Origin: Streptomyces sp. R41
GTDB taxonomy: Bacteria; Actinomycetota; Actinomycetes; Streptomycetales; Streptomycetaceae
Assembly (NCBI RefSeq): GCF_041053055.1
Contig: NZ_CP163443.1
Coordinates: 9,345,001-9,409,000 of the forward strand
Direction: 5' to 3'
Length of the DNA: 64,000 nt
The translations under genes were made by a program, and so were the position numbers. Shown in pieces: positions 1 to 64,000 of the stretch (positions are counted from its first letter, which is position 1; every line of letters starts with the position of its first letter). Under the pieces are notes generated by a model. It had not been told where the DNA came from. It saw only the letters and a program-made list of their open reading frames with translations, and did not search any database.

Positions 1-1058
1 TAATTCCAGGCGACGCCCTCCATGGGGATCTTCGCGTCGGCCTGGTCGGGGACGAGCCCGAGGCCGCCGAAGACGAACTCCACGAGGTATCCGGCGAGCA
101 CGATGGCCGTGTAGAAGGTGACCAGCAGGAAGGCGGTCATGCGCGGCCCGTAGTACTTCCGGTAGATGTTCAGGATCGGCAGGATCAGCAGGTCGGCGAA
201 GATGAACGCGACCACGCCGCCGAAGCTGATGCCGCCCTTCCAGAGGACCACGGCCAGCGGCACGTTCCCGATGGAGCAGACGAACGAGGCGATCGCCACC
301 AGCGGTCCGACGAGGGGGCCGATCAGCTTCGCGGCGAGCGGATGCCCGTCCAGGAAGAGCGAGCTCCAGAACGCGTCGGGCACCCAGGCCGCGATCGCGC
401 CCGCGATCAGCAGACCGATCACCAGGTCCCGCAGGATCGCCGCCCACTCCATGACGAAGACGTGCGAGACCGAGGTGAAGCCGTCGCCGGACAGCAGCCG
501 CCGCAGGAACGACCCTTCCCCTTGGATCGACATGTCCATGGCCGCATGCCCTTCCATGGACCCGGCGATCCCACGCTCCGCCTGCTCCCGGGCCTGCCGC
601 AGCAGCCGCTCGCGCAGGAAGAGCCGGAAGAGCACGGCCAGCAGCACGATCATGACCGGTCCGCCGACGAATTCCGCGAGCGTGAACTGCCAGCCCATCA
701 ACAGGGCGAGGATCACGCCGAGTTCGACCACCAGGTTGGTCGAGGCGATCTCGAACGCCATAGCCGCAGTGAAGTCCGCGCCCTTGCGGAACAGTGAGCG
801 CGCGAGCGCGACGGCCGCGTACGAGCAGGACGAGGACGCCGCCCCGAGCCCGGCGGCAAGCGCGAGCGTCCGGGGGCGGTCGTCGCCGAGCAGCCGTACC
901 ACCGTCGCCCGCCGCACCACCGCCCGGACGACGGCGGACAGGCCGAAGCCGAGGATCAGTGCCCAGGTGATCTCCCAGGTCATCGATCCCGTCAGGGACA
1001 GTGCGTGCAGGATCGCGTCCATCGGTTCGACTTTCTCCCGGTCGGTGGGATCAGGCAT
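1..1058 (-). CDS. YraQ/DUF318-type permease, 3' end beyond the window
   Basis: An open frame on the minus strand begins at an ATG at 1058 and runs off the left edge without a stop (about 352 codons visible). A second in-frame ATG at 1022 (MDAILHAL) is an alternative start. The product has many hydrophobic helices, including an N-terminal pair with the motif LAAGLGAASSSCSYAAVALA around residues 65-85 and a related SIGNVPLAVVLWKGG later, the two half-repeats typical of the YraQ/DUF318 permease superfamily (COG0701) that also holds ArsP-like exporters. The conserved cysteine in SSSCSYAA is present. The substrate is unknown; family members are linked to metal or organoarsenical export, but nothing nearby supports a specific one. 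Confidence 0.8.
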   Translation of the reverse strand, partial: MPDPTDREKVEPMDAILHALSLTGSMTWEITWALILGFGLSAVVRAVVRRATVVRLLGDDRPRTLALAAGLGAASSSCSYAAVALARSLFRKGADFTAAMAFEIASTNLVVELGVILALLMGWQFTLAEFVGGPVMIVLLAVLFRLFLRERLLRQAREQAERGIAGSMEGHAAMDMSIQGEGSFLRRLLSGDGFTSVSHVFVMEWAAILRDLVIGLLIAGAIAAWVPDAFWSSLFLDGHPLAAKLIGPLVGPLVAIASFVCSIGNVPLAVVLWKGGISFGGVVAFIFADLLILPILNIYRKYYGPRMTAFLLVTFYTAIVLAGYLVEFVFGGLGLVPDQADAKIPMEGVAWN

Positions 1059-1443
1059 GACCCGTCGGCAGTTCAGTGACCCTGGCCACAGTCGCTATTG
1101 AGCCGAATGGGTGGCATCGAAGAGGGCATCGTGTTTCAAATCGCCGCAGATCGGGGCCTGATGGGCGCTGAGTGACGCGCGACAGTAACCTTTTGTTTTC
1201 AGCCCCATCGAGCGGGCACCCGCTCATTTGGTTACCCTGTACCAGACGGACAGCTTTTCTGGGTTCCACCCACACCCACGGTCCGTCCCGGGACAAGCCG
1301 GTCACCACGGCCTGCTCTCATACGAGTTACCGGCGCCACCGCGTCCCTAACTGCCTTCGACTCACACCCGAGCGGGCGTCAGGAGACTGGAGCAGACCGG
1401 CCCTGTATGTCCCGAGGGTGACCCGACACATAAGGAGTGCGCG
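1059..1443. other. Non-coding stretch upstream of the permease
   Basis: No convincing gene is seen in these 385 bases; the short open frames here have poor codon use. The stretch should hold the permease promoter (minus strand) and the leader of the small peptide gene (plus strand). A perfect stem-loop with 7-bp arms GAGCGGG/CCCGCTC and a 2-base loop lies at 1210-1225, followed by ATTT. Matching GTAACC and GGTTAC hexamers lie on either side of it near 1186 and 1230. Confidence 0.4.
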
Positions 1444-1620
1444 GTGACACCGGAGAAGACGAATCGCGATCAACGCCCCAAGGAACGCACGGAGCGTGCG
1501 GGCCATGGGCCCGAGAAGGAGCTCGGCAGCCTGGACGTGTGGGCCAGGTCCGCCCCGATCCGTCTCGCGGGCTACGAGGACGACCTCGCCGAGCCCCACA
1601 TCCTGCCCAGCGTCGACTGA
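1444..1620 (+). CDS. Small 58-residue peptide, function unknown
   Basis: A GTG start at 1444 has AAGGAG a suitable distance upstream (cataaggagtgcgcg-GTG). The product is short, highly charged and hydrophilic in its first 30 residues (many K, R, E, Q), followed by a segment rich in aromatic and hydrophobic residues (LDVWARSAPIRLAGYEDD) and ending ILPSVD. No cysteine, signal peptide or membrane helix is present. A charged leader followed by a compact Trp/Tyr-containing tail resembles peptide-precursor architecture, but no modifying enzyme lies next to it; the following gene is a GNAT acetyltransferase 80 bases away. I do not recognise the family. The good ribosome binding site and typical codon use support a real gene. 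Confidence 0.55.
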   Translation: MTPEKTNRDQRPKERTERAGHGPEKELGSLDVWARSAPIRLAGYEDDLAEPHILPSVD

Positions 1621-1625
1621 CCGAG

Positions 1626-1669
1626 TAGGAATCATCGCGATCGACCCCCGGTAGGACCCATCGCGATCG
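1626..1669. repeat. Two 18-bp direct repeats, possible operator
   Basis: Two near-identical copies (TAGGAATCATCGCGATCG and TAGGACCCATCGCGATCG) start at 1626 and 1652, 26 bp apart. Each contains the palindrome ATCGCGAT. They sit between the small peptide gene and the GNAT gene. The spacing and palindromic core suggest protein binding, but this is inference. Confidence 0.4.
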
Positions 1670-1700
1670 CTGACAGCATGGGCGTGTCAGACTCACGTCC

Positions 1701-2183
1701 ATGCTGATCAGAGAAGCCGCGGCCGACGACTGGCCGCGGATCTGGCCTTTCTGGCACCGGATCGTCGCCGCCCGCGAGACCTACGCCTGGGACCCGGACA
1801 CCTCCGAGGAAGCCGCCCGCGCCCTGTGGATGGGCCCGGGCAAGCGGGTGTACGTCGTAGAGGACGACGGTGGAGCGGTCGTCGGCTCCGCCTACGTCAC
1901 CCCGAACTACGGCGGTCCCGCCGCCCGGATCGCCAACGCCGGATTCATGGTCGACCCGGACCGGTCCGGACAGGGCATCGGCCGTGCGCTGGCCGAACAC
2001 ATCCTCGCCACGGCGAAGGCCGACGGCTACCGGGGCATGGTGTTCAACGCCGTCGTGGAGACGAACCCGGCCGTGACGCTGTGGACGTCGCTCGGCTTCA
2101 CGATCCTGGGCACCGTGCCGGACGCGTACGAGCACGCACGGCACGGGCTGGTGGGGCTGCACATCATGTACCGGGCGCTGTAG
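1701..2183 (+). CDS. GNAT-family N-acetyltransferase
   Basis: A 160-residue single-domain protein transfers an acetyl group from acetyl-CoA to an amine. The acetyl-CoA pyrophosphate loop is visible as GQGIGRALAEHI around residues 94-105, preceded by the strand AGFMVDPDRS and followed by NPAVTLWTSLGF, the usual alpha4/beta6-7 segment of GNAT enzymes. Length is normal for the fold. The substrate cannot be told from sequence; the layout resembles the phosphinothricin-acetyltransferase-like branch, but that is weak. It stands alone, reading away from the peptide gene and towards the minus-strand amidase, whose stop lies 2 bases beyond its own. Confidence 0.85.
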   Translation: MLIREAAADDWPRIWPFWHRIVAARETYAWDPDTSEEAARALWMGPGKRVYVVEDDGGAVVGSAYVTPNYGGPAARIANAGFMVDPDRSGQGIGRALAEHILATAKADGYRGMVFNAVVETNPAVTLWTSLGFTILGTVPDAYEHARHGLVGLHIMYRAL

Positions 2184-2184
2184 C

Positions 2185-3525
2185 TCACTCCAGCGGAGCC
2201 GTACGCCGCCACGGTCGCAGCTCCTCCAGCTGTCCCGCCACTTCCAGGAGAACCGACTCGGAGCCCGGGCGGCCGACGAGCTGTACGGCGCACGGGGCGC
2301 CGCTCGGCAGCGTCCCGAACGGCACCGACATCGCGGGCCAGCCGGTCAGGTTCCACGGCGGGGTCAGAGGCGAGTAGTTCGTGTTGGCCACCAGGTTGCG
2401 CAGCCAGCCCCGCTCGTGCCACGCCGCGGCGGCGGGCCCGCGCCGGGCGAGCGCCGGGGTGAGCAGCACGTCGTGCTCCGCGAAGAACGGCTCCAGGCGC
2501 CCCCGCAGCTGCTCGCGGCGCTCGCCCTTGCGGACGCCGGCCACGAAGCGGCGACCGACGGCGGCGTGCACACGGGTGCGCCGGGTGAGCCGGCGCGGGT
2601 CGAGGTCCTCGGCGTCCACCGCGGTGCCCGCCGTCCAGTACGCGAGTGAGGTGGTGCTCAGCCAGAGCGGGTACGGCGGCTCGGCGGGCCGCACCCGATG
2701 GCCCGCCCCGGCCAGCAGCCCGGCCGCCTCCCGGGCGGCGGTCGTATACGAACGGCTGACGCTCACGCCGGCCAGCGGGCTGCGCACGGAGAGGGCGACC
2801 TTACGGGTGACGGTCTCCGAGGGGCCTGTCACCTCGGTGTCCGCGAGGACCGAGAACATCAGCCGCGCATCCTCGACCGTGGTCGCCAGCGGACCGTTCT
2901 CCGACATGCCGAACCAGTCGCCGTGACCGATCCCGGCGGGCACCACGCCGTGGCCCGGCTTCAGGGTGACGAGACCGCAGTTGGCGGCCGGGATGCGCAG
3001 CGAGCCCATCCCGTCGTTGCCGAGCGCGATCGGCACCATCCCGGCGGCGACCGCGGCCGCGCTGCCTCCCGACGAACCGCCCGCCGTGCGGGTCAGGTCC
3101 CACGGGTTGCGGGCGATGCCGTGCACGCCGTCCGTGGTGCCGAAGACGCAGAGCTCGGGCACGTTGGTGAGGCCCACGACCACGGCGCCCGCCGCGCGCA
3201 GCCGGGCCACGGTCACGTGGTCGTGATCGGCGGGCGTGTCAGGGGTCGCGGCGGAGCCGTTGCGGTTCGACTCGCCGCGCACCGGCAGGTTGTCCTTGAC
3301 CGCCACGGGCACGCCCGCGAGGGAGAGTTCGCCCAGATCCTTCGCGGCCAGCTCGTCGGCCTCCGCGAGGGCCGCCTCCGCCCGCAGGGTGCGGAAGGCA
3401 CCGACGCGGCCGTCGAGCCGCTCGATCCGCGCGAGGTGTTCGGCCACCACTTCGCGGGGCGTGACCCTCTTCTCGCGTACGGCTGCGGCGATCTCGGCGG
3501 CGGTCCGGCCGACCCAGGTGGTCAC
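2185..3525 (-). CDS. Amidase signature family hydrolase
   Basis: A 446-residue protein starts at GTG 3525 with AAGGAG five bases upstream. It carries the amidase signature fold: the catalytic lysine segment VAVKDNLPVRG near residue 75, and the glycine/serine-rich block TAGGSSGGSAAAVAAG near residues 145-160 that supplies the cis-Ser and nucleophilic Ser of the Ser-cisSer-Lys triad. The length fits this family. It hydrolyses an amide bond of an unidentified substrate in the cytoplasm. Its gene ends 2 bp from the GNAT gene, so the two converge, and it diverges from the glycosidase operon, sharing the 300-bp promoter region with it. Confidence 0.9.
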   Translation of the reverse strand: MTTWVGRTAAEIAAAVREKRVTPREVVAEHLARIERLDGRVGAFRTLRAEAALAEADELAAKDLGELSLAGVPVAVKDNLPVRGESNRNGSAATPDTPADHDHVTVARLRAAGAVVVGLTNVPELCVFGTTDGVHGIARNPWDLTRTAGGSSGGSAAAVAAGMVPIALGNDGMGSLRIPAANCGLVTLKPGHGVVPAGIGHGDWFGMSENGPLATTVEDARLMFSVLADTEVTGPSETVTRKVALSVRSPLAGVSVSRSYTTAAREAAGLLAGAGHRVRPAEPPYPLWLSTTSLAYWTAGTAVDAEDLDPRRLTRRTRVHAAVGRRFVAGVRKGERREQLRGRLEPFFAEHDVLLTPALARRGPAAAAWHERGWLRNLVANTNYSPLTPPWNLTGWPAMSVPFGTLPSGAPCAVQLVGRPGSESVLLEVAGQLEELRPWRRTAPLE

Positions 3526-3550
3526 GGGCGCTCCTTGTCGTAACTCGGTG

Positions 3551-3611
3551 GTACTCGTGGTCGTACTCGGGCGTACTTGTGGCCGTACGCGGTCGTACTC
3601 GTGAGTAGTAC
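3551..3611. repeat. Phased GTAC-containing repeats (22-bp period)
   Basis: GTACTCGTGG-like units begin at 3551, 3573 and 3595, exactly 22 bp apart, with a second related set (GTACTCGGGC, GTACGCGGTC) at 3563 and 3585. Five GTAC words therefore recur at alternating 12- and 10-bp steps, close to two helical turns per repeat. The array lies in the divergent promoter region between the amidase and the fucosidase operon and could be a regulator binding array. Confidence 0.5.
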
Positions 3612-3770
3612 GGGGAGCACTCTGCCCGGGCGTGGGGTGCCGCGTCGAGAGCCGGCCGCCTTGGACATTCGGTGCGATCCTCTTGGACTTTCGTGCGGGG
3701 GGTGCCCGGTATCTCCCCAGAGCGGGAGATCATCCGATCACTGGCTCAACTTCTGTGGCTGCAGGCCCCA

Positions 3771-3799
3771 TTGACAGCGTTTCACGGCCGCTCAATCAT
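3771..3799 (+). promoter_or_regulatory. Candidate sigma-70-type promoter of the glycosidase operon
   Basis: A perfect -35 box TTGACA at 3771-3776 is followed after 17 bp by AATCAT at 3794-3799 as a weaker -10 box. Transcription would begin about 20 bases before the fucosidase ATG at 3827. Confidence 0.45.
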
Positions 3800-3826
3800 C
3801 AGACCTCCGATGAATGGGAGCCGCTC

Positions 3827-6196
3827 ATGAGTATGCATCCAAGACGTCAGGTACTGGGAGCCGCGGCCGGAGCCGCCGTCGCGGCCACTCTTCCCCTCGC
3901 CGCCCCGGCCGAAGCGCGGGCCGGGGCCACAGCCGGAGCGGAGGCCGGCGCCGCCGGAGAGCAGCAGGGCCCGTGGGTGCCCGTCCCCGACCCGATACCC
4001 GTGCCCCTCGATGCCTACGTCGACAACGACGGCATCGACACCGCCGCGGCGCGCGGCGGGAACTTCGACGGCTCGGGTTACACGTTCCCGGGCGAGGAAC
4101 TCCCCGCCGGACGAGTGGAGGTCGACGGGATTTCCTTCCTCTTCCCCTCGTCCGCCGCGGGCGCCAAGAACAACCTGGTGGCCATGGGGCAGCGCATCGA
4201 CCTGCCCAAGGGCCGTTACCTTTCGGCCCTGTTCCTCACGGCGGGCAGTTACGGCAACGCCTCCGGCAAGGCCACCGTCCACTACGCCGACGGCTCGACG
4301 ACCAGTGCCGGGCTGGGCGGCGCGGACTGGTACTCGGCGGGCGGCTCGCTCTCGGCCCCGTACCGCTACAAGCCGGACGGCACCAAGGACGAGCACAGCG
4401 TCGGCATCGGCACGGCGGAGGTCTGGATCGACCCGCAGCGTGACGCGGTCGCCCTGACCCTGCCGGTCACCAATCCGGCCGAGGAGAACAAGACGTCTCT
4501 GCACGTCTTCGCCTTGTCCCTCCAACCGGCCGCCCAGGGACGGGCACTGGCCCTGCGCGACGCCCACTCGACCTTCTCGCTGCTGGAGTCGAGCGGCGCC
4601 CAGAGCGTCGAGGCCACCGTCGTCAACGCGGGCACGGTCGCCGTCGTCGCCGGTGACCGTGTGTCGGTCGGCGTCGACGTGCCGGGCGCCCGCACCGTCG
4701 AGCCCGCGCCGGTGACCCGCCTCGACCCGGGCGAGCAGGCCCGCGTCCGTATCGGCATCCGCAACCGCGGCGGCACGGCACCCGGCACCGCACAGGACGG
4801 CAAGGTGGTCGTCAGCGGGCGCGGAGGGCAGGTCACGTCCAGCAGTCGCAAGTTGACCCTGGGAATCCCCGACTACCTGCCGACCGAGGAGTCCCTCTCC
4901 GGGCATCAAGCCCCGTACTGGTTCCACCGCGCCAAGTTCGGCATCTTCATCCACTGGGGCGTCTACTCCGTGCCCGCCTGGTCACCGGTCGGCAAGCAAT
5001 ACGCCGAGTGGTACTGGAACCACATGCAGAGCCCGGACAACGCGGTGTACGCCTACCACCGGGAGAAGTACGGGGAGAACTTCGCCTACGACGACTTCAT
5101 CCCGATGTTCACGGCGAAGAACTTCGACCCACGGGCGTGGGTGGAGCTGTTCCGGGACGCGGGAGCCCAGTACCACGTGCTGACCTCGAAACACCACGAG
5201 GGTTTCGCCCTCTGGGACACCAAGGTCGCCGATCGCAACGCCGTGAAGATGGGCCCGAAGCGGGACCTGATCCGTGAACTCTTCGACGCCTCCAAGCAGT
5301 TCACCCCCGAGCTGCACCGCGGGCTGTACTTCTCCATGCCGGAGTGGTTCAACCCCGACAACCCGTGGATGGGCCACGCGCCGCGCAATCCGTACACCCT
5401 GGAGCCCGTCCCGTACATCGGATACACCGCGGGCAAGGACTATGTGAAGGACTATCAGGCTCCGCAGATGCTGGAGCTGATCCACGGCTACGACCCGTCC
5501 GTCCTGTGGTGCGACATCGGCGGGGTGAACGACAGCGTCCATGTGCTCGCCGAGTACTTCAACCACGGCAAGAACCGGCCGCAGCCGTACGAGGTGACCG
5601 TCAACAACCGGTCCGGCATCGGCTTCCACGACTTCACGACGCCCGAGTACACGACGTACGAGAACACCGTCGTCGCGAAGTGGGAGTCCAGCCGGGGCCT
5701 CGACCCGTTCAGCTACGGCTACAACCAGGCGACGCCCGACGCCGAGTACATGACCGCCGAGGAGGTCGTCCGCAGCCTGGTCGACATCGTGTCGAAGAAC
5801 GGCAACTTCCTGCTGGACATCGGTCCGCGCGCCGACGGCACCATTCCGGAGATCATGCAGACCCGGCTGCGGGAGACCGGCCGGTGGCTGAAGACCAACG
5901 GCGAGGCGATCTACGACACGACCTACTGGTCGCGCATGGCCCAGCTCGGCGAGGACCTGCGGTTCACCGTCCGGCAGAACAAGGCCTTCTACATCCACTC
6001 GCTGACCACGCCCGGCGCCAAGCTGACCGTCGAGGCGCCGGTGCCGATCCGCAGCGGGGACAAGGTCACGATGCTGGGCCACGACCGGCCGCTGACCTGG
6101 ACGGTGAGCAACGGCTCGCTGGTGATCGACGTACCGGAGGCGGCCCGCAAGGCCGGCCAGTACGTGTGGGTGTTCAAGGTGGAGTGGAATGTCTGA
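3827..6196 (+). CDS. Secreted alpha-L-fucosidase, GH29
   Basis: The start at ATG 3827 is chosen because GGGAG lies 6 bases upstream and it begins a Tat-type signal peptide (MSMHPRRQVLGAAAGAAVAA, twin arginine, cleavage near APAEA). The 789-residue product has a beta-sandwich-like N-terminal part (about 60-180) and linker domains, then a GH29 catalytic barrel from about residue 360, starting YWFHRAKFGIFIHWGVYSVP. The retaining nucleophile is Asp563 in PSVLWCDIGG; SKHHEGFALW earlier contributes the subsite histidines. It releases L-fucose from glycans outside the cell. It is first in an operon with a GH20 enzyme (8-bp overlap) and a second GH29 enzyme. Two different GH29 enzymes in one operon suggest different linkage preferences. 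Confidence 0.92.
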   Translation: MSMHPRRQVLGAAAGAAVAATLPLAAPAEARAGATAGAEAGAAGEQQGPWVPVPDPIPVPLDAYVDNDGIDTAAARGGNFDGSGYTFPGEELPAGRVEVDGISFLFPSSAAGAKNNLVAMGQRIDLPKGRYLSALFLTAGSYGNASGKATVHYADGSTTSAGLGGADWYSAGGSLSAPYRYKPDGTKDEHSVGIGTAEVWIDPQRDAVALTLPVTNPAEENKTSLHVFALSLQPAAQGRALALRDAHSTFSLLESSGAQSVEATVVNAGTVAVVAGDRVSVGVDVPGARTVEPAPVTRLDPGEQARVRIGIRNRGGTAPGTAQDGKVVVSGRGGQVTSSSRKLTLGIPDYLPTEESLSGHQAPYWFHRAKFGIFIHWGVYSVPAWSPVGKQYAEWYWNHMQSPDNAVYAYHREKYGENFAYDDFIPMFTAKNFDPRAWVELFRDAGAQYHVLTSKHHEGFALWDTKVADRNAVKMGPKRDLIRELFDASKQFTPELHRGLYFSMPEWFNPDNPWMGHAPRNPYTLEPVPYIGYTAGKDYVKDYQAPQMLELIHGYDPSVLWCDIGGVNDSVHVLAEYFNHGKNRPQPYEVTVNNRSGIGFHDFTTPEYTTYENTVVAKWESSRGLDPFSYGYNQATPDAEYMTAEEVVRSLVDIVSKNGNFLLDIGPRADGTIPEIMQTRLRETGRWLKTNGEAIYDTTYWSRMAQLGEDLRFTVRQNKAFYIHSLTTPGAKLTVEAPVPIRSGDKVTMLGHDRPLTWTVSNGSLVIDVPEAARKAGQYVWVFKVEWNV

Positions 6197-8042
6197 CATG
6201 CGTGGCAGATGGTCCCGGCTGGTGGGTGTCGCGGCGGCTCTGCTGCTGTTCGCTGCGCCGCTCCCGGCGGCGGCACAGGCTCGGACACCCGCGCCCAGCA
6301 CGGTCCCGGCCCTGTCCAACTGGGAGGCGGAGCAGGGAAGTTACCTCTTCGGCCGAGACTCCCGTATCGTCGCGCGGGACAAGACCGCGCTGGAGGTCGC
6401 CGGCACCCTCGCCGACGATCTGCGTGCGGCCGGGCACGGCACGGTTCCCGTCGTGCGCGGGGGTGCCCGCACCGGCGACGTGGTGATCGACGTCGATCCG
6501 TCGGCGGCGAAACTGGGCGCCGAGGGATACGAACTGAGCGCGGGCCGACGTCTGTTGGTGACGGGCGCCACCGGCACCGGCGCCTTCTACGGCACCCGCA
6601 CCCTCCTCCAATTCCTCGCCCAGAGCGACCGCGTGCCCGCCGGACACACGGTCGACGTGCCCCAGTACAAGGAGCGCGGTGTCGGCGTCTGCGCCTGCTA
6701 CATCCACATCTCGACGGCCTGGCTGGAGAACCTCGTACGCGACATGGCGTACCACAAGCTCAACCAGCTGCTGCTCGAACTCAAGGTGAAGAGCGACGCC
6801 CACCCCGAGGCCAACACCTGGGGCTACTACACCAAGGACGAGATACGACGACTCGTCGCCCTGGGCGAGAAGTACCACGTCGAGATCATCCCGGAGATCA
6901 ACTCACCAGGGCATATGGACCCTTGGATCGAGAACCGGCCGGATCTGCAGCTGACCGACTCCGACGGCAACAAGCAGCCCGCCCGCCTCGACATCACCGA
7001 GCCGGAGGCCTTCGCCTACTACACGAGCCTCATCGACGAGTACGCGCAGGTGTTCAAGGCCGACTCCTGGCACATGGGTGCCGATGAATACATGCTCGGC
7101 TCAGACTTCGCCAAGTACCCCCAGATCCTCCAGTACGCCCAGGCGAGGTACGGGGCGAATGCCACGCCCCAGGACGCGTTCATCGACTTCGTCAACCGCG
7201 TCCACGCCCACGCGCAGAGCAAGGGCGAGAAGCTGCGCATCTGGAACGACGGTCTGACCGGCGCCAACACCGTACCGGTCGCGGTCGGCACCACCGTCGA
7301 GCACTGGCTGAACGTGACCACGAAACCCAGCCGACTCATCGCCCAGGGTCACCCGTTGATGAACGCGGCCTACTCCCTCTACCTCGTACGTGGCGGCTTC
7401 CACTCGGACACGAAGGCCCTGTACGACCAGAGTTGGGACCCGCGCAGCTTCGAGGGCGAGAAGCTCGCCTCGCGCGACGGCGTCACCGGGGCGAAGATCA
7501 GTCTCTGGCCCGACAACGGGCGCGGCGAGACCGAGAACGAGGTCGAGACCGCCCTGACCCCAGCGCTGCGGCACATCGCCCAGGCGACCTGGGGGTCGCC
7601 GCACCCCGACCCCACCTACGCGGACTTCACCGCCCGGGGCGCGGCCGTGGGACACGCACCCGGCCGGCGAGACCTGACCCGGGTGCCGGTGGACGACGGG
7701 ACGTACACCTTCAGCAGCGGGAGCGTGAGCACCCGCTTCCAGGTGCGGCGGACTCCGGACGGCTACGTGACCTTGAAGTCCGTCGCGAGCGGCCGCTGCC
7801 TTGAGACCCGCAGCGGCAAGCTCACGCTCAACGTTCCGCTGGAGCCCGGTAGTTCCGTGACCGAGGAGGTCTGCGCGGCCTCGGACACCCTGCAGCGCTG
7901 GGAGTTGCAGCGCGCGGAGCGTGGCTACCGGCTCGTCAACGCGATCACCCGGATGGCGGTGCACGCGGCCGACGACGGTCGTCTCGTCCAGTATCCGCCC
8001 GACCAGCAGCGGCCCACCCTGTGGAAGTTGACCCCATCCTGA
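6189..8042 (+). CDS. Secreted beta-N-acetylhexosaminidase, GH20, with ricin-like tail
   Basis: The 617-residue exo-enzyme removes terminal beta-GlcNAc/GalNAc. It begins inside the end of the fucosidase gene and has a Sec-type signal peptide (LVGVAAALLLFAAPLPAAAQA). Residues about 45-150 form the GH20b-like domain, and the barrel follows from KERGVGVCACYIH. The substrate-assisted catalytic pair is Asp299-Glu300 in WHMGADEYM. The last 130 residues (FQVRRTPDGYVTLKSVASGR ... ERGYRLVNAITRMAVHA) resemble a ricin-type carbohydrate-binding fold, which is inference from the repeated YxLxN-like pattern. In the N-glycan setting it would trim antennal GlcNAc exposed after other trimming. Confidence 0.88.
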   Translation: MSDMRGRWSRLVGVAAALLLFAAPLPAAAQARTPAPSTVPALSNWEAEQGSYLFGRDSRIVARDKTALEVAGTLADDLRAAGHGTVPVVRGGARTGDVVIDVDPSAAKLGAEGYELSAGRRLLVTGATGTGAFYGTRTLLQFLAQSDRVPAGHTVDVPQYKERGVGVCACYIHISTAWLENLVRDMAYHKLNQLLLELKVKSDAHPEANTWGYYTKDEIRRLVALGEKYHVEIIPEINSPGHMDPWIENRPDLQLTDSDGNKQPARLDITEPEAFAYYTSLIDEYAQVFKADSWHMGADEYMLGSDFAKYPQILQYAQARYGANATPQDAFIDFVNRVHAHAQSKGEKLRIWNDGLTGANTVPVAVGTTVEHWLNVTTKPSRLIAQGHPLMNAAYSLYLVRGGFHSDTKALYDQSWDPRSFEGEKLASRDGVTGAKISLWPDNGRGETENEVETALTPALRHIAQATWGSPHPDPTYADFTARGAAVGHAPGRRDLTRVPVDDGTYTFSSGSVSTRFQVRRTPDGYVTLKSVASGRCLETRSGKLTLNVPLEPGSSVTEEVCAASDTLQRWELQRAERGYRLVNAITRMAVHAADDGRLVQYPPDQQRPTLWKLTPS

Positions 8043-8061
8043 CCGGAGGAGATCCACCCGC

Positions 8062-9633
8062 ATGGCCCTCTCCAGACGCCTCTTCGTCACGGCGGCCGCC
8101 ACCGTCGCCGCGTCCGTCAGTACGTCCACCGCGCTCGCCGCGTCCGACGGCCGCCCGCCGGCGCCGGCCGCATCCGGCCTCGCGGAGGAACCGGACTACC
8201 GCATCCCCGTCAGCCCCGACGACACCCAGGAGGAACTGGTCCGCAAGGCCTCCCGAGTCCGCCCCACCGCACGGCAGATTGCCTGGCAGCGCCTGGAGCG
8301 CACCGCCTTCCTGCACTTCGGCGTGAACACCTTCACCGGTCTGGAGTGGGGGACCGGTGACGAGGATCCCGACGTCTTCCAGCCCGTCGGCCTCGACACC
8401 GACCAGTGGGCGCGCGCCTTGCGCGACGGCGGTTTCAAGCTGGCGATCCTCACCGTCAAGCACCACGACGGTTTCGTGCTCTACCCGTCCCGCTACACCA
8501 ACCACTCGGTGGCGGCGAGCAGTTGGAGTGGCGGGCAGGGAGACGTCCTGCGCTCGTTCGCCGACTCGATGCGCCGCTACGGCATCAAGGTCGGCGTCTA
8601 CATCTCACCGGCCGACGAGAACCAGTACCTGCACGGCGTGTACGCCAACGGGAGCGCGCGCTCCGAGCGGACCATCCCCACGCCCGTCGAGGGGGACAAC
8701 CGCACGGACCAGCGGTCCTTCACGCTGCAGGCCACCGATTACGGCGCCCGCATGCTCAATCAGCTCCACGAGGTGCTCACCGAGTACGGGCCCATCGACG
8801 AGGTGTGGTTCGACGGAGCCCAGGGCCGGATTCCCCCCGACAAGGTGGAGAAGTACGACTGGGACAGCTGGTACGCGCTGGTGCGGGCCCTGGCCCCGGA
8901 CGCCTCGATCGCCGTGTCGGGGCCCGATGTGCGCTGGGTCGGCAACGAGGGCGGCCTGGCCCGTGAGGACGAGTGGAGTGTCGTACCCGTCAAGGAGAAG
9001 GACTACGGGCGGACGGACTACGCACTGGCCTACGACGCGCCCGACGAGGGGAGCCGCGACGCGCTGGTCGCTGCCCGCCCGGTGGCCGACTATCTGCAGT
9101 GGTGGCCGGCCGAGTGCGATGTGTCCATCCGGGACGGCTGGTTCTACCACCCCGACCAACAGCCCAAGAATGTCGAGCAGTTGACCGACATCTACTTCCG
9201 GTCGGTCGGTCGCAACTCGGTGCTGCTGCTCAACATTCCTCCGGACACCCAGGGGTTGCTGCCCGCCGCCGATGTGGCGCGGCTGCGGGAGTTCCGCGAA
9301 CGCGTCGACCGGGAGCTACCGGAGGATCTCGCACACGGCCGTCTGGTCAGGGCCTCCTCGACCGTCTTCACCGTCGACCTCGGCACCGAACGGGAGGTGG
9401 ACCGGATACGGCTCGCGGAGGACATCCGGCACGGACAGCAGGTCGAGGGCTTCGTCGTCGAGGCCTATAGCCGCGGCGCCTGGACACGGGTGGCCGAGAC
9501 CGGCACGGTCGGGGCGAGCCGGATCCTGCTGCTGCCGGCGCCTGTGCGGGCGAGGCGGTGGCGGCTTCGGGTGACGCAGACCCGAAGCACGGCGCGGATC
9601 GCGGAGTTCGGGCTCTACCGCTCGCGGGTCTGA
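8062..9633 (+). CDS. Secreted alpha-L-fucosidase, GH29, with discoidin-like domain
   Basis: The 523-residue product starts 19 bp after the GH20 gene behind GGAGGAG and has a Tat-like signal (MALSRRLFVTAAATVAASVS). The GH29 barrel spans about residues 75-400 with FLHFGVNTFTGLEWG, the VKHHDGFVLYPS histidines, and nucleophile Asp251 in IDEVWFDGAQG. About residues 415-523 look like an F5/8-type (discoidin) jelly roll that often binds sugars. The short linker and motif spacing are closer to the GH29-B branch, which prefers alpha-1,3/1,4-fucose on branched glycans; the subfamily call is inference. Transcription likely ends at the hairpin at 9706-9741. Confidence 0.9.
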   Translation: MALSRRLFVTAAATVAASVSTSTALAASDGRPPAPAASGLAEEPDYRIPVSPDDTQEELVRKASRVRPTARQIAWQRLERTAFLHFGVNTFTGLEWGTGDEDPDVFQPVGLDTDQWARALRDGGFKLAILTVKHHDGFVLYPSRYTNHSVAASSWSGGQGDVLRSFADSMRRYGIKVGVYISPADENQYLHGVYANGSARSERTIPTPVEGDNRTDQRSFTLQATDYGARMLNQLHEVLTEYGPIDEVWFDGAQGRIPPDKVEKYDWDSWYALVRALAPDASIAVSGPDVRWVGNEGGLAREDEWSVVPVKEKDYGRTDYALAYDAPDEGSRDALVAARPVADYLQWWPAECDVSIRDGWFYHPDQQPKNVEQLTDIYFRSVGRNSVLLLNIPPDTQGLLPAADVARLREFRERVDRELPEDLAHGRLVRASSTVFTVDLGTEREVDRIRLAEDIRHGQQVEGFVVEAYSRGAWTRVAETGTVGASRILLLPAPVRARRWRLRVTQTRSTARIAEFGLYRSRV

Positions 9634-9643
9634 CGCCCCAGGA

Positions 9644-9696
9644 GGAAAAACCGGGGCGGGCGGCGCCGGTAGGAAATACCGGGGCGGGCGGCGCCG
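9644..9696. repeat. Two direct repeats of about 25 bp
   Basis: Two copies of a sequence reading GGAAA(A/T)ACCGGGGCGGGC and continuing GGCGCCG start at 9644 and 9672 (28-bp period). They lie just after the fucosidase stop and before the terminator hairpin. Confidence 0.55.
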
Positions 9697-9705
9697 AGCG
9701 CCGCC

Positions 9706-9741
9706 GTGGGGGTGGACGTCGGTTACGACGTCCACCCCCAC
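9706..9741. terminator. Bidirectional terminator hairpin
   Basis: A perfect stem with 16-bp arms (GTGGGGGTGGACGTCG at 9706-9721, complement at 9726-9741) and a GTTA loop lies between the convergent fucosidase and LacI genes, 5 bases from the LacI stop. It lacks a U-tract, as is usual in Streptomyces. Confidence 0.8.
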
Positions 9742-9746
9742 TCTCG

Positions 9747-10790
9747 TTACGCCCCGCAGGGCCCCGTGCTGTCCCGCTCGATCAACCGCGGCACCGGCAC
9801 CTGCACCGTCCGCGCCGGGCCGCCGTCCAGCAGTGCGATCAGCTCCCGCGCCGCCGTGCGGCCGAACTCCACGGTGTCGCGGGAGAGTGCGGACAGCCAG
9901 GGCTTGACCATGCGGCACAGGGCGGAGTCCTCCCAGGCCACGACGGACACATCGCCCGGCACGGAGAAGCCCAGCTCCGTCGCGGCGGCGACCCCGGCGA
10001 CGGCCATCACGTCGTTGTCGTAGACCAGCGCGGTCGGCGGTGTGCCGCTCTCCAGGACGCGGCGCGTGACGGCTGCGCCCTCGGCGTCCGAGTAGTCGGT
10101 CGGCACCGAGCGCACCTCGGCCAGACCACGCCGCTCGGCCTCCGCGCGCAGGGTGCGGATCCGGCGCTCGGTGTGGGCGAGGCCCGGCAGGCCCGCGATG
10201 TGCACGATCCGGCGGTGGCCGAGCGCGTACAGCTCGTCCACGACCGCGGCCATCGCGCCGGCGTCGTCCGCCCAGACGACGGACAGGCCGGGATGCCGGG
10301 CGTCCGGCGTGCCGCCGGTGACCACGGCCGGCAGACCCAGTTCGTCCAGGAGATCCGGACGCGGATCGTCGACGCGCGGGTCCACGACCATCACCCCGTC
10401 CACGCGGTGCTCGGCCCACCAACGACGGTAGACCGCGCACTCGGCGTCCACGTCCTCGACCACCTGGAAGAGCAGGCCGAGGTGACGCTCCGCCAGCACT
10501 TCCTGGATGCCGGAGATCAGCTGGAGGAAGAACGAGTCCACGCCGAGCGTGTCGGCGGGGCGCGCGACGACCAGGCCGACCGTGGCCGCTCCCTCGCCGG
10601 ACAGCTGGCGGGCCGCCGTACTGGGCCGCCAGCCCAGCTGCTCGGCGACCCGGCGGACCCGGTCGCGGGTGACCTCGGAGACCCCGGGCCGGTCGTTGAG
10701 CGCGAAGGAGACCGCGCTCTCGGAGACCCCGGCGCGCCGCGCGATGTCCTTCATCGTCGGCCGGCGTGCGGGAGACCGCTTGGCTGGCAC
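9747..10790 (-). CDS. LacI-family regulator of the oligosaccharide transport operon
   Basis: The preferred start is GTG 10790 because GGGGAG lies 5 bases upstream; an ATG at 10820 would overlap the operator. The 347-residue protein has a LacI helix-turn-helix at the N terminus (MKDIARRAGVSESAVSFALN) with hinge helix PSTAARQLSGEG, then a periplasmic-binding-protein-like sensor domain (VGLVVARPADTLGVDSFF ... VDGVMVVDPR ... RRIVHIAGLPG). Such proteins usually repress and release DNA on binding a sugar. It is divergent from the ABC importer genes, with two operator-like palindromes between them, so self-regulation and control of the importer, GH5, GH85 and GH38 genes are likely. Confidence 0.88.
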   Translation of the reverse strand: MPAKRSPARRPTMKDIARRAGVSESAVSFALNDRPGVSEVTRDRVRRVAEQLGWRPSTAARQLSGEGAATVGLVVARPADTLGVDSFFLQLISGIQEVLAERHLGLLFQVVEDVDAECAVYRRWWAEHRVDGVMVVDPRVDDPRPDLLDELGLPAVVTGGTPDARHPGLSVVWADDAGAMAAVVDELYALGHRRIVHIAGLPGLAHTERRIRTLRAEAERRGLAEVRSVPTDYSDAEGAAVTRRVLESGTPPTALVYDNDVMAVAGVAAATELGFSVPGDVSVVAWEDSALCRMVKPWLSALSRDTVEFGRTAARELIALLDGGPARTVQVPVPRLIERDSTGPCGA

Positions 10791-10819
10791 GTTGGCTCCC
10801 CAATTCTCCGAGCTGAGCA

Positions 10820-10857
10820 CTAATGCGCTTGAGTGGTAGAACCCTAAAGCGCATTAG
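10820..10857. promoter_or_regulatory. Paired LacI-type operators
   Basis: Two 14-bp imperfect palindromes with a GCGC core, CTAATGCGCTTGAG at 10820-10833 and CTAAAGCGCATTAG at 10844-10857, have centres 24 bp apart. Read outward they also give a perfect 11-bp inverted repeat (CTAATGCGCTT and its complement). A further half-site GCACTAATGC lies at 10895-10904. The central CG step and position between a lacI-type gene and its likely target operon support operator function. Confidence 0.75.
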
Positions 10858-11010
10858 TCATCGTCTGCAAGTCCCTTGTGTGCGGCTCTGACCTGCACTA
10901 ATGCTGTGCGGATTCATTTAGCTGGAACGAATCCATTGACTTTCCGCGAGCGCGGCGGGCAAGGTCGCTGGCGCCACCACCCGCCGACGCCGCAAGGGAG
11001 CCGTGTCACC

Positions 11011-12300
11011 GTGCCCATACCCCGCAGAGCACTTGTCGCCGCCGCCGTCGCCCTCGTCCTGCCGCTGAGCGCCTGCGGCTCCGGTGACGACGGCGGCGGC
11101 TCGACGGACGCCTCCGGCAAGGTCGAGGGCGACATCACCTTCCAGACCTGGAACCTGAGGGCCAACTTCAAGCCGTACTTCGAGGGCGTGATCGCCGACT
11201 TCGAGAAGAAGTACCCCGGCACCCATGTGAAGTGGATCGACCAGCCCGCCGAGGGCTACGCCGACAAGATCAGCGCGGACGCGGCGGGCGGCACCCTGCC
11301 CGACGTCGTCAACGTCTCCCCGGACCTGGTCGCGCCGCTGGCCAAGGCGGGCCTCGCGCTCGACCTCGACAAGTCCGCCGCGAAGTACAAGAAGGAGTAT
11401 CTGGACGGCGCCTGGGCCAGCCACCAGATCCCGGGCATGACAGGGACGTACGCCTTCCCCTGGTACCTCAACACCGGCCCGCTCTTCTACAACAAGTCGC
11501 TCTTCAAGAAGGCCGGACTCGACGCCTCCAAGCCGCCGACGACGTACGACGAACTCTTCACCGACGCCCTGCAGCTGGCCGAGAAGAGCAAGGGCAAGGT
11601 CGCGACACTCGCCAACGTGCCGACCATCGAGGACTTCGGCCGTTACGGCGTCGAGCTGATGAACAAGGCAGGCGACGGCTTCGCCTTCAACGACGCCAAG
11701 GGGGTCGAACTCCTCACCAAGTACAAGGAGTTGTACGACGCCAAGGCACTCGACCCGCAGGCACTGACCGCGACTCCGGAGTCCTCGGGCAAGAAGTTCC
11801 TCACCGAGGCCGTCGCCATGAACCCGGGCAGCGCCCTGGACCTCGGCAACTTCAAGAAGCAGGCGCCGAACCTGTACAAGAACATCGGCATCACGGACCA
11901 GATCACCAGCACCGGCAAGGTGAACATGTACGTGATGGGCGTGATGGTCAACTCGCGCACCAAGCACACGCCGGCCGCGGTCGCCTTCGCGCACTACGTC
12001 ACCGACGCGCAGAACCAGATGTCGTTCGCCAAGAAGGTGGCGATCTTCCCGAGCACCGCAGGATCGCTCGACGACCCGTACTTCACCAAGGAGGACGGGA
12101 CGGACGAGACGCGGGTGCGGATCGCGGCCGCCAAGTCCCTGAAGAACGCGGTGAATTACACACCGGTCCTGTTCAGCGAGCAGATGAAGACCGCGCTGCG
12201 CAACGAGGTCGCCAAGGCGCTGCAGGGCAAGGAGAGCCCCAAGGCGGCACTTGACAACGCTGTCAAGGCCTGCGACCGGCTGCTCCAGCAGCAGGGCTGA
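11011..12300 (+). CDS. ABC transporter oligosaccharide-binding lipoprotein (CUT1)
   Basis: GTG 11011 is chosen because it begins the signal peptide directly; AAGGGAG lies 10 bases upstream. A lipobox LSAC puts the lipidated cysteine at residue 22, followed by a Gly/Ser-rich linker. The 429-residue product has the cluster B extracellular solute-binding fold (GDITFQTWNLRANFKPYFEG ... YAFPWYLNTGPLFYNKSLF), typical of CUT1 di- and oligosaccharide importers. Two permease genes follow but no ATPase gene; in Streptomyces the shared ATPase MsiK usually energises such systems. The neighbours (GH85, GH38, GH5) suggest that the ligand is an N-glycan-derived oligosaccharide. The ligand is inferred, not seen. 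Confidence 0.9.
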   Translation: MPIPRRALVAAAVALVLPLSACGSGDDGGGSTDASGKVEGDITFQTWNLRANFKPYFEGVIADFEKKYPGTHVKWIDQPAEGYADKISADAAGGTLPDVVNVSPDLVAPLAKAGLALDLDKSAAKYKKEYLDGAWASHQIPGMTGTYAFPWYLNTGPLFYNKSLFKKAGLDASKPPTTYDELFTDALQLAEKSKGKVATLANVPTIEDFGRYGVELMNKAGDGFAFNDAKGVELLTKYKELYDAKALDPQALTATPESSGKKFLTEAVAMNPGSALDLGNFKKQAPNLYKNIGITDQITSTGKVNMYVMGVMVNSRTKHTPAAVAFAHYVTDAQNQMSFAKKVAIFPSTAGSLDDPYFTKEDGTDETRVRIAAAKSLKNAVNYTPVLFSEQMKTALRNEVAKALQGKESPKAALDNAVKACDRLLQQQG

Positions 12301-12306
12301 ACCGAC

Positions 12307-13257
12307 ATGGCGAGTTCCTCCACCGCTGCCGCGGTGAAACGTCCGCCGGGGGTGCGGCGTCCGTCGGGGGCGCCGGGGCCCCTGCGGGTGCGGCGCCATC
12401 TGCCCACCAGCCCCTGGCTGTTCGCCGCTCCCGGGCTGGTGATCACCGGCGTCTTCATCCTGTATCCGTTCGTCTCCACGCTGGTCAACGCCTTCACCGA
12501 CCGCCGGACGCTCATCCCCGGCAAGTTCGTGGGCCTGGCCAACTTCCGGGAGCTGCTGCACGACGAGATGTTCTGGATCGGGCTGCGCAACAGCACGCTG
12601 TACGTCCTCGGGGTCGTCCCCGCGCTCGTCCTGCTGCCGCTGCTGCTCGCCCTGTTGGTACAGAAGAACATCCCCGGGATCACCTTCTTCCGGTCCGCCT
12701 TCTACACCCCGGTCGTCGCGTCGATCGTCGTGGTCGGACTGATCTGGGTGTGGCTGCTGGACGAACGCGGTCTGGTGAACTCGCTGTTGGAGACGATCGG
12801 CGTCGGCCGCGTCGGCTTCCTCAGCGACCAGTGGCTGCTCCTGCTGAGCGCCATGGCCGTCACGGTGTGGCGGGGCCTCGGCTACTACATGATCATTTAT
12901 CTGGCCGCACTCGCGAACGTGCCGCGCGAGCTGCACGAGGCCGCGATGGTGGACGGCGCGGGCGCGGTGCGTCGCTTCTTCACGGTCACCGTGCCCGCCG
13001 TCCGCTCCACGATGGTCCTGGTCGGAGCGCTCTCCTCGGTCTCCGCCTTCAAGGTGTTCTCCGAGGTCTACCTGATGGCGGGCCCGGACGGCGGTCCGGC
13101 GGGCGAGGACACCACCCTCGTGATGCTCGTCCAGCGCACCGGCACGGGCCTCACCGGCCGTGTCGGCTACGCCTCCGCCATCTCGGTGGTCGTCTTCGTC
13201 GTCACCGTCGTCCTGATGCTGCTGGTGCTGCGCGCGGACCGGAAGGAGGAGGCATGA
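12307..13257 (+). CDS. ABC sugar permease, MalF-like
   Basis: This 316-residue inner-membrane protein starts 6 bases after the binding-protein gene. Hydrophobic helices are visible from WLFAAPGLVITGVFILYPFV onward, giving about six membrane segments. The cytoplasmic coupling (EAA) loop reads ELHEAAMVDGAGAVRRFFTV around residues 210-230, where the ATPase docks. An N-terminal basic tail (VKRPPGVRRPSGAPGPLRVR) precedes the first helix. It pairs with the next permease to form the channel for the imported glycan. Its stop overlaps the next start (ATGA). Confidence 0.9.
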   Translation: MASSSTAAAVKRPPGVRRPSGAPGPLRVRRHLPTSPWLFAAPGLVITGVFILYPFVSTLVNAFTDRRTLIPGKFVGLANFRELLHDEMFWIGLRNSTLYVLGVVPALVLLPLLLALLVQKNIPGITFFRSAFYTPVVASIVVVGLIWVWLLDERGLVNSLLETIGVGRVGFLSDQWLLLLSAMAVTVWRGLGYYMIIYLAALANVPRELHEAAMVDGAGAVRRFFTVTVPAVRSTMVLVGALSSVSAFKVFSEVYLMAGPDGGPAGEDTTLVMLVQRTGTGLTGRVGYASAISVVVFVVTVVLMLLVLRADRKEEA

Positions 13258-14159
13258 GCGTCATCGACAAGGTACGTCCCGCTCAGGCGCCGGCAGCTGT
13301 TCGCGAGCCCCGTGTCAGGGACGAGCACGGCCGCCGCATCCGTGTCTGGGAACTCGCCCTGCGCTACCTGCTGTTGCTCGCCGTCCTCGCGCTGACCGTC
13401 GGCCCGTTCCTGTGGCAGCTGTCGACCTCCCTCAAAGGACCGCACGAGGACATCTTCAGCTCCCCGCCCAAGTTCCTGCCGAGCGAGCCAACACTCCACA
13501 ATTACAGGCGAGTTGCGGAAACGATCCCCGTCTGGGACTACGCCTTCAACTCGTTGAAGGTCGCCACCGCCAACGTCATGACGAACTGCGTCGGTTCGGC
13601 GCTCGCCGGCTACGCCCTGGCCCGGCTGCGCTACCGCGGCCGGCGCCTGGCGACGCTCGTCTTCATTCTGGCGATGCTCGTGCCCGCCGAGAGCATCATC
13701 ATCGCCCAGTTCACGACCATGCGGGAACTCGGTCTGAACAACACGCTGATCGGTGTCGTGCTGCCCGCCTGCATCAGCGCCATGAACGTGCTGCTGATGC
13801 GCAACGCCTTCCTCAACCTCCCGTACGAGATCGAGGAGGCCGCCTTCGTCGACGGAGCGAACTCCTGGCAGCGGTTCCTGCGGATCGCGCTGCCGTCGGT
13901 GAAGGGCACGCTCGCCGTGGTCGCGATCTTCGCCTTCATGGGCGCCTGGGACGACTTCCTGTGGCCGCTGATCGTGCTCAGCGACCCGTCGAAGTTCACC
14001 CTGACCATCGGACTCAACTATCTTCACGGCACCTTCGCCAACGACGAACGGCTCGTCGCCGCGGGCACGATCATCGCCGTGGCGCCGCTGATCGCCCTCT
14101 TCGCCTGTCTCCAGCGGTACTTCTTCCGCGGCGTGGGTGAGGGCGCCGTCAAGGGCTGA
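13254..14159 (+). CDS. ABC sugar permease, MalG-like
   Basis: ATG 13254 overlaps the upstream stop by 4 bp and has GGAGGAGG just ahead, so a longer upstream open frame is not used. The 301-residue product has a basic N terminus, about six membrane helices (LALRYLLLLAVLALTVGPFL onward) and the EAA coupling loop EIEEAAFVDGANSWQRFLRI near residue 200. It forms the second half of the CUT1 channel with the preceding gene. No ATP-binding subunit follows; the next gene is a glycosidase 35 bp downstream, so an external ATPase such as MsiK is inferred. Confidence 0.9.
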   Translation: MSVIDKVRPAQAPAAVREPRVRDEHGRRIRVWELALRYLLLLAVLALTVGPFLWQLSTSLKGPHEDIFSSPPKFLPSEPTLHNYRRVAETIPVWDYAFNSLKVATANVMTNCVGSALAGYALARLRYRGRRLATLVFILAMLVPAESIIIAQFTTMRELGLNNTLIGVVLPACISAMNVLLMRNAFLNLPYEIEEAAFVDGANSWQRFLRIALPSVKGTLAVVAIFAFMGAWDDFLWPLIVLSDPSKFTLTIGLNYLHGTFANDERLVAAGTIIAVAPLIALFACLQRYFFRGVGEGAVKG

Positions 14160-14194
14160 CCCCCCTCCGTACCTCAGATTCGCAAGGACCCCGC

Positions 14195-15427
14195 ATGCCT
14201 TCTGCCGTGCGCTTCGGCGTCAACTACACCCCGAGCGAGGGGTGGTTCCACCACTGGCTCGACTTCGACCTCGACGCCGTACGCGCCGATCTCGACTCGA
14301 TCGCCGCGCTCGGCCTGGACCACATACGGGTCTTCCCGCTGTGGCCCTACTTCCAGCCCAACCGCACTCTGATCCGCCCGCGAGCCGTCGAGCAACTCGT
14401 CGCGCTCGCCGACGCCGCCGCCGAACGCGGCCTCGACGTCAACGTGGACGGCCTTCAAGGGCACTTGTCGAGCTTCGACTTCCTGCCCGCGTGGACGCAG
14501 ACCTGGCACCGGCGGAACATCTTCACCGATCCGGAGGTGGTCGAGGGGGAGGCCGCGTACCTGCGCACCCTCGCGGCGGCTCTCGCCGACCGGCCGAACT
14601 TCATCGGCATGACCATCGGGAACGAGGTCAATCAATTCGCCGCCGGGCCGCACCCCGACCCGGACCGCATCACGCCGGACCAGGCGGGGGCGTGGCTTCG
14701 GCGTCTGCTCGCCGCCTGCGAGGAGGGCGCCCCCGGCAAGCCGCATCTGCACGCCTCGTACGACGCCGCCTGGTACCAGGACGACCAGCCGTTCACGCCC
14801 GAGCACTCGGCCCGGCTCGGCGCGGTCACCGCCGTGCACTCGTGGGTGTTCAACGGGACGGCGCAACGGCACGGCCGGACAGGCGTCGCCACCGAGCACC
14901 ACGCCGCCTACCTCATCGAGCTGTCCAAGGCCTGGGCGGACGACCCGCGCCGTCCGGTCTGGCTCCAGGAGGTCGGCGCCCCCGCCCCCCTGATCCCGGC
15001 CGAGCACGCGGCCGCCTTCACGGAGGCGACCGTCGCGAACGCCCTCGACTGCCCCGACGTGTGGGGCGTGACCTGGTGGTGCTCGCACGACGTCAGCCGT
15101 GACCTCGCGGACTTTCCCGAACTCGAGTACAGCCTGGGCCTGTTGACCACAAATCGGCAGACGAAGCCCGCCGGAGAGGCGATCGCCCGGATCCTCAAGG
15201 AGGGCCGCCCACACGTGCCCGCCGCGCGCACCACCGCGCTGGTCGTCGACACCGCACCGGGCCGCTCGGTCTGTGCCCCCGGCGGCCCGGTCTTCGAGGC
15301 CTTCGCCGGGCTGACCGCCGACGGAGCCCGTCCCACCACCGTTCTCGCGAGCCGCGCCGACGACAAGGAACACCTCGCGGCCCGGGGCATCACCGAGGTC
15401 GTCACCCCTGATCAGGTCACGCGGTGA
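14195..15427 (+). CDS. GH5-like glycosidase, probable N-glycan core beta-mannosidase
   Basis: The 410-residue protein has no signal peptide and starts behind AAGGA. It folds as a clan GH-A barrel: RFGVNYTPSEGWFHHWLDFD at the N terminus, acid/base Glu144 in GMTIGNEVNQF, and nucleophile Glu259 in VWLQEVGAPAP. Size and motifs fit GH5, and the context fits subfamily 18, whose characterised bifidobacterial member cleaves Man-beta-1,4-GlcNAc, the core disaccharide left after GH85 and GH38 action. The subfamily assignment is inference from context. Being cytoplasmic and directly behind the importer genes, it would act on imported products. Alternatives are another GH5 mannanase-like activity or a related GH-A family. 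Confidence 0.72.
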   Translation: MPSAVRFGVNYTPSEGWFHHWLDFDLDAVRADLDSIAALGLDHIRVFPLWPYFQPNRTLIRPRAVEQLVALADAAAERGLDVNVDGLQGHLSSFDFLPAWTQTWHRRNIFTDPEVVEGEAAYLRTLAAALADRPNFIGMTIGNEVNQFAAGPHPDPDRITPDQAGAWLRRLLAACEEGAPGKPHLHASYDAAWYQDDQPFTPEHSARLGAVTAVHSWVFNGTAQRHGRTGVATEHHAAYLIELSKAWADDPRRPVWLQEVGAPAPLIPAEHAAAFTEATVANALDCPDVWGVTWWCSHDVSRDLADFPELEYSLGLLTTNRQTKPAGEAIARILKEGRPHVPAARTTALVVDTAPGRSVCAPGGPVFEAFAGLTADGARPTTVLASRADDKEHLAARGITEVVTPDQVTR

Positions 15428-15482
15428 CCGCAGGCACCACCGAAAGCACCGTAGTCCGTCCCCCAACGATACGGAGCACACA

Positions 15483-17483
15483 GTGAACCTCAGCAGACGC
15501 ACCGTCCTGCTCGCCGGAGCCGGCGTCGCCGCGGGACTCGTCCCCGGCCTGTCGGGCACGGCGGCCGCGGCCGCCCGCGACCTGCAGCCGTACGCCTCCT
15601 ACTGGTACCCCGACTCGCTGCCCTCGGGCACCCCGGGCACCGGCATCACCTGGCGCAGCCTGAAGTCCTGGCGCGCCGAGAGCGACCCGGACCTCGCGTT
15701 CAACGCGGCGTCGGTACCCCTCGCCGCGCGCTTCACGCCGACCCCCGCGAACACGACGGCCCGCTCCGGCCAGGCCCGCATCCAGTCCCTGGTCTCCTTC
15801 GGCCCCACGTCGAGCAACCCCTCGCAGGGCGCGGCCACGGCCGACTACTACGCCCTCACTCACTGGGCGTACGTCGACGAACTCGTCTTCTGGGGCGGCT
15901 CGTCCGGCGAGGGCCTGGTCCTCGCGCCGAACGCACCCATCGTGGACGCGGCCCACCGGCACGGCGTACCCGTCCTCGGCAATGTCTTCCTGCCGCCCGT
16001 CGCCTACGGCGGACAGCTCCAGTGGACCCGCGACCTGGTGCAGAAGGACTCCACGGGGCACTATCCGCTCGCCGCGCAACTCGTCGCCGTCGCGGCCGCG
16101 TACGGCTTCGACGGCTGGTTCATCAACGCCGAGACCGGTGGCGGAAACACCGCGCTCGCGACCGACATGCTCGGCTTCCTCAAGGAACTCAAGGCGCTCG
16201 GCACGGCCAAGGGGCAGCGCGTCACCTGGTACGACTCGATGACCGTGAACGGATCGGTGAGCTGGCAGGGAGCGCTGAACAACCAGAACAAGAGCTTCTT
16301 CCAGGCCGCCGACTCCATGTTCATCGACTTCCGCTGGTCCCAGGGCACTCTGGCGTCCTCCGGGACGACGGCTCAGCAACTCGGGCGCAGCCGATACGAG
16401 TTGTGGGCGGGCGTTGATGTGGAGGCCAACGGCACCGGCGCCTCCGTCAATTGGGACGCCATCGTGCCGACCACGAAGGCCCACGTCACTTCCATCGGCT
16501 TCTACCGGCCCGAGTGGACCCGCAACCACCTCCCCGCGAGCCGCACGCCGGGCGACTTCCATGCCGCCGACGACACGTTCTGGACCGGTGCCTCGCTCGA
16601 CCCCGCCAAGCCGGACACGACGGCCAGTTGGCGCGCGCCCGCCGTCTCCGTGGCCGACCGATCGACGGTCACCGCCGTTCCGTTCGCGACGGTCTTCAAC
16701 ACGGGCCACGGACTGAAGTGGTACGAGAACGGCAAGGTCACCTCGGACGCCGCCTGGAACCACCTCGGCCTCCAGGACCGGCTGCCGTCCCGCCGCTGGG
16801 TCGTACGGACCACCGGCGGGCGCCCCTCCGTCACCTTCGACTTCGCCGACGCCTGGCGCGGCGGCAGCAGCCTCCTGGTCGACGGCACTCTCGCCGCGCC
16901 GACCACGCTGGACCTGTACGCGACGCGGCTGCCGCTCGGGGCGGACACGGTGGTGGAGCTGACGCATCGTGTCGACACCGGCGATGTGCGGGTCGAGCTC
17001 GCCGTCGCCACCGCCGAGCCGGGAACGGCCGGTGGGGCACCCCCGTACACGTACTTCCCGGTGAGCGCGAGTGGCGGTTGGGGGACCTCGACCGTGCGGC
17101 TGACGGGTCTGTCGGGCACAGTGCGCGCGCTGGGCGTCCGGCTGACCGCCACCACCGGGCCCGTGCGCTGGCGCCTCGGCGGGCTCGCCGTCCGCGACGC
17201 GGTGGTGAACCCGGCCGCGCCCACCGACCTGCGCGTCACCGACGCCGACGGAGGCAACCTGCGCTTCGCCTGGCAGGGCGCCCCCGGCGCCGTACGCCAC
17301 TACGAGCTGTACCGGACGCTCCCCGACGGCACGCGCCGCTTCCTCGGCGGCACCTGCCAGCGCGCGTTCTACGTCGGTTCTCTCGCCCCCGAGCAGGGTG
17401 AGTCGGCCGCGCGGTTCGAACTGCGCGCGGTGGGGGAGCTGTTCACCGTCTCGACCCCCGCCACGACCACGCACACCTGGTAG
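15483..17483 (+). CDS. Secreted endo-beta-N-acetylglucosaminidase, GH85
   Basis: The 666-residue enzyme has a Tat-type signal (MNLSRRTVLLAGAGVAAGLV). It cleaves between the two core GlcNAc residues of N-glycans and releases the oligosaccharide. The barrel begins PYASYWYPDSLPSGTPG. The signature catalytic pair is Asn215 and Glu217 in FDGWFINAETGG: Asn stabilises the oxazoline intermediate and Glu is the acid/base. A C-terminal beta-sandwich region of about 300 residues follows, with a possible Fn3-like end (APTDLRVTDADGGNLRFAW). It lies within the LacI-controlled transport operon, consistent with release outside and import of the product. Confidence 0.92.
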   Translation: MNLSRRTVLLAGAGVAAGLVPGLSGTAAAAARDLQPYASYWYPDSLPSGTPGTGITWRSLKSWRAESDPDLAFNAASVPLAARFTPTPANTTARSGQARIQSLVSFGPTSSNPSQGAATADYYALTHWAYVDELVFWGGSSGEGLVLAPNAPIVDAAHRHGVPVLGNVFLPPVAYGGQLQWTRDLVQKDSTGHYPLAAQLVAVAAAYGFDGWFINAETGGGNTALATDMLGFLKELKALGTAKGQRVTWYDSMTVNGSVSWQGALNNQNKSFFQAADSMFIDFRWSQGTLASSGTTAQQLGRSRYELWAGVDVEANGTGASVNWDAIVPTTKAHVTSIGFYRPEWTRNHLPASRTPGDFHAADDTFWTGASLDPAKPDTTASWRAPAVSVADRSTVTAVPFATVFNTGHGLKWYENGKVTSDAAWNHLGLQDRLPSRRWVVRTTGGRPSVTFDFADAWRGGSSLLVDGTLAAPTTLDLYATRLPLGADTVVELTHRVDTGDVRVELAVATAEPGTAGGAPPYTYFPVSASGGWGTSTVRLTGLSGTVRALGVRLTATTGPVRWRLGGLAVRDAVVNPAAPTDLRVTDADGGNLRFAWQGAPGAVRHYELYRTLPDGTRRFLGGTCQRAFYVGSLAPEQGESAARFELRAVGELFTVSTPATTTHTW

Positions 17484-17512
17484 CCCGCACCCTCACCCCA
17501 CGGAGCACTCTC

Positions 17513-20500
17513 ATGCATGACGACCGCACCCTGGTCGAAGCCCGCCTCAAGCGCGTCCTCGACGAGCGCATACGCCCCGCCGTGTACCCCGAGTCCGTAC
17601 CGCTGGACGTGGCGGTGTGGCACGCGCCCGGCGAGCCCGTGCCGGTCGCTGAAGGGCTCGCGGCCGCACCGGATCCGATCGAGGTGGGCGCGCGCTGGGG
17701 TGCTCCGTGGGGGACCAGCTGGTTCCGGGTGACCGGGACCGTACCGGAGGCCTGGGCGGGTAAGACCGTCGAGGCGCTGCTGGACCTCGGCTTCGACGAG
17801 AACATGCCGGGCTTTCAGTGCGAGGGGCTCGTCTACCGGCCCGACGGCACTCCGGTGAAGGGCCTCAACCCGCGCAACCAGTGGGTGCGGATCGGAGCCC
17901 CGGTGGAGGGCGGCGAGGAGGTCCGGCTGCACATCGAGGCGGCCTCCAACCCGGTCATCCTGGACTACCACCCCTTCCTGTCCACGCAGTTGGGCGACAA
18001 GGAGACCGCCGGCAGCGAGCCGCGGTACCAGCTGGAGCGCATGGATCTCGCCGTCTTCGACGAGACCGTATGGCAGCTCGTCATCGATCTGGAGGTCCTC
18101 GGTGAGCTGATGGCCGAGCTGCCGGTGGAGTCGGCGCGGCGCTGGGACATCCTGCGGGCCGTGGAGCGGGCCCTGGACGCGGTGGACCTCCAGGACGTGG
18201 GCGGCACGGCGGCCGCGGCACGCGCGCGGCTGACGGACGTCCTGTCCACGCCCGCCGTCCCCTCCGCCCATCGCATCAGCGCCGTCGGGCACGCGCACAT
18301 CGACTCGGCCTGGCTGTGGCCGCTGCGCGAGACCGTCCGCAAGGTGGCCCGCACCACCTCCAACATGACCGCGCTCCTGGAGGACGAGCCCGACTTCGTC
18401 TTCGCCATGTCCCAGGCCCAGCAGTGGGCCTGGGTGAAGGAGCACCGGCCCGAGGTGTGGGCGCGGGTGAAGAAGGCGGTGGCCGACGGGCGGTTCGTGC
18501 CCGCCGGTGGCATGTGGGTCGAGTCGGACACGAACATGCCGGGCTCGGAGGCGATGGCCCGTCAGTTCGTGCACGGCAAGCGGTTCTTCCTCGACGAGTT
18601 CGGCATCGAGAACGACGAGGCCTGGCTGCCGGACACCTTCGGCTTCGCCGCCGGGCTGCCCCAGATCATCAAGGCGGCGGGCTCCAAATGGCTGCTGACC
18701 CAGAAGATCTCGTGGTCGCAGACCAACAAGTTCCCGCACCACACCTTCCAGTGGGAGGGCATCGACGGCACCCGCATCTTCACGCACTTCCCGCCCGTCG
18801 ACACCTACAACTGCTCCATGAAGGGCAGCGAAATCGCCCACGCCGCAAGCAACTTCAAGGACAAGGGCGTCGCCCGTCACTCCCTCGCGCCCACCGGCTG
18901 GGGTGACGGAGGCGGCGGCACCACGCGCGAGATGGTCGCCAAGGCGGCCCGGCTCCGCGACCTCGAAGGCTCCGCGACCGTGGTGTGGGAAACCCCCGAG
19001 AGGTTCTTCGAGAAGGCGGAAGCCGAGTACCCCAACGCCCCCGTGTGGGTCGGCGAGTTGTACCTGGAGCTGCACCGCGCCACGCTCACCAGCCAGGCGA
19101 AGACCAAGCAGGGCAACCGCCGCAGCGAACACCTCCTGCGCGAGGCCGAACTGTGGGCGTCGACCGCGACCGTACGGACCGGATTCCCCTATCCGTACAA
19201 GGAGCTGGACCGCATCTGGAAGACGGTGCTGCTCCACCAGTTCCACGACATCCTGCCCGGGTCGTCCATCGCCTGGGTGCACCGGGAGGCGCGCAGGACG
19301 TACGAGAAGGTCGCCGAGGAACTGGGCGGCATCATCGACGCGGCCCAGCGTGCGCTGGCCGGCGAGGGCCCGACGGCACTGCTCTTCAACTCCGCGCCGC
19401 ACAGCCGGGAGGGCGTGCCGGCCGGCGGTGCCGGTACGTCCCTCGTCGAGGGCGAGACCGCGCTCGCCCCGCGCGTGAACGGCGGCTACGTCCTCGACAA
19501 CGGCCTGCTGCGCATCGAGATCGACGCGCGGGGGCTGGTCGTCTCGGCGTACGACCTCGGCGCCGACCGCGAGACGATCGCACCCGGGCAGGCCGCCAAC
19601 CTGCTGCAGATCCACCCCGACTTCCCGAACATGTGGGACGCCTGGGACGTCGACGAGTTCTACCGCAACACGGTCGTCGACCTGGTCGACGCGGATGAGG
19701 TCGTGCCTGGTGAGGACGGCGTGTCGGTCCGGATCGTACGGTCCTTCGGCGCGTCGCGGGTCACCCAGGTGCTGTCGCTCGCGCCGGGCGAGCGACGGCT
19801 CGGCATCGACACCGAGGTCGACTGGCACGAGACCGAGAAGTTCCTGAAGCTCGCCTTCCCGCTGGACGTGCACGCCGACCGGTACGCGTCCGAGACCCAG
19901 TTCGGGCACTTCTACCGGCCGACCCACACCAACACGTCATGGGAGGCGGCCAAGTTCGAGGCGTGCAACCACCGCTTCGTGCACATCGAGGAGCCCGGCT
20001 GGGGCGTCGCCCTGGTCAACGACTCGACGTACGGCCATGACGTCACCCGGGCCGTACGCGACACCGACTCCGGTACGACCACCACCGTGCGCGTCTCGCT
20101 GCTGCGCGCCCCGCGCTTCCCCGACCCCGAGACCGACCAGGGCGTCCACCGCTTCCGGCATGCACTGGTACCGGGCGCGGCGATCGGCGACGCCGTGCGT
20201 GAGGGCTGGCGGATCAATCTGCCGGAGCGGCGAGTATCCGGCTCCCGGGACGTCGCCCCGCTGGTGACCGTCGACCAGGACGCGGTCGTCGTGACGGCGG
20301 TCAAACTCGCCGACGACGGCAGCGGTGACGTGGTCGTCCGCTTCCACGAATCCCACGGCGGCCGCACCCGGGCCACGCTCACCCCGGGCTTCGAGGTCGC
20401 GGCCGTCACGGTGACCGACCTGCTGGAGCGGCCGCTCGCCGAGGCGGCGGCGCCGGGGCGGGACGGCGACCGGATCACCGTGCCCCTGCGCCCGTTCGAG

Positions 20501-20530
20501 CTGATGACGCTCAGGCTGAAGCGCACCTGA
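17513..20530 (+). CDS. Alpha-mannosidase, GH38
   Basis: The 1005-residue protein has no signal peptide and starts at ATG 17513 with GGAG 7 bases upstream. It has an N-terminal jelly-roll region, then the GH38 domain with zinc ligands His262 and Asp264 in GHAHIDSAWLWPLRET, and the retaining nucleophile Asp339 in WVESDTNMPGSEAMARQF. The remainder forms the usual middle three-helix and large C-terminal beta domains (HQFHDILPGSSIAWVH). It removes alpha-mannose from N-glycan antennae; cytoplasmic location suggests action on imported oligosaccharide. It is the last gene of the importer operon, followed by a hairpin at 20550. Confidence 0.93.
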   Translation: MHDDRTLVEARLKRVLDERIRPAVYPESVPLDVAVWHAPGEPVPVAEGLAAAPDPIEVGARWGAPWGTSWFRVTGTVPEAWAGKTVEALLDLGFDENMPGFQCEGLVYRPDGTPVKGLNPRNQWVRIGAPVEGGEEVRLHIEAASNPVILDYHPFLSTQLGDKETAGSEPRYQLERMDLAVFDETVWQLVIDLEVLGELMAELPVESARRWDILRAVERALDAVDLQDVGGTAAAARARLTDVLSTPAVPSAHRISAVGHAHIDSAWLWPLRETVRKVARTTSNMTALLEDEPDFVFAMSQAQQWAWVKEHRPEVWARVKKAVADGRFVPAGGMWVESDTNMPGSEAMARQFVHGKRFFLDEFGIENDEAWLPDTFGFAAGLPQIIKAAGSKWLLTQKISWSQTNKFPHHTFQWEGIDGTRIFTHFPPVDTYNCSMKGSEIAHAASNFKDKGVARHSLAPTGWGDGGGGTTREMVAKAARLRDLEGSATVVWETPERFFEKAEAEYPNAPVWVGELYLELHRATLTSQAKTKQGNRRSEHLLREAELWASTATVRTGFPYPYKELDRIWKTVLLHQFHDILPGSSIAWVHREARRTYEKVAEELGGIIDAAQRALAGEGPTALLFNSAPHSREGVPAGGAGTSLVEGETALAPRVNGGYVLDNGLLRIEIDARGLVVSAYDLGADRETIAPGQAANLLQIHPDFPNMWDAWDVDEFYRNTVVDLVDADEVVPGEDGVSVRIVRSFGASRVTQVLSLAPGERRLGIDTEVDWHETEKFLKLAFPLDVHADRYASETQFGHFYRPTHTNTSWEAAKFEACNHRFVHIEEPGWGVALVNDSTYGHDVTRAVRDTDSGTTTTVRVSLLRAPRFPDPETDQGVHRFRHALVPGAAIGDAVREGWRINLPERRVSGSRDVAPLVTVDQDAVVVTAVKLADDGSGDVVVRFHESHGGRTRATLTPGFEVAAVTVTDLLERPLAEAAAPGRDGDRITVPLRPFELMTLRLKRT

Positions 20531-20549
20531 GACGCGGCATGGGCTGCGC

Positions 20550-20577
20550 GCCCGCGGCGGCATGAGCTGCCGCGGGC
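20550..20577 (+). terminator. Stem-loop after the mannosidase gene
   Basis: Arms GCCCGCGGC at 20550-20558 and GCCGCGGGC at 20569-20577 pair perfectly, with a further GC/GC pair inside the loop. It lies 20 bases after the stop codon. There is no U-tract. Confidence 0.6.
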
Positions 20578-20590
20578 CCCGCTACGGCGG

Positions 20591-20791
20591 GTGGGACTGC
20601 GAGCCCTGGGCTTGAGTGGCTGTGGGTCCTGCTGGGGCGGGTGGGACTGTGAGCCCTGGGCTTGAGTGGCTGTGGGTCCTGCTGGGGCGGGTGGGACTGT
20701 GAGCCCTGGGCTTGAGTGGCTGTGGGTCCTGCTGGGGCGGGTGGGACTGTGAGCCCTGGGCCTTGAGCGGCTGTGGGTCCGTTACGGCGGG
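20591..20791. repeat. 50-bp tandem repeat, about four copies
   Basis: Units begin GTGGGACTGTGAGCCCTGGG and end GGTCCTGCTGGGGCGG. Copies start at 20591, 20641, 20691 and 20741; the first three are nearly identical, the fourth is diverged and 51 bp long. A further degenerate start (GAGCAACTGCGAGCCC) follows. The array is intergenic and not a multiple of three, so it is not coding. Confidence 0.9.
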
Positions 20792-20809
20792 AGCAACTGC
20801 GAGCCCCAG

Positions 20810-21004
20810 GGCCTGTCTTCGGGATCGTCCCGGGTCGCGGGCCCTGGCACGCACCCCCAGAGGGGGACCTCCGCCGCGTTGTCGGCGGTTGCCGACGCTC
20901 CGCGTGGATGCCCTCCTCCGCCTTGCAGCGGCACGCACCAGACCCCGCTCGGGTCGGTTCACGGTCGCCGCCGCTCGGCGCCGGCCCGATCCGGAAGACA
21001 GGCC
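20810..21004. mobile_element. MITE-like element with terminal inverted repeats
   Basis: A 195-bp stretch starts GGCCTGTCTTCGGGATCG and ends CGATCCGGAAGACAGGCC, so the ends are inverted repeats of 18 bp with one mismatch. Both flanks read CCAG, a possible 4-bp target duplication. The inside has no gene. The interior looks like a sequence I associate with widespread streptomycete intergenic copies, but this could not be searched. It would be non-autonomous and mobilised by a transposase encoded elsewhere. Confidence 0.6.
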
Positions 21005-21136
21005 CCAGCCCGCGCCCGCCCGCCCGGCTCACCAGACCGTCCCAGCGCCCCCTTAGCCCACCTGGCCGCACGCGCCCGTGCATATCACGGGTCCGCGGCG
21101 CCTGCCGTGCTTCCATCGCGCCAGGAGGCATATGAC

Positions 21137-22144
21137 ATGGCTGATGACCGACAGCAGCACCCACAGCGGGACACCCACCCCCGACGATTCACCACCTCCC
21201 GGCGCCGCATGCTGGCCACCGCCGCGCTGGCGCCCGTAATGACCGGGGCGGTGGCCGGGGCCGCGAACGCGGCGGGCCGCAAGCAGGTCAAGCCGGTGAT
21301 GACGAAACTGGCCGACTGGACGGACGTGGGCGCGGCCCTGGGCCGCCCCGGCGACATGAAGCGGTACATGTACCACACGGGCCTGCCCCGCCGGGACCTC
21401 GAGGTGTACTCGCGCGGCATCAGGATCAAGCCCGCGCTCGCCCTCGGCACACACGTGGCCTTCGTCCGCTACGACGACGGCAACTCACTCCTCATGGGCG
21501 ACGCGGTGGTCACCGAGCGGGAACTCCAGCCGTTCAGCGATGCCCTGCAGGAGCACGGCATCTGGCAGACGGCGATCCACAAGCACCTGCTCGCCCACAA
21601 GCCCGACATCTGGTGGGTCCACGTGCACGCCCACGGCCCCGACCCAACGGCCGTGGCCCACGGCCTGCGTGCGGCGTTCGACTGCACGGCCACCCCGCCG
21701 CCGGATACGAACACCGCTTCCGTGAAGGAAACCCTCGACCTGGACACCGCCGCCATCGACGCCGCGATCGGCGTGAAGGGCCTGGTCGACGACGGTGTTT
21801 ACAAGAACACCTTCGTCCGCGCCGAGACCATCATCGACGACGGCATGGTCCTCCCTCCGGGCCTCGGCGCCACCACGGTGGTCAACTTCCAACCGCTCGG
21901 CCGCGGCCGAGCCGCGGTCAACGGCGACTTCGTCATGATCGCCAAGGAGGTCCAGGACGTCCTCACCGCCATCCGGCGCGCCGGAGCCGACCTCGTCGAG
22001 GTCCACCACCACAACCTCACCGACGAACCCAGACTCTTCTTTGTCCACTACTGGGCCGTGGGCGACGCGATCAAGCTCGCCAAGGGCCTGCGTCCCGCCG
22101 TGGACGCCACCAATGTCGTGCCGATGCCGGGAGCAGGTGGCTGA
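21137..22144 (+). CDS. DUF1259 (LppY/LpqO-type) exported protein
   Basis: ATG 21137 has AGGAGG 8 bases upstream. The 335-residue product has a twin-arginine signal (RRRMLATAALAPVMTGAVAG) and two tandem halves with matching motifs: KPALALGTHVAFVRY, ALQEHGIWQTAIHKHLLAH and PDIWWVHVHAHG, then VNGDFVMIAKEVQDVLTAI and LVEVHHHNLTDEPRLFFVHY. This duplicated, histidine-rich pattern is that of DUF1259, seen in the mycobacterial lipoproteins LppY and LpqO, whose role is not known. The many histidines suggest metal binding, which is inference. The P450 gene starts on its stop codon, so the two are translationally coupled. Confidence 0.85.
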   Translation: MADDRQQHPQRDTHPRRFTTSRRRMLATAALAPVMTGAVAGAANAAGRKQVKPVMTKLADWTDVGAALGRPGDMKRYMYHTGLPRRDLEVYSRGIRIKPALALGTHVAFVRYDDGNSLLMGDAVVTERELQPFSDALQEHGIWQTAIHKHLLAHKPDIWWVHVHAHGPDPTAVAHGLRAAFDCTATPPPDTNTASVKETLDLDTAAIDAAIGVKGLVDDGVYKNTFVRAETIIDDGMVLPPGLGATTVVNFQPLGRGRAAVNGDFVMIAKEVQDVLTAIRRAGADLVEVHHHNLTDEPRLFFVHYWAVGDAIKLAKGLRPAVDATNVVPMPGAGG

Positions 22145-23349
22145 TGACCATGAACGACGAGACCCTCACCTGCCCCTTCGACTTCAGCCGGGCCCTGGAA
22201 TTCGACCCCGAGCTCGCGGCCCTCATGGAACGCGAGTCCCTCACCCGCATCCGCCTTCCGTACGGCGAGTCCGACGTCTGGCTGGTCACCGACTTCGAAT
22301 CGGTCCAGCAGGTGACCTGCGACCGCCGCTTCAGCCGGGCCGAGATCATGGGCCACGACTACCCCCGGCTGACGCCGGAGCCCATCGTCTCCCGTGAGTC
22401 CATCAACGTCATGGACCCGCCGCACAGCAGCCGCGTACGGAGCCTGGTCTCCCAGGCGTTCACGCAACAGCGGGTCGACGGGATGCGGGAACGGATCGTC
22501 CTGCTCGCGGACTCTTTGCTGGACGACATGGAGAAGGAGGGGCCGCCGGCCGACCTGGTTCGGCACCTTTCCGACCCGTTCCCCCAGCACACCATCCTGG
22601 ATCTGCTCGGGATCCCCCGGGCCGAGTGGCCCCGGATGCACGAGTACGTCCACCGGCTCCTCGTCACCGGCCGCGGCAACAAGGAGGCGGCGGCCAAAGC
22701 GAAGGCCGACCTGACGGCCTACTTCCTCGACATGGTCGAGCAGCGCCGCCGCACCCCCGGCGACGACATCATCAGCGTGATGATCGCCGCCCGGGACGGC
22801 GAGGACCAGCTCACCGACAGGGAAATGGCCGTCATGGCCCTCACCCTGGTCCTCAGCGGCCAGGACACGGCGACCTGCCAGATCAGCGACATCGCGTATC
22901 TGCTGCTCACCCGCCCCGAGCTGGTCGACTACCTCCGGAAGGGCCCCGAGACCCTGACGGAGGGCATCCACGAGCTGCTGCGGTACATCCCGTTCCGCAA
23001 GGGGGTCGGGATTCCCCGAGTGGCGCTGGAGGACGTCGACTTGAACGGCGTGCGGATCCGGGCGGGCGAGTTCGTCCACGTGTCGTATCTGACCGCGAAC
23101 CGCGATCCCGCCCGTTATCCGAAGCCGCACGACATCGATTTCGAGCGGCCGCGCGCGCCTCATATGACGTTCGGCTGGGGCGGCCACCGCTGCATCGCGG
23201 TGCCCTTGGCCATGGCGGAACTCGAGGTGGCCGTCGGCCGGTTGCTGGAGCGCTTTCCCGGGCTGCGGTTGGCTGTGCCGCCGGAAGAGGTGCGGTGGGA
23301 CACGGAGACCATCCGGCGGTTCCCGATCGAGTTGCCGGTGACTTGGTGA
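22144..23349 (+). CDS. Cytochrome P450 monooxygenase
   Basis: ATG 22144 shares one base with the preceding TGA, and the ORF continues upstream in another frame only by chance. The 401-residue protein has the heme-binding loop HMTFGWGGHRCIAVPLA with axial Cys350, the ExxR pair Glu277/Arg280 in ELLRYIP, and an I-helix SGQDTA with Thr242. The I-helix has Gly-Gln-Asp-Thr rather than the common AGxxT. The C-terminal pattern (VSYLTANRDPARYPKPHDID ... PVTW) recalls soluble streptomycete P450s such as the CYP105/107/158 groups. No ferredoxin or biosynthetic genes lie beside it; the only partner is the DUF1259 protein. The substrate is unknown. Confidence 0.92.
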   Translation: MTMNDETLTCPFDFSRALEFDPELAALMERESLTRIRLPYGESDVWLVTDFESVQQVTCDRRFSRAEIMGHDYPRLTPEPIVSRESINVMDPPHSSRVRSLVSQAFTQQRVDGMRERIVLLADSLLDDMEKEGPPADLVRHLSDPFPQHTILDLLGIPRAEWPRMHEYVHRLLVTGRGNKEAAAKAKADLTAYFLDMVEQRRRTPGDDIISVMIAARDGEDQLTDREMAVMALTLVLSGQDTATCQISDIAYLLLTRPELVDYLRKGPETLTEGIHELLRYIPFRKGVGIPRVALEDVDLNGVRIRAGEFVHVSYLTANRDPARYPKPHDIDFERPRAPHMTFGWGGHRCIAVPLAMAELEVAVGRLLERFPGLRLAVPPEEVRWDTETIRRFPIELPVTW

Positions 23350-23721
23350 GAGGTAGGAAGGTGGTCCAGGTGGTGGGGGGAGAGGGTTAGGTGAGGGCGG
23401 TGGGGCGGCGTTTGGAATCGCGGGTGTGGATGGCTGGGGGCACACCGCGACTTCGAGGCAAGCGCCGCCCTCACCGCTGCTTCAGCAGGACTTGAACCAG
23501 TCGAGGTTCTCGACGCTCACAGCTCCCCCGGCTTCTTCTCGATCAGCGTCCGTGACGGTCGACTTCACGCAGACGGCGAGGCATCCGACCCCGTCGATGA
23601 AACTGCGGCGCGAGGAGATCCTGCGGGACTTCGCGGAGGCGGTGGAGGGGCTGTACGCGCAGGAGGCGGTAGGCGCTTAACGGTTCGCGGGGGTGGGGGC
23701 CGGCCGGGGAGGATGCGGACC
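23350..23721. other. Gap with a possible coding remnant
   Basis: No intact gene is seen in 372 bases. A short open frame ending TAA at 23680 has a plausible C-terminal helix in its last part (LRREEILRDFAEAVEGLYAQ), but its first half is poor in coding character. It may be the tail of a decayed gene. Confidence 0.35.
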
Positions 23722-24216
23722 GTGAACGGCATCGAGTTCTTCCACTACCCCTCGGACGAGCACCCGTCCTCCCACCTCTGGGGCCTCCGCGTCGACGGCA
23801 CCGACCTGCGCGCGCACGCGGCCTGGGCGACGCGCGAGCGGTGGCGTCCGGAGCTGGAGGACCAGTTCGAGGACCAGGAGAGGGAGTCGGCGGAGCTCAT
23901 CTGGCGCCAGCACGACGGCCTGGGGGTGGTGGACTTCGAGGACCGCCCCGACCACTTCCTGAGTCCGGCTGCCGTTCCCCTCCTGGGCTGCTCGTGCGGC
24001 ATCTGGGGCTGCTGGCCCCTCATGGCGCGGATCGCCGTGGCGCCTACGACGGTCACCTGGTCGTCCTTCCGTCAGCCTCACCGCGCACAGTGGGGCGAGC
24101 TGCCGATCGGCCTCTTCGTCTTCGAGCGGAAGGCGTACGAGGAGGCGCTGAGGTCACCGGCGGTGCTGACGGAGGACCCGCTGGGGCCGCCGCCGGCTCG
24201 CCTTGGAGTCGTCTGA
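23722..24216 (+). CDS. Hypothetical protein with CSCGIWGCWP motif
   Basis: GTG 23722 is preferred over ATG 23713 because the GGGGAGG ribosome binding site directly abuts the ATG but lies 9 bases from the GTG. The 164-residue acidic, soluble protein has no membrane helix. A striking cysteine/tryptophan motif (CSCGIWGCWP, three cysteines) lies near residue 95, followed by beta-rich sequence (RIAVAPTTVTWSSFRQPHR). I recognise the general streptomycete hypothetical type but no function. Its stop overlaps the start of the broken downstream gene (TGATG), so the two were probably one unit. Confidence 0.7.
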   Translation: MNGIEFFHYPSDEHPSSHLWGLRVDGTDLRAHAAWATRERWRPELEDQFEDQERESAELIWRQHDGLGVVDFEDRPDHFLSPAAVPLLGCSCGIWGCWPLMARIAVAPTTVTWSSFRQPHRAQWGELPIGLFVFERKAYEEALRSPAVLTEDPLGPPPARLGVV

Positions 24217-24687
24217 TGGCGATGTTCGTGCACCTGGCGTCCATGGCCGACACGCCGCGCGTCCGGCGGGCCGGTATCCGCGCGGTGAGTTACGGGCAGG
24301 GAGGCGCGCGGGGCGTGTACGGCTTCCCGGTGCTGCGGTCGTACACCCTCACTCACCAGTGGCTGCGAACGCCTGTCGCACCCCCTGGACGGTCCCCCGC
24401 CTCCGCCCAGGGCGCTGCTCGCCCGGCTCGAGGCGGCCGGCGACCCCGGGGACCCGGCCGCACTGCGTGCGGCGCTGCACTGGTTCGGGAAGCGCAGAGG
24501 CGGCCCGCTCACCGAACTGGGCCGCCTGTCCGCCCACCCCGACCCCTCGGTGCGGGAGGAGCTGGTGTGGGCGCTCGCGGGCTGGTCCACCCCGGGGGTC
24601 GCCGAGTTGCTGGACCACCTCGCCGACGATCCGGACTTCGACGTGCGGGAGGCGGTGGAGGCGGGCGTGGAGAGCTGGGAGGAGTGA
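24216..24687 (+). pseudogene. HEAT-repeat-type protein gene with internal deletion and frameshift
   Basis: The N-terminal part (MAMFVHLASMADTPRVRRAG ... RGVYGFPVLRSYTLTHQWLR) reads in the frame of the ATG at 24216. From about 24372 the good coding frame switches by one base: ERLSHPLDGPPPPPRALLAR followed by HEAT-like helices (LTELGRLSAHPDPSVREELV, PDFDVREAVEAG) to a stop at 24685. In the ATG frame, everything after TLTHQWLR turns into low-quality Arg/Gly/Pro sequence. My recollection of intact streptomycete relatives is of a central region of over 100 residues between these two parts; it is missing here. The junction at CTGCGAACG could be a short-homology deletion. Confidence 0.7.
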
Positions 24688-24741
24688 GGGTCCGCTCCGC
24701 AAAGTGATCCGAAGGAATCGCCTCAGGCCTTGAGCGGCTTC

Positions 24742-24830
24742 GGTCCTGCTGTGGCCGGAGTGCCTGCGGCCTCTGCGACTGGAGCTGAGTCCGCGACCAC
24801 TCCGGTCCTATTGTGGCCGGAGTGCCTGCG
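24742..24830. repeat. Two 27-bp direct repeats, 62 bp apart
   Basis: GGTCCTGCTGTGGCCGGAGT (continuing GCCTGCG) at 24742-24768 recurs as a copy with two changes at 24804-24830. The surrounding unit (CTTGAGCGGCTTCGGTCC, CTGGAGCTGAGTCCGCGACC) also resembles the 3' end of the adjoining regulator gene and the 50-bp repeats at 20591. Confidence 0.7.
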
Positions 24831-24834
24831 CCCC

Positions 24835-25536
24835 CTACGCCTTGAGCTGGGTCCGCAGCCACTCCTCCACCTCACCCACATGCGAGGCCGCCGCCGCCCG
24901 CGCCGCCTCCGGGTCGTGGGCGACCAGTGCCCGGTGGATCGCCGCGTGCTCGCGTCGTGTGCGCTCGAAGGCGCCTTCCTCCTGGTAGCCGCGCCAGACG
25001 CGGGCGCGGAAGGTGCGCGAGGAGAGGCCCTCCAGGATGGCCGCCATGGTGTCGTTGCCCGCGGCGGCGGCGATCTCGCGGTGGAAGGCCAGGTCGTGCG
25101 CGAGGATCTGTTCCGGATCGTCCGTCGCGTTCATCGCTGTCAGATGCTTCTCCACCTCGGCGAGCTGGTCGGGCGTGATCCGCGCGGCGGCCAGCGCGGT
25201 CGCCGTCGACTCCAGGATCCGGCGCAGCTCCAGCAGTTCGACCAGGCGCTGGCCGCGCGAGAGATCGGCCACGACACCAAAGGTCTCAAGGAGGTCGCCG
25301 GCCTCCAGCTGTGTCACGTAGATGCCTGATCCGTGTCGAGCCTCCAGCACACCGAGGACTGTGAGCGCGCGGATGGCCTCGCGCATCGAACTGCGCGAGA
25401 TGCCCAGCTGGGTCGCCAGATCACGCTCGGTCGGCAGCCGCTGCCCCGGCTCCAGGCGGCCCTCGCGGATCAACGCCTTGATCCGCTCGATGGCGCGCTG
25501 CGTCACGGTGCCCTTCTGCGGGGCCGGCTCGTCCAC
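24835..25536 (-). CDS. GntR/FadR-type regulator of L-fucose genes
   Basis: GTG 25536 is preceded by AGGAGGAAGT. The 233-residue protein has an N-terminal winged helix (RIKALIREGRLEPGQRLPTE, SRSSMREAIRALTVLGVLEA) and a C-terminal all-helical FCD sensor domain with histidine-containing segments (HDLAFHREIAAAAGN, RREHAAIHRALVAHD), the metal and ligand site of this subfamily. Such regulators typically repress sugar-acid pathways. It is divergent from the fucose import and catabolic operon, with a 15-bp palindrome in between, so L-fucose or a pathway acid such as L-fuconate is the probable inducer. Confidence 0.88.
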   Translation of the reverse strand: MDEPAPQKGTVTQRAIERIKALIREGRLEPGQRLPTERDLATQLGISRSSMREAIRALTVLGVLEARHGSGIYVTQLEAGDLLETFGVVADLSRGQRLVELLELRRILESTATALAAARITPDQLAEVEKHLTAMNATDDPEQILAHDLAFHREIAAAAGNDTMAAILEGLSSRTFRARVWRGYQEEGAFERTRREHAAIHRALVAHDPEAARAAAASHVGEVEEWLRTQLKA

Positions 25537-25581
25537 GCCACTTCCTCCTGTTTGTCGGGTGCGCCGCAGTCTAACGACCGG

Positions 25582-25596
25582 AGTGGTCGGACCACT
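25582..25596. promoter_or_regulatory. FadR-type operator palindrome
   Basis: AGTGGTCGGACCACT is a perfect 7+1+7 palindrome containing TGGTC-N-GACCA, the pattern bound by FadR-subfamily GntR proteins. A related half-site AGTGGTCTGA lies at 25646-25655 next to an AT-rich -10-like stretch. Both lie between the regulator and the fucose operon. Confidence 0.8.
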
Positions 25597-25731
25597 ATGG
25601 CTTGGAAGTAGGAAAATTTGGCGTCGGAGGGTGTTGTGAGGGGGAAGTGGTCTGATAAATATTCGTCCCGGTCGGTAGAGGGACCTCCGGCCACGCGTCC
25701 TGCTCGATCACGCTCAATGAGGAGCCGTCAG

Positions 25732-26808
25732 ATGGCCGGCAGAACAGTGCGGAACAGGCGAATCTCGTCGCGAGCGGTGCGTGCGGCGGCTGCGGCCGCC
25801 TGCGCGACCCTCGTGCTCGCGGCATGCGGCAGCACCAAGGACACCGTGGCCTCGGGCGGCGGGGGAGGCGGCGGTACCGGCAAGGTCGGGGTGATCCTGC
25901 CCCTGCTGACCTCGCCGTTCTGGCAGTCGTACAACGACTACGTACCGAAGATGGCGAAGTCCGAGGGCGTGGACGCGCTCAAGACCGTCAACTCCAACAG
26001 TGACCCGTCGCAGCAGATCACCGACATCAACAACCAGCTCAACCAGGGCGTGAAGGGCCTCGTCGTGGCCCCCCTGGACAGCGCCGCGATCGCCGCGGGC
26101 CTCGACCAGGCCGAGCGCAAGGGCGTGCCCGTGGTCGCCGTCGACGTGGCGCCCGAGAAGGGCAAGGTCGCCATGGTCGTACGGGCCAACAACGTCGCGT
26201 ACGGCGAGAAGGCCTGCGAGTACCTCGGCAAGCAGATCAGCTCCGGCAAGGTCGTGCAGATCATGGGCGACCTGGCCTCCGTCAACGGCCGTGAGCGCTC
26301 TGAGGCCTTCCGCTCCTGTGTGAAGAAGAACTACCCGAAGCTGAAGGTCCTGGAGATCCCCGCCAAGTGGGAGTCCGACACGGCGGCCTCCAAGCTGGAC
26401 ACCCTCCTGAACGCGAACCCCGACATCAAGGGCATCTACATGCAGGCGGGCGGCGTCTACCTCGCGCCCACCCTGCAGACCCTCAAGTCCAAGGGGATGC
26501 TCAAGAAGACCGGCCAGGCGGGCCACATCACGATCGTCTCGAACGACGGCATCCCGCAGGAGTTCGACGCCATCCGCAAGGGTGAGATCGACGCCACCGT
26601 CTCGCAGCCCGCCGACGCCTACGCCCGGTACGGCATGTACTACATCAAGGCCGCGATGCAGGGGAAGACGTTCAAGCCGGGCCCGACCGACCACGACTCC
26701 GAGATCGTCAAGCTGCCCAGCGGCATCCTGGAGGACCAGCTGCCCGCGCCGCTGGTGACGAAGGACAACGTGGACGACTCCAAGCTTTGGGGCAACACGG
26801 TCAAATGA
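25732..26808 (+). CDS. ABC monosaccharide-binding lipoprotein (CUT2), L-fucose likely
   Basis: ATG 25732 is preferred over 25717 because AGGAG lies 7 bases before it. A basic N terminus leads to a lipobox LAAC with Cys32 and a poly-glycine linker. The 358-residue product belongs to the RbsB-like (peripla_BP_4) group: GKVGVILPLLTSPFWQSYND, ITDINNQLNQGVKGLVVAPL, VVAVDVAPEKGK and IVSNDGIPQEFDAI. These bind single sugars. It is followed with a 4-bp overlap by an RbsA-type ATPase, a permease and the full L-fucose oxidation pathway, so free L-fucose is the inferred ligand. Confidence 0.9.
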   Translation: MAGRTVRNRRISSRAVRAAAAAACATLVLAACGSTKDTVASGGGGGGGTGKVGVILPLLTSPFWQSYNDYVPKMAKSEGVDALKTVNSNSDPSQQITDINNQLNQGVKGLVVAPLDSAAIAAGLDQAERKGVPVVAVDVAPEKGKVAMVVRANNVAYGEKACEYLGKQISSGKVVQIMGDLASVNGRERSEAFRSCVKKNYPKLKVLEIPAKWESDTAASKLDTLLNANPDIKGIYMQAGGVYLAPTLQTLKSKGMLKKTGQAGHITIVSNDGIPQEFDAIRKGEIDATVSQPADAYARYGMYYIKAAMQGKTFKPGPTDHDSEIVKLPSGILEDQLPAPLVTKDNVDDSKLWGNTVK

Positions 26809-28298
26809 GTACACCACTGGTGGAGGCGCGGGGGGTGGCCAAGCGGTACGGCCCCACCGTCGCCCTCCAAGACGGCCGACTCACCGTCCTGCCGGGCGAG
26901 TCGCACGCCCTCGTCGGCCGCAACGGCGCGGGCAAGTCCACCCTCGTCACCATCCTCACCGGCCTGCAGGCCCCCGACGAGGGCACGGTCCGCTTCGACG
27001 GCGAGCCCGCGCCCGCGCTCGCCGACCGCGACGCCTGGCGTCGCAAAGTTGCCTGCGTCTACCAGAAGCCCACCGTCGTACCGGAGTTGACGGTCGCCGA
27101 GAACCTCTTCATCAACCGGCAGCCGGTGGGCCGGGGCGGCTTCATCAGCTGGCGCCGGTTGAAGTCCCAGGCGGCCGAGGTCCTGGAGACCTGGGACGTG
27201 CGGGTGGACCCGGACGCGCGGACCGCCAACCTCAAGGTCGAGGATCGTCAAATGGTCGAGATCGCCCGGGCGTTGAGCTTCGGCGCCCGCTTCATCGTCC
27301 TCGACGAGCCGACCGCGCAGCTCGACAACCGTGAGATCGAGCGGCTCTTCACGCGGATGCGCGCACTCCAGGAGTCCGGCGTCACCTTCCTGTTCATCTC
27401 GCACCACCTCCAGGAGGTGTACGAGGTGTGCCAGACGGTGACGGTCCTGCGCGACGCTCGCTGGATCACCACCGCTCCGGTCGCCGAACTCCCGCGCCCG
27501 GCGCTGGTGGAGGCCATGGCGGGGGAGTCGATCGCCGAGCACACGGCCACGCGCGCGTCCGTGGCCGCGGACGCGCCGGTGATGCTCGACGTCGAGGGGC
27601 TGACCTCGGACGCGTACGACGGTATCGACCTCACCGTCCGCCGCGGCGAGGTCGTCGGTCTCGCCGGCTCCAGCGGCAGCGGCAAGATCGAGCTGGCCGA
27701 GTCGTTCGCGGGACTGCACACGCCGACCGGCGGCACCGCCCGACTCGACGGCGAGCGGCTCCCGTTCGGCGACGTACAGGCCGCGCTCAAAGCGGGCGTC
27801 GGCTGTGTCCCGCGCGACCGGCACGATCAGGGTCTCGTCGCCGCGATGAGCATCGGCGACAACACCACCATGAGCGTCCTGAACCGGCTCGGCAGCTACG
27901 GGTTCATCGGCACCGACCGCAAGCGCGGCTTCGCCACCGAGTTGATCGAACGCCTCGACATCCACACCGAGGGCCCCGAGCAGCCGGTCTCCGATCTGTC
28001 CGGAGGCAATGCGCAGAAGGTCGTCATGGCGCGCGCCCTCGCCTCGGACCCGCGCCTTCTCGTCCTCATCAACCCCACCGCGGGCGTCGACGTGAAGTCC
28101 AAGGAGTCCCTGCTCTCCCGCATGGACAGCGCCCGCGAGGACGGCACCGCCGTGCTCGTCGTCTCCGACGAACTCGACGACCTGCGCCGCTGCGACCGGG
28201 TTCTCGTCCTCTTCCACGGCCGCGTCGTCGCCGAGCACCCGGCGGGCTGGCACGACCACGAGCTGATCGCCTCCATCGAAGGAGTGGACCATGGCTGA
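26805..28298 (+). CDS. ABC sugar ATPase, RbsA-type with two nucleotide-binding domains
   Basis: The ATG at 26805 overlaps the upstream stop. The 497-residue protein has two fused ATPase domains. Domain 1 has Walker A GRNGAGKST (near residue 40) and Walker B IVLDEPTAQLD, but its signature is degenerate (LKVEDRQMVEIARAL). Domain 2 has a canonical signature (LSGGNAQKVVMARAL) but a weak Walker A (GSSGSGKIEL) and lacks the Walker B acid pair (LLVLINPTAGVD). So only one of the two composite ATP sites (domain 1 Walker motifs with domain 2 signature) looks competent, an asymmetry common in this subfamily and marked here. It powers monosaccharide, probably L-fucose, import. Confidence 0.92.
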   Translation: MSTPLVEARGVAKRYGPTVALQDGRLTVLPGESHALVGRNGAGKSTLVTILTGLQAPDEGTVRFDGEPAPALADRDAWRRKVACVYQKPTVVPELTVAENLFINRQPVGRGGFISWRRLKSQAAEVLETWDVRVDPDARTANLKVEDRQMVEIARALSFGARFIVLDEPTAQLDNREIERLFTRMRALQESGVTFLFISHHLQEVYEVCQTVTVLRDARWITTAPVAELPRPALVEAMAGESIAEHTATRASVAADAPVMLDVEGLTSDAYDGIDLTVRRGEVVGLAGSSGSGKIELAESFAGLHTPTGGTARLDGERLPFGDVQAALKAGVGCVPRDRHDQGLVAAMSIGDNTTMSVLNRLGSYGFIGTDRKRGFATELIERLDIHTEGPEQPVSDLSGGNAQKVVMARALASDPRLLVLINPTAGVDVKSKESLLSRMDSAREDGTAVLVVSDELDDLRRCDRVLVLFHGRVVAEHPAGWHDHELIASIEGVDHG

Positions 28299-29319
28299 CA
28301 CGAAGGCCCCGCCGGGTCAGGCCGCCCTGCGGCCGTCCAGGGGCGGCAGGACGAAGGCGGTACGCCTGCAGCAGGCGCGTGAACTCGCTCTGCTACCGGC
28401 GCTGGTATTGCTGATCGTGCTCGGCGCGGTGCTCAACGACTCGTTTTTCACCGAGGCCACGTTCATCTCCATCCTCGGCTCGTCCGCCGCCCTCGCGATG
28501 GTGGTTCTGGCCGAGTCATTGGTGCTCATCACCGGCAAGTTCGATCTCTCACTGGAGTCCGTGGTCGGCATCGCGCCGGCCGTCGGAGCGCTCCTCGTCC
28601 TGCCGACGTCCCAGTCCGGATGGGGCCTTGGACTTCCCGTCCCACTTGCGTTGCTGGCCATCCTCCTGGTGGGTGCCGGCATCGGTACCTTCAACGGCTT
28701 GCTCGTGGTGAAGCTCAAGTTGAACGCCTTCATCGTCACGCTTGCCATGCTGATCATCCTGCGCGGCCTCCTGGTCGGTGCCACCAAGGGCAAGACGCTC
28801 TTCGGCATGCCTGACGCGTTCTTCTCGCTCGCCACCACCACGTTCCTGCACGTTCCCATGTCGGCGTGGCTGGCCGCGGTGTCCTTCGCCGTCGCGGGAT
28901 TCCTGCTCAAATACCACCGTGTGGGGCGATCCTTGTACGCCATCGGCGGCAACCTGGAGGCGGCACGCGCGGCAGGCATCCGGGTGGACCGGATTCGGCT
29001 GGGTGTCTACGTCGTCGCAGGCGTGCTCGCGTCGATCGGCGGCGTCATGTACACGGGTTACGTCGGTGCGATCGGTGCCAACCAGGGCGAGAACATGATC
29101 TTCACCGTGTTTGCCGCCGCTGTCATCGGAGGCATCAGCCTCGACGGAGGCCGAGGCACCATGTTCGGGGCTCTCACCGGAGTTCTGCTGCTCGCCGTGG
29201 TCAAGACCATGCTCACCATGGCCCAGGTGCCGTCGTTCTGGATCGACGCCATCTACGGCGGAATCATCCTGGTCGCCCTCCTGATCGCCCGCGTGACCAC
29301 GGGCCGCGCCCAGGACTGA
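28291..29319 (+). CDS. ABC sugar permease, RbsC-like
   Basis: This 342-residue membrane protein starts 8 bp inside the ATPase gene. About eight to ten hydrophobic helices are visible, beginning LALLPALVLLIVLGAVLND. The conserved RbsC-family cytoplasmic segment RVGRSLYAIGGNLEAARAAG lies near residue 210, followed by GGVMYTGYVGAIGANQGENM and the last helices ending LIARVTTGR. It forms the homodimeric channel for the CUT2 importer with the preceding binding protein and ATPase. Codon use matches the neighbours. A 36-bp gap separates it from the catabolic genes, so all are probably one transcript. Confidence 0.9.
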   Translation: MADTKAPPGQAALRPSRGGRTKAVRLQQARELALLPALVLLIVLGAVLNDSFFTEATFISILGSSAALAMVVLAESLVLITGKFDLSLESVVGIAPAVGALLVLPTSQSGWGLGLPVPLALLAILLVGAGIGTFNGLLVVKLKLNAFIVTLAMLIILRGLLVGATKGKTLFGMPDAFFSLATTTFLHVPMSAWLAAVSFAVAGFLLKYHRVGRSLYAIGGNLEAARAAGIRVDRIRLGVYVVAGVLASIGGVMYTGYVGAIGANQGENMIFTVFAAAVIGGISLDGGRGTMFGALTGVLLLAVVKTMLTMAQVPSFWIDAIYGGIILVALLIARVTTGRAQD

Positions 29320-29355
29320 CTGTCGTCGCCTCTGTTACCGACCGAAAGGCCTCCC

Positions 29356-30711
29356 GTGTCCCCAACTGCCGCTCGCATCACCGCGGTCGACACCTACGAC
29401 ATCCGTTTCCCCACCTCGCGCGAGCTCGACGGCTCCGACGCGATGAACCCGGACCCCGACTACTCGGCGGCGTACGTCGTGCTGCGCACCGACGCCGCCG
29501 ACTTCCCCGAGGGGCACGGCTTCACCTTCACCATCGGGCGGGGCAATGATGTCCAGGTCGCCGCGATCGACGCGCTGCGGGGGCATGTGATCGGACGGTC
29601 CGTCGACGAGCTGTGCGCCGACCCCGGTTCCCTCGGCCGCGACCTGATCGGTGACAGCCAGCTGCGCTGGCTCGGACCCGAGAAGGGCGTGATGCACATG
29701 GCGATCGGCGCCGTAGTCAACGCCGTATGGGATCTGGCCGCCAAACGCGCGCACAAGCCGCTGTGGCAGCTGCTCGCCGACGCCGAGCCGGAATGGCTGG
29801 TACGCCAGGTCGACTTCCGCTACATCACGGACGCGCTGACGCCGCAAGAGGCGTTGGACCTGCTGCGGCGGGGCAAGCAGGGGGCCACCGAACGCGCCGC
29901 GACTCTGGGGGCACAGGGCTTCCCGGCGTACACCACCTCGCCCGGCTGGCTCGGCTACAGCGACGAGAAACTCACCCGGCTCGCCGCCGAGGCCGTCGCC
30001 GACGGCTTCACACAGATCAAGCTGAAGGTGGGCGCGGACCTGGCGGACGACGTACGCCGCTGCCGTGTCGCCCGCTCCGTGGTCGGCCCGGACATCCGCA
30101 TCGCCATCGACGCCAACCAGCGCTGGAACGTCGACGAGGCGATCACCTGGACCAAGGCGCTCGCCGAGTTCCAGCCCTACTGGATCGAGGAGCCGACGAG
30201 CCCCGACGACGTCCTCGGCCACGCCACCGTCCGCAGGGCCGTCGCCCCGGTCAAGGTCGCCACCGGCGAGCACGTGCAGAACCGCATCATCTTCAAGCAG
30301 CTGCTCCAGGCCGGCGCCATCGACGTCCTGCAGATCGACGCGGCCCGCGTCGGCGGCGTCAACGAGAACCTCGCCATCCTGCTCCTCGCGGCCAAGTTCG
30401 GCGTGCCCGTCTGCCCGCACGCCGGAGGCGTCGGGCTGTGCGAACTCGTCCAGCACCTCTCGATGTTCGACTTCGTGGCGCTGTCCGGAACCACCGACGA
30501 CCGGGTCATCGAATACGTCGACCACCTGCACGACCACTTCCGCGACCCGGTGGTGATCCGCGAGGGTCACTACATGGCACCCTCCACGCCGGGCTTCTCG
30601 TCGACCATGCGGCCCGAGTCCATCGCGGAGTTCACCTACCCCGGCGGTACCTTCTGGGCCGCCGATCTCGCCCAGCAGGCTCTCACCGACCAGAAGGGGG
30701 AAGCGGCATGA
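29356..30711 (+). CDS. L-fuconate dehydratase (enolase superfamily)
   Basis: GTG 29356 follows GAAAGG. The 451-residue enzyme dehydrates L-fuconate to 2-keto-3-deoxy-L-fuconate, the third catabolic step of the oxidative fucose pathway. The sequence shows the mandelate-racemase-type barrel: Lys in QIKLKVG, metal ligands in [14 protein letters not shown] and KVATGEHV, and the histidine in [13 protein letters not shown]. The N-terminal capping region [20 protein letters not shown] is characteristic of fuconate dehydratases. The length matches them (about 430-450). Downstream genes supply the rest of the same pathway with 4-bp overlaps. Confidence 0.93.
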
Positions 30712-31481
30712 CGGACGCTCAGGGCGCTCAGGACTTCGAGGGACTCAAGGCGCTGGTGACCGGCGGCGCCTCCGGCATCGGCCGGGCCACCGCCGACCTC
30801 CTCGCCGCGCGCGGCGCGCAGGTCGCCGTCCTCGACCTCGACCCTTCCTCGGTCGAGAAGCCGCTGCTCGGCTACCGTGCCGACGTCACCGACGACGCGT
30901 CCGTACGCTCGGCGGTGGCCGCGGCGGTCGCGGACCTCGGCGGCCTCGACGTACTGATCAACAACGCGGGCATCGGCGCCCAGGGCACCGTCGAGGACAA
31001 CGACGACGAGCAGTGGCACCGGGTCCTGGACGTCAACGTCCTCGGCATGGTCCGTACGGCCCGCGCCGCCCTGCCCCGGCTGCGCGAGTCCGCGCACGCG
31101 GCCATCGTGAACACCTGCTCCATCGCCGCCACCGCGGGCCTGCCCCAGCGCGCCCTGTACTCGGCTTCCAAGGGCGCAGTCCTCTCGCTCACCCTGGCCA
31201 TGGCCGCCGACCACGTCCGAGAGGGCATCCGCGTGAACTGCGTGAACCCCGGAACGGTCGACACGCCCTGGGTCGGCCGCCTGCTCGACGCGGCGCCCGA
31301 CCCGGTCGCCGAACGCGCCGCGCTGGAGGCCCGCCAGCCCACCGGCCGCCTCGTCTCGGCAGCCGAAGTCGCGGGTGCCATCGCCTACTTGGCGAGCCCG
31401 CTGTCCGCAGCGACCACCGGCACCGCGCTCGCCGTCGACGGCGGCATGCAGGGTCTGCGCCTGCGCCCGGTGGGCCAGTGA
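30708..31481 (+). CDS. SDR dehydrogenase, 2-keto-3-deoxy-L-fuconate dehydrogenase likely
   Basis: The 257-residue short-chain dehydrogenase has the NAD-binding TGGASGIG near residue 19, the aspartate VLDLDPSS that selects NAD over NADP, the NNAG motif, and the catalytic Ser-Tyr-Lys set in NTCSIAA and YSASKGA. The C-terminal AVDGGMQGL is standard. In the fucose pathway an SDR oxidises 2-keto-3-deoxy-L-fuconate to the diketo acid; position right after the dehydratase supports that. Some organisms use an SDR as the first L-fucose dehydrogenase instead, so the two redox roles of this gene and the next could be swapped. It overlaps both neighbours by 4 bp. Confidence 0.85.
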
Positions 31482-32464
31482 GCACGCTCGGCAGCAGCGG
31501 CGTCGAGGTCAGCGAGCTGTCCTTCGGCGCCGCGGGCATCGGCAACCTGTTCACCGCGGTCACCGACGAGCAGGCGTACGAGGCGGTCGAGGCGGCCTGG
31601 GCGGGAGGCATCCGCTACTTCGACACCGCGCCGCACTACGGCATCGGGCTCTCCGAGCGGCGCCTCGGGGCGGCCCTGCGTGAGCGGCCCCGCGCCGAGT
31701 ACACCGTCTCCACCAAGGTGGGCCGCCTCCTGGAGCCCACGGACGCGGGCGGCGACGATCTGGCCGACGGCTTCGCCGTGCCCGCCACGCACCGCCGCGT
31801 CTGGGACTTCAGCGCGGACGGCGTACGACGCAGCCTGGACGCCAGCCTCGAGAGGCTCGGCCTCGACCGGGTGGACGTCGTCTACCTGCACGACCCGGAC
31901 GACCACGCCGAGCAGGCCTTCCGCGAGGGCTACCCCGCCCTGGAGAAGCTCCGCTCGGAAGGCGTGGTCGGCGCGATCGGCGCCGGCATGAACCAGGCCG
32001 AGATGCTCACCCGCTTCGTCCGCGAGACGGACGTCGACGTGGTGCTGTGCGCGGGCCGCTACACACTGCTCGACCACCGGGCGCTGACCGAGCTGTTGCC
32101 CGACGCCCAGGAGCGCGGTACGTCCGTCGTGATCGGCGGTGCCTTCAACTCCGGTCTGCTGGCCGACCCGCGGCCGGGAGCGACGTTCAACTACAGCGCC
32201 GCGCCAGCCGAGTTGCTCGAACGGGCCCTGCGCCTGAAGGCTGTCGCCGAGCGGCACGGCACCACGCTGCGCGCCGCCGCCCTGACCTTCCCGGCCGCCC
32301 ACCCGGCCGTCGCGAGCGTGCTGGTCGGTGCCCGCTCGGCGGACGAAGTCCGCGACTGTGTACGGCAGTTCGCGAAGCCGGTGCCCTTGGAGTTCTGGGT
32401 GGAACTGCTCGCGGAAGGACTGCTGCCCGCCGCTGCCCCCGTACCCGTACAGGAGCCGTCATGA
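31478..32464 (+). CDS. Aldo-keto reductase, L-fucose 1-dehydrogenase likely
   Basis: GTG 31478 overlaps the SDR stop. The 328-residue protein is an AKR barrel with the active-site tyrosine in YFDTAPHYGIGLSERRLG, the STKVGRLLEP lysine strand, VVYLHDPDDHAE histidine region, and cofactor-binding end LVGARSADEVRDCV. The insert WDFSADGVRRSLDASLERLG and overall length match D-threo-aldose/L-fucose 1-dehydrogenases, which oxidise L-fucose to L-fucono-1,5-lactone. It is placed between the SDR and the mutarotase and lactonase genes, fitting the first catabolic step. Confidence 0.87.
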   Translation: MSTLGSSGVEVSELSFGAAGIGNLFTAVTDEQAYEAVEAAWAGGIRYFDTAPHYGIGLSERRLGAALRERPRAEYTVSTKVGRLLEPTDAGGDDLADGFAVPATHRRVWDFSADGVRRSLDASLERLGLDRVDVVYLHDPDDHAEQAFREGYPALEKLRSEGVVGAIGAGMNQAEMLTRFVRETDVDVVLCAGRYTLLDHRALTELLPDAQERGTSVVIGGAFNSGLLADPRPGATFNYSAAPAELLERALRLKAVAERHGTTLRAAALTFPAAHPAVASVLVGARSADEVRDCVRQFAKPVPLEFWVELLAEGLLPAAAPVPVQEPS

Positions 32465-32775
32465 GAGTCGCGCTGCACACCAAGGTCCGCGCGGACCGTG
32501 TCGCCGAATACGAGGCCGCGCACCGCGAGGTCCCGGCCGAGCTGACCGCCGCGATCCGCGCGGCCGGAGCCACCTCCTGGACGATCTGGCGCAGCGGGAC
32601 CGATCTCTTCCACGTCCTGGAGTGCGAGGACTACGGGCGGATGCTCGCCGAACTGGAGAAACTGCCGGTCAACATCGCCTGGCAGGCCCGCATGGCCGAA
32701 CTCCTCGACGTCGTCCACGACTACTCCGACGAGGGCGCGGACGCCGGTCTGCCGGTCGTGTGGGAGCTGCCGTGA
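32461..32775 (+). CDS. L-rhamnose/L-fucose mutarotase family protein
   Basis: The 104-residue protein starts within the AKR stop (ATGA). It has the ferredoxin-like dimeric alpha/beta fold of the RhaM family: an N-terminal strand MRVALHTKVRADRVAEYEAA, a helix with HREVPAELTAAIRAAG, and the conserved TIWRSGTDLFHVLECEDYGR and NIAWQARMAELLDVV. Family members interconvert alpha and beta anomers of 6-deoxy-hexoses. In this operon it would supply the beta-L-fucose anomer to the dehydrogenase. It is RhaM-like rather than FucU-like in sequence. It overlaps the lactonase start by 4 bp. Confidence 0.9.
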   Translation: MRVALHTKVRADRVAEYEAAHREVPAELTAAIRAAGATSWTIWRSGTDLFHVLECEDYGRMLAELEKLPVNIAWQARMAELLDVVHDYSDEGADAGLPVVWELP

Positions 32776-33611
32776 GCGTGGACGCGCACCACCATGTGTG
32801 GGACCTCTCCGTCCGCGACCAGGACTGGATCACGGGACCCGAACTCCAGCCCCTGCGACGGAACTTCACCCTCGCGGATCTCGAGCCGCGGGCGCGGGAC
32901 GCCGGGTTCGACCGCACGGTCCTGGTGCAGACGATCACCGTCCCGCAGGAGACCCCCGAGTTCCTCGCCCTCGCGGCGGAGAGCGAGCTGGTGGCGGGGG
33001 TGGTGGGATGGAGCGACCTGACCCGCCCGGACGTGGCCGACGAGCTGGCACGGCTGCGGGAGCTGCCGGGCGGCGCGTACCTCAAGGGCATCCGACACCA
33101 GGTCCAGGGCGAGCCCGACCCCGAATGGCTGCTGCGCCCGGACGTACGCCGGGGGCTTGCCGCCGTGGCCGAAGCGGGGCTCGTCTACGACCTGGTCGTC
33201 GTACCGCACCAGCTCCCGGCCTGCGCCAAGGCCGCCGCCGCCCTGCCCGAACTCACCTTCGTCCTGGACCACTTGGGCAAGCCGCCGATCGCGTCGGGCG
33301 ACCTCGAACCATGGGCGTCGGACATCCGAGCGCTCGCCGCACTTCCCAACACCGTGTGCAAACTCTCGGGCATGGTCACCGAGGCCGACCCCGCAGCCTG
33401 GACGACCGACACACTGCGCCCGTACGCCGACACGGTTCTGGAGGCCTTCGGCCCCGGCCGCCTGATGTTCGGCTCCGACTGGCCGGTCTGCACGCTGGCG
33501 GCGACGTACGGCAAAGTCGTCCGCACCGCCGGGGAGTTGACGGCCGGTCTCGGTGACGCCGAGAGGGAGGCCGTCTTCGCCGGCACCGCCACCCGCGTCT
33601 ACGGCATCTGA
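32772..33611 (+). CDS. L-fuconolactone hydrolase (amidohydrolase family)
   Basis: GTG 32772 overlaps the mutarotase stop. The 279-residue barrel enzyme shows the amidohydrolase metal motif DAHHHVWD at residues 4-11, KGIRHQVQGEPDPEWL, the histidine strand LDHLGKPPI and the C-terminal catalytic aspartate in FGSDWPVCTL. These fit the COG3618 lactonases that open L-fucono-1,5-lactone to L-fuconate (second catabolic step). It is the last gene of the fucose operon. No aldolase or diketo-acid hydrolase follows, so the final cleavage must be encoded elsewhere. Confidence 0.9.
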   Translation: MSVDAHHHVWDLSVRDQDWITGPELQPLRRNFTLADLEPRARDAGFDRTVLVQTITVPQETPEFLALAAESELVAGVVGWSDLTRPDVADELARLRELPGGAYLKGIRHQVQGEPDPEWLLRPDVRRGLAAVAEAGLVYDLVVVPHQLPACAKAAAALPELTFVLDHLGKPPIASGDLEPWASDIRALAALPNTVCKLSGMVTEADPAAWTTDTLRPYADTVLEAFGPGRLMFGSDWPVCTLAATYGKVVRTAGELTAGLGDAEREAVFAGTATRVYGI

Positions 33612-33934
33612 CCCTCGCCCCCTGCGGCCCCTGCCGTGCCGCACACGGCGAGGGCGGCGGCGCGCCGTGCGGCGACGTGTGCACCGGGTCACGTCGCACG
33701 CCTCCGGGCGCGGCTGCCGGCCCAGGCGCTCGACGACAGCGGACACGACCGCGGTGGACTGGACCGGGCCTGCGGAGTCCTCGGCGTCGCTCGGCCCGCA
33801 CCCTGCTCCTGCCCTGGTACCTGTCCACCAGTCTCGACCCGGGCCGGCGGACCGGAGACGTTCCCGTCACTGCCGCCCTGGCCGGCCGGCTGGTCGACCC
33901 GCACCGGGCGGTACGTGGACCTCCGGGGAGCCGT
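33612..33934. other. Gap of unclear content
   Basis: These 323 bases lie between the lactonase stop and the convergent lipase-maturation gene. Several short frames are open but none has a convincing start or known motif, and none is clearly better than the others. A decayed gene is possible. Confidence 0.3.
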
Positions 33935-35365
33935 CTAGTACGGAATACGACGCTCGGCCTCCGTCTCCAGCCGCGTCGGCGGCAGGAAGTCGCGTACGTA
34001 TGTGCGGTGCCAGCACGCGCCCGTCTCCCGCAGTTCGCGCCAGGTCGTGTACCGGTAGCGGAAGAGGCGCGCGCGGATGTAGTGCGGCGGGGCGTCGGGA
34101 GGGAACGGGGAGCGGCGCAGCAGTCGCAGCGTGTCACGGTCGTTCTCCAGGAGCCGCTCCACCAGACCCGTGAACCACGAACCGGCGTACGCCGGGGAGA
34201 GTGCGATGAACCACATCAGCCAGTCGAGCCGCAGATGGTACGGGGCGAACTGGCGTGGCCAGTACCGTGGATCGCCCGGCTTGCCCTTGAACTCGTACTC
34301 CCGCCACTCCGATTCCTCGTAGGGCATGGCGTCCGCCGTGCCCTCGAGGATCACCTCGTAGCGCACCCGGCTGACACTGCCGAATGCCCCGTAGGTGTTG
34401 ACCAGGTGGAGCGGGTCGAAGGAGCGGTTCATGACCTGGCGCCGGGAGAGCAGATTGCGCGCCGGGCGGTAGCTGAGGGCCAGCAGGCCCGCGGCCACGG
34501 CGAGGACCACGACCTCGTACCAGAGCGGTGGGCCGGCCACGTGCGGGGGAGTGGTGGGGAACTCGACCGCCGACAGGGCCACCACGATGGTGATCCAGTT
34601 CAGCCAGGAGAAGTTGCCGGACAGGACCAGCCACAGCTGAGTGAGGATCATCAGCGAGGCGGCGGCCGTCGCGATCGGCTGCGGGGTGAACAGCAGGATC
34701 GGGACCACGAGTTGGGTGACGTGGTTGGCGGCCACCTCGACCCGGTGGAACGGCTTCGGGAGATGGTGGAAGAACCAGCTCAGCGGGCCCGGCATCGGCT
34801 GTGTCTCGTGGTGGTAGTGCAGGCAGGTCAGCTTCCGCCAGCACGCGTCGCCCCGCATCTTGATCATCCCGGCGCCGAACTCGACGCGGAACAGCACCCA
34901 GCGCAGCAGGAAGAGGACGACGATCGGCGGGGCCACCTCGTCGTTGCCGAGGAAGACCGCGAGGAAGCCCACCTCCAGGAGCAGGGACTCCCAGCCGAAC
35001 GAGTACCACGTCTGGCCGACGTTGACGATCGACAGATACAGCGCCCACGGAACGGTCCACAGCAACATCCCGCCCCAGAGCGGCAGTTGCGAGTCGAGGC
35101 CCGCGATCAGCGCCACGGACACCGCGCAGCCCGTCCAGGACCAGGCCGCGTAGAAGCGGTCCGAGTAGTGCCAGTGGAACACGCTCGGCGCGTCACGGAA
35201 CGGCACGAGCGCCACGAAGCGGGGGACCGGCAGCATCCCGCGCTCCCCGGTCAGCGCGCGGAACTGCAGAGCCGCGCCCAGGAACGCGACGAGGTACACG
35301 ACGGCCAGCGCCCGTTGGAAGACCAACCGGCTCAGCCAGTACTCGGGTGCGATGAACCACTCCAC
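33935..35365 (-). CDS. Lipase maturation factor family membrane protein
   Basis: GTG 35365 is preferred over ATG 35389 because the purine-rich GGGAGGGAGAGGAG lies just before it. The 476-residue protein begins WFIAPEYWLSRLVFQRALA and has many membrane helices, with the family blocks FGWESLLLEVGFLAVFLG, RWVLFRVEFGAGMIKMRGD, CLHYHHETQPMPGPLSWFFH, NTYGAFGSVSRVRYEV and EFKGKPGDPRYWPRQFAPYH. These match the LMF1/LMF2 family, which in animals folds lipases in the ER; bacterial roles are not established. The length is near the bacterial norm. It stands alone, diverging from a lipoprotein gene. Confidence 0.9.
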   Translation of the reverse strand: MEWFIAPEYWLSRLVFQRALAVVYLVAFLGAALQFRALTGERGMLPVPRFVALVPFRDAPSVFHWHYSDRFYAAWSWTGCAVSVALIAGLDSQLPLWGGMLLWTVPWALYLSIVNVGQTWYSFGWESLLLEVGFLAVFLGNDEVAPPIVVLFLLRWVLFRVEFGAGMIKMRGDACWRKLTCLHYHHETQPMPGPLSWFFHHLPKPFHRVEVAANHVTQLVVPILLFTPQPIATAAASLMILTQLWLVLSGNFSWLNWITIVVALSAVEFPTTPPHVAGPPLWYEVVVLAVAAGLLALSYRPARNLLSRRQVMNRSFDPLHLVNTYGAFGSVSRVRYEVILEGTADAMPYEESEWREYEFKGKPGDPRYWPRQFAPYHLRLDWLMWFIALSPAYAGSWFTGLVERLLENDRDTLRLLRRSPFPPDAPPHYIRARLFRYRYTTWRELRETGACWHRTYVRDFLPPTRLETEAERRIPY

Positions 35366-35481
35366 GGCGAGTGCTCCTCTCCCTCCCATTGTGACGCTGG
35401 GTGACCGCCTCCGCTTGCGTAAGCCAACTGGGCGACGCAGACAATGGTGGACGAATTGCCCGGGATGAACGGGAGAACGTG

Positions 35482-36894
35482 GTGCACAGACCCACCGGAA
35501 CAGTGGTGCGCATACCCACCAGAACCTTCGTCACGGCCTGCGTGCTGTGGGCGGCGCTCCTCGTCGCCGGGTGCGGCGGCGACAACCAGAAGAGCCAGGT
35601 GGCGTCCGGCGGATCGGGCGGTGAGGTATTCCTCCAGCCCGTCGCGGCGCAGGGGCCCGATCCCTTCACCGACTCCACGGCGACCACGCCACACGTCACC
35701 CGAATGCCGCAACCGAAGTCCACTGGGAACGGCTCCGTCGCGCAGGGCGTGCGCTCCATCTCGGGCTCCACGCCGGGTCTCTACGGCGGTACCCGGAACG
35801 TCGGCAGCTGCGACGTCGAGAAGCAGATCGGGTTTCTGACCGCGGACCGGAGCAAGGCCCGTGCCTTCGCTGAGGCCTCGGGGATCTCCGAGGCAGCCGT
35901 CCCGGGCTTCCTGCGCGGTCTGACCTCGGTCGAGCTGCGCGCCGACACGCGGGTCACCGACCACGGCTTCAGCGACGGACGGGCGACCAGCTTCCAGTCG
36001 GTGCTCCAGGCGGGCACCGCCGTCCTCGTCGACAACCGGGGCGTGCCCCGCGTCCGCTGCGCCTGCGGCAACCCGCTGAACCAGCCCGCCGCCCTCCGGG
36101 GCAACCCGGTCACTCAGGGCCGGCCCTGGTCCGGATATCAGCCCGCCCAGGTCGTCGTGGTGACCCCGGCGCCCACCGTGATCAACAACATCACGATCAT
36201 CAGCATCGTCGACAACACCTGGATCGAGCGCAGGATCGGTGACGACGGCCACCACGACCACGCCGTACCACCGTCCGACGACTGGACGCGGCCCCGGAAC
36301 CCGGGCGAGGGGGAACCCAGCGCCTCCCCGACCAAGAAGAGCCCGCGGCCCCACGCATCGGAGCCCGACTGCGTCACGCCCGCGGAGACGGTGACCGTCA
36401 CACCGGGAGCGACCGAGACAGCTCCCACAGGGACGTCGACCGTCACGCCGGGAGCGACCGAGACCGCGCCGGGCGGGACCGGCGACTCCGAGGCCCCGCT
36501 GTTCGACGCGGCGAGGCTCAGGCCCTCGGCCGACGCGTCGGGGGATCCGGCGGCAGAGCGCTCGCAGTGCCCCACGGACACCGCCACGGCGTCGCCGACG
36601 ACGGCGCCCGAGAGCACACCGGCCCCCTCGGACGGGACCCCGTCGGGCAAGCCTCCCTCGGACGAGAGCACCGGTCCGGAGACGCGCTCTGCCGCACCTG
36701 ACCGGTCCGCGTCCGAGGAGCCCGCGTCGCCCCTCGACCCGTCGAGCGAGTCGAGCGGTACAGGGAGCGAGGACATCGGTCCCGACACCGTCCCGGACAG
36801 CCCCGACGTGCCCGACGGCGGTGGTCTGATCCCGGACGAGTCGCCTGGCGTGGACAGCATCTTCGACGCCCCGACCGACGTCTTCGACAGCTGA
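35482..36894 (+). CDS. DUF6777-like lipoprotein with Pro/Ser/Thr-rich tail
   Basis: GTG 35482 is chosen because GGGAG lies 6 bases upstream; GTG 35479 and 35512 are alternatives. A signal with lipobox VAGC lipidates Cys31. Residues about 45-230 form a folded extracytoplasmic domain (VFLQPVAAQGPDPFTDST, PGLYGGTRNVGSCDVEKQIG, PGFLRGLTSVELRADTRVTD), which I associate with DUF6777. The rest is low-complexity, with two TVTPGATETAP repeats and an acidic Ser/Pro-rich tail, as in cell-wall-spanning linkers. The function is unknown. In 470 residues only the N-terminal half is likely structured. Confidence 0.7.
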   Translation: MHRPTGTVVRIPTRTFVTACVLWAALLVAGCGGDNQKSQVASGGSGGEVFLQPVAAQGPDPFTDSTATTPHVTRMPQPKSTGNGSVAQGVRSISGSTPGLYGGTRNVGSCDVEKQIGFLTADRSKARAFAEASGISEAAVPGFLRGLTSVELRADTRVTDHGFSDGRATSFQSVLQAGTAVLVDNRGVPRVRCACGNPLNQPAALRGNPVTQGRPWSGYQPAQVVVVTPAPTVINNITIISIVDNTWIERRIGDDGHHDHAVPPSDDWTRPRNPGEGEPSASPTKKSPRPHASEPDCVTPAETVTVTPGATETAPTGTSTVTPGATETAPGGTGDSEAPLFDAARLRPSADASGDPAAERSQCPTDTATASPTTAPESTPAPSDGTPSGKPPSDESTGPETRSAAPDRSASEEPASPLDPSSESSGTGSEDIGPDTVPDSPDVPDGGGLIPDESPGVDSIFDAPTDVFDS

Positions 36895-36907
36895 GCGCCC
36901 GCTCGGA

Positions 36908-36931
36908 GGGGAGCCCGGAGACGAGCTCCCC
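36908..36931 (+). terminator. Stem-loop after the lipoprotein gene
   Basis: Arms GGGGAGC at 36908-36914 and GCTCCCC at 36925-36931 pair around a 10-base loop, 13 bases after the stop codon. Confidence 0.5.
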
Positions 36932-36971
36932 AGAAGTCGAATAATCAGGCGAATCCTGGCAAGGTGGCCCC

Positions 36972-39047
36972 ATGGTTGATCGGGGAGCGAGCGCCCTGGC
37001 ACTCCCGGACGACTGGCCCGCCCACCCGGATCCGATCCTGGCGCTCAACCGCATGGGCAGTTTCGACTGGGACCTGGACTCCGGTCTGTTCCACATGGAC
37101 GCCCAGGCCCACGAGATATTCGATGTGCGCCCCGACGAGTACGACGGCTACCCCGAGAGCCTGGCCGTGCGGGTGCCACGGGCAGAGGGCCACCGCCTCG
37201 ACACCATCGTGTCCCAGGCCCTCAAGGACGGCAGCGAGAACTACGGCGCCTACTTCCGCGTCCGTCGCCGCGACGGTTCCATGCGCTGGACCCACACCCA
37301 GGGCTACATCCGCCGCGACGGGACCGGCAAACCGCACCGGATCATCGGCATCGTCCGCGACGCCACGGAGGAGCTGAGCGAGAGCGCGGCGCGCCGCGAA
37401 CAGGCCGCCCAGGACGAGGCCCGGCGCCAGCAGACGAACGTCGTCCAGATCACCACGGCGGCGCTCGCGCACGCCCGCACCGTCCAGGACGTCATCGAGG
37501 TCCTGGAAGACACCCACGGCCTCACCCACCTCGGGGCGACGAGCCTGGTCATGGGCCTGGTGGAGGCCGGCCGCATCCGCCTGGTCGCCACGGGCCCCGA
37601 GGACAGCTACGTGCCCGGCACCCGGGTCACGCGCCTCGACGCGAAGTACCCGATGAACGAGGTCGTACGGAACCTCGCGCCGCACTTCATCGAGTCGCCG
37701 GAGGAGTTCGCGGCGTCGTATCCCCTGCTGTGGCCCAACATCACCGACCTGAACATCACCTCGGCCGCGTATCTGCCGCTCATCGTGCAGGCCAGACCCA
37801 TCGGCGCGATAGGTCTGCTCTACAACGACCGGCGCGGCTTCTCGGCGGAGGAGCGCAACGTCCTCGTGGCGCTCGGCAGCAGCATCGCGCAGAGCCTCCA
37901 GCGCGCCATGTTCTACGAGCAGGAGAAGGACCTCGCCCAGGGCCTCCAGCAGGCCATGCTGCCGCGCTCCATCCCCAGCGTCCCCGGCGCCGACATCGCC
38001 GTCCGCTATCGCTCCGCCTCGCTCGGCCGCGACATCGGCGGCGACTGGTACGACGTGATACCACTGCCCGGCGGCCGGGTCGGCGCCGTCATCGGTGACG
38101 TCCAGGGTCACGACACGCACGCCGCGGCCGTCATGGGCCAGCTGCGCATCGTCCTGCGCGCCTACGCCGCCGAGGGCCACACCCCCGCCACCGTGATGGC
38201 CCGCGCCTCGGTCTTCCTCGACGAACTCGACACCGACCGCTTCGCGACCTGCCTGTACGCGGAGGCCGACCTGTCCACCGGAGTGGTCCAGCTGGTCCGC
38301 GCGGGCCATATCGACCCGCTGATCCGGCAGACCGACGGAACCTGTCGCCGACTCGCGGTCGAGGGAGGTCTGCCGCTCGGGCTGTCCGCGGAGTTCGGCC
38401 GCCTCGAATACCCGGTCGACACCGTCGAGCTGGACCCGGGCCAGACGCTGCTGCTGTACACCGACGGGCTCGTCGAACAGCCCGGTATCGACCTCGACGA
38501 GGGCATGCACACCCTCAAGGGGCTCATCCGCTCGGGCCCCGAGGACGTCCGCGACCTCGCCGCCGCGCTCATCGACGTGGCCGAGGAGCGCGGCGGCGAC
38601 GACGACGTGGCGCTGCTGCTCCTGCGCCGCCAGGGTCTCACCACCCAGCAGGCCGGCGGACGTCTCCAACAGCACGTCGCCCCGGGCGACCCCGAGGCGC
38701 TCACCGAGGCCCGCCACATGATCCGCGCCGCGGTTCGTGCCTGGGGCGCCGGCGAGCGCGCCGACGAGGTCGAGCTCGTCGCCGACGAACTGATCACCAA
38801 CGCCCTGATGCACACCGAGGGCTCCGCCATCGTCACCCTGCGGGTCCTCGCCGGCTCCGACCGCAGGCTGCGCGCCGAGGTCGAGGACTCCTCCAGCGCC
38901 CTGCCGCGCCGCCGCGAGGCAGGCGAGTCCGGCGTGTCGGGCCGCGGCCTCCTCCTCGTCGACCGGTTGACCGACGTCTGGGGCGTGGAGGCCCGCGGCG
39001 GCGGCAAGTGCGTGTGGTGCGAGTTCATCGTCCCGGCACGGGTCTGA
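36972..39047 (+). CDS. PAS-GAF-SpoIIE phosphatase-HATPase signalling protein
   Basis: The 691-residue soluble regulator has four parts: a PAS domain (about 25-140; ALNRMGSFDWDLDSGLFHMD), a GAF domain (about 150-320), a PP2C-like SpoIIE/RsbU phosphatase (about 340-550) with metal aspartates in GRDIGGDWYDV, VIGDVQGHD and GGDDDVALLLL, and a C-terminal histidine-kinase-like ATPase of the anti-sigma (RsbW) type (about 575-690; ELVADELITNALMHTEGSA, GRGLLLVDRL). Such proteins control anti-sigma/anti-anti-sigma partner switching by dephosphorylating an STAS protein, and here could also phosphorylate one. No partner lies adjacent. The input ligand is unknown. Confidence 0.93.
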   Translation: MVDRGASALALPDDWPAHPDPILALNRMGSFDWDLDSGLFHMDAQAHEIFDVRPDEYDGYPESLAVRVPRAEGHRLDTIVSQALKDGSENYGAYFRVRRRDGSMRWTHTQGYIRRDGTGKPHRIIGIVRDATEELSESAARREQAAQDEARRQQTNVVQITTAALAHARTVQDVIEVLEDTHGLTHLGATSLVMGLVEAGRIRLVATGPEDSYVPGTRVTRLDAKYPMNEVVRNLAPHFIESPEEFAASYPLLWPNITDLNITSAAYLPLIVQARPIGAIGLLYNDRRGFSAEERNVLVALGSSIAQSLQRAMFYEQEKDLAQGLQQAMLPRSIPSVPGADIAVRYRSASLGRDIGGDWYDVIPLPGGRVGAVIGDVQGHDTHAAAVMGQLRIVLRAYAAEGHTPATVMARASVFLDELDTDRFATCLYAEADLSTGVVQLVRAGHIDPLIRQTDGTCRRLAVEGGLPLGLSAEFGRLEYPVDTVELDPGQTLLLYTDGLVEQPGIDLDEGMHTLKGLIRSGPEDVRDLAAALIDVAEERGGDDDVALLLLRRQGLTTQQAGGRLQQHVAPGDPEALTEARHMIRAAVRAWGAGERADEVELVADELITNALMHTEGSAIVTLRVLAGSDRRLRAEVEDSSSALPRRREAGESGVSGRGLLLVDRLTDVWGVEARGGGKCVWCEFIVPARV

Positions 39048-39114
39048 CCAGCGGTGCACCGGAGGCTGTCGGGTTTCGGGTGGTGTTGTCGGTGCCGGGT
39101 GGCACCCTGGATCC

Positions 39115-39975
39115 ATGCCGGAACTGCCCGAGGTCGAAGCGCTCAAGGACTTCCTGGCCGACCATCTCGTCGGACGCGAGGTCGTGCGCGTGCTGCCCGT
39201 CGCCATCAGTGTCCTGAAGACCTACGACCCGCCCGTCACCGCCTTCGAGGGGCGCGAGGTCACGGCCGTGCACCGGCACGGCAAGTTCCTCGACATCGAG
39301 GCGGAGGGCCTGCACTTCGTGACGCACCTGGCCCGCGCGGGCTGGCTGCAATGGAAGGACACGCTGCCGGACGGCCCGGCCCGCCCCGGCAAGGGCCCGC
39401 TCGCGCTGCGTGTCGCGCTGGAGACCGGAGAGGGCTTCGACCTCACCGAGGCGGGCACCCAGAAGCGGCTCGCCGTGTATGTCGCATGGGACCCGGCGGA
39501 GATCCCCGGCGTGGCCCGCCTCGGCCCCGACCCGCTCGCCGACGACTTCGACGAGGTGCGGTTCGCCAAGCTGCTGCAGGGCGAGCGGCGCCGGCTGAAG
39601 GGCGCGCTGCGCGACCAGAGCCTGATCGCGGGAGTGGGGAACGCGTACAGCGACGAGATCCTGCACGCCGCCAAGATGTCGCCTTTCAAGCTCGCCTCCT
39701 CGCTGACACCCGAGGAGACACGACGCCTGTACGAGGCGCTGCGCTCCACGCTCACCGAGGCGGTCGAGCGCTCCCACGGGCTGGCCGCCGGGCGCCTGAA
39801 GGCGGAGAAGAAGAGCGGATTGCGGGTGCACGGCAGGACGGGCGAGCCCTGCCCGGTGTGCGGCGACACCATCCGCGAGGTCTCCTTCAGCGACTCCGCG
39901 CTGCAGTACTGCCCGACCTGCCAGACGGGCGGCAAGCCGCTGGCGGACCGCCGGTTGTCCCGGCTGCTCAAGTAG
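39115..39975 (+). CDS. Fpg/Nei-family DNA glycosylase
   Basis: The 286-residue protein begins MPELPEVE, where Pro2 (after Met removal) is the Schiff-base nucleophile and Glu3 the catalytic acid. The helix-two-turn-helix is visible as DQSLIAGVGNAYSDEILHAA, and the C-terminal zinc finger has the four cysteines of CPVCGDT and CPTCQ. It excises oxidised bases and nicks the strand. The family includes MutM and Nei; several actinobacterial paralogues differ in lesion range, so the exact substrate is open. It reads from a short gap after the phosphatase gene and converges on the anti-sigma gene across the 18-bp repeats. Confidence 0.92.
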   Translation: MPELPEVEALKDFLADHLVGREVVRVLPVAISVLKTYDPPVTAFEGREVTAVHRHGKFLDIEAEGLHFVTHLARAGWLQWKDTLPDGPARPGKGPLALRVALETGEGFDLTEAGTQKRLAVYVAWDPAEIPGVARLGPDPLADDFDEVRFAKLLQGERRRLKGALRDQSLIAGVGNAYSDEILHAAKMSPFKLASSLTPEETRRLYEALRSTLTEAVERSHGLAAGRLKAEKKSGLRVHGRTGEPCPVCGDTIREVSFSDSALQYCPTCQTGGKPLADRRLSRLLK

Positions 39976-40075
39976 GCGGTGCTCACAGAGTCGTGCTCAC
40001 GGCCGTACTCAAGGAGCGAAAGAGCGGTTGATCAGCGGGACTTGAGCGCTCGGCGGGCCTCGACCGCTCGGCGGG

Positions 40076-40202
40076 ACCGCGGTGCTCAGTGGGACCGCGG
40101 TGCTCAGTGGGACCGCGGTGCTCAGTGGGACCGCGGTGCTCAGTCGGACCGCGGTGCTCAGTCGGAACCACCGTGTTCGGCGGAGCCGCTGTGCTCAGTG
40201 GG
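40076..40202. repeat. 18-bp tandem repeat array
   Basis: ACCGCGGTGCTCAGTGGG occurs at 40076, 40094 and 40112, then with one change (AGTCGG) at 40130 and 40148, then as two degenerate units to 40202. The array spans the gap between convergent genes and runs 8 bases into the anti-sigma gene end. Confidence 0.9.
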
Positions 40203-40845
40203 ACTTGAGCGTCACCAGGTGTTTGCCGTCCATCGTGCGCACCTCGAACCGGCTGATCTCCTCGGTCTGGAGCGCCGCGCCGCCCTCCATGCTGGTGGCC
40301 TCGCCGTTGTGCGGCGCCACCATCCAGCTCGTCACCGTCTGCTCCGAGCCGTCGTTGCCCACGGCGATGAGCTGACAGGGCCGAGGGCCCCCGGCGTCCT
40401 TGACCTCGACCTCGACCTGACTGCCCCAGACCCGGTCCTGGGTCGTGACCTGGGCCCACACCCCGGTCTCGGTGTCCGTCGCGGCGACCTGTGTCGACTG
40501 TGGATCGTGCGCGGTGACGATCGCGATCGCGGGCCCGCCCGCGGCGAAAACCACGGAGGCCGCCACCGCGTACAGCCAGCGCCTGCGCCCGGCTCGGTGC
40601 CGCGTCGCCACCTCATTGAGCAGTCGGTCGCGAAGCCGGGGCCCGGGGGCTGCGAACGGGTGTACGGAGCGCGGTGTGGCCCGTCGGTACAGCATCAACT
40701 GCCGCGCGGCGGGACGGAACTCACTCACGTGCGCCGTGCAGCTGGGGCACTCCATGAGGTGATCCTCGAAGCGGAAGGCGTCCGCCTCGTCCAGCACGCC
40801 GAGCGCGTAGGCGCCGACGTCACGATGCCGTTCCAGGGACCTCAT
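40195..40845 (-). CDS. Anti-sigma factor with zinc-finger (zf-HC2) domain
   Basis: The ATG at 40845 begins MRSLERHRDVGAYALGVLDE and has AAGGA about 11 bases upstream; a longer frame from 40935 lacks a good site. The 216-residue protein has an N-terminal anti-sigma domain with the HxxxCxxC motif FEDHLMECPSCTAH, a single membrane helix (LYAVAASVVFAAGGPAIAIV) and an extracytoplasmic beta-rich domain (about 120-216). It should hold an ECF sigma factor at the membrane until a signal arrives. The ECF sigma gene lies two genes upstream on the same strand (41689-42237), making it the natural partner. Confidence 0.85.
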   Translation of the reverse strand: MRSLERHRDVGAYALGVLDEADAFRFEDHLMECPSCTAHVSEFRPAARQLMLYRRATPRSVHPFAAPGPRLRDRLLNEVATRHRAGRRRWLYAVAASVVFAAGGPAIAIVTAHDPQSTQVAATDTETGVWAQVTTQDRVWGSQVEVEVKDAGGPRPCQLIAVGNDGSEQTVTSWMVAPHNGEATSMEGGAALQTEEISRFEVRTMDGKHLVTLKSH

Positions 40846-41034
40846 ACCGAATACCGAATCCTTGTGGCGATGGTGCGGGGTGGGGGTGGTGTTGCTGTTG
40901 CCCACCGGTACGCACCAGACCGTCGAATCACTCAAGACCCGTCCGGAATAGCGGCCAAGACATTCGGAGCGAGAGGGCCCGCGGATTGGTGCGAGCGCAA
41001 AAAAGTTGCTCGGAAGTGTGGTCGGACGTGGCGG

Positions 41035-41550
41035 TCAGAACAGGTGGATCGCCAGATGCCCCAGCGGCAGCCCCAGCCGCCAGGCCGGCGTCCACACCTT
41101 CGGACCGTCGTCCTCGCCCGGAACCGGGCCGCCGCCGGGCACCGCGTCCAGGTCGGGAGCGAGCAGCTCGGTCTCCTCCAGCCAGCGCCAGGCAGCCGAC
41201 GCCAGCGCCAGGTCCGGAGCGGGAGCGCCGGATGCGGCAGCCTCGGCCACGAGCCGTGCCATGTGCTCCCGCACCCAGTCCTGCCACGGCTGGTCGTACG
41301 CCGTCAGCGAAAGCCACGTCTCCAGCTGAGTGACGACCCGGATCCCGGAGAGCTCACCGTCGCTGTCGGAGAGGAAGATGGTCAGCGCCAGCGCGTCGCG
41401 CCCGGCGCGGAACTCGAAGGACGTGGGCGGCATCAGGTCGCCGGTCCGCAGCAGTTCGTCGGCGATGTACTCGGCGTACAACCACGCCATGGGGACGGTG
41501 AGTTCGCCACCGCCGGTGCCGTCCGTGCTCTCTTGACCTCTGTGCAGCAT
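41035..41550 (-). CDS. Hypothetical protein between ECF sigma and anti-sigma genes
   Basis: ATG 41550 is preferred over an upstream ATG at 41625 because AGGAAGGG precedes it directly and the upstream residues look non-coding. The 171-residue acidic protein has no signal or membrane helix. Features are a helical N-terminal half (VPMAWLYAEYIADELLRTGD), a beta pair (FEFRAGRDALALTIFLSDSD), and a helical stretch (WQDWVREHMARLVAEAAASG). I recognise no family. Its place on the same strand between sigma and anti-sigma genes suggests a shared regulatory role, which is inference. Confidence 0.7.
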   Translation of the reverse strand: MLHRGQESTDGTGGGELTVPMAWLYAEYIADELLRTGDLMPPTSFEFRAGRDALALTIFLSDSDGELSGIRVVTQLETWLSLTAYDQPWQDWVREHMARLVAEAAASGAPAPDLALASAAWRWLEETELLAPDLDAVPGGGPVPGEDDGPKVWTPAWRLGLPLGHLAIHLF

Positions 41551-41688
41551 CCCTTCCTGCCTTCCTCCGGTTGGCGTGCGCGTCGCCCGACCCCGGGCCC
41601 CCAGTCCGGAACACGGATGAGGCAAGCTGAGTGCTCAACCATGGTCCTCAGCAAGGCGCTTTACGGAGGTTTGACTCGGCCTTCGGTT

Positions 41689-42237
41689 TCACCGCAGGTC
41701 GGCCGCGTATCCCGGAAGAACCCGGCGCAGGGCGCGCAGCGCGTAGTACGCGCGAGACTTCACCGTACCGGGCGGAATTCCGAGCGCCGCGGCGGCCTCC
41801 GCCACACTCGCCCCTTGGAAGTACACCTGCACCAGGACTTCACGGTGCTCCGGAGTGAGTGTCTTCACAGCCTCCCGCACATCGAGCATCGCCGCGGACC
41901 GTTCGGCGTGATCGGCACAGACACGCGCACTCTCCAGCACCGCGTCGCCGACCTCCGCCGGGCGCGCCTGACGGGCCCGCCGCGCGTCGATCGCGAGCCG
42001 CCGCCCGACGGTGAGCAGCCAGGGGCGTACGGAGTCGAAGTCGTCGGCACGCAGCGCCTCGGGGTGCTGCCAGGCGCGTACGAACGTCTCCTGCACCAAG
42101 TCCTCGGCGCGCTGCCGATCGCCGTCGGACAGGCGCAGCAGCAGCGCGAAGAGGGGTCGGCCGTGCTCGCGCTGCAGCGCGGCCAGCTCGTGCTCGGCGG
42201 TCGTCCCGTGCGTGATGGTGGTGGTTCCGGCCGTCAT
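41689..42237 (-). CDS. ECF-type RNA polymerase sigma factor
   Basis: The ATG at 42237 (MTAGTTTITHGTT) is the likely start; a frame to 42339 adds 34 Arg/Pro-rich residues of poor quality. The 182-residue protein has sigma region 2 (LFALLLRLSDGDRQRAEDLV then QETFVRAWQHPEAL, and SVRPWLLTVGRRLAIDARRA) and region 4 (LTPEHREVLVQVYFQGASVA, then GIPPGTVKSRAYYALRALRR), the minimal ECF architecture. It directs transcription of a stress or envelope regulon and is probably controlled by the zf-HC2 anti-sigma factor encoded downstream on the same strand. Confidence 0.9.
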   Translation of the reverse strand: MTAGTTTITHGTTAEHELAALQREHGRPLFALLLRLSDGDRQRAEDLVQETFVRAWQHPEALRADDFDSVRPWLLTVGRRLAIDARRARQARPAEVGDAVLESARVCADHAERSAAMLDVREAVKTLTPEHREVLVQVYFQGASVAEAAAALGIPPGTVKSRAYYALRALRRVLPGYAADLR

Positions 42238-42512
42238 GGCGTGTATGCCAGCGGGTGCCGCTCCGCGGGGACAGGGGCGGGGCGCGGGTCTGCGGTGGGC
42301 GGTCGAAGCCGTCGGTGAACGGTGCGATGAACGGTCCATCGGGGTGGGGTCCTCTGTCGCCGGGGCTCCGCCCCCGCACCCCCGTTCGCCCTGACGGCTC
42401 GTCCTCGAACGCCGGACGGGCTAAAGGTGTCGTTGCTCCTTGACTCTGGGCGCCCCTTGTATGTGGATTCCTACTCATTAATGGGAAAATTGGACCGTAT
42501 TGGGGCCCGCTG

Positions 42513-43685
42513 ATGACCACACGCAGGCGACAGACCACCACGGCCCTCGCGGCCGTACTCATCGCGGCCACCGCGGGCTGCCGGGCCCAGGGGCCGTCGG
42601 CGGCAGCGCCCAGCGGACCCGGTGGACAGCCCGCCGCCTCCGCCCCTTCCGCCGCACCCGGCTTCACCCTCGTCGCCTCGGGCGACGTGCTGCCGCACGG
42701 CACGATCATCGAGCGGGCGAAGACCTATGCGGGAGGCAACGGGTACGACTTCCGGCCGATGTTCGCGGCGGTCGAACCCGTCGTGGCCGGCGCCGACCTG
42801 GCGATCTGTCACATGGACACCGTGTACGGCGCGGACGGCGACTACACCGGGTACCCGAACTTCAGCTCCCCGCCGCAGGTGGCCGAGGGTCTCGCCGCGA
42901 CGGGCTACGACGCCTGCTCCACCGCCTCGAACCACGCCCTGGACGACGGCGCCGCCGGCATTCAGCGCACCCTGGACACGCTGGACCGCGCGGGCGTACG
43001 GCACGCGGGGTCGGCGCGCACGGCGGACGAGGCGAACGGCGTCACCATGCTGCGCGCGGGCGCCGCCAAGGTCGCGCATCTCGCGTACACCAACGGCACC
43101 AACGGTTTTCCGCTTCCGCAGGAGCAGCCCTGGGCCGTCAACCTGATCGACCCTGACAGGATCGTCGCGGACGCCCGCGCCGCCCGGGCGGCGGGCGCCG
43201 ACGTGGTCGTCGTCTCCCTGCACTGGGGCACCGAGTGGCAGGACGTGCCGGACGAGCAGCAGGTGCGGCTGAGCACGCAGCTGACCGCCTCCAAGACGAA
43301 CGGGCGGCCCGACGTCGACCTGATCCTCGGCACCCACGCGCACGTCCCGCAGGCGTACGAGAAGGTGAACGGCACCTGGGTCGTCTATGGCCTTGGCGAT
43401 CAGATCGCCGACGGGACGGTCGACCAGCAGGGCGTCCAGGACCCACGCGCCAACGAGAGCACCATCGGGCGGTTCACCTTCGCCCCGCCCGCCCACCGGG
43501 GCGGGCGCTGGGAGGTGACGAAGGCCGAGTTCCTCCCGCAGGCCTTCGACCTCGGCGCCGGTCGCGTGGTCAACCTCAACGCCGCCCTGGACCAGGGGGC
43601 CTCGGTCGGCGTCGTACGCGACTGGATCCGGGGCGTCGTCCTGAGCCGGGGCGCGGCCCAGGACGGGCTCCTCATGGGGAAGTAG
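42513..43685 (+). CDS. CapA-family metallophosphatase-like lipoprotein
   Basis: The 390-residue protein has a signal peptide with lipobox ATAGC (Cys23) and a Pro/Ala-rich spacer, then the CapA (PGA_cap) domain: FTLVASGDVLPHGTIIERAK, CSTASNHALDDGAAGIQRTL, VVVVSLHWGTEWQDVP and DLILGTHAHVPQAYEKVNGT. The Asp/His/Asn motifs are those of calcineurin-like phosphoesterases. CapA proteins take part in poly-gamma-glutamate export in Bacillus, but streptomycete lipoprotein versions have no settled role and no capB/C genes are nearby. Its 3' end overlaps the convergent amino-acid permease gene by 14 bp. Confidence 0.88.
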   Translation: MTTRRRQTTTALAAVLIAATAGCRAQGPSAAAPSGPGGQPAASAPSAAPGFTLVASGDVLPHGTIIERAKTYAGGNGYDFRPMFAAVEPVVAGADLAICHMDTVYGADGDYTGYPNFSSPPQVAEGLAATGYDACSTASNHALDDGAAGIQRTLDTLDRAGVRHAGSARTADEANGVTMLRAGAAKVAHLAYTNGTNGFPLPQEQPWAVNLIDPDRIVADARAARAAGADVVVVSLHWGTEWQDVPDEQQVRLSTQLTASKTNGRPDVDLILGTHAHVPQAYEKVNGTWVVYGLGDQIADGTVDQQGVQDPRANESTIGRFTFAPPAHRGGRWEVTKAEFLPQAFDLGAGRVVNLNAALDQGASVGVVRDWIRGVVLSRGAAQDGLLMGK

Positions 43686-45102
43686 CCGTGGTGTCCTTGG
43701 CCAGCTCCGAGCGCTTGTACGAGTACCCGAAGTAGATGACGCAACCGACCACGAACCACACCGCGAACCGCACCCACGTCTGCCACTGCAGGAACGTGAT
43801 CAGCCAGATGGAGAAGACCACGCCCAGGGCGGGCACGAACGGCATCCACGGGGTGCGGAAGGTACGCGGAAGGTCCGGCTGCCGGTAGCGCAGCACGATC
43901 ACCGCCGCGCACACCACCACGAACGCCAGCAGGATGCCGATGTTGGTGAGTTCGGCCGCCTGACCGATCGGGATGAACCCGGCGATGGCGGCCGACGCGA
44001 ACCCGACGATCCACGTCACACGCGTCGGCACATGACGCGTCGGGTGCGTCTTCGCGAACCAGCTGGGGAGGAGCCCGTCCCGGCTCATGCTGAACCAGAC
44101 ACGGGTGACGCCCAGCATGAACGTGAACATGACCGTAAGGATGCCGATGATCGCTCCCACCGCGATGACATCCGCGAGACCGCTCAGGCCCACCGACTTG
44201 AACGCGGTGGAGAAGCCGCTCTCCTTGTCGATGTCCTTGTAGTTCTGCATGCCCGTCAGGACCAGACAGGCGGCCACGTACAGCACCATCGAGATCGCCA
44301 GGGAGTAGAGGATCGCCTTCGGCATGTGGCGCTGGGCGTCCTTCGACTCCTCGGCGGCCGTCGACATGGCGTCGTACCCGAAGACCGCGAAGAAGACGGT
44401 CGCCGCGCCGGTGAACGCGCCACTGATCCCGTACGGGAAGAACGGGTGGTAGTTGTCGGTGTTGATGTGGAAGACGCCCACGCCGATCACCATCAGCACC
44501 ACCAGGACCTTCAGCACCACCACGACCGTCTCGAAGCGGGCCGCGTTCTTGATGCCCATGTTCAGCAGCCACGCGATGAGCACGCACAGGATCGCGGCGA
44601 ACAGATCGACCCGGTGCCCGGAGCCGGTCCCGGGCGCGCCCAGCATCCAGTCGGGCAGGTTCGCGCCCATCTCCTCGACCAGGAAGCTGAAGTACCCGGA
44701 GATGCCGATCGCGACCACCGCCACGATCGCCGTGTACTCCAGGAGCAGGTCCCAGCCGATGAACCAGCCCGCGAACTCGCCGAGCACCGCGTAGCCGTAC
44801 GTGTAGGCCGAGCCGGCTTTCGGGATGAGGCCCGCGAACTCCGCGTACGACAGCGCGGCCGCGGCGCTCGCGACGCCCGCGATGAGGAACGACACGACGA
44901 CGGCGGGCCCGGCCGTGCCGTTCGCGACCGTGCCGGCGAGGGTGAAGATGCCCGCACCGATGATGCCGCCGACACCGATGGCGGTCAGCTGCCACAGACC
45001 GAGCGTCCGGTCGAGTTTCGGGCCCACCCCGATTTCGGTCTCTTCGATGTGTTCGATGGGTTTGCGGCGGAGAATGCCTTCACCCATTCGGAGCCCGGCC
45101 AT
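43672..45102 (-). CDS. APC-family cationic amino-acid permease
   Basis: ATG 45102 is chosen because AGGTGAGG lies just upstream. The 476-residue protein has about 12 membrane helices, beginning with the diagnostic first helix LWQLTAIGVGGIIGAGIFTL (unwound GxGIG motif) and including AAALSYAEFAGLIPKAGSAY and FGYDAMSTAAEESKDAQRHM. These match the YfnA/CAT-type (cationic amino-acid transporter) branch of the amino acid-polyamine-organocation family. The substrate is not fixed by sequence. It lies 105 bp downstream of a universal stress protein on the same strand. Confidence 0.9.
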   Translation of the reverse strand: MAGLRMGEGILRRKPIEHIEETEIGVGPKLDRTLGLWQLTAIGVGGIIGAGIFTLAGTVANGTAGPAVVVSFLIAGVASAAAALSYAEFAGLIPKAGSAYTYGYAVLGEFAGWFIGWDLLLEYTAIVAVVAIGISGYFSFLVEEMGANLPDWMLGAPGTGSGHRVDLFAAILCVLIAWLLNMGIKNAARFETVVVVLKVLVVLMVIGVGVFHINTDNYHPFFPYGISGAFTGAATVFFAVFGYDAMSTAAEESKDAQRHMPKAILYSLAISMVLYVAACLVLTGMQNYKDIDKESGFSTAFKSVGLSGLADVIAVGAIIGILTVMFTFMLGVTRVWFSMSRDGLLPSWFAKTHPTRHVPTRVTWIVGFASAAIAGFIPIGQAAELTNIGILLAFVVVCAAVIVLRYRQPDLPRTFRTPWMPFVPALGVVFSIWLITFLQWQTWVRFAVWFVVGCVIYFGYSYKRSELAKDTTATSP

Positions 45103-45207
45103 GAGCCTCACCTCTTCGCAGACGGCAATCGGCTGACGGCGGATCATGATGGCCCAGCGGCGGCCGCGGCGAAAGATGCCACGCGAGCCGCGGGCGGCCC
45201 AAAAGAC

Positions 45208-45672
45208 CTACGGCACGACCGTGACCGGCCAGCGCCCCGCCTTCACCAGCCGGATCGCCACCGACCCGATGATCCGGTGTCCCGCCTGCTCGGAGGCGCC
45301 GACCACCACGGCGTCCGCCTTGAGCTCGTCCGCGGCAGTCACCAGGCCGTTGTAGGGGTCGCCGCGGAAGGTGTGGAACTCCCAGCGCACGTCGAATATC
45401 CCCTTGACCCGCTCGGCCGCGTCCCGGATCTGCGCGACGAGGCCCTCGGCGATCTCGTCGGTCGTCTCGGCGACCGGCACCCCGAGCGCCGCCCCCGCCG
45501 CCATCACGGGCTGGACGTACACGACGGCGAGCAGCGCGTGCTGCCGTCGGGCCAGGCCACCGGCATATGACGCAGCGCGCAGCGAGGAGTCGGAGCCGTC
45601 CAACCCGACGACGATGACCTTGGGACCGTCCGTACCCCGCTCGAACCGATGCGAGTGCTGCTGTTCCGTCAC
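45208..45672 (-). CDS. Universal stress protein (UspA family)
   Basis: GTG 45672 is the likely start; 25 further upstream residues are Pro/Ser-rich and lack a good site. The 154-residue single USP domain has the N-terminal strand and loop KVIVVGLDGSDSSLRAASYA and the nucleotide-binding glycine set VVVGASEQAGHRIIGSVAIR, which resembles the ATP-binding G2xG9xGS pattern with Gln in place of one usual residue. Such proteins respond to stress or energy state. It is divergent from lysX and precedes the permease on the same strand. Confidence 0.85.
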   Translation of the reverse strand: MTEQQHSHRFERGTDGPKVIVVGLDGSDSSLRAASYAGGLARRQHALLAVVYVQPVMAAGAALGVPVAETTDEIAEGLVAQIRDAAERVKGIFDVRWEFHTFRGDPYNGLVTAADELKADAVVVGASEQAGHRIIGSVAIRLVKAGRWPVTVVP

Positions 45673-45773
45673 GGCTGTGAGGCTACCGGAAACCGCAGGT
45701 CCCGCCCCCGTGGGGGGAGACGGTGATCTCGCTCGACGGGCGGGCACGCGCCGCGCTTCCTACAGTCGAAACC

Positions 45774-48700
45774 ATGAGTGCCACCGTGGAGGCCCGCGCA
45801 CCGAAGGACACCACAGGCCCGATACGGCCGTCCCGGAGCGGCGTCCTCAGCAAGGTGCCCGAGGGCTTCGCGGCGTTCTTCGGCGCGCTCGGAGTGCTCT
45901 GCGTCCTGCTGGCCTTCATCGAGCCCCTGCGACGGCTGCTGCGCCCCGTCGTGCGCTTCCTGGACCTGCTGACCGTCCCGGTCAGCGCCAACCTCGCGTA
46001 CGCCGTGTTCCTCTTCCTGCTCGCCGGCGCGACCGCCGCCCGCAAGAAGGTCGCCTGGTGGCTGGTTGTCGTCTACCTCGGTCTCCTCATCCTCGGTGAC
46101 GTCCTCGGCGTCGCGCTGGGTCTGTACGCCGAGTCGATCCCCTCCCTCGTCGTCTGCGCGCTCGCGCTGGTGCTGCTGATCGTGGCCCGCAAGGAGTTCT
46201 ACGCGGCCCACCGGCGCGGCGCCGTGTGGCGGGCGCTGGCCGTGCTCCTGGCCGGTCTCGGCGTGTCGATCCTGGTCGGCTGGGGGCTGGTCGCGCTCTT
46301 CCCCGGCACGCTGCCGGAGGGCCAGCGGCTGCTCTGGGCGGCCAACCGGGTCTGCGGCGGTCTGGTCTCCGGGCGCTCCTTCGACGGGCGCCCGCCGCGC
46401 GCCCTGTCCTTCGTCCTCGGCCTGTTCGGCGCCCTCGCCCTGCTCAACGCCGCCGCCACGCTCTTCCGCTCCCAGCGCCTGGAGTCGGCCCTGCACGGCG
46501 ACGAGGAGCCGCGCATCCGCGCCCTCCTCCGGGCGTACGGCGCCGAGGACTCCCTCGGCTACTTCGCGACCCGCCGAGACAAGGCCGTCGTCTTCTCGCG
46601 CAGCGGCAAGGCCGCCGTCACCTACCGCGTCGAGGCCGGTGTCTGCCTGGCCAGCGGGGACCCCGTCGGCGACCGAGAGGCCTGGCCGCACGCCATCGGC
46701 GTATGGCTGGACGTGGCCCGCCGCTACGCCTGGGCGCCCGCCGTGATGGGCGCCTCCGAGGACGGTGCGAAGGCGTTCGCGCGCGCCGGGCTCGGCGCGC
46801 TCCAGCTCGGTGACGAGGCGATCCTTTACGTCGCGGACTTCGACCTGGACGGCCGCGACATGCGTGTCACACGCCAGGCCGTCAACCGGGTGAAACGCAC
46901 CGGCGCCACGTGCCGCGTACGCCGCCACTCCACCCTCACCGACCAGGAGATGGAGGAGATCGTCAACAGAGCCGACGCCTGGCGCGACACCGAGACCGAG
47001 CGCGGCTTCTCGATGGCCCTCGACCGGCTCGGCGACCCCTGGGACGGCGACTGTCTCCTCGTCGAGGCGATGGGAAGCGACGGCAAGCTGCTCGCACTGC
47101 TCTCCTTCGTGCCTTGGGGCCGCGACGGCATCTCGCTGGACCTGATGCGCCGCGACCGCAGCGCACCCAACGGGGTCATGGAGTTCATGGTCGCGGAGCT
47201 GTGCGCGGTCGCCGGGAAGTTCGGCGTGCGGCGCATCTCGCTCAACTTCGCGGTGTTCCGCTCGGTCTTCGAGGAGGGCGCCCGCATCGGCGCCGGGCCG
47301 GTGCTCAGGCTCTGGCGCCGACTGCTGCTGTTCTTCTCCCGGTGGTGGCAGCTGGAGGCGCTGTACCGGTCCAACGCCAAGTACCACCCCGAGTGGTACC
47401 CGCGCTTCATCTGTTACGGCGAGACCGGCTCCCTCGCCCGCATCGGCCTCGCGTCCGGCATCGCCGAGGGCTTCGTCTCCGTGCCCTCGCTGCGCAAGCT
47501 CTGGGGCAAGGGTCACGCGAAGAGCGGCCCCGAACCCGCCGGCACCGAAGGCCTGCCGTCGCTGTCGGACCTCGGCCTCGACGGAGGGGACGAGGCCGGT
47601 GTCGGCGCTCCCACCGCGGGCCTGCCCGAACAGGTCCGCATCCGGCACCGCAAACTCGACCGGCTGCGGGCCGACGGCACCGATCCCTACCCGGTGGGCA
47701 TCCCCCCGCGCACCCACGCCCTCGCCGACGTCCGCGAGGGCGCGCGCGTGACCGTCGCGGGGCGCGTCATCCTCGTACGCGACTTCGGCGGCATCCTCTT
47801 CGCCGTGCTGCGCGACTGGTCCGGCGACCTCCAACTGGCCCTCACCTGCAGGGAGTCCGGGGCCGCGCTCGACCGGTTCCGGCAGGACGTCGACATCGGC
47901 GACCACATCAGCGCCGACGGTCTCGCGGGCGTCAGCGACAAGGGCGAGCGCACCGTCTTCGTCACCTCCTGGCAGCTCACCGGCAAGTGCCTGCGCCCGC
48001 TGCCCGACAAACACCGCGGCCTCGCCGACCCCGAGACGAAGGTGCGCCGCCGCTATCTCGACCTGGTGTCCAGCCCCGACGCCCGCCAGGTCGTACGCGC
48101 CCGCTCCACCGCCGTGCAGGCGCTGCGCCAGGGCCTCCTGGACCGCGGCTATCTGGAGGTCGAGACCCCGATGCTCCAGCAGATCCACGGCGGCGCCAAC
48201 GCCCGGCCCTTCACCACCCACATCAACGCCTACGACCTGAACCTCTACCTGCGCATCGCACCCGAGCTCTACCTCAAGCGGCTGTGCGTCGGCGGCCTGG
48301 AGAAGGTCTTCGAGATGGGCCGCACCTTCCGCAACGAGGGCGTCTCCTACAAGCACAACCCCGAGTTCACGATGCTGGAGGCCTATCAGGCCTTCGCCGA
48401 CTACGACGTGATGCTCGACCTCACCCGCGAACTGATCCAGGGCGCCGCGACCGCCGCCTTCGGAGCGCCGATCGCCCGCAAGGACCGCACCGAGTACGAC
48501 ATCTCGGGGCCCTGGCCCGTCAAAACGGTGTACGGCGCGATCTCGGAGGCCCTGGGGGAGGAGGTCGACGCCGACACCGAGCTGGAGACGCTGCTGCGGC
48601 TGTGCGACCGCGCAGGCGTGCCGTACACGGCGGACGACGGTCGCGGCGAGGTCGTACTGGAAATGTACGAACGACTGGTCGAGGAGAAGACCCAGCTGCC

Positions 48701-49052
48701 CACGTTCTACAAGGACTTCCCGACCGACGTCTCCCCACTGACCCGGCAGCACCGCACCGACCCGCGGCTCGCCGAGCGCTGGGACCTCGTCGCCTTCGGC
48801 ACGGAACTGGGCACCGCCTACTCGGAGTTGACCGACCCGGTCGAGCAGCGCCGTCGGCTGACCGCGCAGTCGCTGCTCGCCGCCGGCGGAGATCCCGAGG
48901 CGATGGAGCTCGACGAGGACTTCCTCGACGCCCTGGAGTACGCGATGCCGCCCACCGGAGGCCTCGGCATCGGCGTCGACCGGCTGATCATGTTCCTCAC
49001 CGGGTTGACGATCCGTGAGACATTGCCGTTCCCCCTGGTGCGCCGCCGCTGA
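45774..49052 (+). CDS. lysX: Bifunctional lysyl-tRNA synthetase / lysylphosphatidylglycerol synthase
   Basis: The 1092-residue fusion starts at ATG 45774. The N-terminal half holds several membrane helices (about 25-200; [20 protein letters not shown]) and the MprF-type transferase domain (DUF2156; about 215-570, with [20 protein letters not shown]). The C-terminal half is a lysyl-tRNA synthetase: an OB-fold ([20 protein letters not shown]) and a class II core with motif 2 [18 protein letters not shown] and motif 3 [15 protein letters not shown]. It charges tRNA with lysine and transfers lysine to phosphatidylglycerol, lowering membrane charge and resisting cationic peptides, as described for mycobacterial LysX. 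The length matches LysX. Confidence 0.94.
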
Positions 49053-49132
49053 AATGGTCCGAGCGGGTGCTTTCGTGGGTGCGCACCGTGTTGCTCAGCT
49101 TCGCCGCCGTTCCACGGGGTGACTGATGAGTC

Positions 49133-49975
49133 ATGCAAAAGGATCAGCTGCTCACCCGGCGCCGGGCGTTGATCGCCGGCGCCGCCGTTCTGGGCGCGGC
49201 CGGGGCGGGCATGGCCCGCGTCCTGACCGATGAACCGGCAGCCAAGCCGGTGCGGAGTCTCCCTCCGGTCTCGGGCCCCGAGGCGCGCCGCGCCCTCAAG
49301 CCCTCCGCCTATCGCCTCGAGCCGATGGCCGGATACGGTCCCCCGCGCCACACGCCCGCACGGACCGTGGTCAGGCACCAGCCGTTCCTGCGCATGTCGG
49401 GGCGTGGCCACACCATGGTGCTGACCTTCGACGACGGCCCCGACCCGCGCTACACGCCTGCCATCCTGCGCACCCTGCGCAAATACGACGTGCGCGCGAT
49501 GTTCTTCGTGTGCGGGGAGATGGCCGTCGACAACAAGGACCTGCTCGGCGAGATGGCCGACGACGGACACATCGTCGGCAACCACACCTGGACCCACCCC
49601 CTGCTGACGCAGCTCTCGCGCTCGGCGATCCACTCCGAGATCGAGCGCACCTGCGAGGTCATCGACGACGCCTACGGCGAGCCGCCCGTCTGGTTCCGCG
49701 CGCCGTATGGTGCCTGGAACCGGGCGACCTTCCAGATCGGCGCCGAACTGGGCATGGAACCGCTGGCCTGGACGGTCGACTCACTCGACTGGACGACCCC
49801 GGGCACCAAGACCATCGTCCACCGGGTCGAGAGCGGCGCCGCCCCGGGTGTCGTGGTCCTCTCGCACGACGCGGGCGGCGACCGCTCGCAGAGCGTCCGG
49901 GCGTTGCGCAACTATCTGCCGAAACTGCTGGATTCCGGCTACCACATCACCGTGCCGCGCCGGAGATTCACATAG
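49133..49975 (+). CDS. Secreted polysaccharide deacetylase (NodB domain)
   Basis: The 280-residue protein has a double-arginine N-terminal region (LLTRRRALIAGAAVLGAAGA) acting as Tat signal or anchor. The CE4/NodB domain covers about residues 95-275: MVLTFDDGPDPRYTPAILRT with metal/catalytic Asp100-Asp101, metal histidines His151 and His155 in NHTWTHPLL, RAPYGAWN, and the late histidine in VVVLSHDAGGDR. It removes acetyl groups from GlcNAc-containing cell-wall or chitin-like polymers. It is followed within 2 bases by the inverted repeat that bounds the resistance cassette, so insertion occurred right behind its stop codon. Confidence 0.9.
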   Translation: MQKDQLLTRRRALIAGAAVLGAAGAGMARVLTDEPAAKPVRSLPPVSGPEARRALKPSAYRLEPMAGYGPPRHTPARTVVRHQPFLRMSGRGHTMVLTFDDGPDPRYTPAILRTLRKYDVRAMFFVCGEMAVDNKDLLGEMADDGHIVGNHTWTHPLLTQLSRSAIHSEIERTCEVIDDAYGEPPVWFRAPYGAWNRATFQIGAELGMEPLAWTVDSLDWTTPGTKTIVHRVESGAAPGVVVLSHDAGGDRSQSVRALRNYLPKLLDSGYHITVPRRRFT

Positions 49976-49976
49976 A

Positions 49977-50021
49977 GCCCATCACACGATCACGGTTGGG
50001 CTCGTTCGAGGCGACGCCGGC
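49977..50021. repeat. Left 45-bp inverted repeat of the resistance cassette
   Basis: This sequence is the reverse complement of 54364-54408 with three mismatches in 45 bases. It covers the last codons (RRRLERAQP-stop) and the outer end of an IS5-like element. It bounds a 4.4-kb segment with its partner. Confidence 0.9.
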
Positions 50022-50080
50022 GGATGAGGGTGCAGGCGAGGGAGATGAGGGCGTCGTGGCGTTCGGTGCGGCGGCGCCGG
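49990..50080 (-). pseudogene. C-terminal remnant of an IS5-like transposase
   Basis: On the minus strand the frame reads RRRTERHDALISLACTLIRR and continues RRLERAQP to a TGA at 49990-49992. The pattern of a basic, His/Arg-rich tail with LISLACTLI is the typical end of IS5-family DDE transposases. The rest of the gene is absent; upstream sequence passes straight into the glycosyltransferase remnant. Confidence 0.75.
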
Positions 50081-50102
50081 GCACTTTCCCCGGCTCGACG
50101 AT

Positions 50103-50121
50103 CCCGCGTGGTTCACGCGGG
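50103..50121. terminator. Hairpin at the end of the glycosyltransferase remnant
   Basis: Arms CCCGCGTG and CACGCGGG around GTT form a perfect 8-bp stem. The same hairpin occurs at 52833-52851 at the end of the intact gene. Confidence 0.6.
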
Positions 50122-50478
50122 CACTGGCGGCCTTGCTCGGCTGACCGCCTCGAGCAGCGGCTTCGCGGCCACCGGGTTCCGCCGTCGTCGTGGTGCCGCG
50201 CCGCCGTGGTGCACGACGGCGGCCACCCGGCCGAACAGCGCCTGGTGGTTGACCTCGCCGACGGCGAAGCAGTCGTCCCGGTCGTCGATCAGGGCCGGGT
50301 CCGCCCAGCCGCGCCCGACGAGTACGCGGCGGCCCTGCGCGCGGATCGCCACGATGGCCACCTGGGCGATGTCCTTCGAGTCGCGCATGGGCATGCTGCC
50401 GAAACCCACGTACACCGGCGGTGTGCCGGCGTCCAGGAACGCCACCAGCTCGGCCGGGAGCGGGCGTTCGTCCGGCCG
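50113..50478 (-). pseudogene. Truncated second copy of the Rgt-type glycosyltransferase
   Basis: The frame encodes [20 protein letters not shown] ... [20 protein letters not shown], then [20 protein letters not shown] and the tail [10 protein letters not shown]. It aligns closely with the C-terminal half of the gene at 52843-54081, but the first 260 or so residues and about 60 residues after VVHHGG are missing. The loss removes the donor-sugar segment (GTTTTAARAGAPQVVVPQ), so the copy cannot work. The 3' flank (ATCCCGCGTGGTTCACGCGG) is identical to that of the intact gene, and its upstream end joins the helR stop. It marks a duplication around helR. Confidence 0.88.
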
Positions 50479-50481
50479 ACG

Positions 50482-52653
50482 TCAGGAGCTCGTGAGGATG
50501 ACGAGTTGCTGGGTCGCTCGGGTCATCGCGACATAGCGGTCGACCGCTCCTTGGATGCCCTTGCCGAACGCCTCTGGGTCGATGAGGACGACCAGGTCGA
50601 ACTCGAGCCCCTTCGACAGCTCCGGGGTCAGCGACCGGACGCGGGACGTCGCCCGGAATGTGGGATCACCGATGACGCAGGCGATCCCATCGGCATGTGC
50701 GGCGAGCCAGGTGCCGAGGATCGAGCTCAGATCCGAAGCAGATCCGTGTACGACGGGGACGTCGCCGCCGCGGATGGAGGTCGGCACGTTGGCGTCCGGG
50801 AGCACGGCCCGGATGACCGGCTCGGCTTCCGCCATGATTTCTTCCGGCGTCCGGTAGTTGATGCTCAGGGAGGCCAGGTTGATCCGGTCGAGTCCGATCC
50901 GCTCGAGCCGTTCCCGCCACGACTCCGTGAACCCGTGCCTGGCCTGGGCACGATCCCCGACGATGGTGAAGCTCCGTGACGGGCACCGGAGCAGCAACAT
51001 CTGCCACTCCGCGTCGGTCAGTTCCTGAGCCTCGTCCACGACGATGTGCGCGAACGGGCCGGCGAGCAGATCCGGTTCGACGGTGGGCAGTTCGGACTCG
51101 TCGACCAGGCTGACCTGGGCATCCTCGCCGCGCAACATCGTCACCAGGCCTTCGCCGTCGTCACCGTCGGCGCCGGAGTCGGCCGCGGCCTCGATCAGGT
51201 TGTCGACGACCTGCGCCATGCGCTCGCGCTGGGCGGCGAGGGTGGCCTCGTGCCGGCGCTTGCGCCGCGCCGTCTCCGGGTCGCCGAGCCGTTGCCGGGC
51301 CGCGTCCAGGAGCGGCAGGTCGGACACCGTCCAGGCCTGGGGGTCCTCCTTGCGCTGCAGCTTGCGGACCTCGTCGGGGCTGAGCCACGGAGCGCACTTG
51401 CGCAGGTAGGCGGGGACCGACCACAGGTCTGCGACGAGGTCGGCCGCCTCGACCAGCGGCCACGCGTGGTTGAAGGCCGCCAGCAACTCCCTGTTCTGCC
51501 GCAGCGACCTCCGGAGCAGGGCGGGCGAGGCCTCCTCGTCGTGCTTGTCCACCAGGATCGTGAGCAGCTCCTCCCAGACCTGGTCGCGCGCCTCGTTGTG
51601 CGGGGTACCGGGTTCCGCCCCTTCGAACGCCTCGGCCCAGTCGTCGGCGCTCAGCCAGACGTCGGACCAGTGGGTCTCGACGGTCATCCCCTTGGTGGGC
51701 GGCTCCTCGTAGATGCCGACGGCCGCCTCGATCGCCTTGACCATGTCCGCGGACGACTTCAGCCGGGCCACGTCCGGGTCGGTCTCCATCGTTGCCGCTG
51801 CTCCCTCGGAGACGAGGTCCCGCAGGGTGCAGGTCTGCACGCCCTCCTCGCCGAGGCTGGGGAGGACGTCGGCGACGTAGGCCAGGTAGGGCCGGTGGGG
51901 ACCGACGAACAGCACGCCGCCGCGACGGTGAGCGAGGCGAGGGTCGGAGTAGAGGAGGTAGGCGGAGCGGTGCAGCGCGACGACGGTCTTTCCCGTGCCC
52001 GGACCGCCGTCGACGACGAGAGCGCCGCGGGATCCCGCCCGGATGATGGCGTCCTGGTCGGCCTGGATGGTGCCGAGCACGTCTCGCATCCTCGCCGACC
52101 GGTTGCTGCCCAGGCTGGCGATGAAGGCGGACTGGTCGTCGAGCGCGGCGTGCCGTTCAAGCCCGTCAGCGGTGAACACCTCGTCCCAGTAGTCGCTGAT
52201 CCGGCCGCGGGTCCAGCGATACCTGCGGCGGCTCGCCAGACCCATCGGATTGGCGTGGGTGGCTCCGAAGAACGGCTCGGCCGCGGGGGAGCGCCAGTCG
52301 ACCAGCAGCCGACGGCCCACGCTGTCCGTAAGGCCAAGTCGTCCGACGTACACGGGCTCGGGGTTGTCCGCGCCGACCATGTGTCCGAGGCACAGGTCCA
52401 GACCGAAGCGACGCAGTGCGCGCAGGCGAGCGGTCAGCCGGTGGATCTCCGTGTCGCGGTCCATCGCCTGCCGGCCGATGCCGCCGGGCGACCTGCGCTC
52501 GGCATCGAGGCGGTCGGACAGCTCGGCGATCGACTGCTCGAGGCACTCCGCGATGGCCGCGAAGTGCTGCTCATCGCCGGCGATCAGCGTCGGGTCGGCC
52601 TTGGGGGAAAGGCGGTCGGGAAGGTCAAATGCCCTGGTAGTCAGGGGGCTCAC
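50482..52653 (-). CDS. helR: HelR-type, HelD-like RNA polymerase-protecting ATPase
   Basis: GTG 52653 follows GGAG. The 723-residue superfamily 1 ATPase has an N-terminal helical arm (ECLEQSIAELSDRLDAERRS), Walker A in VVDGGPGTGKTVVALHRSAY (about residue 210), a long insertion, Walker B in HIVVDEAQELTDAEWQML, motif III in FTIVGDRAQARHG, and C-terminal motifs SINYRTPEEIM and AMTRATQQLVILTSS. UvrD-like core plus N-terminal arm is the HelD architecture; HelD binds RNA polymerase. The streptomycete HelR branch displaces rifamycin from the enzyme and gives resistance. Assignment to HelR rather than another HelD rests on adjacency to a rifamycin-associated element and Rgt-type gene. It lies 190 bp after that gene and may be co-transcribed. 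Confidence 0.78.
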   Translation of the reverse strand: MSPLTTRAFDLPDRLSPKADPTLIAGDEQHFAAIAECLEQSIAELSDRLDAERRSPGGIGRQAMDRDTEIHRLTARLRALRRFGLDLCLGHMVGADNPEPVYVGRLGLTDSVGRRLLVDWRSPAAEPFFGATHANPMGLASRRRYRWTRGRISDYWDEVFTADGLERHAALDDQSAFIASLGSNRSARMRDVLGTIQADQDAIIRAGSRGALVVDGGPGTGKTVVALHRSAYLLYSDPRLAHRRGGVLFVGPHRPYLAYVADVLPSLGEEGVQTCTLRDLVSEGAAATMETDPDVARLKSSADMVKAIEAAVGIYEEPPTKGMTVETHWSDVWLSADDWAEAFEGAEPGTPHNEARDQVWEELLTILVDKHDEEASPALLRRSLRQNRELLAAFNHAWPLVEAADLVADLWSVPAYLRKCAPWLSPDEVRKLQRKEDPQAWTVSDLPLLDAARQRLGDPETARRKRRHEATLAAQRERMAQVVDNLIEAAADSGADGDDGEGLVTMLRGEDAQVSLVDESELPTVEPDLLAGPFAHIVVDEAQELTDAEWQMLLLRCPSRSFTIVGDRAQARHGFTESWRERLERIGLDRINLASLSINYRTPEEIMAEAEPVIRAVLPDANVPTSIRGGDVPVVHGSASDLSSILGTWLAAHADGIACVIGDPTFRATSRVRSLTPELSKGLEFDLVVLIDPEAFGKGIQGAVDRYVAMTRATQQLVILTSS

Positions 52654-52842
52654 GCAATTAGCTCCGATCTGAGGTCGCTTGCGACCATTGCGCGCGGCAA
52701 GGCGTCCGGACCGGCGTGACGAACGTGGTGGCCATGACGAGCAACGCTCCGTCTGACGTGGACCCCGTGGTCGTTGTCGGTTCAGGTCGCCAGGGCTTGC
52801 AGGTTCTCGGTTCCGGGTCCTGGCTCGACGATCCCGCGTGGT
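52654..52842. other. Gap between glycosyltransferase and helR
   Basis: No gene is seen. It contains a 14-bp palindrome GGTCGCTTGCGACC at 52673-52686, upstream of the helR start, and a loose TTGC/GCAA inverted pair just beyond it. No clear rifamycin-associated element is found here, which favours read-through from the glycosyltransferase promoter. Confidence 0.4.
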
Positions 52843-52851
52843 TCACGCGGG
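52833..52851. terminator. Hairpin overlapping the rgt stop codon
   Basis: Arms CCCGCGTG and CACGCGGG flank GTT; the stop codon of the glycosyltransferase lies in the loop. It may be a partial terminator or mRNA-end stabiliser before helR. Confidence 0.55.
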
Positions 52852-54081
52852 CACTGGCGGCCTTTCTCGGCTGACCGCGTCGAGCAGCAGCTTCGCGGCC
52901 ACCGTCGCCCCGTCGGTCCGGATCGTTCCGGCGACGGCGGTCGCTCGTGCGCGGGTCTCGGGGGTCAGGGCCGCCTTGAGCGCGGCCGACAGGGACTCGA
53001 AGGTCGGAGTCGGACCGTCGTGTGCCGCGCCGATGCCCAACGCGGCCACCCGGCCGGCCCAGTACGGCTGGTCCACGATCTGGGGTACCACCACCTGGGG
53101 CGCGCCTGCCCGGGCGGCCGTCGTCGTCGTGCCCGCGCCGCCGTGGTGCACGACGGCGGCCACCCGGCCGAACAGTGCCTGCTGGTTGACCTCGCCGATG
53201 ACGAAGCAGTCGTCCCGGTCGTCGGTCAGGCCAAGGTCGGCCCAGCCCTGGGCGACGACTGCGCGGCGGCCCTGCGCGCGGACCGCCTCGATGGCCACCT
53301 GGGCGACACCCTTCGAGTCGCGCATGGGCATGCTGCCGAAGCCCACGTACACCGGTGGTGCGCCGGCGTCCAGGAACTCCATCAGCTCGGCCGGCAGCGG
53401 GCGTTCGTCCGGCAGGATCCACGCGCCGGTCTGTACGACGTCGAGGTCCGACGGCTCCCGCCACGGCCCAAGGACCGGGTCCGCCGCCAGCCAAGGCCGG
53501 TCGGTGAAGACGTGGTTGCGGACGTCGTCCACCGGTGGCCGACCGATCGACACCCGGTGAGCGTTGAGCCCTGGGCCGAACAGCGCGTTGTAGCTCAGGG
53601 CGTTCAGGTCCCACAGCGCCCGGTTGTCGGTCATGTCCGGTGGGAACGGCCGGCCCGGCAGCGGGTGCGGCGCGTGGTGCGGCGACGGCAGCATGGTCGG
53701 GAAGTAGCTCACGTACACGAAGTGGATGCCCAGCTTCTCGGCCACCGACTGCGCCCCGGCCACGGCCGGGACCAGGCCGGTCGCCACCACCGCGTCACAC
53801 CCCTCGGCCGCCGCGGCGACCGCCTCGTACTGCGCGGCGACCAGCGCGGCGGCGCGCTGGGGCAGGCCCTCCGGCAGCGGCGTCGTCCCGGTCACCAGCG
53901 TGCGCACCGGCTCGGCGGCCGGCACCAGCTCCACGCCGACACCGGCCAGCAGTTTCGCGAACTCCTTGTCCGGCGGCGCGCACACCCGCACCTCCGCGCC
54001 GAGTGCCCGCAGCTGCACCGCGAGTCCCGCCATCGGCTGGACATCGCCGCGCGATCCATACGTCGACAACAACACGCGCAC
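52843..54081 (-). CDS. rgt: UGT-family glycosyltransferase, rifamycin-inactivating Rgt candidate
   Basis: GTG 54081 has GGGAG 7 bases upstream. The 412-residue GT1-family enzyme starts MRVLLSTYGSRGDVQPMAGL, the typical acceptor-domain opening, and has the donor-binding signature [14 protein letters not shown] and [20 protein letters not shown] with the diphosphate-contacting histidine and glycines, and VPQIVDQPYWAGRVAALGIG. Family members glycosylate macrolides, glycopeptide aglycones and rifamycins. The call as Rgt rests on the rifamycin-associated element 59 bases upstream and the helR gene downstream; on sequence alone macrolide transferase is equally possible. A truncated second copy lies on the other side of helR. 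Confidence 0.8.
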   Translation of the reverse strand: MRVLLSTYGSRGDVQPMAGLAVQLRALGAEVRVCAPPDKEFAKLLAGVGVELVPAAEPVRTLVTGTTPLPEGLPQRAAALVAAQYEAVAAAAEGCDAVVATGLVPAVAGAQSVAEKLGIHFVYVSYFPTMLPSPHHAPHPLPGRPFPPDMTDNRALWDLNALSYNALFGPGLNAHRVSIGRPPVDDVRNHVFTDRPWLAADPVLGPWREPSDLDVVQTGAWILPDERPLPAELMEFLDAGAPPVYVGFGSMPMRDSKGVAQVAIEAVRAQGRRAVVAQGWADLGLTDDRDDCFVIGEVNQQALFGRVAAVVHHGGAGTTTTAARAGAPQVVVPQIVDQPYWAGRVAALGIGAAHDGPTPTFESLSAALKAALTPETRARATAVAGTIRTDGATVAAKLLLDAVSRERPPVPA

Positions 54082-54139
54082 TGAGTGACTCCCAATTTCC
54101 GCAGATTCCGGCCTCGGCCGGTGATTCTGCGGCACGACA

Positions 54140-54159
54140 GGGGCCTTGCGGCAAGCCCC
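54140..54159 (-). promoter_or_regulatory. Rifamycin-associated element (RAE)
   Basis: On the minus strand, towards the glycosyltransferase, this reads GGGGCTTGCCGCAAGGCCCC. It is an inverted repeat (GGGGCTTGC / GCAAGGCCCC) that matches, as I recall it, the 19-bp RAE consensus found ahead of actinobacterial rifamycin-inactivating genes (rph, rgt, rox) and helR, apart from the central base. A TATAGC-like -10 box lies just upstream on the same strand. Its distance to the GTG is about 59 bases. Confidence 0.85.
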
Positions 54160-54182
54160 CCAGTGCGCTATAAGTTGAGAGT

Positions 54183-54208
54183 GGCAAGGAGTGGGTGACC
54201 TCCTTGCC
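54183..54208. other. Perfect stem-loop upstream of the RAE
   Basis: Arms GGCAAGGAG (54183-54191) and CTCCTTGCC (54200-54208) surround an 8-base loop, followed on the plus strand by TTTCCTTTT. Read on the plus strand it looks like a factor-independent terminator facing out of the cassette; on the minus strand it lies upstream of the putative promoter. Confidence 0.6.
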
Positions 54209-54363
54209 TTTCCTTTTGCCGTCCGCCGTGGACGGACAACCTCCTCGCGAAGCGGCGCCGCGCCGCGTACGGCGGTGGCGTCGTCCCAGGAGCATCTCCC
54301 ATGGGCCTGCGGATGCAGCCGCGGAACGAGAAGCTCGCGGAGAAGCGAACCTCCACGGCCTGG

Positions 54364-54408
54364 GCCGGCGACGCCTCGAACGAGCCCAACCATGATCGTG
54401 TGATGAGC
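54364..54408. repeat. Right 45-bp inverted repeat of the resistance cassette
   Basis: Inverted partner of 49977-50021 (42/45 identical). On the plus strand it encodes the transposase end RRRLERAQP followed by TGA at 54393-54395. Only these 45 bases of the element are preserved here. Confidence 0.9.
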
Positions 54409-54414
54409 TCATAG

Positions 54415-54451
54415 GTCCGTGGGCGGAACTTCGAAAGTTCCGCCCACGGAC
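54415..54451. terminator. Strong bidirectional terminator hairpin
   Basis: Arms of 17 bp (GTCCGTGGGCGGAACTT and its exact complement) flank a CGA loop and are followed by TTT on the plus strand. It lies between the cassette's right end and the sortase gene stop at 54477. Confidence 0.85.
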
Positions 54452-54476
54452 TTTCGCCCAGCCAGTCGGGGAACGC

Positions 54477-55145
54477 TCAGCGCACCTCGGCCAGGCGGGC
54501 GAATACGACGACGTTTCCGTCGTAGCCGTGCTGCTTGGAGAAACCGCCTCCGCAGGTGAGGACCCGCAATTCGGGAGTTCCCTTGCTGCCGTACACGCGA
54601 TCACCGGGGAAGTTGTTCTTCGCGAAGACCTCGATGCCGTAGACCTCGAACGACGCGGTCTTCCCGTCCCTGCGCAGGACGTCGATCCGGCTTCCCTTCT
54701 TGAGCGCTCCCAGTCCGTAGAAGACGGCAGGGCCCCGCGTGTTGTCCACATGGCCCACGATCACGGCCGTGCCCTTTTCGCCGGGCGAGACCGCGCCGGT
54801 GAACCAGCCCGCGAGATTCGGGTTGTCAGGGGGCGGCGCGGCGACCCAGCCGTCGATGTCCAGACCCACCGGCATGATCGGTGCATCGACCTGGATCGCC
54901 GGGATCCTGACCCGGTCCGCCAACGAGTACGGCAGCGCGGTCGGCGCGCTCGAGAAGGTACCGCCAGGGGTGCGGCTGTCCGCTGCCGCCGCCGAAGCAG
55001 GCTGCGGAGGGCCCACGTCGAACTCACCGGAACCATTCCGGATGAGTGCCAGGCCGGTCAGCAGAACAAGCGCTATCACGCCCCATGGGGCGCGCTTCTT
55101 CTGCCGCTCCTCCTCTTCGGCCAGCTCGGACGCAAACATTCGCAA
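54477..55145 (-). CDS. Class F-type sortase
   Basis: The 222-residue protein has a short cytoplasmic acidic/basic N terminus, one membrane helix (WGVIALVLLTGLALI) and an extracellular sortase domain. The catalytic set is His132 (VIVGHVDN), Cys198 (LRVLTCGG) and Arg217 (VVVFARLAE). Small size, N-terminal anchor and the compact barrel match class F, the actinobacterial group with poorly known substrates. Start could be ATG 55145 or 55139. Neighbouring genes encode proteins with a C-terminal hydrophobic helix and Arg tail, which may be its clients, although no clear LPxTG motif is seen in them. Confidence 0.88.
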   Translation of the reverse strand: MRMFASELAEEEERQKKRAPWGVIALVLLTGLALIRNGSGEFDVGPPQPASAAAADSRTPGGTFSSAPTALPYSLADRVRIPAIQVDAPIMPVGLDIDGWVAAPPPDNPNLAGWFTGAVSPGEKGTAVIVGHVDNTRGPAVFYGLGALKKGSRIDVLRRDGKTASFEVYGIEVFAKNNFPGDRVYGSKGTPELRVLTCGGGFSKQHGYDGNVVVFARLAEVR

Positions 55146-55471
55146 TCCCCTCTCGACGCGGCCGTCGCCGTGTCACTCGCGCATATGAGAAAGCTAAGTG
55201 CAACATGCCCGACGGGCGACGGGGCGAGGGCGAACGGGTGGCGGCGTCCATCTGTCGTGAGCCATCCGAGTTGCCACGGGCAGGTTTTTTCTGACGGTCC
55301 GTGACCTGCGGCAATATCCGATTGTGTGGAATTCTCTCGGCGTGTCTTCTCACCAGGACGGACCATTCTCGAAATGCGGCCCTGTGCAGGGCATCTGAGG
55401 GTCTGTCTGGGAGGCGCTTTCTCGCCGATCGACCGGGGACGGTTCCCGGGGCGTCTTCCGCGGAGGATCAC
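55146..55471. other. Divergent promoter region
   Basis: These 326 bases separate the minus-strand sortase from the plus-strand surface-protein gene. The open frames here are short and poorly coding. Nothing specific is recognised beyond a T-rich run near 55285. Confidence 0.35.
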
Positions 55472-56338
55472 ATGCGAAACTCACGTGCCCTGGCGGCCGC
55501 GGCCACCGTGGTCGCCGTCGTCGGGTTCGCCGCCCCCGCGGCCGTCGCGGACGGTATGGGCGGGGCGGGCGGTCAGAGCGACAACAATGTGGTTGGCCCG
55601 GGCGGCGCCGTGATTGTGCCGGGCAACATCGGGGCTGTGCCGGGCAACATCGGGGTTGGGCCCGGCAACATCGGGGTTGGGCCGGGCAACAACAACGGAT
55701 TTGGTCAGGGCAACAACAACGGGTTCCGGCCGGGCAACGAACATGGGGGTGGGCAGGGCAACAACAACGGATTCGGCCAGGGCAACAACAACGGATTCGG
55801 CCAGGGCAACAACAACGGGTTCGGGCCGGGCAACAACAACGGGTTCGGGCCGGGCAACAACAATGGGTTCGGCAACGACAACGGGTTCGGGCCGGGCAAC
55901 GACAACGGGTTCGGGCCGGGCAACGACCACCGGGGTCCGAGGAACATCGTCGCCACGCCCAACGTCATCGCCGCCGGCGGCCGGCTGACGGTGACGGTCG
56001 AGGGGTGCCGCAACGGCGGCACGATGACCTCGCCCGCGTTCCGGCGCACGAGCCTCTCGCGGGTCGCGGGCAACAACGACACGGCGAGCGGAACGGCGAC
56101 CATCGACCGTGACGCGCGCCCCGGCTGGTACGACATCACGGTCGACTGCGTCGGGGTGGGCGCCCTGACCCGCCCCAACGCCTTCACGGTCATCGGCGGT
56201 GTCCGCGGTGGTCTCGGCGGCAGCAGCTCCACGGGCGCCACGCCCACCGACATGGCGATCGGCGGTGGTCTGGTGGCCTCGGCCATCATCGGCGGCGGAG
56301 TGTTCTGGATCCGCCGCAGATCCGAGAAGAGGATCTGA
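55472..56338 (+). CDS. Secreted surface protein with Gly-Asn repeats
   Basis: ATG 55472 has GGAGGA 5 bases upstream. The 288-residue protein has a signal peptide (ALAAAATVVAVVGFAAPAAV, cleaved near AVADG), then about 120 residues of imperfect 8-residue repeats such as GQGNNNGF and GPGNNNGF (24-bp DNA unit), a beta-sandwich-like domain (about 155-240; ITVDCVGVGALTRPNAFTVI), and a C-terminal hydrophobic helix with IRRRSEKRI. The end resembles a sorting or membrane-anchor signal without a recognisable LPxTG. Its globular domain is built like that of the next gene. A spacer that lifts the domain from the wall is likely. Confidence 0.75.
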   Translation: MRNSRALAAAATVVAVVGFAAPAAVADGMGGAGGQSDNNVVGPGGAVIVPGNIGAVPGNIGVGPGNIGVGPGNNNGFGQGNNNGFRPGNEHGGGQGNNNGFGQGNNNGFGQGNNNGFGPGNNNGFGPGNNNGFGNDNGFGPGNDNGFGPGNDHRGPRNIVATPNVIAAGGRLTVTVEGCRNGGTMTSPAFRRTSLSRVAGNNDTASGTATIDRDARPGWYDITVDCVGVGALTRPNAFTVIGGVRGGLGGSSSTGATPTDMAIGGGLVASAIIGGGVFWIRRRSEKRI

Positions 56339-56405
56339 GCGCCCCTTCGGAGACCGGCCCACCCCTTCAAGGACCGGAGCTCCCCCCTCGGAAACCGCAC
56401 GGGAC

Positions 56406-56442
56406 CCTTCGCCCCGGACCCTCCGCAGGCCCGGGGCGAAGG
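56406..56442. terminator. Bidirectional terminator between surface-protein genes
   Basis: Arms CCTTCGCCCCGG (56406-56417) and CCGGGGCGAAGG (56431-56442) pair perfectly around a 13-base loop between convergent genes. Confidence 0.75.
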
Positions 56443-56456
56443 TCTGCGTAGCTCCG

Positions 56457-57005
56457 TCAGGAGTCATCGGCCGCGGCGCGGCGGCGCGACATGTACCACG
56501 CCGTACCGACGGAGCCTGCGACGAGCGTGGCTCCCAGGCCGATCTCCTTGAGGTCGAAGCCGCCGACACTGCCGCCGGCACCGGCCCTGACACCCCGTTC
56601 CGCGGGGACCGCGACAGGCGTCGGGTCGCCTGGAGGACCGGTGGCGATGGTGAGCTCCGTGTGACCGCTCACCCCGTCGCAGCTGAACGTCACCTCGTAC
56701 ACGGCACCCGGTTTTGCGTCCCGGTCCACCGTGGCCGTGGCCGAGGACTGACCCGGCCGAATGGTGACGGTGTCGAAGACGCCGGAGGAGACCGTGGCGC
56801 TGCCCTTGCACCCCCCGTCCTTGTTCAGCAGCAGCGTGACCCGGCCGCCCGCGGAGATGGTCGACGGCTGGACGCTGAAACCGAACGGGGTGATGTTGTG
56901 GTCGTCCCCGTCCCCGTCCCCGTCATCGGCGACGGCGACGGGTGCGGAGAAGGTCAGGGCCGTGACGCTCAGCAGTGCGGCCGCAGCGACGCGTATCGCG
57001 TGCAT
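56457..57005 (-). CDS. Secreted surface protein with C-terminal anchor
   Basis: ATG 57005 follows GGAGG. The 182-residue protein has a signal peptide (AAAALLSVTALTFSAPVAVA), an acidic linker (DDGDGDGDDH), an Ig-like beta domain (about 40-125; ISAGGRVTLLLNKDGGCKGS, with paired cysteines), a Pro-rich spacer and a C-terminal helix (IGLGATLVAGSVGTAWYMSR) with Arg tail. It has the same build as the convergent neighbour at 55472 (CRNGG and DCVG cysteine pair there; GGCKG and SCDG here), so the two are probably paralogues, without the Asn repeats here. No LPxTG is evident. Confidence 0.75.
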   Translation of the reverse strand: MHAIRVAAAALLSVTALTFSAPVAVADDGDGDGDDHNITPFGFSVQPSTISAGGRVTLLLNKDGGCKGSATVSSGVFDTVTIRPGQSSATATVDRDAKPGAVYEVTFSCDGVSGHTELTIATGPPGDPTPVAVPAERGVRAGAGGSVGGFDLKEIGLGATLVAGSVGTAWYMSRRRAAADDS

Positions 57006-57231
57006 GGTGAGCCTCCGGGTCCCCGAGGAGCCTTGCTGCGGACCTTTTCCGCTGTGCGTCGGAAATGCGCCTCGACGATCGAAACGCTAGGAAAGGGCGC
57101 GCGCCGGCGCGATCCCAGTCGCGCAAATGGGGCAACCGCGTGGGCCGTACGGGGGGCGGTGTCGATGCAGATGGGGGACGGGCGCGGCGTGGCGCCCGGC
57201 CCCCGGCTGCGGAGCGTCTAGTGAGGGTCCG

Positions 57232-57996
57232 TCACCCGGGAAGGTGCGGGAACAGTGCGGTGAACGGTTCCGCCGAGGCGGTGATCCCCCGGCTGTAGGG
57301 CGCGTCGAAGTCCCAGATCAGGAAGAGCAGGAAGGCGATCAGGGCGGAGAACAGCCCGGCGAGGATCAGCTCGCGGGTGGTGCGCCGGATCTGCAGCGCG
57401 AAGACCATCCCGACGGTGACCACGGCGCCGGTGATGAGCCCGAACCACACCACGCCCGGCATCGTCGCCCCCGTCGAGTCGGCGCGGGCGCTGCGCGCGG
57501 CGTCCGCCGCCGTCACCTGGTCGACGAGCGGCTGGTACGCCTGCGCCTCGAAGTCCGTCTTCGGCTGGTAGTCCGTGACGTCCTGGCGGATGCGGTCGAA
57601 GAGCCGGCCGCCCTGAGCGGTCACATGGCCGTCGTCGGCCATGGTCTTCCACTCGGTCGTGACGACGTGGCCGACATACGCGTTGACGTCCCCGCGGATG
57701 CGGTCGCGCACATCGGGCGGGTAGACGCGGACCCGCTCCGAGATTTCGTGCAGTGCCTGGGCCTCCGCCTGCACATGGTCCTGTGCGCCGCCGCGGGCCT
57801 CCCAGACACCGGCGATGGCCAGGCCCAGAACGATGGCGTAGACCACGCCGATCATCATCGTCATGTACTCGATCACGTCCGGGGTCTCGGACGGATCCTC
57901 GTCCTCTCGGGCCCTGCGATGGCGTACGAGGGCCACGATGAGGACGACGACACACGCGGCAGCCATCGCGAGGGCGAGAACAAGCCAATCCGACAA
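57232..57996 (-). CDS. DUF4239 (bestrophin-like) membrane protein
   Basis: The 254-residue protein has an N-terminal helix (LVLALAMAAACVVVLIVALV), a second (MMIGVVYAIVLGLAIAGVWE), a large soluble middle part (about 70-180) and two C-terminal helices (WFGLITGAVVTVGMVFALQI, LFSALIAFLLFLIWDF). The layout and QAEAQALHEI / FTALFPHL motifs match DUF4239 proteins. The role is not established. It follows the Pro/Thr-rich protein gene by 15 bp on the same strand, so the two form a small operon. Confidence 0.82.
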   Translation of the reverse strand: MSDWLVLALAMAAACVVVLIVALVRHRRAREDEDPSETPDVIEYMTMMIGVVYAIVLGLAIAGVWEARGGAQDHVQAEAQALHEISERVRVYPPDVRDRIRGDVNAYVGHVVTTEWKTMADDGHVTAQGGRLFDRIRQDVTDYQPKTDFEAQAYQPLVDQVTAADAARSARADSTGATMPGVVWFGLITGAVVTVGMVFALQIRRTTRELILAGLFSALIAFLLFLIWDFDAPYSRGITASAEPFTALFPHLPG

Positions 57997-58011
57997 GGGT
58001 GCCTCCAGGGG

Positions 58012-58611
58012 TCAGCGCGGGCGCAGCGCCGCGACGGCGAACACCGCGGGCGCGGTGATGAGCAGGGTGAGCGAGACCAGCGACGGGCCGCTGCGGGGTG
58101 CGTGCTTGTGCGGCGGGGAGTGGTACGCCGGATAACTCACCGGGGTCGGCGACAGCTTGGGACGCTTCTTCGGGGGCTTGGGGTGCGCACTCGGCGTCGG
58201 TGGTGGCGTGGGGGTGGGCCGCGGCGCCACGGGCCGTGGTGTCGGCGCCGGCGGAGGAGGGGGCGGGGGAGGCGGTGGTTCGGGTCTCGGCGCGTGAGTG
58301 GGCGTGGGGGTCGGCGTCGGCTTCGGGGTGGGCGTCGGCGTAGGGGTCGGTGTGGGTGTCGGTGACGGGCAGGGCGGTGGTGGTGTGGGGCACCAGGCGG
58401 TGTCCCCGGCGACCGCCATCGCACCGCTCCCCGCGACGGCCACCGCCGTGGTCCCGTCGCCGTCCGGGCCGGTGGAGGCGTACGCGCACGCGTCGGCCGC
58501 GGCCGTTCCGCTCGGCGCGCCGGTGAGAATCCAGGTGAGCGCGAGCAGCGCCAACACCCGTATGACGAGGGCGGATCGGGTCCGTTTGGGTCCATGCACG
58601 ACGAAGATCAT
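58012..58611 (-). CDS. Secreted Pro/Thr-rich repeat protein
   Basis: ATG 58611 is preferred because a signal sequence begins soon after (RSALVIRVLALLALTWILTG, cleavage near GTAAA); the longer frame to 58848 looks non-coding. The 199-residue product has a short domain with two cysteines (DACAYASTGPDG ... WCPTPP), then a run of TPTPTP and proline-rich sequence (about 85-160), and a C-terminal hydrophobic helix (LVSLTLLITAPAVFAVAALR). It looks like a wall-spanning anchored protein. The function is unknown. Confidence 0.6.
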   Translation of the reverse strand: MIFVVHGPKRTRSALVIRVLALLALTWILTGAPSGTAAADACAYASTGPDGDGTTAVAVAGSGAMAVAGDTAWCPTPPPPCPSPTPTPTPTPTPTPKPTPTPTPTHAPRPEPPPPPPPPPPAPTPRPVAPRPTPTPPPTPSAHPKPPKKRPKLSPTPVSYPAYHSPPHKHAPRSGPSLVSLTLLITAPAVFAVAALRPR

Positions 58612-58869
58612 GGGTCGTACGGCGGCCGCGTACGCCGGAGTGCCGGGGATTGCCCCCGAAGGGGGGACTTGCGCCTTCCGGCGGTTTGACGGACCGCGTG
58701 GGACGCGCCCATGGGTGCGCACACATGCGCGAACCTCGCGGCTCGCGTCACAGGGTTCGGAAAGAAATTTGTGAGCCGATTGAACACTCCCACCGCTCCC
58801 GCCCGTACCTAGGGCCATGCGCGGCGCAGCAGGGCGCTGCAACACCAATGCGAACAGCGGGAGTTACCA

Positions 58870-59814
58870 ATGAAGACCTCCTGGCGGAGCGCCTCACTCG
58901 TAGCGGCAGCTGCGGCCGTGCTGGCGCTCACGACGGCGTGCGGTCAGGAACAGGGCACCCAGTCGACGGGGAGCCAGAACGTGGGAGCCACCGCGGCCGC
59001 CGGTGATTATGGATCGAGCACCAGCCCCGGCAATGGCTACGGTGCCGATTCCGGGACCCAGCAGAGCGCCGCGGCCCAGGCGGAATCCGCAGGTCAGCTC
59101 GCTGTTACCGAAAGCACGAAGCTGGGCAAGGTGCTGACCGACAGCGCCGGGTTCACCCTCTACCGCTTCGACAAGGACACGGCCGAACCGCCGAAGTCGA
59201 GCTGTGACGGAGACTGCGCGAAGGCCTGGCCGCCCGTGCCCGCAGAGGGCGCCGAGGCCGCCACCGGCGTGGACAAGACGCTTCTTGGCGAGGTCACCCG
59301 ATCGGACGGCACGAAGCAGCTGACCATTGCCGGCTGGCCGATGTACCGGTATGCGAAGGACACGAAGGCCGGGGACACCAACGGCCAGGGTGTGGGCGGT
59401 ACTTGGTTCGCGTCGGCCCCCAATGGCAAGAAGGCGACCCTGGCCGACCTGCCCGGCCTGTCGGTCCGCAAGGACCCGAAGCTCGGCGACATCGTCGTCG
59501 ACAAGAACGGCATGACCGTCTACCGCTTCATGAAGGACCAGGCCTGGCCCGTCTCGAAGTCGGCCTGCACCGGCGCCTGCCTGGAGAAGTGGCCGGCGGT
59601 CTCGCCGGTCTCGGCGGACGACACCAAGGGTGTCAAGAAGAAGGGCCTCATGGGCTTCACCCGCCCGGACGGCGTCAAGCAGATGACGGTCAACTGCTGG
59701 CCCATTTACACCTTCTCCGGTGACACGGCTCCCGGGGACACCAACGGTCAGGGCGTGGGCGGCACGTGGTACGCCGTTTCGCCCGACGGAAAGCCGGTCG
59801 GCGCGTCGGAGTAG
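58870..59814 (+). CDS. Lipoprotein with two secreted repeats (COG4315/PF03640-like)
   Basis: The 314-residue protein has a lipobox LTTAC with Cys24 and a Ser/Gly/Gln-rich linker to about residue 75. Two homologous repeats follow, each with SAGFTLYRFDKD or KNGMTVYRFMKDQ, a Cys pair (SSCDGDCAKAWPP; SACTGACLEKWPA) and GVGGTWFASAPNG or GVGGTWYAVSPDG. This duplicated pattern is that of the secreted repeat family PF03640. In some bacteria related proteins are linked to electron transfer or envelope stress, but no role is fixed. GGGAG precedes the ATG. No heme or metal motif is clear beyond the cysteines. Confidence 0.88.
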   Translation: MKTSWRSASLVAAAAAVLALTTACGQEQGTQSTGSQNVGATAAAGDYGSSTSPGNGYGADSGTQQSAAAQAESAGQLAVTESTKLGKVLTDSAGFTLYRFDKDTAEPPKSSCDGDCAKAWPPVPAEGAEAATGVDKTLLGEVTRSDGTKQLTIAGWPMYRYAKDTKAGDTNGQGVGGTWFASAPNGKKATLADLPGLSVRKDPKLGDIVVDKNGMTVYRFMKDQAWPVSKSACTGACLEKWPAVSPVSADDTKGVKKKGLMGFTRPDGVKQMTVNCWPIYTFSGDTAPGDTNGQGVGGTWYAVSPDGKPVGASE

Positions 59815-60349
59815 AGGATCACCTCCCCAGGGTTGATTCGCCTCGCCAGACAGCAACGGAAACGCGGAAGGGAGGGGACGCAGACAGGCAAGTGAGCCGG
59901 ACGAACGGAACAACGCGCGCGACCCCGGGTCCGCCCCCTCCGCACCGCACGGAGGGGGCGGGCCGTTTGGCGTGCCCGGACGTGAAAGGCCCTGGCGGGC
60001 CACGACTGTTGAGCAATGAAAGATCTTGGCCGTTCCACGATGCCGATCGGTGAAAGATCTTGGCGTGCTACGACTGTTGAGCTGTGAATGACCTTGGCGA
60101 CTCTGCGGATACCGTGACCACTCTTCGTAACTCTTCGGAGCTTTTTGGAATGCTTCGCAGCGATTTCGCAGGGGCGGTGAGTGGCGTGCTCGAGCGGCGT
60201 TCGCGGGGCGCCAATTCGGCACTTGCCGGAGGCAGTGACCGGGAACGGACGGTCAATTTCCGTTTTGGCTCGCTCCTTTGGCGGGCGATCAGTAGCCTCA
60301 GCTCGAACACCGGATCGCCTACGCCGTCGACTACGCCTTGGAGAGATAG
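59815..60349. repeat. Long leader with four direct repeats
   Basis: This 535-base gap carries a recurring word around GTGAAAGATCTTGGC at about 59982 (diverged), 60016, 60050 and 60085. Three of these sit in longer units of 33-35 bp beginning CCACGACTGTTGAGC, CCACGATGCCGATCG and CTACGACTGTTGAGC at 60000, 60035 and 60068. No gene is seen. Confidence 0.7.
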
Positions 60350-61162
60350 ATGGAGCGTCCCGCCTGGGCCCCCCGGAACATTGACATCTCGGTGCCGAGC
60401 GTGTCCCGTATGTATGACTACTACCTGGGCGGTTCGCACAACTTCGAGGTCGACCGGGAAGCGGCACGCAAGGCGATGGAGTTCATGCCGGGACTTCCCA
60501 AGATCATGCAGGCGAACCGGGCGTTCATGCGCCGCGCCGTGCGCTTCGCGGCCGACGAGGGCATCTCCCAGTTCCTGGACATCGGTTCAGGCATCCCGAC
60601 CTTCGGAAATGTCCACGAGGTCGCCCAGGCGGCCAGACCCGGCGCGCACGTCGTGTACGTCGACCACGACCCGGTGGCCGTCGCGCACAGTCAGGCCGTC
60701 CTGCGGGGCAACGAGGGCGCGGACGTCGTGGCCGCCGATCTCCTCAAGCCCCAGGAGATCCTGGCAAGCCCTCAGGTTCAGCATCTGATCGACCTGAACC
60801 GGCCGATCGCCCTCCTTCTCGTTGCCATACTTCACTTCGTGGAGGACGCGGACGACCCGTACGCAGCGGTGGCGGAACTGCGCGACGCGCTCGCGCCGGG
60901 CAGCCTGCTCGTCGTCACGCATGCCTCCTATGAGGGAATTCCGCTCCCTCCGGAGCGGGCCGAGGGCGCGGTGGACGTCTACAAGAACATCCGCAACCCG
61001 CTGATCATGCGCTCGCGCGAGGACATCGCGCGGTTCTTCGAGGGGTACGACATGGTGGAACCCGGACTGGTGCCGATGCCGAACTGGCGGCCCGACACGG
61101 CACTCGAGGACGAGGATCCTTATTCCTTCTCCGGGTTCGCCGGCGTGGGGCGCACGGCGTGA
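60350..61162 (+). CDS. SAM-dependent methyltransferase, Methyltransf_19 (DUF574) family
   Basis: The 270-residue protein opens with the family-specific VSRMYDYYLGGSHNFEVDRE and has the SAM-binding motif QFLDIGSGIPTFGNVHEVAQ near residue 85, an acidic strand-end HVVYVDHDPVAV, and PIALLLVAILHFVEDADDPY. These typify Methyltransf_19, greatly expanded in Streptomyces and with unknown substrates. GGAGAG precedes the ATG. Its stop overlaps the GTG start of the GGDEF-EAL gene by 4 bp, so the pair is translationally coupled. Confidence 0.92.
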   Translation: MERPAWAPRNIDISVPSVSRMYDYYLGGSHNFEVDREAARKAMEFMPGLPKIMQANRAFMRRAVRFAADEGISQFLDIGSGIPTFGNVHEVAQAARPGAHVVYVDHDPVAVAHSQAVLRGNEGADVVAADLLKPQEILASPQVQHLIDLNRPIALLLVAILHFVEDADDPYAAVAELRDALAPGSLLVVTHASYEGIPLPPERAEGAVDVYKNIRNPLIMRSREDIARFFEGYDMVEPGLVPMPNWRPDTALEDEDPYSFSGFAGVGRTA

Positions 61163-63294
61163 CCGCCGAGCCGGACGGGCCGGAGGACAGACTGCGCCGG
61201 TTCGCGACGATCTGGAGCCGGGCCGTCTTCCCGGTCACCTCGACGTCGCTGACCCGACCCGAGTTCGAGCAACAACTGGTGCCGCTCGCCCGGCGGTTGA
61301 GCGACGCGCTGCGGGCCAGGACCTTCGACGCGTCCGAGGGCCAGGCGGTCGGCGCCGCACTCGTCGCCGCGCATTGCACCGACCCGGAGGCGCTGAGCCG
61401 CGCCCTCGACTGCGTGGACGCGTATCTGGTGCTCTACTGCGGTGAGGACGGGCCCCAGGAGGCGCTGCGGACCCGGTCGGCACGGCTGCAGCACGCCATG
61501 GCCGCCGGATTCGCGCAGGCGCTGCGCGAGCGGACGCTCGCCGAGCAAGAGGCCATCTCCCAGGCGGCGTTGAACGCGCGCAGCGCGGTGGCCGAGGCGC
61601 TGCACGCCAGCGAGGCCCGCTTCCGCGCGGTGTTCGAGGGCGCGGCCATAGGGATCGGCATCGCCGACCTCGAAGGCAACATACTGCAGGTCAACGGGGC
61701 CCTGCTGCGCATGTTCGGCGGCTCCGAGCAGTCGATGCGCGGCCGCAGGGTCCCCGAGTGGACGCACCCCGAGGACGCTCCCCAAGTGTGGCGCCTGTAT
61801 GAGGAGTTGGTACGCGGCGAGCGCGAGCACTACCACGTCGAAAAAGCCTTCTACCGTCCCGACGGCACCGCCCTGTGGACCAATCTGACGGTCTCGCTCC
61901 TGCGGGACGCGGATGGCGAACCCCAGTACCAGCTGGCGCTGATGGAGGACACCACCGAGCGGCGGCTGCTCAATCTGCGGCTGCGCTACGAGGCCACGCA
62001 CGACGCGCTCACCGGACTGCCCAACCGGACCCTGTTCTTCGAGCGCCTGGAGAAGGCGCTGTCCGCGGGTGAGGGCCAGCGCTTCGGCCTGTGCTACCTC
62101 GACCTCGACGGCTTCAAGACCATCAACGACAGCCTCGGGCACGCCGCCGGCGACCGACTGCTCGTCGAGGTCGCCGACCGGCTGCAGTCCTGCGCGACCG
62201 CCCCCGGCGAGATGGTCGCCCGGCTCGGCGGCGACGAGTTCGTGGCGCTCACGACGGGCCCCGACACCGAGCGCGAGGTCGACGCGCTCGCCGACCGGAT
62301 CATGAACGCCCTCGTGACCCCTGTCCGTATCGACGGCCGTGAACTGACGGTCCGCGGCAGCATCGGCATCGTCGAGGGCCCGGCGGGTGAGCGCGGCCCG
62401 GCAGAGGTGCTGCGCAGCGCCGACATCACCATGTACCGGGCCAAGTCCGCGGGCGGCAACCGCTTCGAGCTCGCCGACCCCGAGGCCGACGCTCGCGCCA
62501 TCACCCGGCACGGACTCACCACCGCGCTGCCCGCCGCCCTGGACCGCGGCGAGTTCTTCATCGAGTACCAGCCGCTGGTGCACCTCGGCGACGGCAGCGT
62601 GCGCGGCGCCGAGGCGCTGGTGCGCTGGCTGCACCCGCAGCACGGCGTGCTGGGCCCCGACCGTTTCATCCCGCTCGCCGAGCACACCGGGCTGATCGTT
62701 CCGCTCGGCCGCTGGGTTCTGGAGCAGTCCGTGCGCCAGGCCCGCGCTTGGCAGGAACGACACGCCAACGCGGGCCCGCTGCGGATCAACGTCAATCTGT
62801 CGCCGTGCCAGCTGACCCATCCCGGCCTGGTCCAGGACACGGTCGACATCCTGGAGCGCGAGGGGCTCGACGCCGACGCGCTTTGCCTGGAGGTCACCGA
62901 GTCCGCGCTGATCGGCGCCGACGACGACCTCCTCAAGCCGCTGCGGCGCCTGGCCGAAATGGGCGTGGACATCGCCCTCGACGACTTCGGCACTGGCTAC
63001 TCCAACCTCGCCAACCTGCGCCGACTGCCGGTCAGCATCCTCAAGCTGGACCGATCCTTCACCCAGGGCATGCAGCAGTTCCCCGCGGACCCGGTCGACC
63101 TGAAGATCGTCGAGGGCATCGTCTCCCTCGCCCACAGCCTCGACCTCGCGGTCACCGTCGAGGGCGTGGAAACGGGCGCCCAGGCCGAGCAGTTGCGGAT
63201 ACTGGGCTGCGACACGGCCCAGGGCTGGTACTACGCCCGCCCGGGCCCGCCGGAGCGGCTGCACGAACTGGCGCTGGTGGACGCGACCGGCTGA
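61159..63294 (+). CDS. PAS-GGDEF-EAL cyclic-di-GMP protein
   Basis: The 711-residue soluble protein has a helical N-terminal region (about 1-150), a PAS domain (about 155-275; RAVFEGAAIGIGIADLEGNI), a GGDEF domain (about 280-440) with intact motif RLGGDEF at 355-361, and an EAL domain (about 455-705) with Glu485 in GAEALVRWLHP and DDFGTGYSNLANLRR. Both active-site motifs are intact, so synthesis and breakdown of cyclic di-GMP are possible. In Streptomyces this messenger controls development through BldD. The absence of membrane helices differs from many family members. The overlap with the methyltransferase gene suggests a joint role. Confidence 0.93.
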   Translation: MTAEPDGPEDRLRRFATIWSRAVFPVTSTSLTRPEFEQQLVPLARRLSDALRARTFDASEGQAVGAALVAAHCTDPEALSRALDCVDAYLVLYCGEDGPQEALRTRSARLQHAMAAGFAQALRERTLAEQEAISQAALNARSAVAEALHASEARFRAVFEGAAIGIGIADLEGNILQVNGALLRMFGGSEQSMRGRRVPEWTHPEDAPQVWRLYEELVRGEREHYHVEKAFYRPDGTALWTNLTVSLLRDADGEPQYQLALMEDTTERRLLNLRLRYEATHDALTGLPNRTLFFERLEKALSAGEGQRFGLCYLDLDGFKTINDSLGHAAGDRLLVEVADRLQSCATAPGEMVARLGGDEFVALTTGPDTEREVDALADRIMNALVTPVRIDGRELTVRGSIGIVEGPAGERGPAEVLRSADITMYRAKSAGGNRFELADPEADARAITRHGLTTALPAALDRGEFFIEYQPLVHLGDGSVRGAEALVRWLHPQHGVLGPDRFIPLAEHTGLIVPLGRWVLEQSVRQARAWQERHANAGPLRINVNLSPCQLTHPGLVQDTVDILEREGLDADALCLEVTESALIGADDDLLKPLRRLAEMGVDIALDDFGTGYSNLANLRRLPVSILKLDRSFTQGMQQFPADPVDLKIVEGIVSLAHSLDLAVTVEGVETGAQAEQLRILGCDTAQGWYYARPGPPERLHELALVDATG

Positions 63295-63472
63295 CGACGC
63301 GCGGTACGCGGGCCCGGACGACTGGTACGGGCCCGCGACACCTCGGCAGCAACTGCCACGCACTCCCACGGCGTTGTTGTCGTCGGCCCCCCCTTGAGGC
63401 TCCTGTGAACGGCGGTAGTACTGTGCCGCCTGTTTCACTTCGATACGAACTCCGTAGCCTCCCGGGGAACCC

Positions 63473-64000
63473 GTGCAGACAGCGTGCAGGACCGGCCGGT
63501 GTTTCAGTGCGTGGCGCCGCCCGGCTGCCTTGGCGGCGGCCTCCGCGGCAGCCGTCGGGGTCGGGCTGACGGCCACCCCGGCCTCGGCCCACACCCCCGC
63601 CTGGTCGGTGACCTGTTCGCAGGTGACCGTCGACCTGACGAACTACACGGTCCAGGTCATCAACACGGTCGAGGTGACGGACGACGGCAAGGACCTCGCG
63701 CCGTTGTTCACCTTCCGCGATGAGCTCCACCACACGTACGCCATACCGAGGCACGACAAGCCCGTCTCGATCCACATCGTGGTGACGGCCGGCGACGGCG
63801 GCGACACGTTCGAGGACACCAAGACGTCCCCGGTGTGCGACACGGCTACTCCGTCGGCCACTGCGACCTCGACGACCCCGAGCTCGACGACCCCGGCCTC
63901 GATCGCTCCGGCCACTGCCACGTCCACCGGTACGTCGTCGAGCGCGTCGTCCGCCCCGTCGTCGAACTCCCCGTCGGCGGCCGGCGCGACCCCGACCGAC
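63473..64000 (+). CDS. Secreted Thr/Ser-rich wall protein, 3' end beyond the window
   Basis: GTG 63473 has GGGGA 5 bases upstream; the frame stays open to the window end (176 codons). It has a signal peptide (ALAAASAAAVGVGLTATPAS, cleavage near SAHTP), a beta-rich domain (WSVTCSQVTVDLTNYTVQVI, two cysteines about 75 residues apart) and then a Thr/Ser/Pro/Ala-rich tail (TATSTTPSSTTPASIAPATA). This matches the beginning of streptomycete LAxTG-type sortase substrates, but the C-terminal sorting signal would lie outside the window and cannot be checked. Confidence 0.75.
   Translation, partial: MQTACRTGRCFSAWRRPAALAAASAAAVGVGLTATPASAHTPAWSVTCSQVTVDLTNYTVQVINTVEVTDDGKDLAPLFTFRDELHHTYAIPRHDKPVSIHIVVTAGDGGDTFEDTKTSPVCDTATPSATATSTTPSSTTPASIAPATATSTGTSSSASSAPSSNSPSAAGATPTD

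Follow-up and report, generated by a model that had tools for sequence, protein, structure and literature searches.

Probable transposition of an operon with a rifamycin-associated element, an Rgt-like glycosyltransferase and HelR between inverted IS5-type ends in Streptomyces sp. R41

Introduction

In the stretch of DNA analysed here (the window; 64,000 nucleotides from Streptomyces sp. R41), genes for a glycosyltransferase and for an RNA polymerase recycling/protection ATPase follow a palindrome resembling the rifamycin-associated element (RAE) and lie between two inverted repeats. This raises the question of whether drug modification and target protection have been joined under one RAE and have moved together, and of how such an RAE may respond to rifamycin. 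We estimate at about 0.78 the probability that an operon of RAE, Rgt-like enzyme and HelR was transposed between inverted IS5-type ends, with twin promoters sharing the RAE as its proposed form of regulation. What can be read from the sequences directly is the unit with both of its ends, the repeat, the unoccupied site in relatives, the membership of the HelR family and the conservation of the RAE leader. The locus resembles the known RAE-controlled resistance of actinobacteria (viz. rgt, rox, helR, arr and rph) in its palindrome, its gene classes and the 5' leader position, but it differs from it in that two mechanisms stand under one RAE, IS ends and a target-site repeat enclose the unit, and a mirror pair of -10-like hexamers together with an outward hairpin is described.

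Conserved features of the RAE leader

The palindrome (54140-54160, centre 54150) contains the sequence GGGNCTTGCNGCAAGNCCC and lies in the leader preceding a rifamycin-resistance gene, and the RAE pattern fits one strand with 0 mismatches and the other with 1, the chance expectation being 0.23 matches at up to 3 mismatches; the 20-bp inverted repeat noticed at 54140 in the first-pass annotation was thus correctly taken to be the RAE. Of the 197 genomes of the class, 69 contain a strict form of the RAE pattern, as compared with 1/197 for the reversed control, and the source genome has 2 strict sites, both before rgt genes, and 0 control matches. Within the palindrome, two -35-like hexamers oppose each other, viz. 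TTGCGG on the + strand (54146-54151) and TTGCCG on the - strand (54149-54154), both with 19-bp spacers. The gene-facing (sense) -10-like hexamer CAGAAT (54124-54129, - strand) and the outward-facing (antisense) hexamer TAAGTT (54171-54176, + strand) are mirror images in their placement, each at an offset of 21 from the RAE centre, and as judged by hexamer sequence only, the antisense -10 is nearer to the consensus than the sense -10.

The palindrome has a -10-like hexamer on either side, at exactly mirrored positions, in 49 of the 50 loci with an RAE from the class and in 27 of 28 further loci from one mycobacterial-looking genus, and in these same proportions (49/50 and 27/28) one hexamer is of the form TANNNT and the other is not. 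For this test the loci were first oriented by their similarity to the module, and it was then repeated without that choice. The TANNNT hexamer is on the side facing away from the resistance gene, the gene side being non-consensus, in 28/29 loci with helR or rgt, and the loci of the mycobacterial-looking genus keep the outward TANNNT while the bases flanking it vary. Two other readings of the hexamers were given up. TATAGC was rejected as the -10 of a sense promoter, as the invariant positions match TANNNT when the other strand is read at the mirror offset, and these positions alone are retained in the mycobacterial-looking loci. On the same grounds, an antisense spacer of 17 bp, with TATAAG as -10, gave way to one of 19 bp with TANNTT.

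At the predicted antisense start, an intrinsic-terminator-like hairpin is found on the + strand (54183-54217; stem 54183-54208, followed by a T-rich tail), as it is in related leaders. When own-arm and other-arm sequences were compared by an alignment-free test, in which the folding control consisted of 60 simple letter shuffles per leader, a hairpin followed by a T-rich stretch on the outward strand had z below -2 in 75 of 111 Streptomyces-centred leaders. Attenuation by pairing of the upstream hairpin with the RAE was rejected on visual inspection, the RAE being constant and the arms of the hairpin variable.

Proposed sensing of rifamycin

From these features, the RAE looks like the common -35 of twin divergent promoters. 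A consensus promoter scan with spacers of 16-18 bp reported 0 promoters at the RAE leader, and because the 19-bp spacer falls outside this standard scan, the promoter claim rests on conservation. We propose tentatively, at somewhat less than even odds, that the RAE is primarily a palindromic -35 common to two mirror promoters with 19-bp spacers and not a regulator site, and that at helR, rgt, rox, rph and arr rifamycin would be sensed by RNA polymerase itself. If the drug is absent, the outward promoter, with its consensus -10 and a terminator within ~35 nt, would keep polymerase busy, yielding in many Streptomyces nothing but a very short terminated RNA, and the gene-facing promoter, which is weak, would stay quiet. 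A drug hindering the polymerase would then tip the balance to the operon. However, simple competition predicts no induction by itself, as an arrested polymerase at the outward promoter would obstruct the common -35 as well; the candidates for the tipping step are unstable arrested complexes, their removal by HelR, or a protein binding to the RAE.

PMC12802891 describes a comparable dual-promoter rifampicin alarm at helD/pps of B. subtilis, in which rifampicin is sensed via a stronger antisense promoter. The likeness lies in a consensus-like antisense promoter opposed to a weaker sense promoter before helD and in a 19-bp antisense spacer, which is remarked upon there. However, the B. subtilis promoters converge, with 39 bp between their starts, whereas the RAE hexamers diverge, and the promoters proposed here would diverge from a common palindromic -35 that both could not occupy at once. 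For M. smegmatis, the review PMC10719064 states that the RAE is needed for induction and overlaps the -35 of a helD promoter, and it places the upstream helD start ~20 bp before the RAE. That start is close to the antisense start predicted here. According to the 2026 paper (PMC12802891), both M. smegmatis helD promoters are sense-oriented, and this statement, taken with the upstream start of the review, counts against the twin-promoter reading.

The main alternative is that the RAE is an ordinary operator of a rifamycin-responsive regulator and the outward hexamer is part of an extended site and no promoter, which we likewise rate as possible at a little under an even chance. The RAE is a strong palindrome, and its mode of action is left open in a 2022 review and in a 2026 paper, an unidentified binding protein being proposed in the literature (PMC10719064, PMC12802891); the mirror positions would fit a dimeric protein as well, and the negative outcome of the promoter scan agrees with an operator. 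However, an operator does not readily account for two hexamers that both match the -10 pattern and whose asymmetry is constant and follows the direction of the gene, for the retention of TANNNT in the mycobacterial-looking genus while neighbouring bases change, or for the hairpin and T-rich stretch on the outward strand of most Streptomyces-centred leaders.

Gene content of the block and recurrence of the operon

Rgt enzymes glycosylate rifamycin. The gene after the RAE (52843-54081, - strand) encodes a GT-B glycosyltransferase of 412 aa with the domains PF06722 and PF03033. Its start was taken to be the GTG that precedes VRVLLSTYGS, at a distance of 58 nt from the palindrome (the first pass had given 59 bases for this UGT-type enzyme), and the frame is open further upstream, where an ATG would give a longer form. 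With the Rgt model NF000354 it scores 539 bits and misses the curated cut-off of 800 bits, which none of the 131 genomes of the genus exceeds (best 708 bits), and due to this it is referred to as Rgt-like rather than Rgt. The model for activator-dependent glycosyltransferases gives 57 bits and the macrolide models at most 46.5 bits, so that the enzyme does not go with the macrolide enzymes. Hence, of the earlier identification as Rgt, the Rgt-like character, the linkage to an RAE and the distance from the macrolide models stand, but a score at the level of the curated Rgt family does not. In a tree with 3 Gtf rows and no macrolide enzyme, the protein is placed among RAE-linked enzymes and apart from the vancomycin Gtf enzymes, with 52 Rgt-side rows (8 of them lacking the RAE core) separated from the Gtf enzymes at a branch support of 100.

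The enzyme probably modifies rifamycin, to which it would attach a sugar. Use of another substrate, such as a glycopeptide-like aglycone, with only ancestry in common with Rgt, would fit the shortfall in the Rgt score and the fact that the best solved relative is GtfB (490 bits). However, this is made unlikely by the well-supported division in the tree and by the surroundings of the gene in 83 loci, an RAE core or near-core being located 71-101 nt before it in 72 and helR directly after it in 39.

The HelD-like ATPase that had been noticed after the glycosyltransferase on the same strand corresponds to an ORF of 723 aa (50482-52653, - strand). It scores 1295.2 bits with the HelR model NF041254 over residues 9-721, above the curated cut-off of 750, and it aligns with M. 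smegmatis HelD across residues 36-720. The profile scores, from which alone HelR and HelD were told apart, are 1295 bits for HelR versus 377 for HelD_MYCSM and 96 for HelD_BACSU. The proposal that it is HelR rather than an ordinary HelD is therefore upheld. HelR probably shields the rifamycin target, and it would strip remaining drug from RNA polymerase.

The HelR profile score, the Rgt-like scores and the tree placement together support the earlier view that RAE, Rgt-like enzyme and HelR form one operon. As rgt is directly upstream of helR in 27 of 88 helR-bearing genomes, rgt-helR is on the sequence data a recurrent actinobacterial operon and is not peculiar to this IS-bounded element. In addition to RAE-rgt-helR, the block contains a decayed second rgt copy (50064-50476, - strand), consisting of internal and 3' pieces (50089-50174 and 50181-50476) that are 90.6% and 95.3% identical to the window's intact rgt and 91-92% identical to a plasmid rgt. 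The 3' part of this copy is located left of helR. Neither this copy nor the genome's second locus with RAE and rgt had been recorded earlier.

Probable transposition of the block between IS5-type ends

The block (49976-54409; 4,434 bp) occupies the gap between genes for a polysaccharide deacetylase (49133-49975, + strand; PF01522) and a class F sortase (54477-55145, - strand; NF033748, 204 bits, cut-off 166). Its ends are inverted repeats (49975-50021 and 54364-54410) identical at 44 of 47 positions, in place of the 42/45 first counted, and this 47-nt pair is the longest of 44 in the region 49500-54900, the runner-up having 34 nt at 71%. As had been suggested, the arms encode the end of an IS5-like transposase; they do so in the same frame on both sides, with the C-terminus RRTERHDALISLACTLIRRRRLERAQP-stop on the left and RRRLERAQP-stop on the right, matching the intact element of locus L074, which ends in RRTELHDAFMSLACSLICWRRLNKPDS and carries PF01609 there and PF13340 in its other ORF. 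The left remnant (49976-50073, - strand; inner border approximate) is, along its full 98 bp, 73-85% identical to IS ends from further genomes of the genus, and the right one (54364-54409, + strand) is an inverted copy of 49976-50021; in both, the transposase-3' end points outward. The IS end was matched in 171 of 392 genomes, many partly, and the exact IS-end pattern gave 0 matches in a search of genome contigs that may leave out the source genome.

A 5-bp direct repeat, CATAG, missing from the earlier annotation, is placed exactly at both ends of the element. Its left copy (49971-49975) contains the deacetylase stop codon and its right copy (54410-54414) is outside the right IS arm. CATAG also borders the intact IS of L074, and a perfect 5-bp repeat is present at only 4 of 8 intact IS copies. 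In 26 of the 29 relatives examined, the deacetylase and sortase genes are adjacent with no insert, i.e. the site is empty, and the earlier suggestion of a formerly mobile unit right behind the deacetylase stop codon is strengthened by this site and by the target-site repeat. Because both ends are the same IS5-type end and the 5-bp repeat has the length seen at intact copies, the 4,434-bp block most likely moved as one unit. The alternative that the operon was resident between two decayed IS copies of independent origin, with CATAG matching by chance, is very improbable, for although a given 5-bp match has a chance of about 1 in 1000 and such IS ends are common and often partial, the empty site in the relatives and a repeat exactly at both ends, of the length found at half of the intact copies and in CATAG itself the same as at L074, speak against it.

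Composite transposons and mobile insertion cassettes of the IS5 type are likewise made up of passenger genes between two inverted ends of one IS, with a 5-bp repeat, and inverted ends with a target-site repeat are both found here. However, in this case both ends of the block are the transposase-3' end and no transposase is left, the remnants within the unit being of only about 98 and 46 bp. The operon would have been carried between two inverted IS5-type copies and transposed as a unit, duplicating 5 bp, and both copies would later have decayed to one outer end each, due to which the unit is no longer self-mobile. No second copy of the IS-bounded unit was found, the contig search having given 0 matches and its ends being absent from L012-L025; mobility thus rests on a single insertion.

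Significance

The two ends, the target-site repeat and the empty site make a sequence-based case for the transposition of an operon joining drug modification and target protection. Further, the question of how the RAE senses rifamycin is reduced to one hexamer, viz. the outward -10, and as a mycobacterial-looking genus has the same architecture in front of genes of the arr, rox and helR types, its answer would bear on intrinsic rifamycin resistance generally. If the proposed sensing is correct, then the sensor would need no regulator gene, and the leader would therefore move along with whatever resistance gene it precedes; the working of such cassettes at any site of insertion would be accounted for in this way.

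Predicted resistance genes of the block

The block at positions 49976-54409 carries an RAE (palindrome 54140-54160, centre 54150), a glycosyltransferase gene (52843-54081, minus strand) and helR (50482-52653, minus strand), and it was described in the first-pass annotation as a mobile RAE-rgt-helR rifamycin-resistance cassette. The identification of the ATPase as HelR stands, as this protein scores 1295 bits against NF041254, for which the cut-off is 750 bits, versus 377 bits for the mycobacterial HelD profile (418 bits for a second HelR model). However, the glycosyltransferase, with 539 bits, falls under the 800-bit cut-off of the Rgt model, and by its sequence it is to be called Rgt-like only. 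This cut-off was reached in none of 131 genomes, the best match being 708 bits, and the second rgt copy of the window genome gave 710 bits in a direct scan. The macrolide models give at most 46.5 bits, versus 539 bits for Rgt, and the activator-dependent family 57 bits. In a 55-row tree, constructed by a quick method and with 22 of its 51 inner branches weak, the Rgt-side sequences are separated from GtfA, GtfB and GtfD with a support of 100, and the window enzyme clusters with three enzymes linked to helR and with a plasmid-borne copy of 91% identity. The first-pass reading is right in its essentials, with drug inactivation, target protection and induction by rifamycin as putative functions, and the block is a new variant made of known parts.

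Insertion site and ends of the block

The block, a unit of 4,434 bp, follows the stop codon of a polysaccharide deacetylase gene (49133-49975, plus strand) and has a class F sortase gene (54477-55145, minus strand) on its other side. A search with the deacetylase matched 55 of 61 genomes, and in 26 of the 29 listed loci (own locus excluded) the sortase gene comes immediately next in convergent orientation, the gap being no more than about 140 bp; none of these 26 loci contains a match to helR or rgt. In the three remaining loci, the sortase is 1.1 kb off (L044), the sequence stops at a contig border (L045) or a sortase is lacking (L069). Because the two genes adjoin without helR or rgt in 26 of the 29 loci of the relatives, the block is an insertion between them.

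The ends of the block are inverted copies of each other at 44 of 47 positions, with CATAG directly outside both; the same IS end is found at both borders, each time including the 3' end of a transposase gene with its last codons. A query with the left end found matches, many of them partial, in 171 of 392 Streptomyces genomes, and those covering the first 98 bp start exactly at 49976 (73-85% identity). Among the 19 listed IS-end loci besides the window itself, eight have a second IS end 874-897 bp off, and in four of these (viz. L074, L075, L080 and L088) an identical 5-bp repeat is present outside both ends (CATAG, CTCAG, CTAAG and CTATG, respectively), a perfect repeat being absent at the other four. 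The element in L074 encodes an IS5-type pair of proteins (PF13340 and PF01609). In view of the end repeats and the target-site repeat, transposition of the block as one unit is the simplest account, in agreement with the mobile unit earlier placed right behind the deacetylase stop codon. The IS ends of the block are absent from 14 other long rgt-helR matches (L012-L025, including 1.5-kb flanks), and the named genome collection contained no exact match to 38 bases of the IS end; therefore, the claim of mobility rests on this single insertion.

Distribution and decay of the operon

HelR was found over its cut-off in 88 of the 131 genomes of the genus and an Rgt match (E <= 1e-110) in 52, and in 27 genomes helR is immediately preceded by an rgt of the same strand, with a gap below 1 kb. 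Named genomes and plasmids, whose hosts include Kribbella, Rhodococcus and Nonomuraea, provided 83 rgt loci; an RAE core or near-core is present upstream of rgt in 72 and helR directly downstream in 39 (the one in L144 being only 37% identical to helR). RAE-rgt-helR is also present in Streptomyces sp. NBC_01237, on a linear plasmid of 1.6 Mb, and in Embleya sp. NBC_00896, on a linear record of 3.1 Mb, and RAE-rgt without helR is carried by a 998-kb linear plasmid typed as mobilizable. Between the RAE and helR, the rgt match is reduced to the first 34-38 codons in L031 and L032, and any rgt match longer than 25 residues is gone in L026, L027, L030, L034, L036 and L040. A decayed rgt piece behind the window helR has counterparts in L012 and L122, from which an rgt-helR-rgt stage probably preceded the transposition.

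Three other loci may be described here. The second RAE-rgt locus of the window genome (G000:C1:9850842-9852336; L002, L011) has directly upstream of its leader two ORFs that by eye are IS5-type transposase-like. L035, on a contig shared with L160, has two nearby RAE modules facing apart, one before rgt and one before helR. An rgt relative with RAE and outward hairpin, in flanks of 66% GC, occurs on a Bosea-labelled contig (L192; Bosea sp. CRIB-10, NZ_FOKP01000016.1), for which cross-phylum transfer or contamination is possible.

The RAE and its leader

A strict RAE pattern matched 69 of 197 genomes of the class, its reversed control 1 of 197. In the window genome it gave two sites (control 0), both preceding rgt genes, and a looser pattern gave the same two sites (control one match). 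The genes behind the RAEs in a class sample of 50 loci (30 returned by the search and 20 picked from its listed matches) include helR, rgt, rox-like FAD monooxygenases, rph-like PPDK_N proteins and arr, as called by Pfam for 10 of the 50 and by tblastn or first residues for the others. In L229 the RAE (at 1509) precedes an ABC transporter gene pair (ORF 379-1305, minus strand, and downstream) for a DrrA-like ATPase, assigned by eye, and an ABC2_membrane protein (Pfam), a possible RAE-controlled rifamycin exporter.

From the rgt and helR loci 128 leaders were taken, of which 111 are distinct, mostly from Streptomyces. Counted from the RAE centre, their conserved parts are a hairpin (about -53 to -33), TCAACNTATAGCGCAC (-28 to -13) and TCGTGCCGCAGAATC (+13 to +27), the RAE itself being conserved between the latter two. 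In the window leader, a scan found no consensus promoter and one terminator-like site with a T-rich tail (54183-54208, plus strand; folding energy -17.1 kcal/mol, z -2.46), versus 0.2 such sites expected. Over the 111 leaders the mean folding z of this region is -3.0, with 75 under -2 (simple shuffles), and the upstream stretch pairs 9/9 with its own arm in 50, against about 4 with the arm of another leader. In the class sample, such pairing occurs in 6 of 48 leaders (0.2 with another leader's arm) and a z below -2 in 17 of 48, and the hairpin is missing in mycobacterial-looking and several other leaders. Hence, unlike the mirror hexamers described below, the outward hairpin is a lineage trait.

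Mirror hexamers around the RAE

In 49 of the 50 class loci, compared without choosing orientation, the RAE has TANNNT on one side and, on the opposite side, an ANNNT hexamer with a first base other than T; the offset is exactly 21 for either hexamer. Over 20 other nearby offsets, TANNNT occurs at 1 of 2000 positions. The non-consensus hexamer faces the gene in 28 of the 29 loci whose direction is fixed by helR or rgt. In the exception, L225, the helR match is only short and neither hexamer is left, which points to a joint decay of gene and promoters. A separate search with a looser pattern in the G312 genus, mycobacterial-looking by its genes, matched 81 of 118 genomes (reversed control 12) and provided 30 loci, of which two already in the class set were dropped. 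Here, the mirror pattern is present in 27 of 28 loci (background 0 of 1120 positions), the exception, L283, being without a recognisable resistance gene; except in L273, L274 and L283, the weak-side gene was recognised, from its first residues alone.

Within the 111 leaders, the outward hexamer (54171-54176, plus strand, in the window) is TANNNT in 107 and the gene-facing hexamer (54124-54129, minus strand) is CANNNT in 108, the other three having GAGAAT (twice) and TAGGAA, and TANNNT in none. L192 lacks the outward hexamer at the usual offset, as do three rgt loci (L120, L131 and L165) in which, by eye, the whole upstream half is lost at the RAE border, the sequence upstream of the RAE, including outward hexamer and hairpin, looking replaced exactly there. 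If TTGCNG of the RAE is taken as the -35, the spacer is 19 bp on both sides. The mirror hexamers are a general, promoter-like feature of RAE leaders.

Possible implications for rifamycin sensing

According to a 2022 review (PMC10719064), the RAE is required for induction by rifampicin; of the two promoters of M. smegmatis helD, the downstream one has a -35 that is overlapped by the RAE, and the upstream one has its start about 20 bp ahead of the RAE. In a 2026 paper (PMC12802891), both these promoters are called sense-oriented and the RAE mechanism is said to be still awaiting elucidation. Among the genes most induced in M. smegmatis after 20 min of rifampicin, an mBio article of 2019 lists a homologue of rox, the helicase gene helD and arr genes (PMC6529629). 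For B. subtilis, the 2026 paper (PMC12802891) shows that helD is silenced by a stronger antisense promoter until rifampicin arrests polymerase there, and it remarks on the 19-bp spacers of the antisense promoters. In B. subtilis, moreover, moving the promoters closer abolished induction.

The mirror architecture would agree with an actinobacterial form of this alarm in which the promoters diverge. However, if the -35 is shared, a polymerase arrested on the outward side should keep the sense promoter blocked, and the loss of induction in B. subtilis with closer promoters also speaks against the model. Therefore, an actinobacterial alarm of this kind would need a further element, viz. rapid departure of the arrested complexes, assistance by HelR, or an RAE-binding protein. 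More surprising than the cassette itself are the two promoter-like hexamers placed as mirror images about the RAE.
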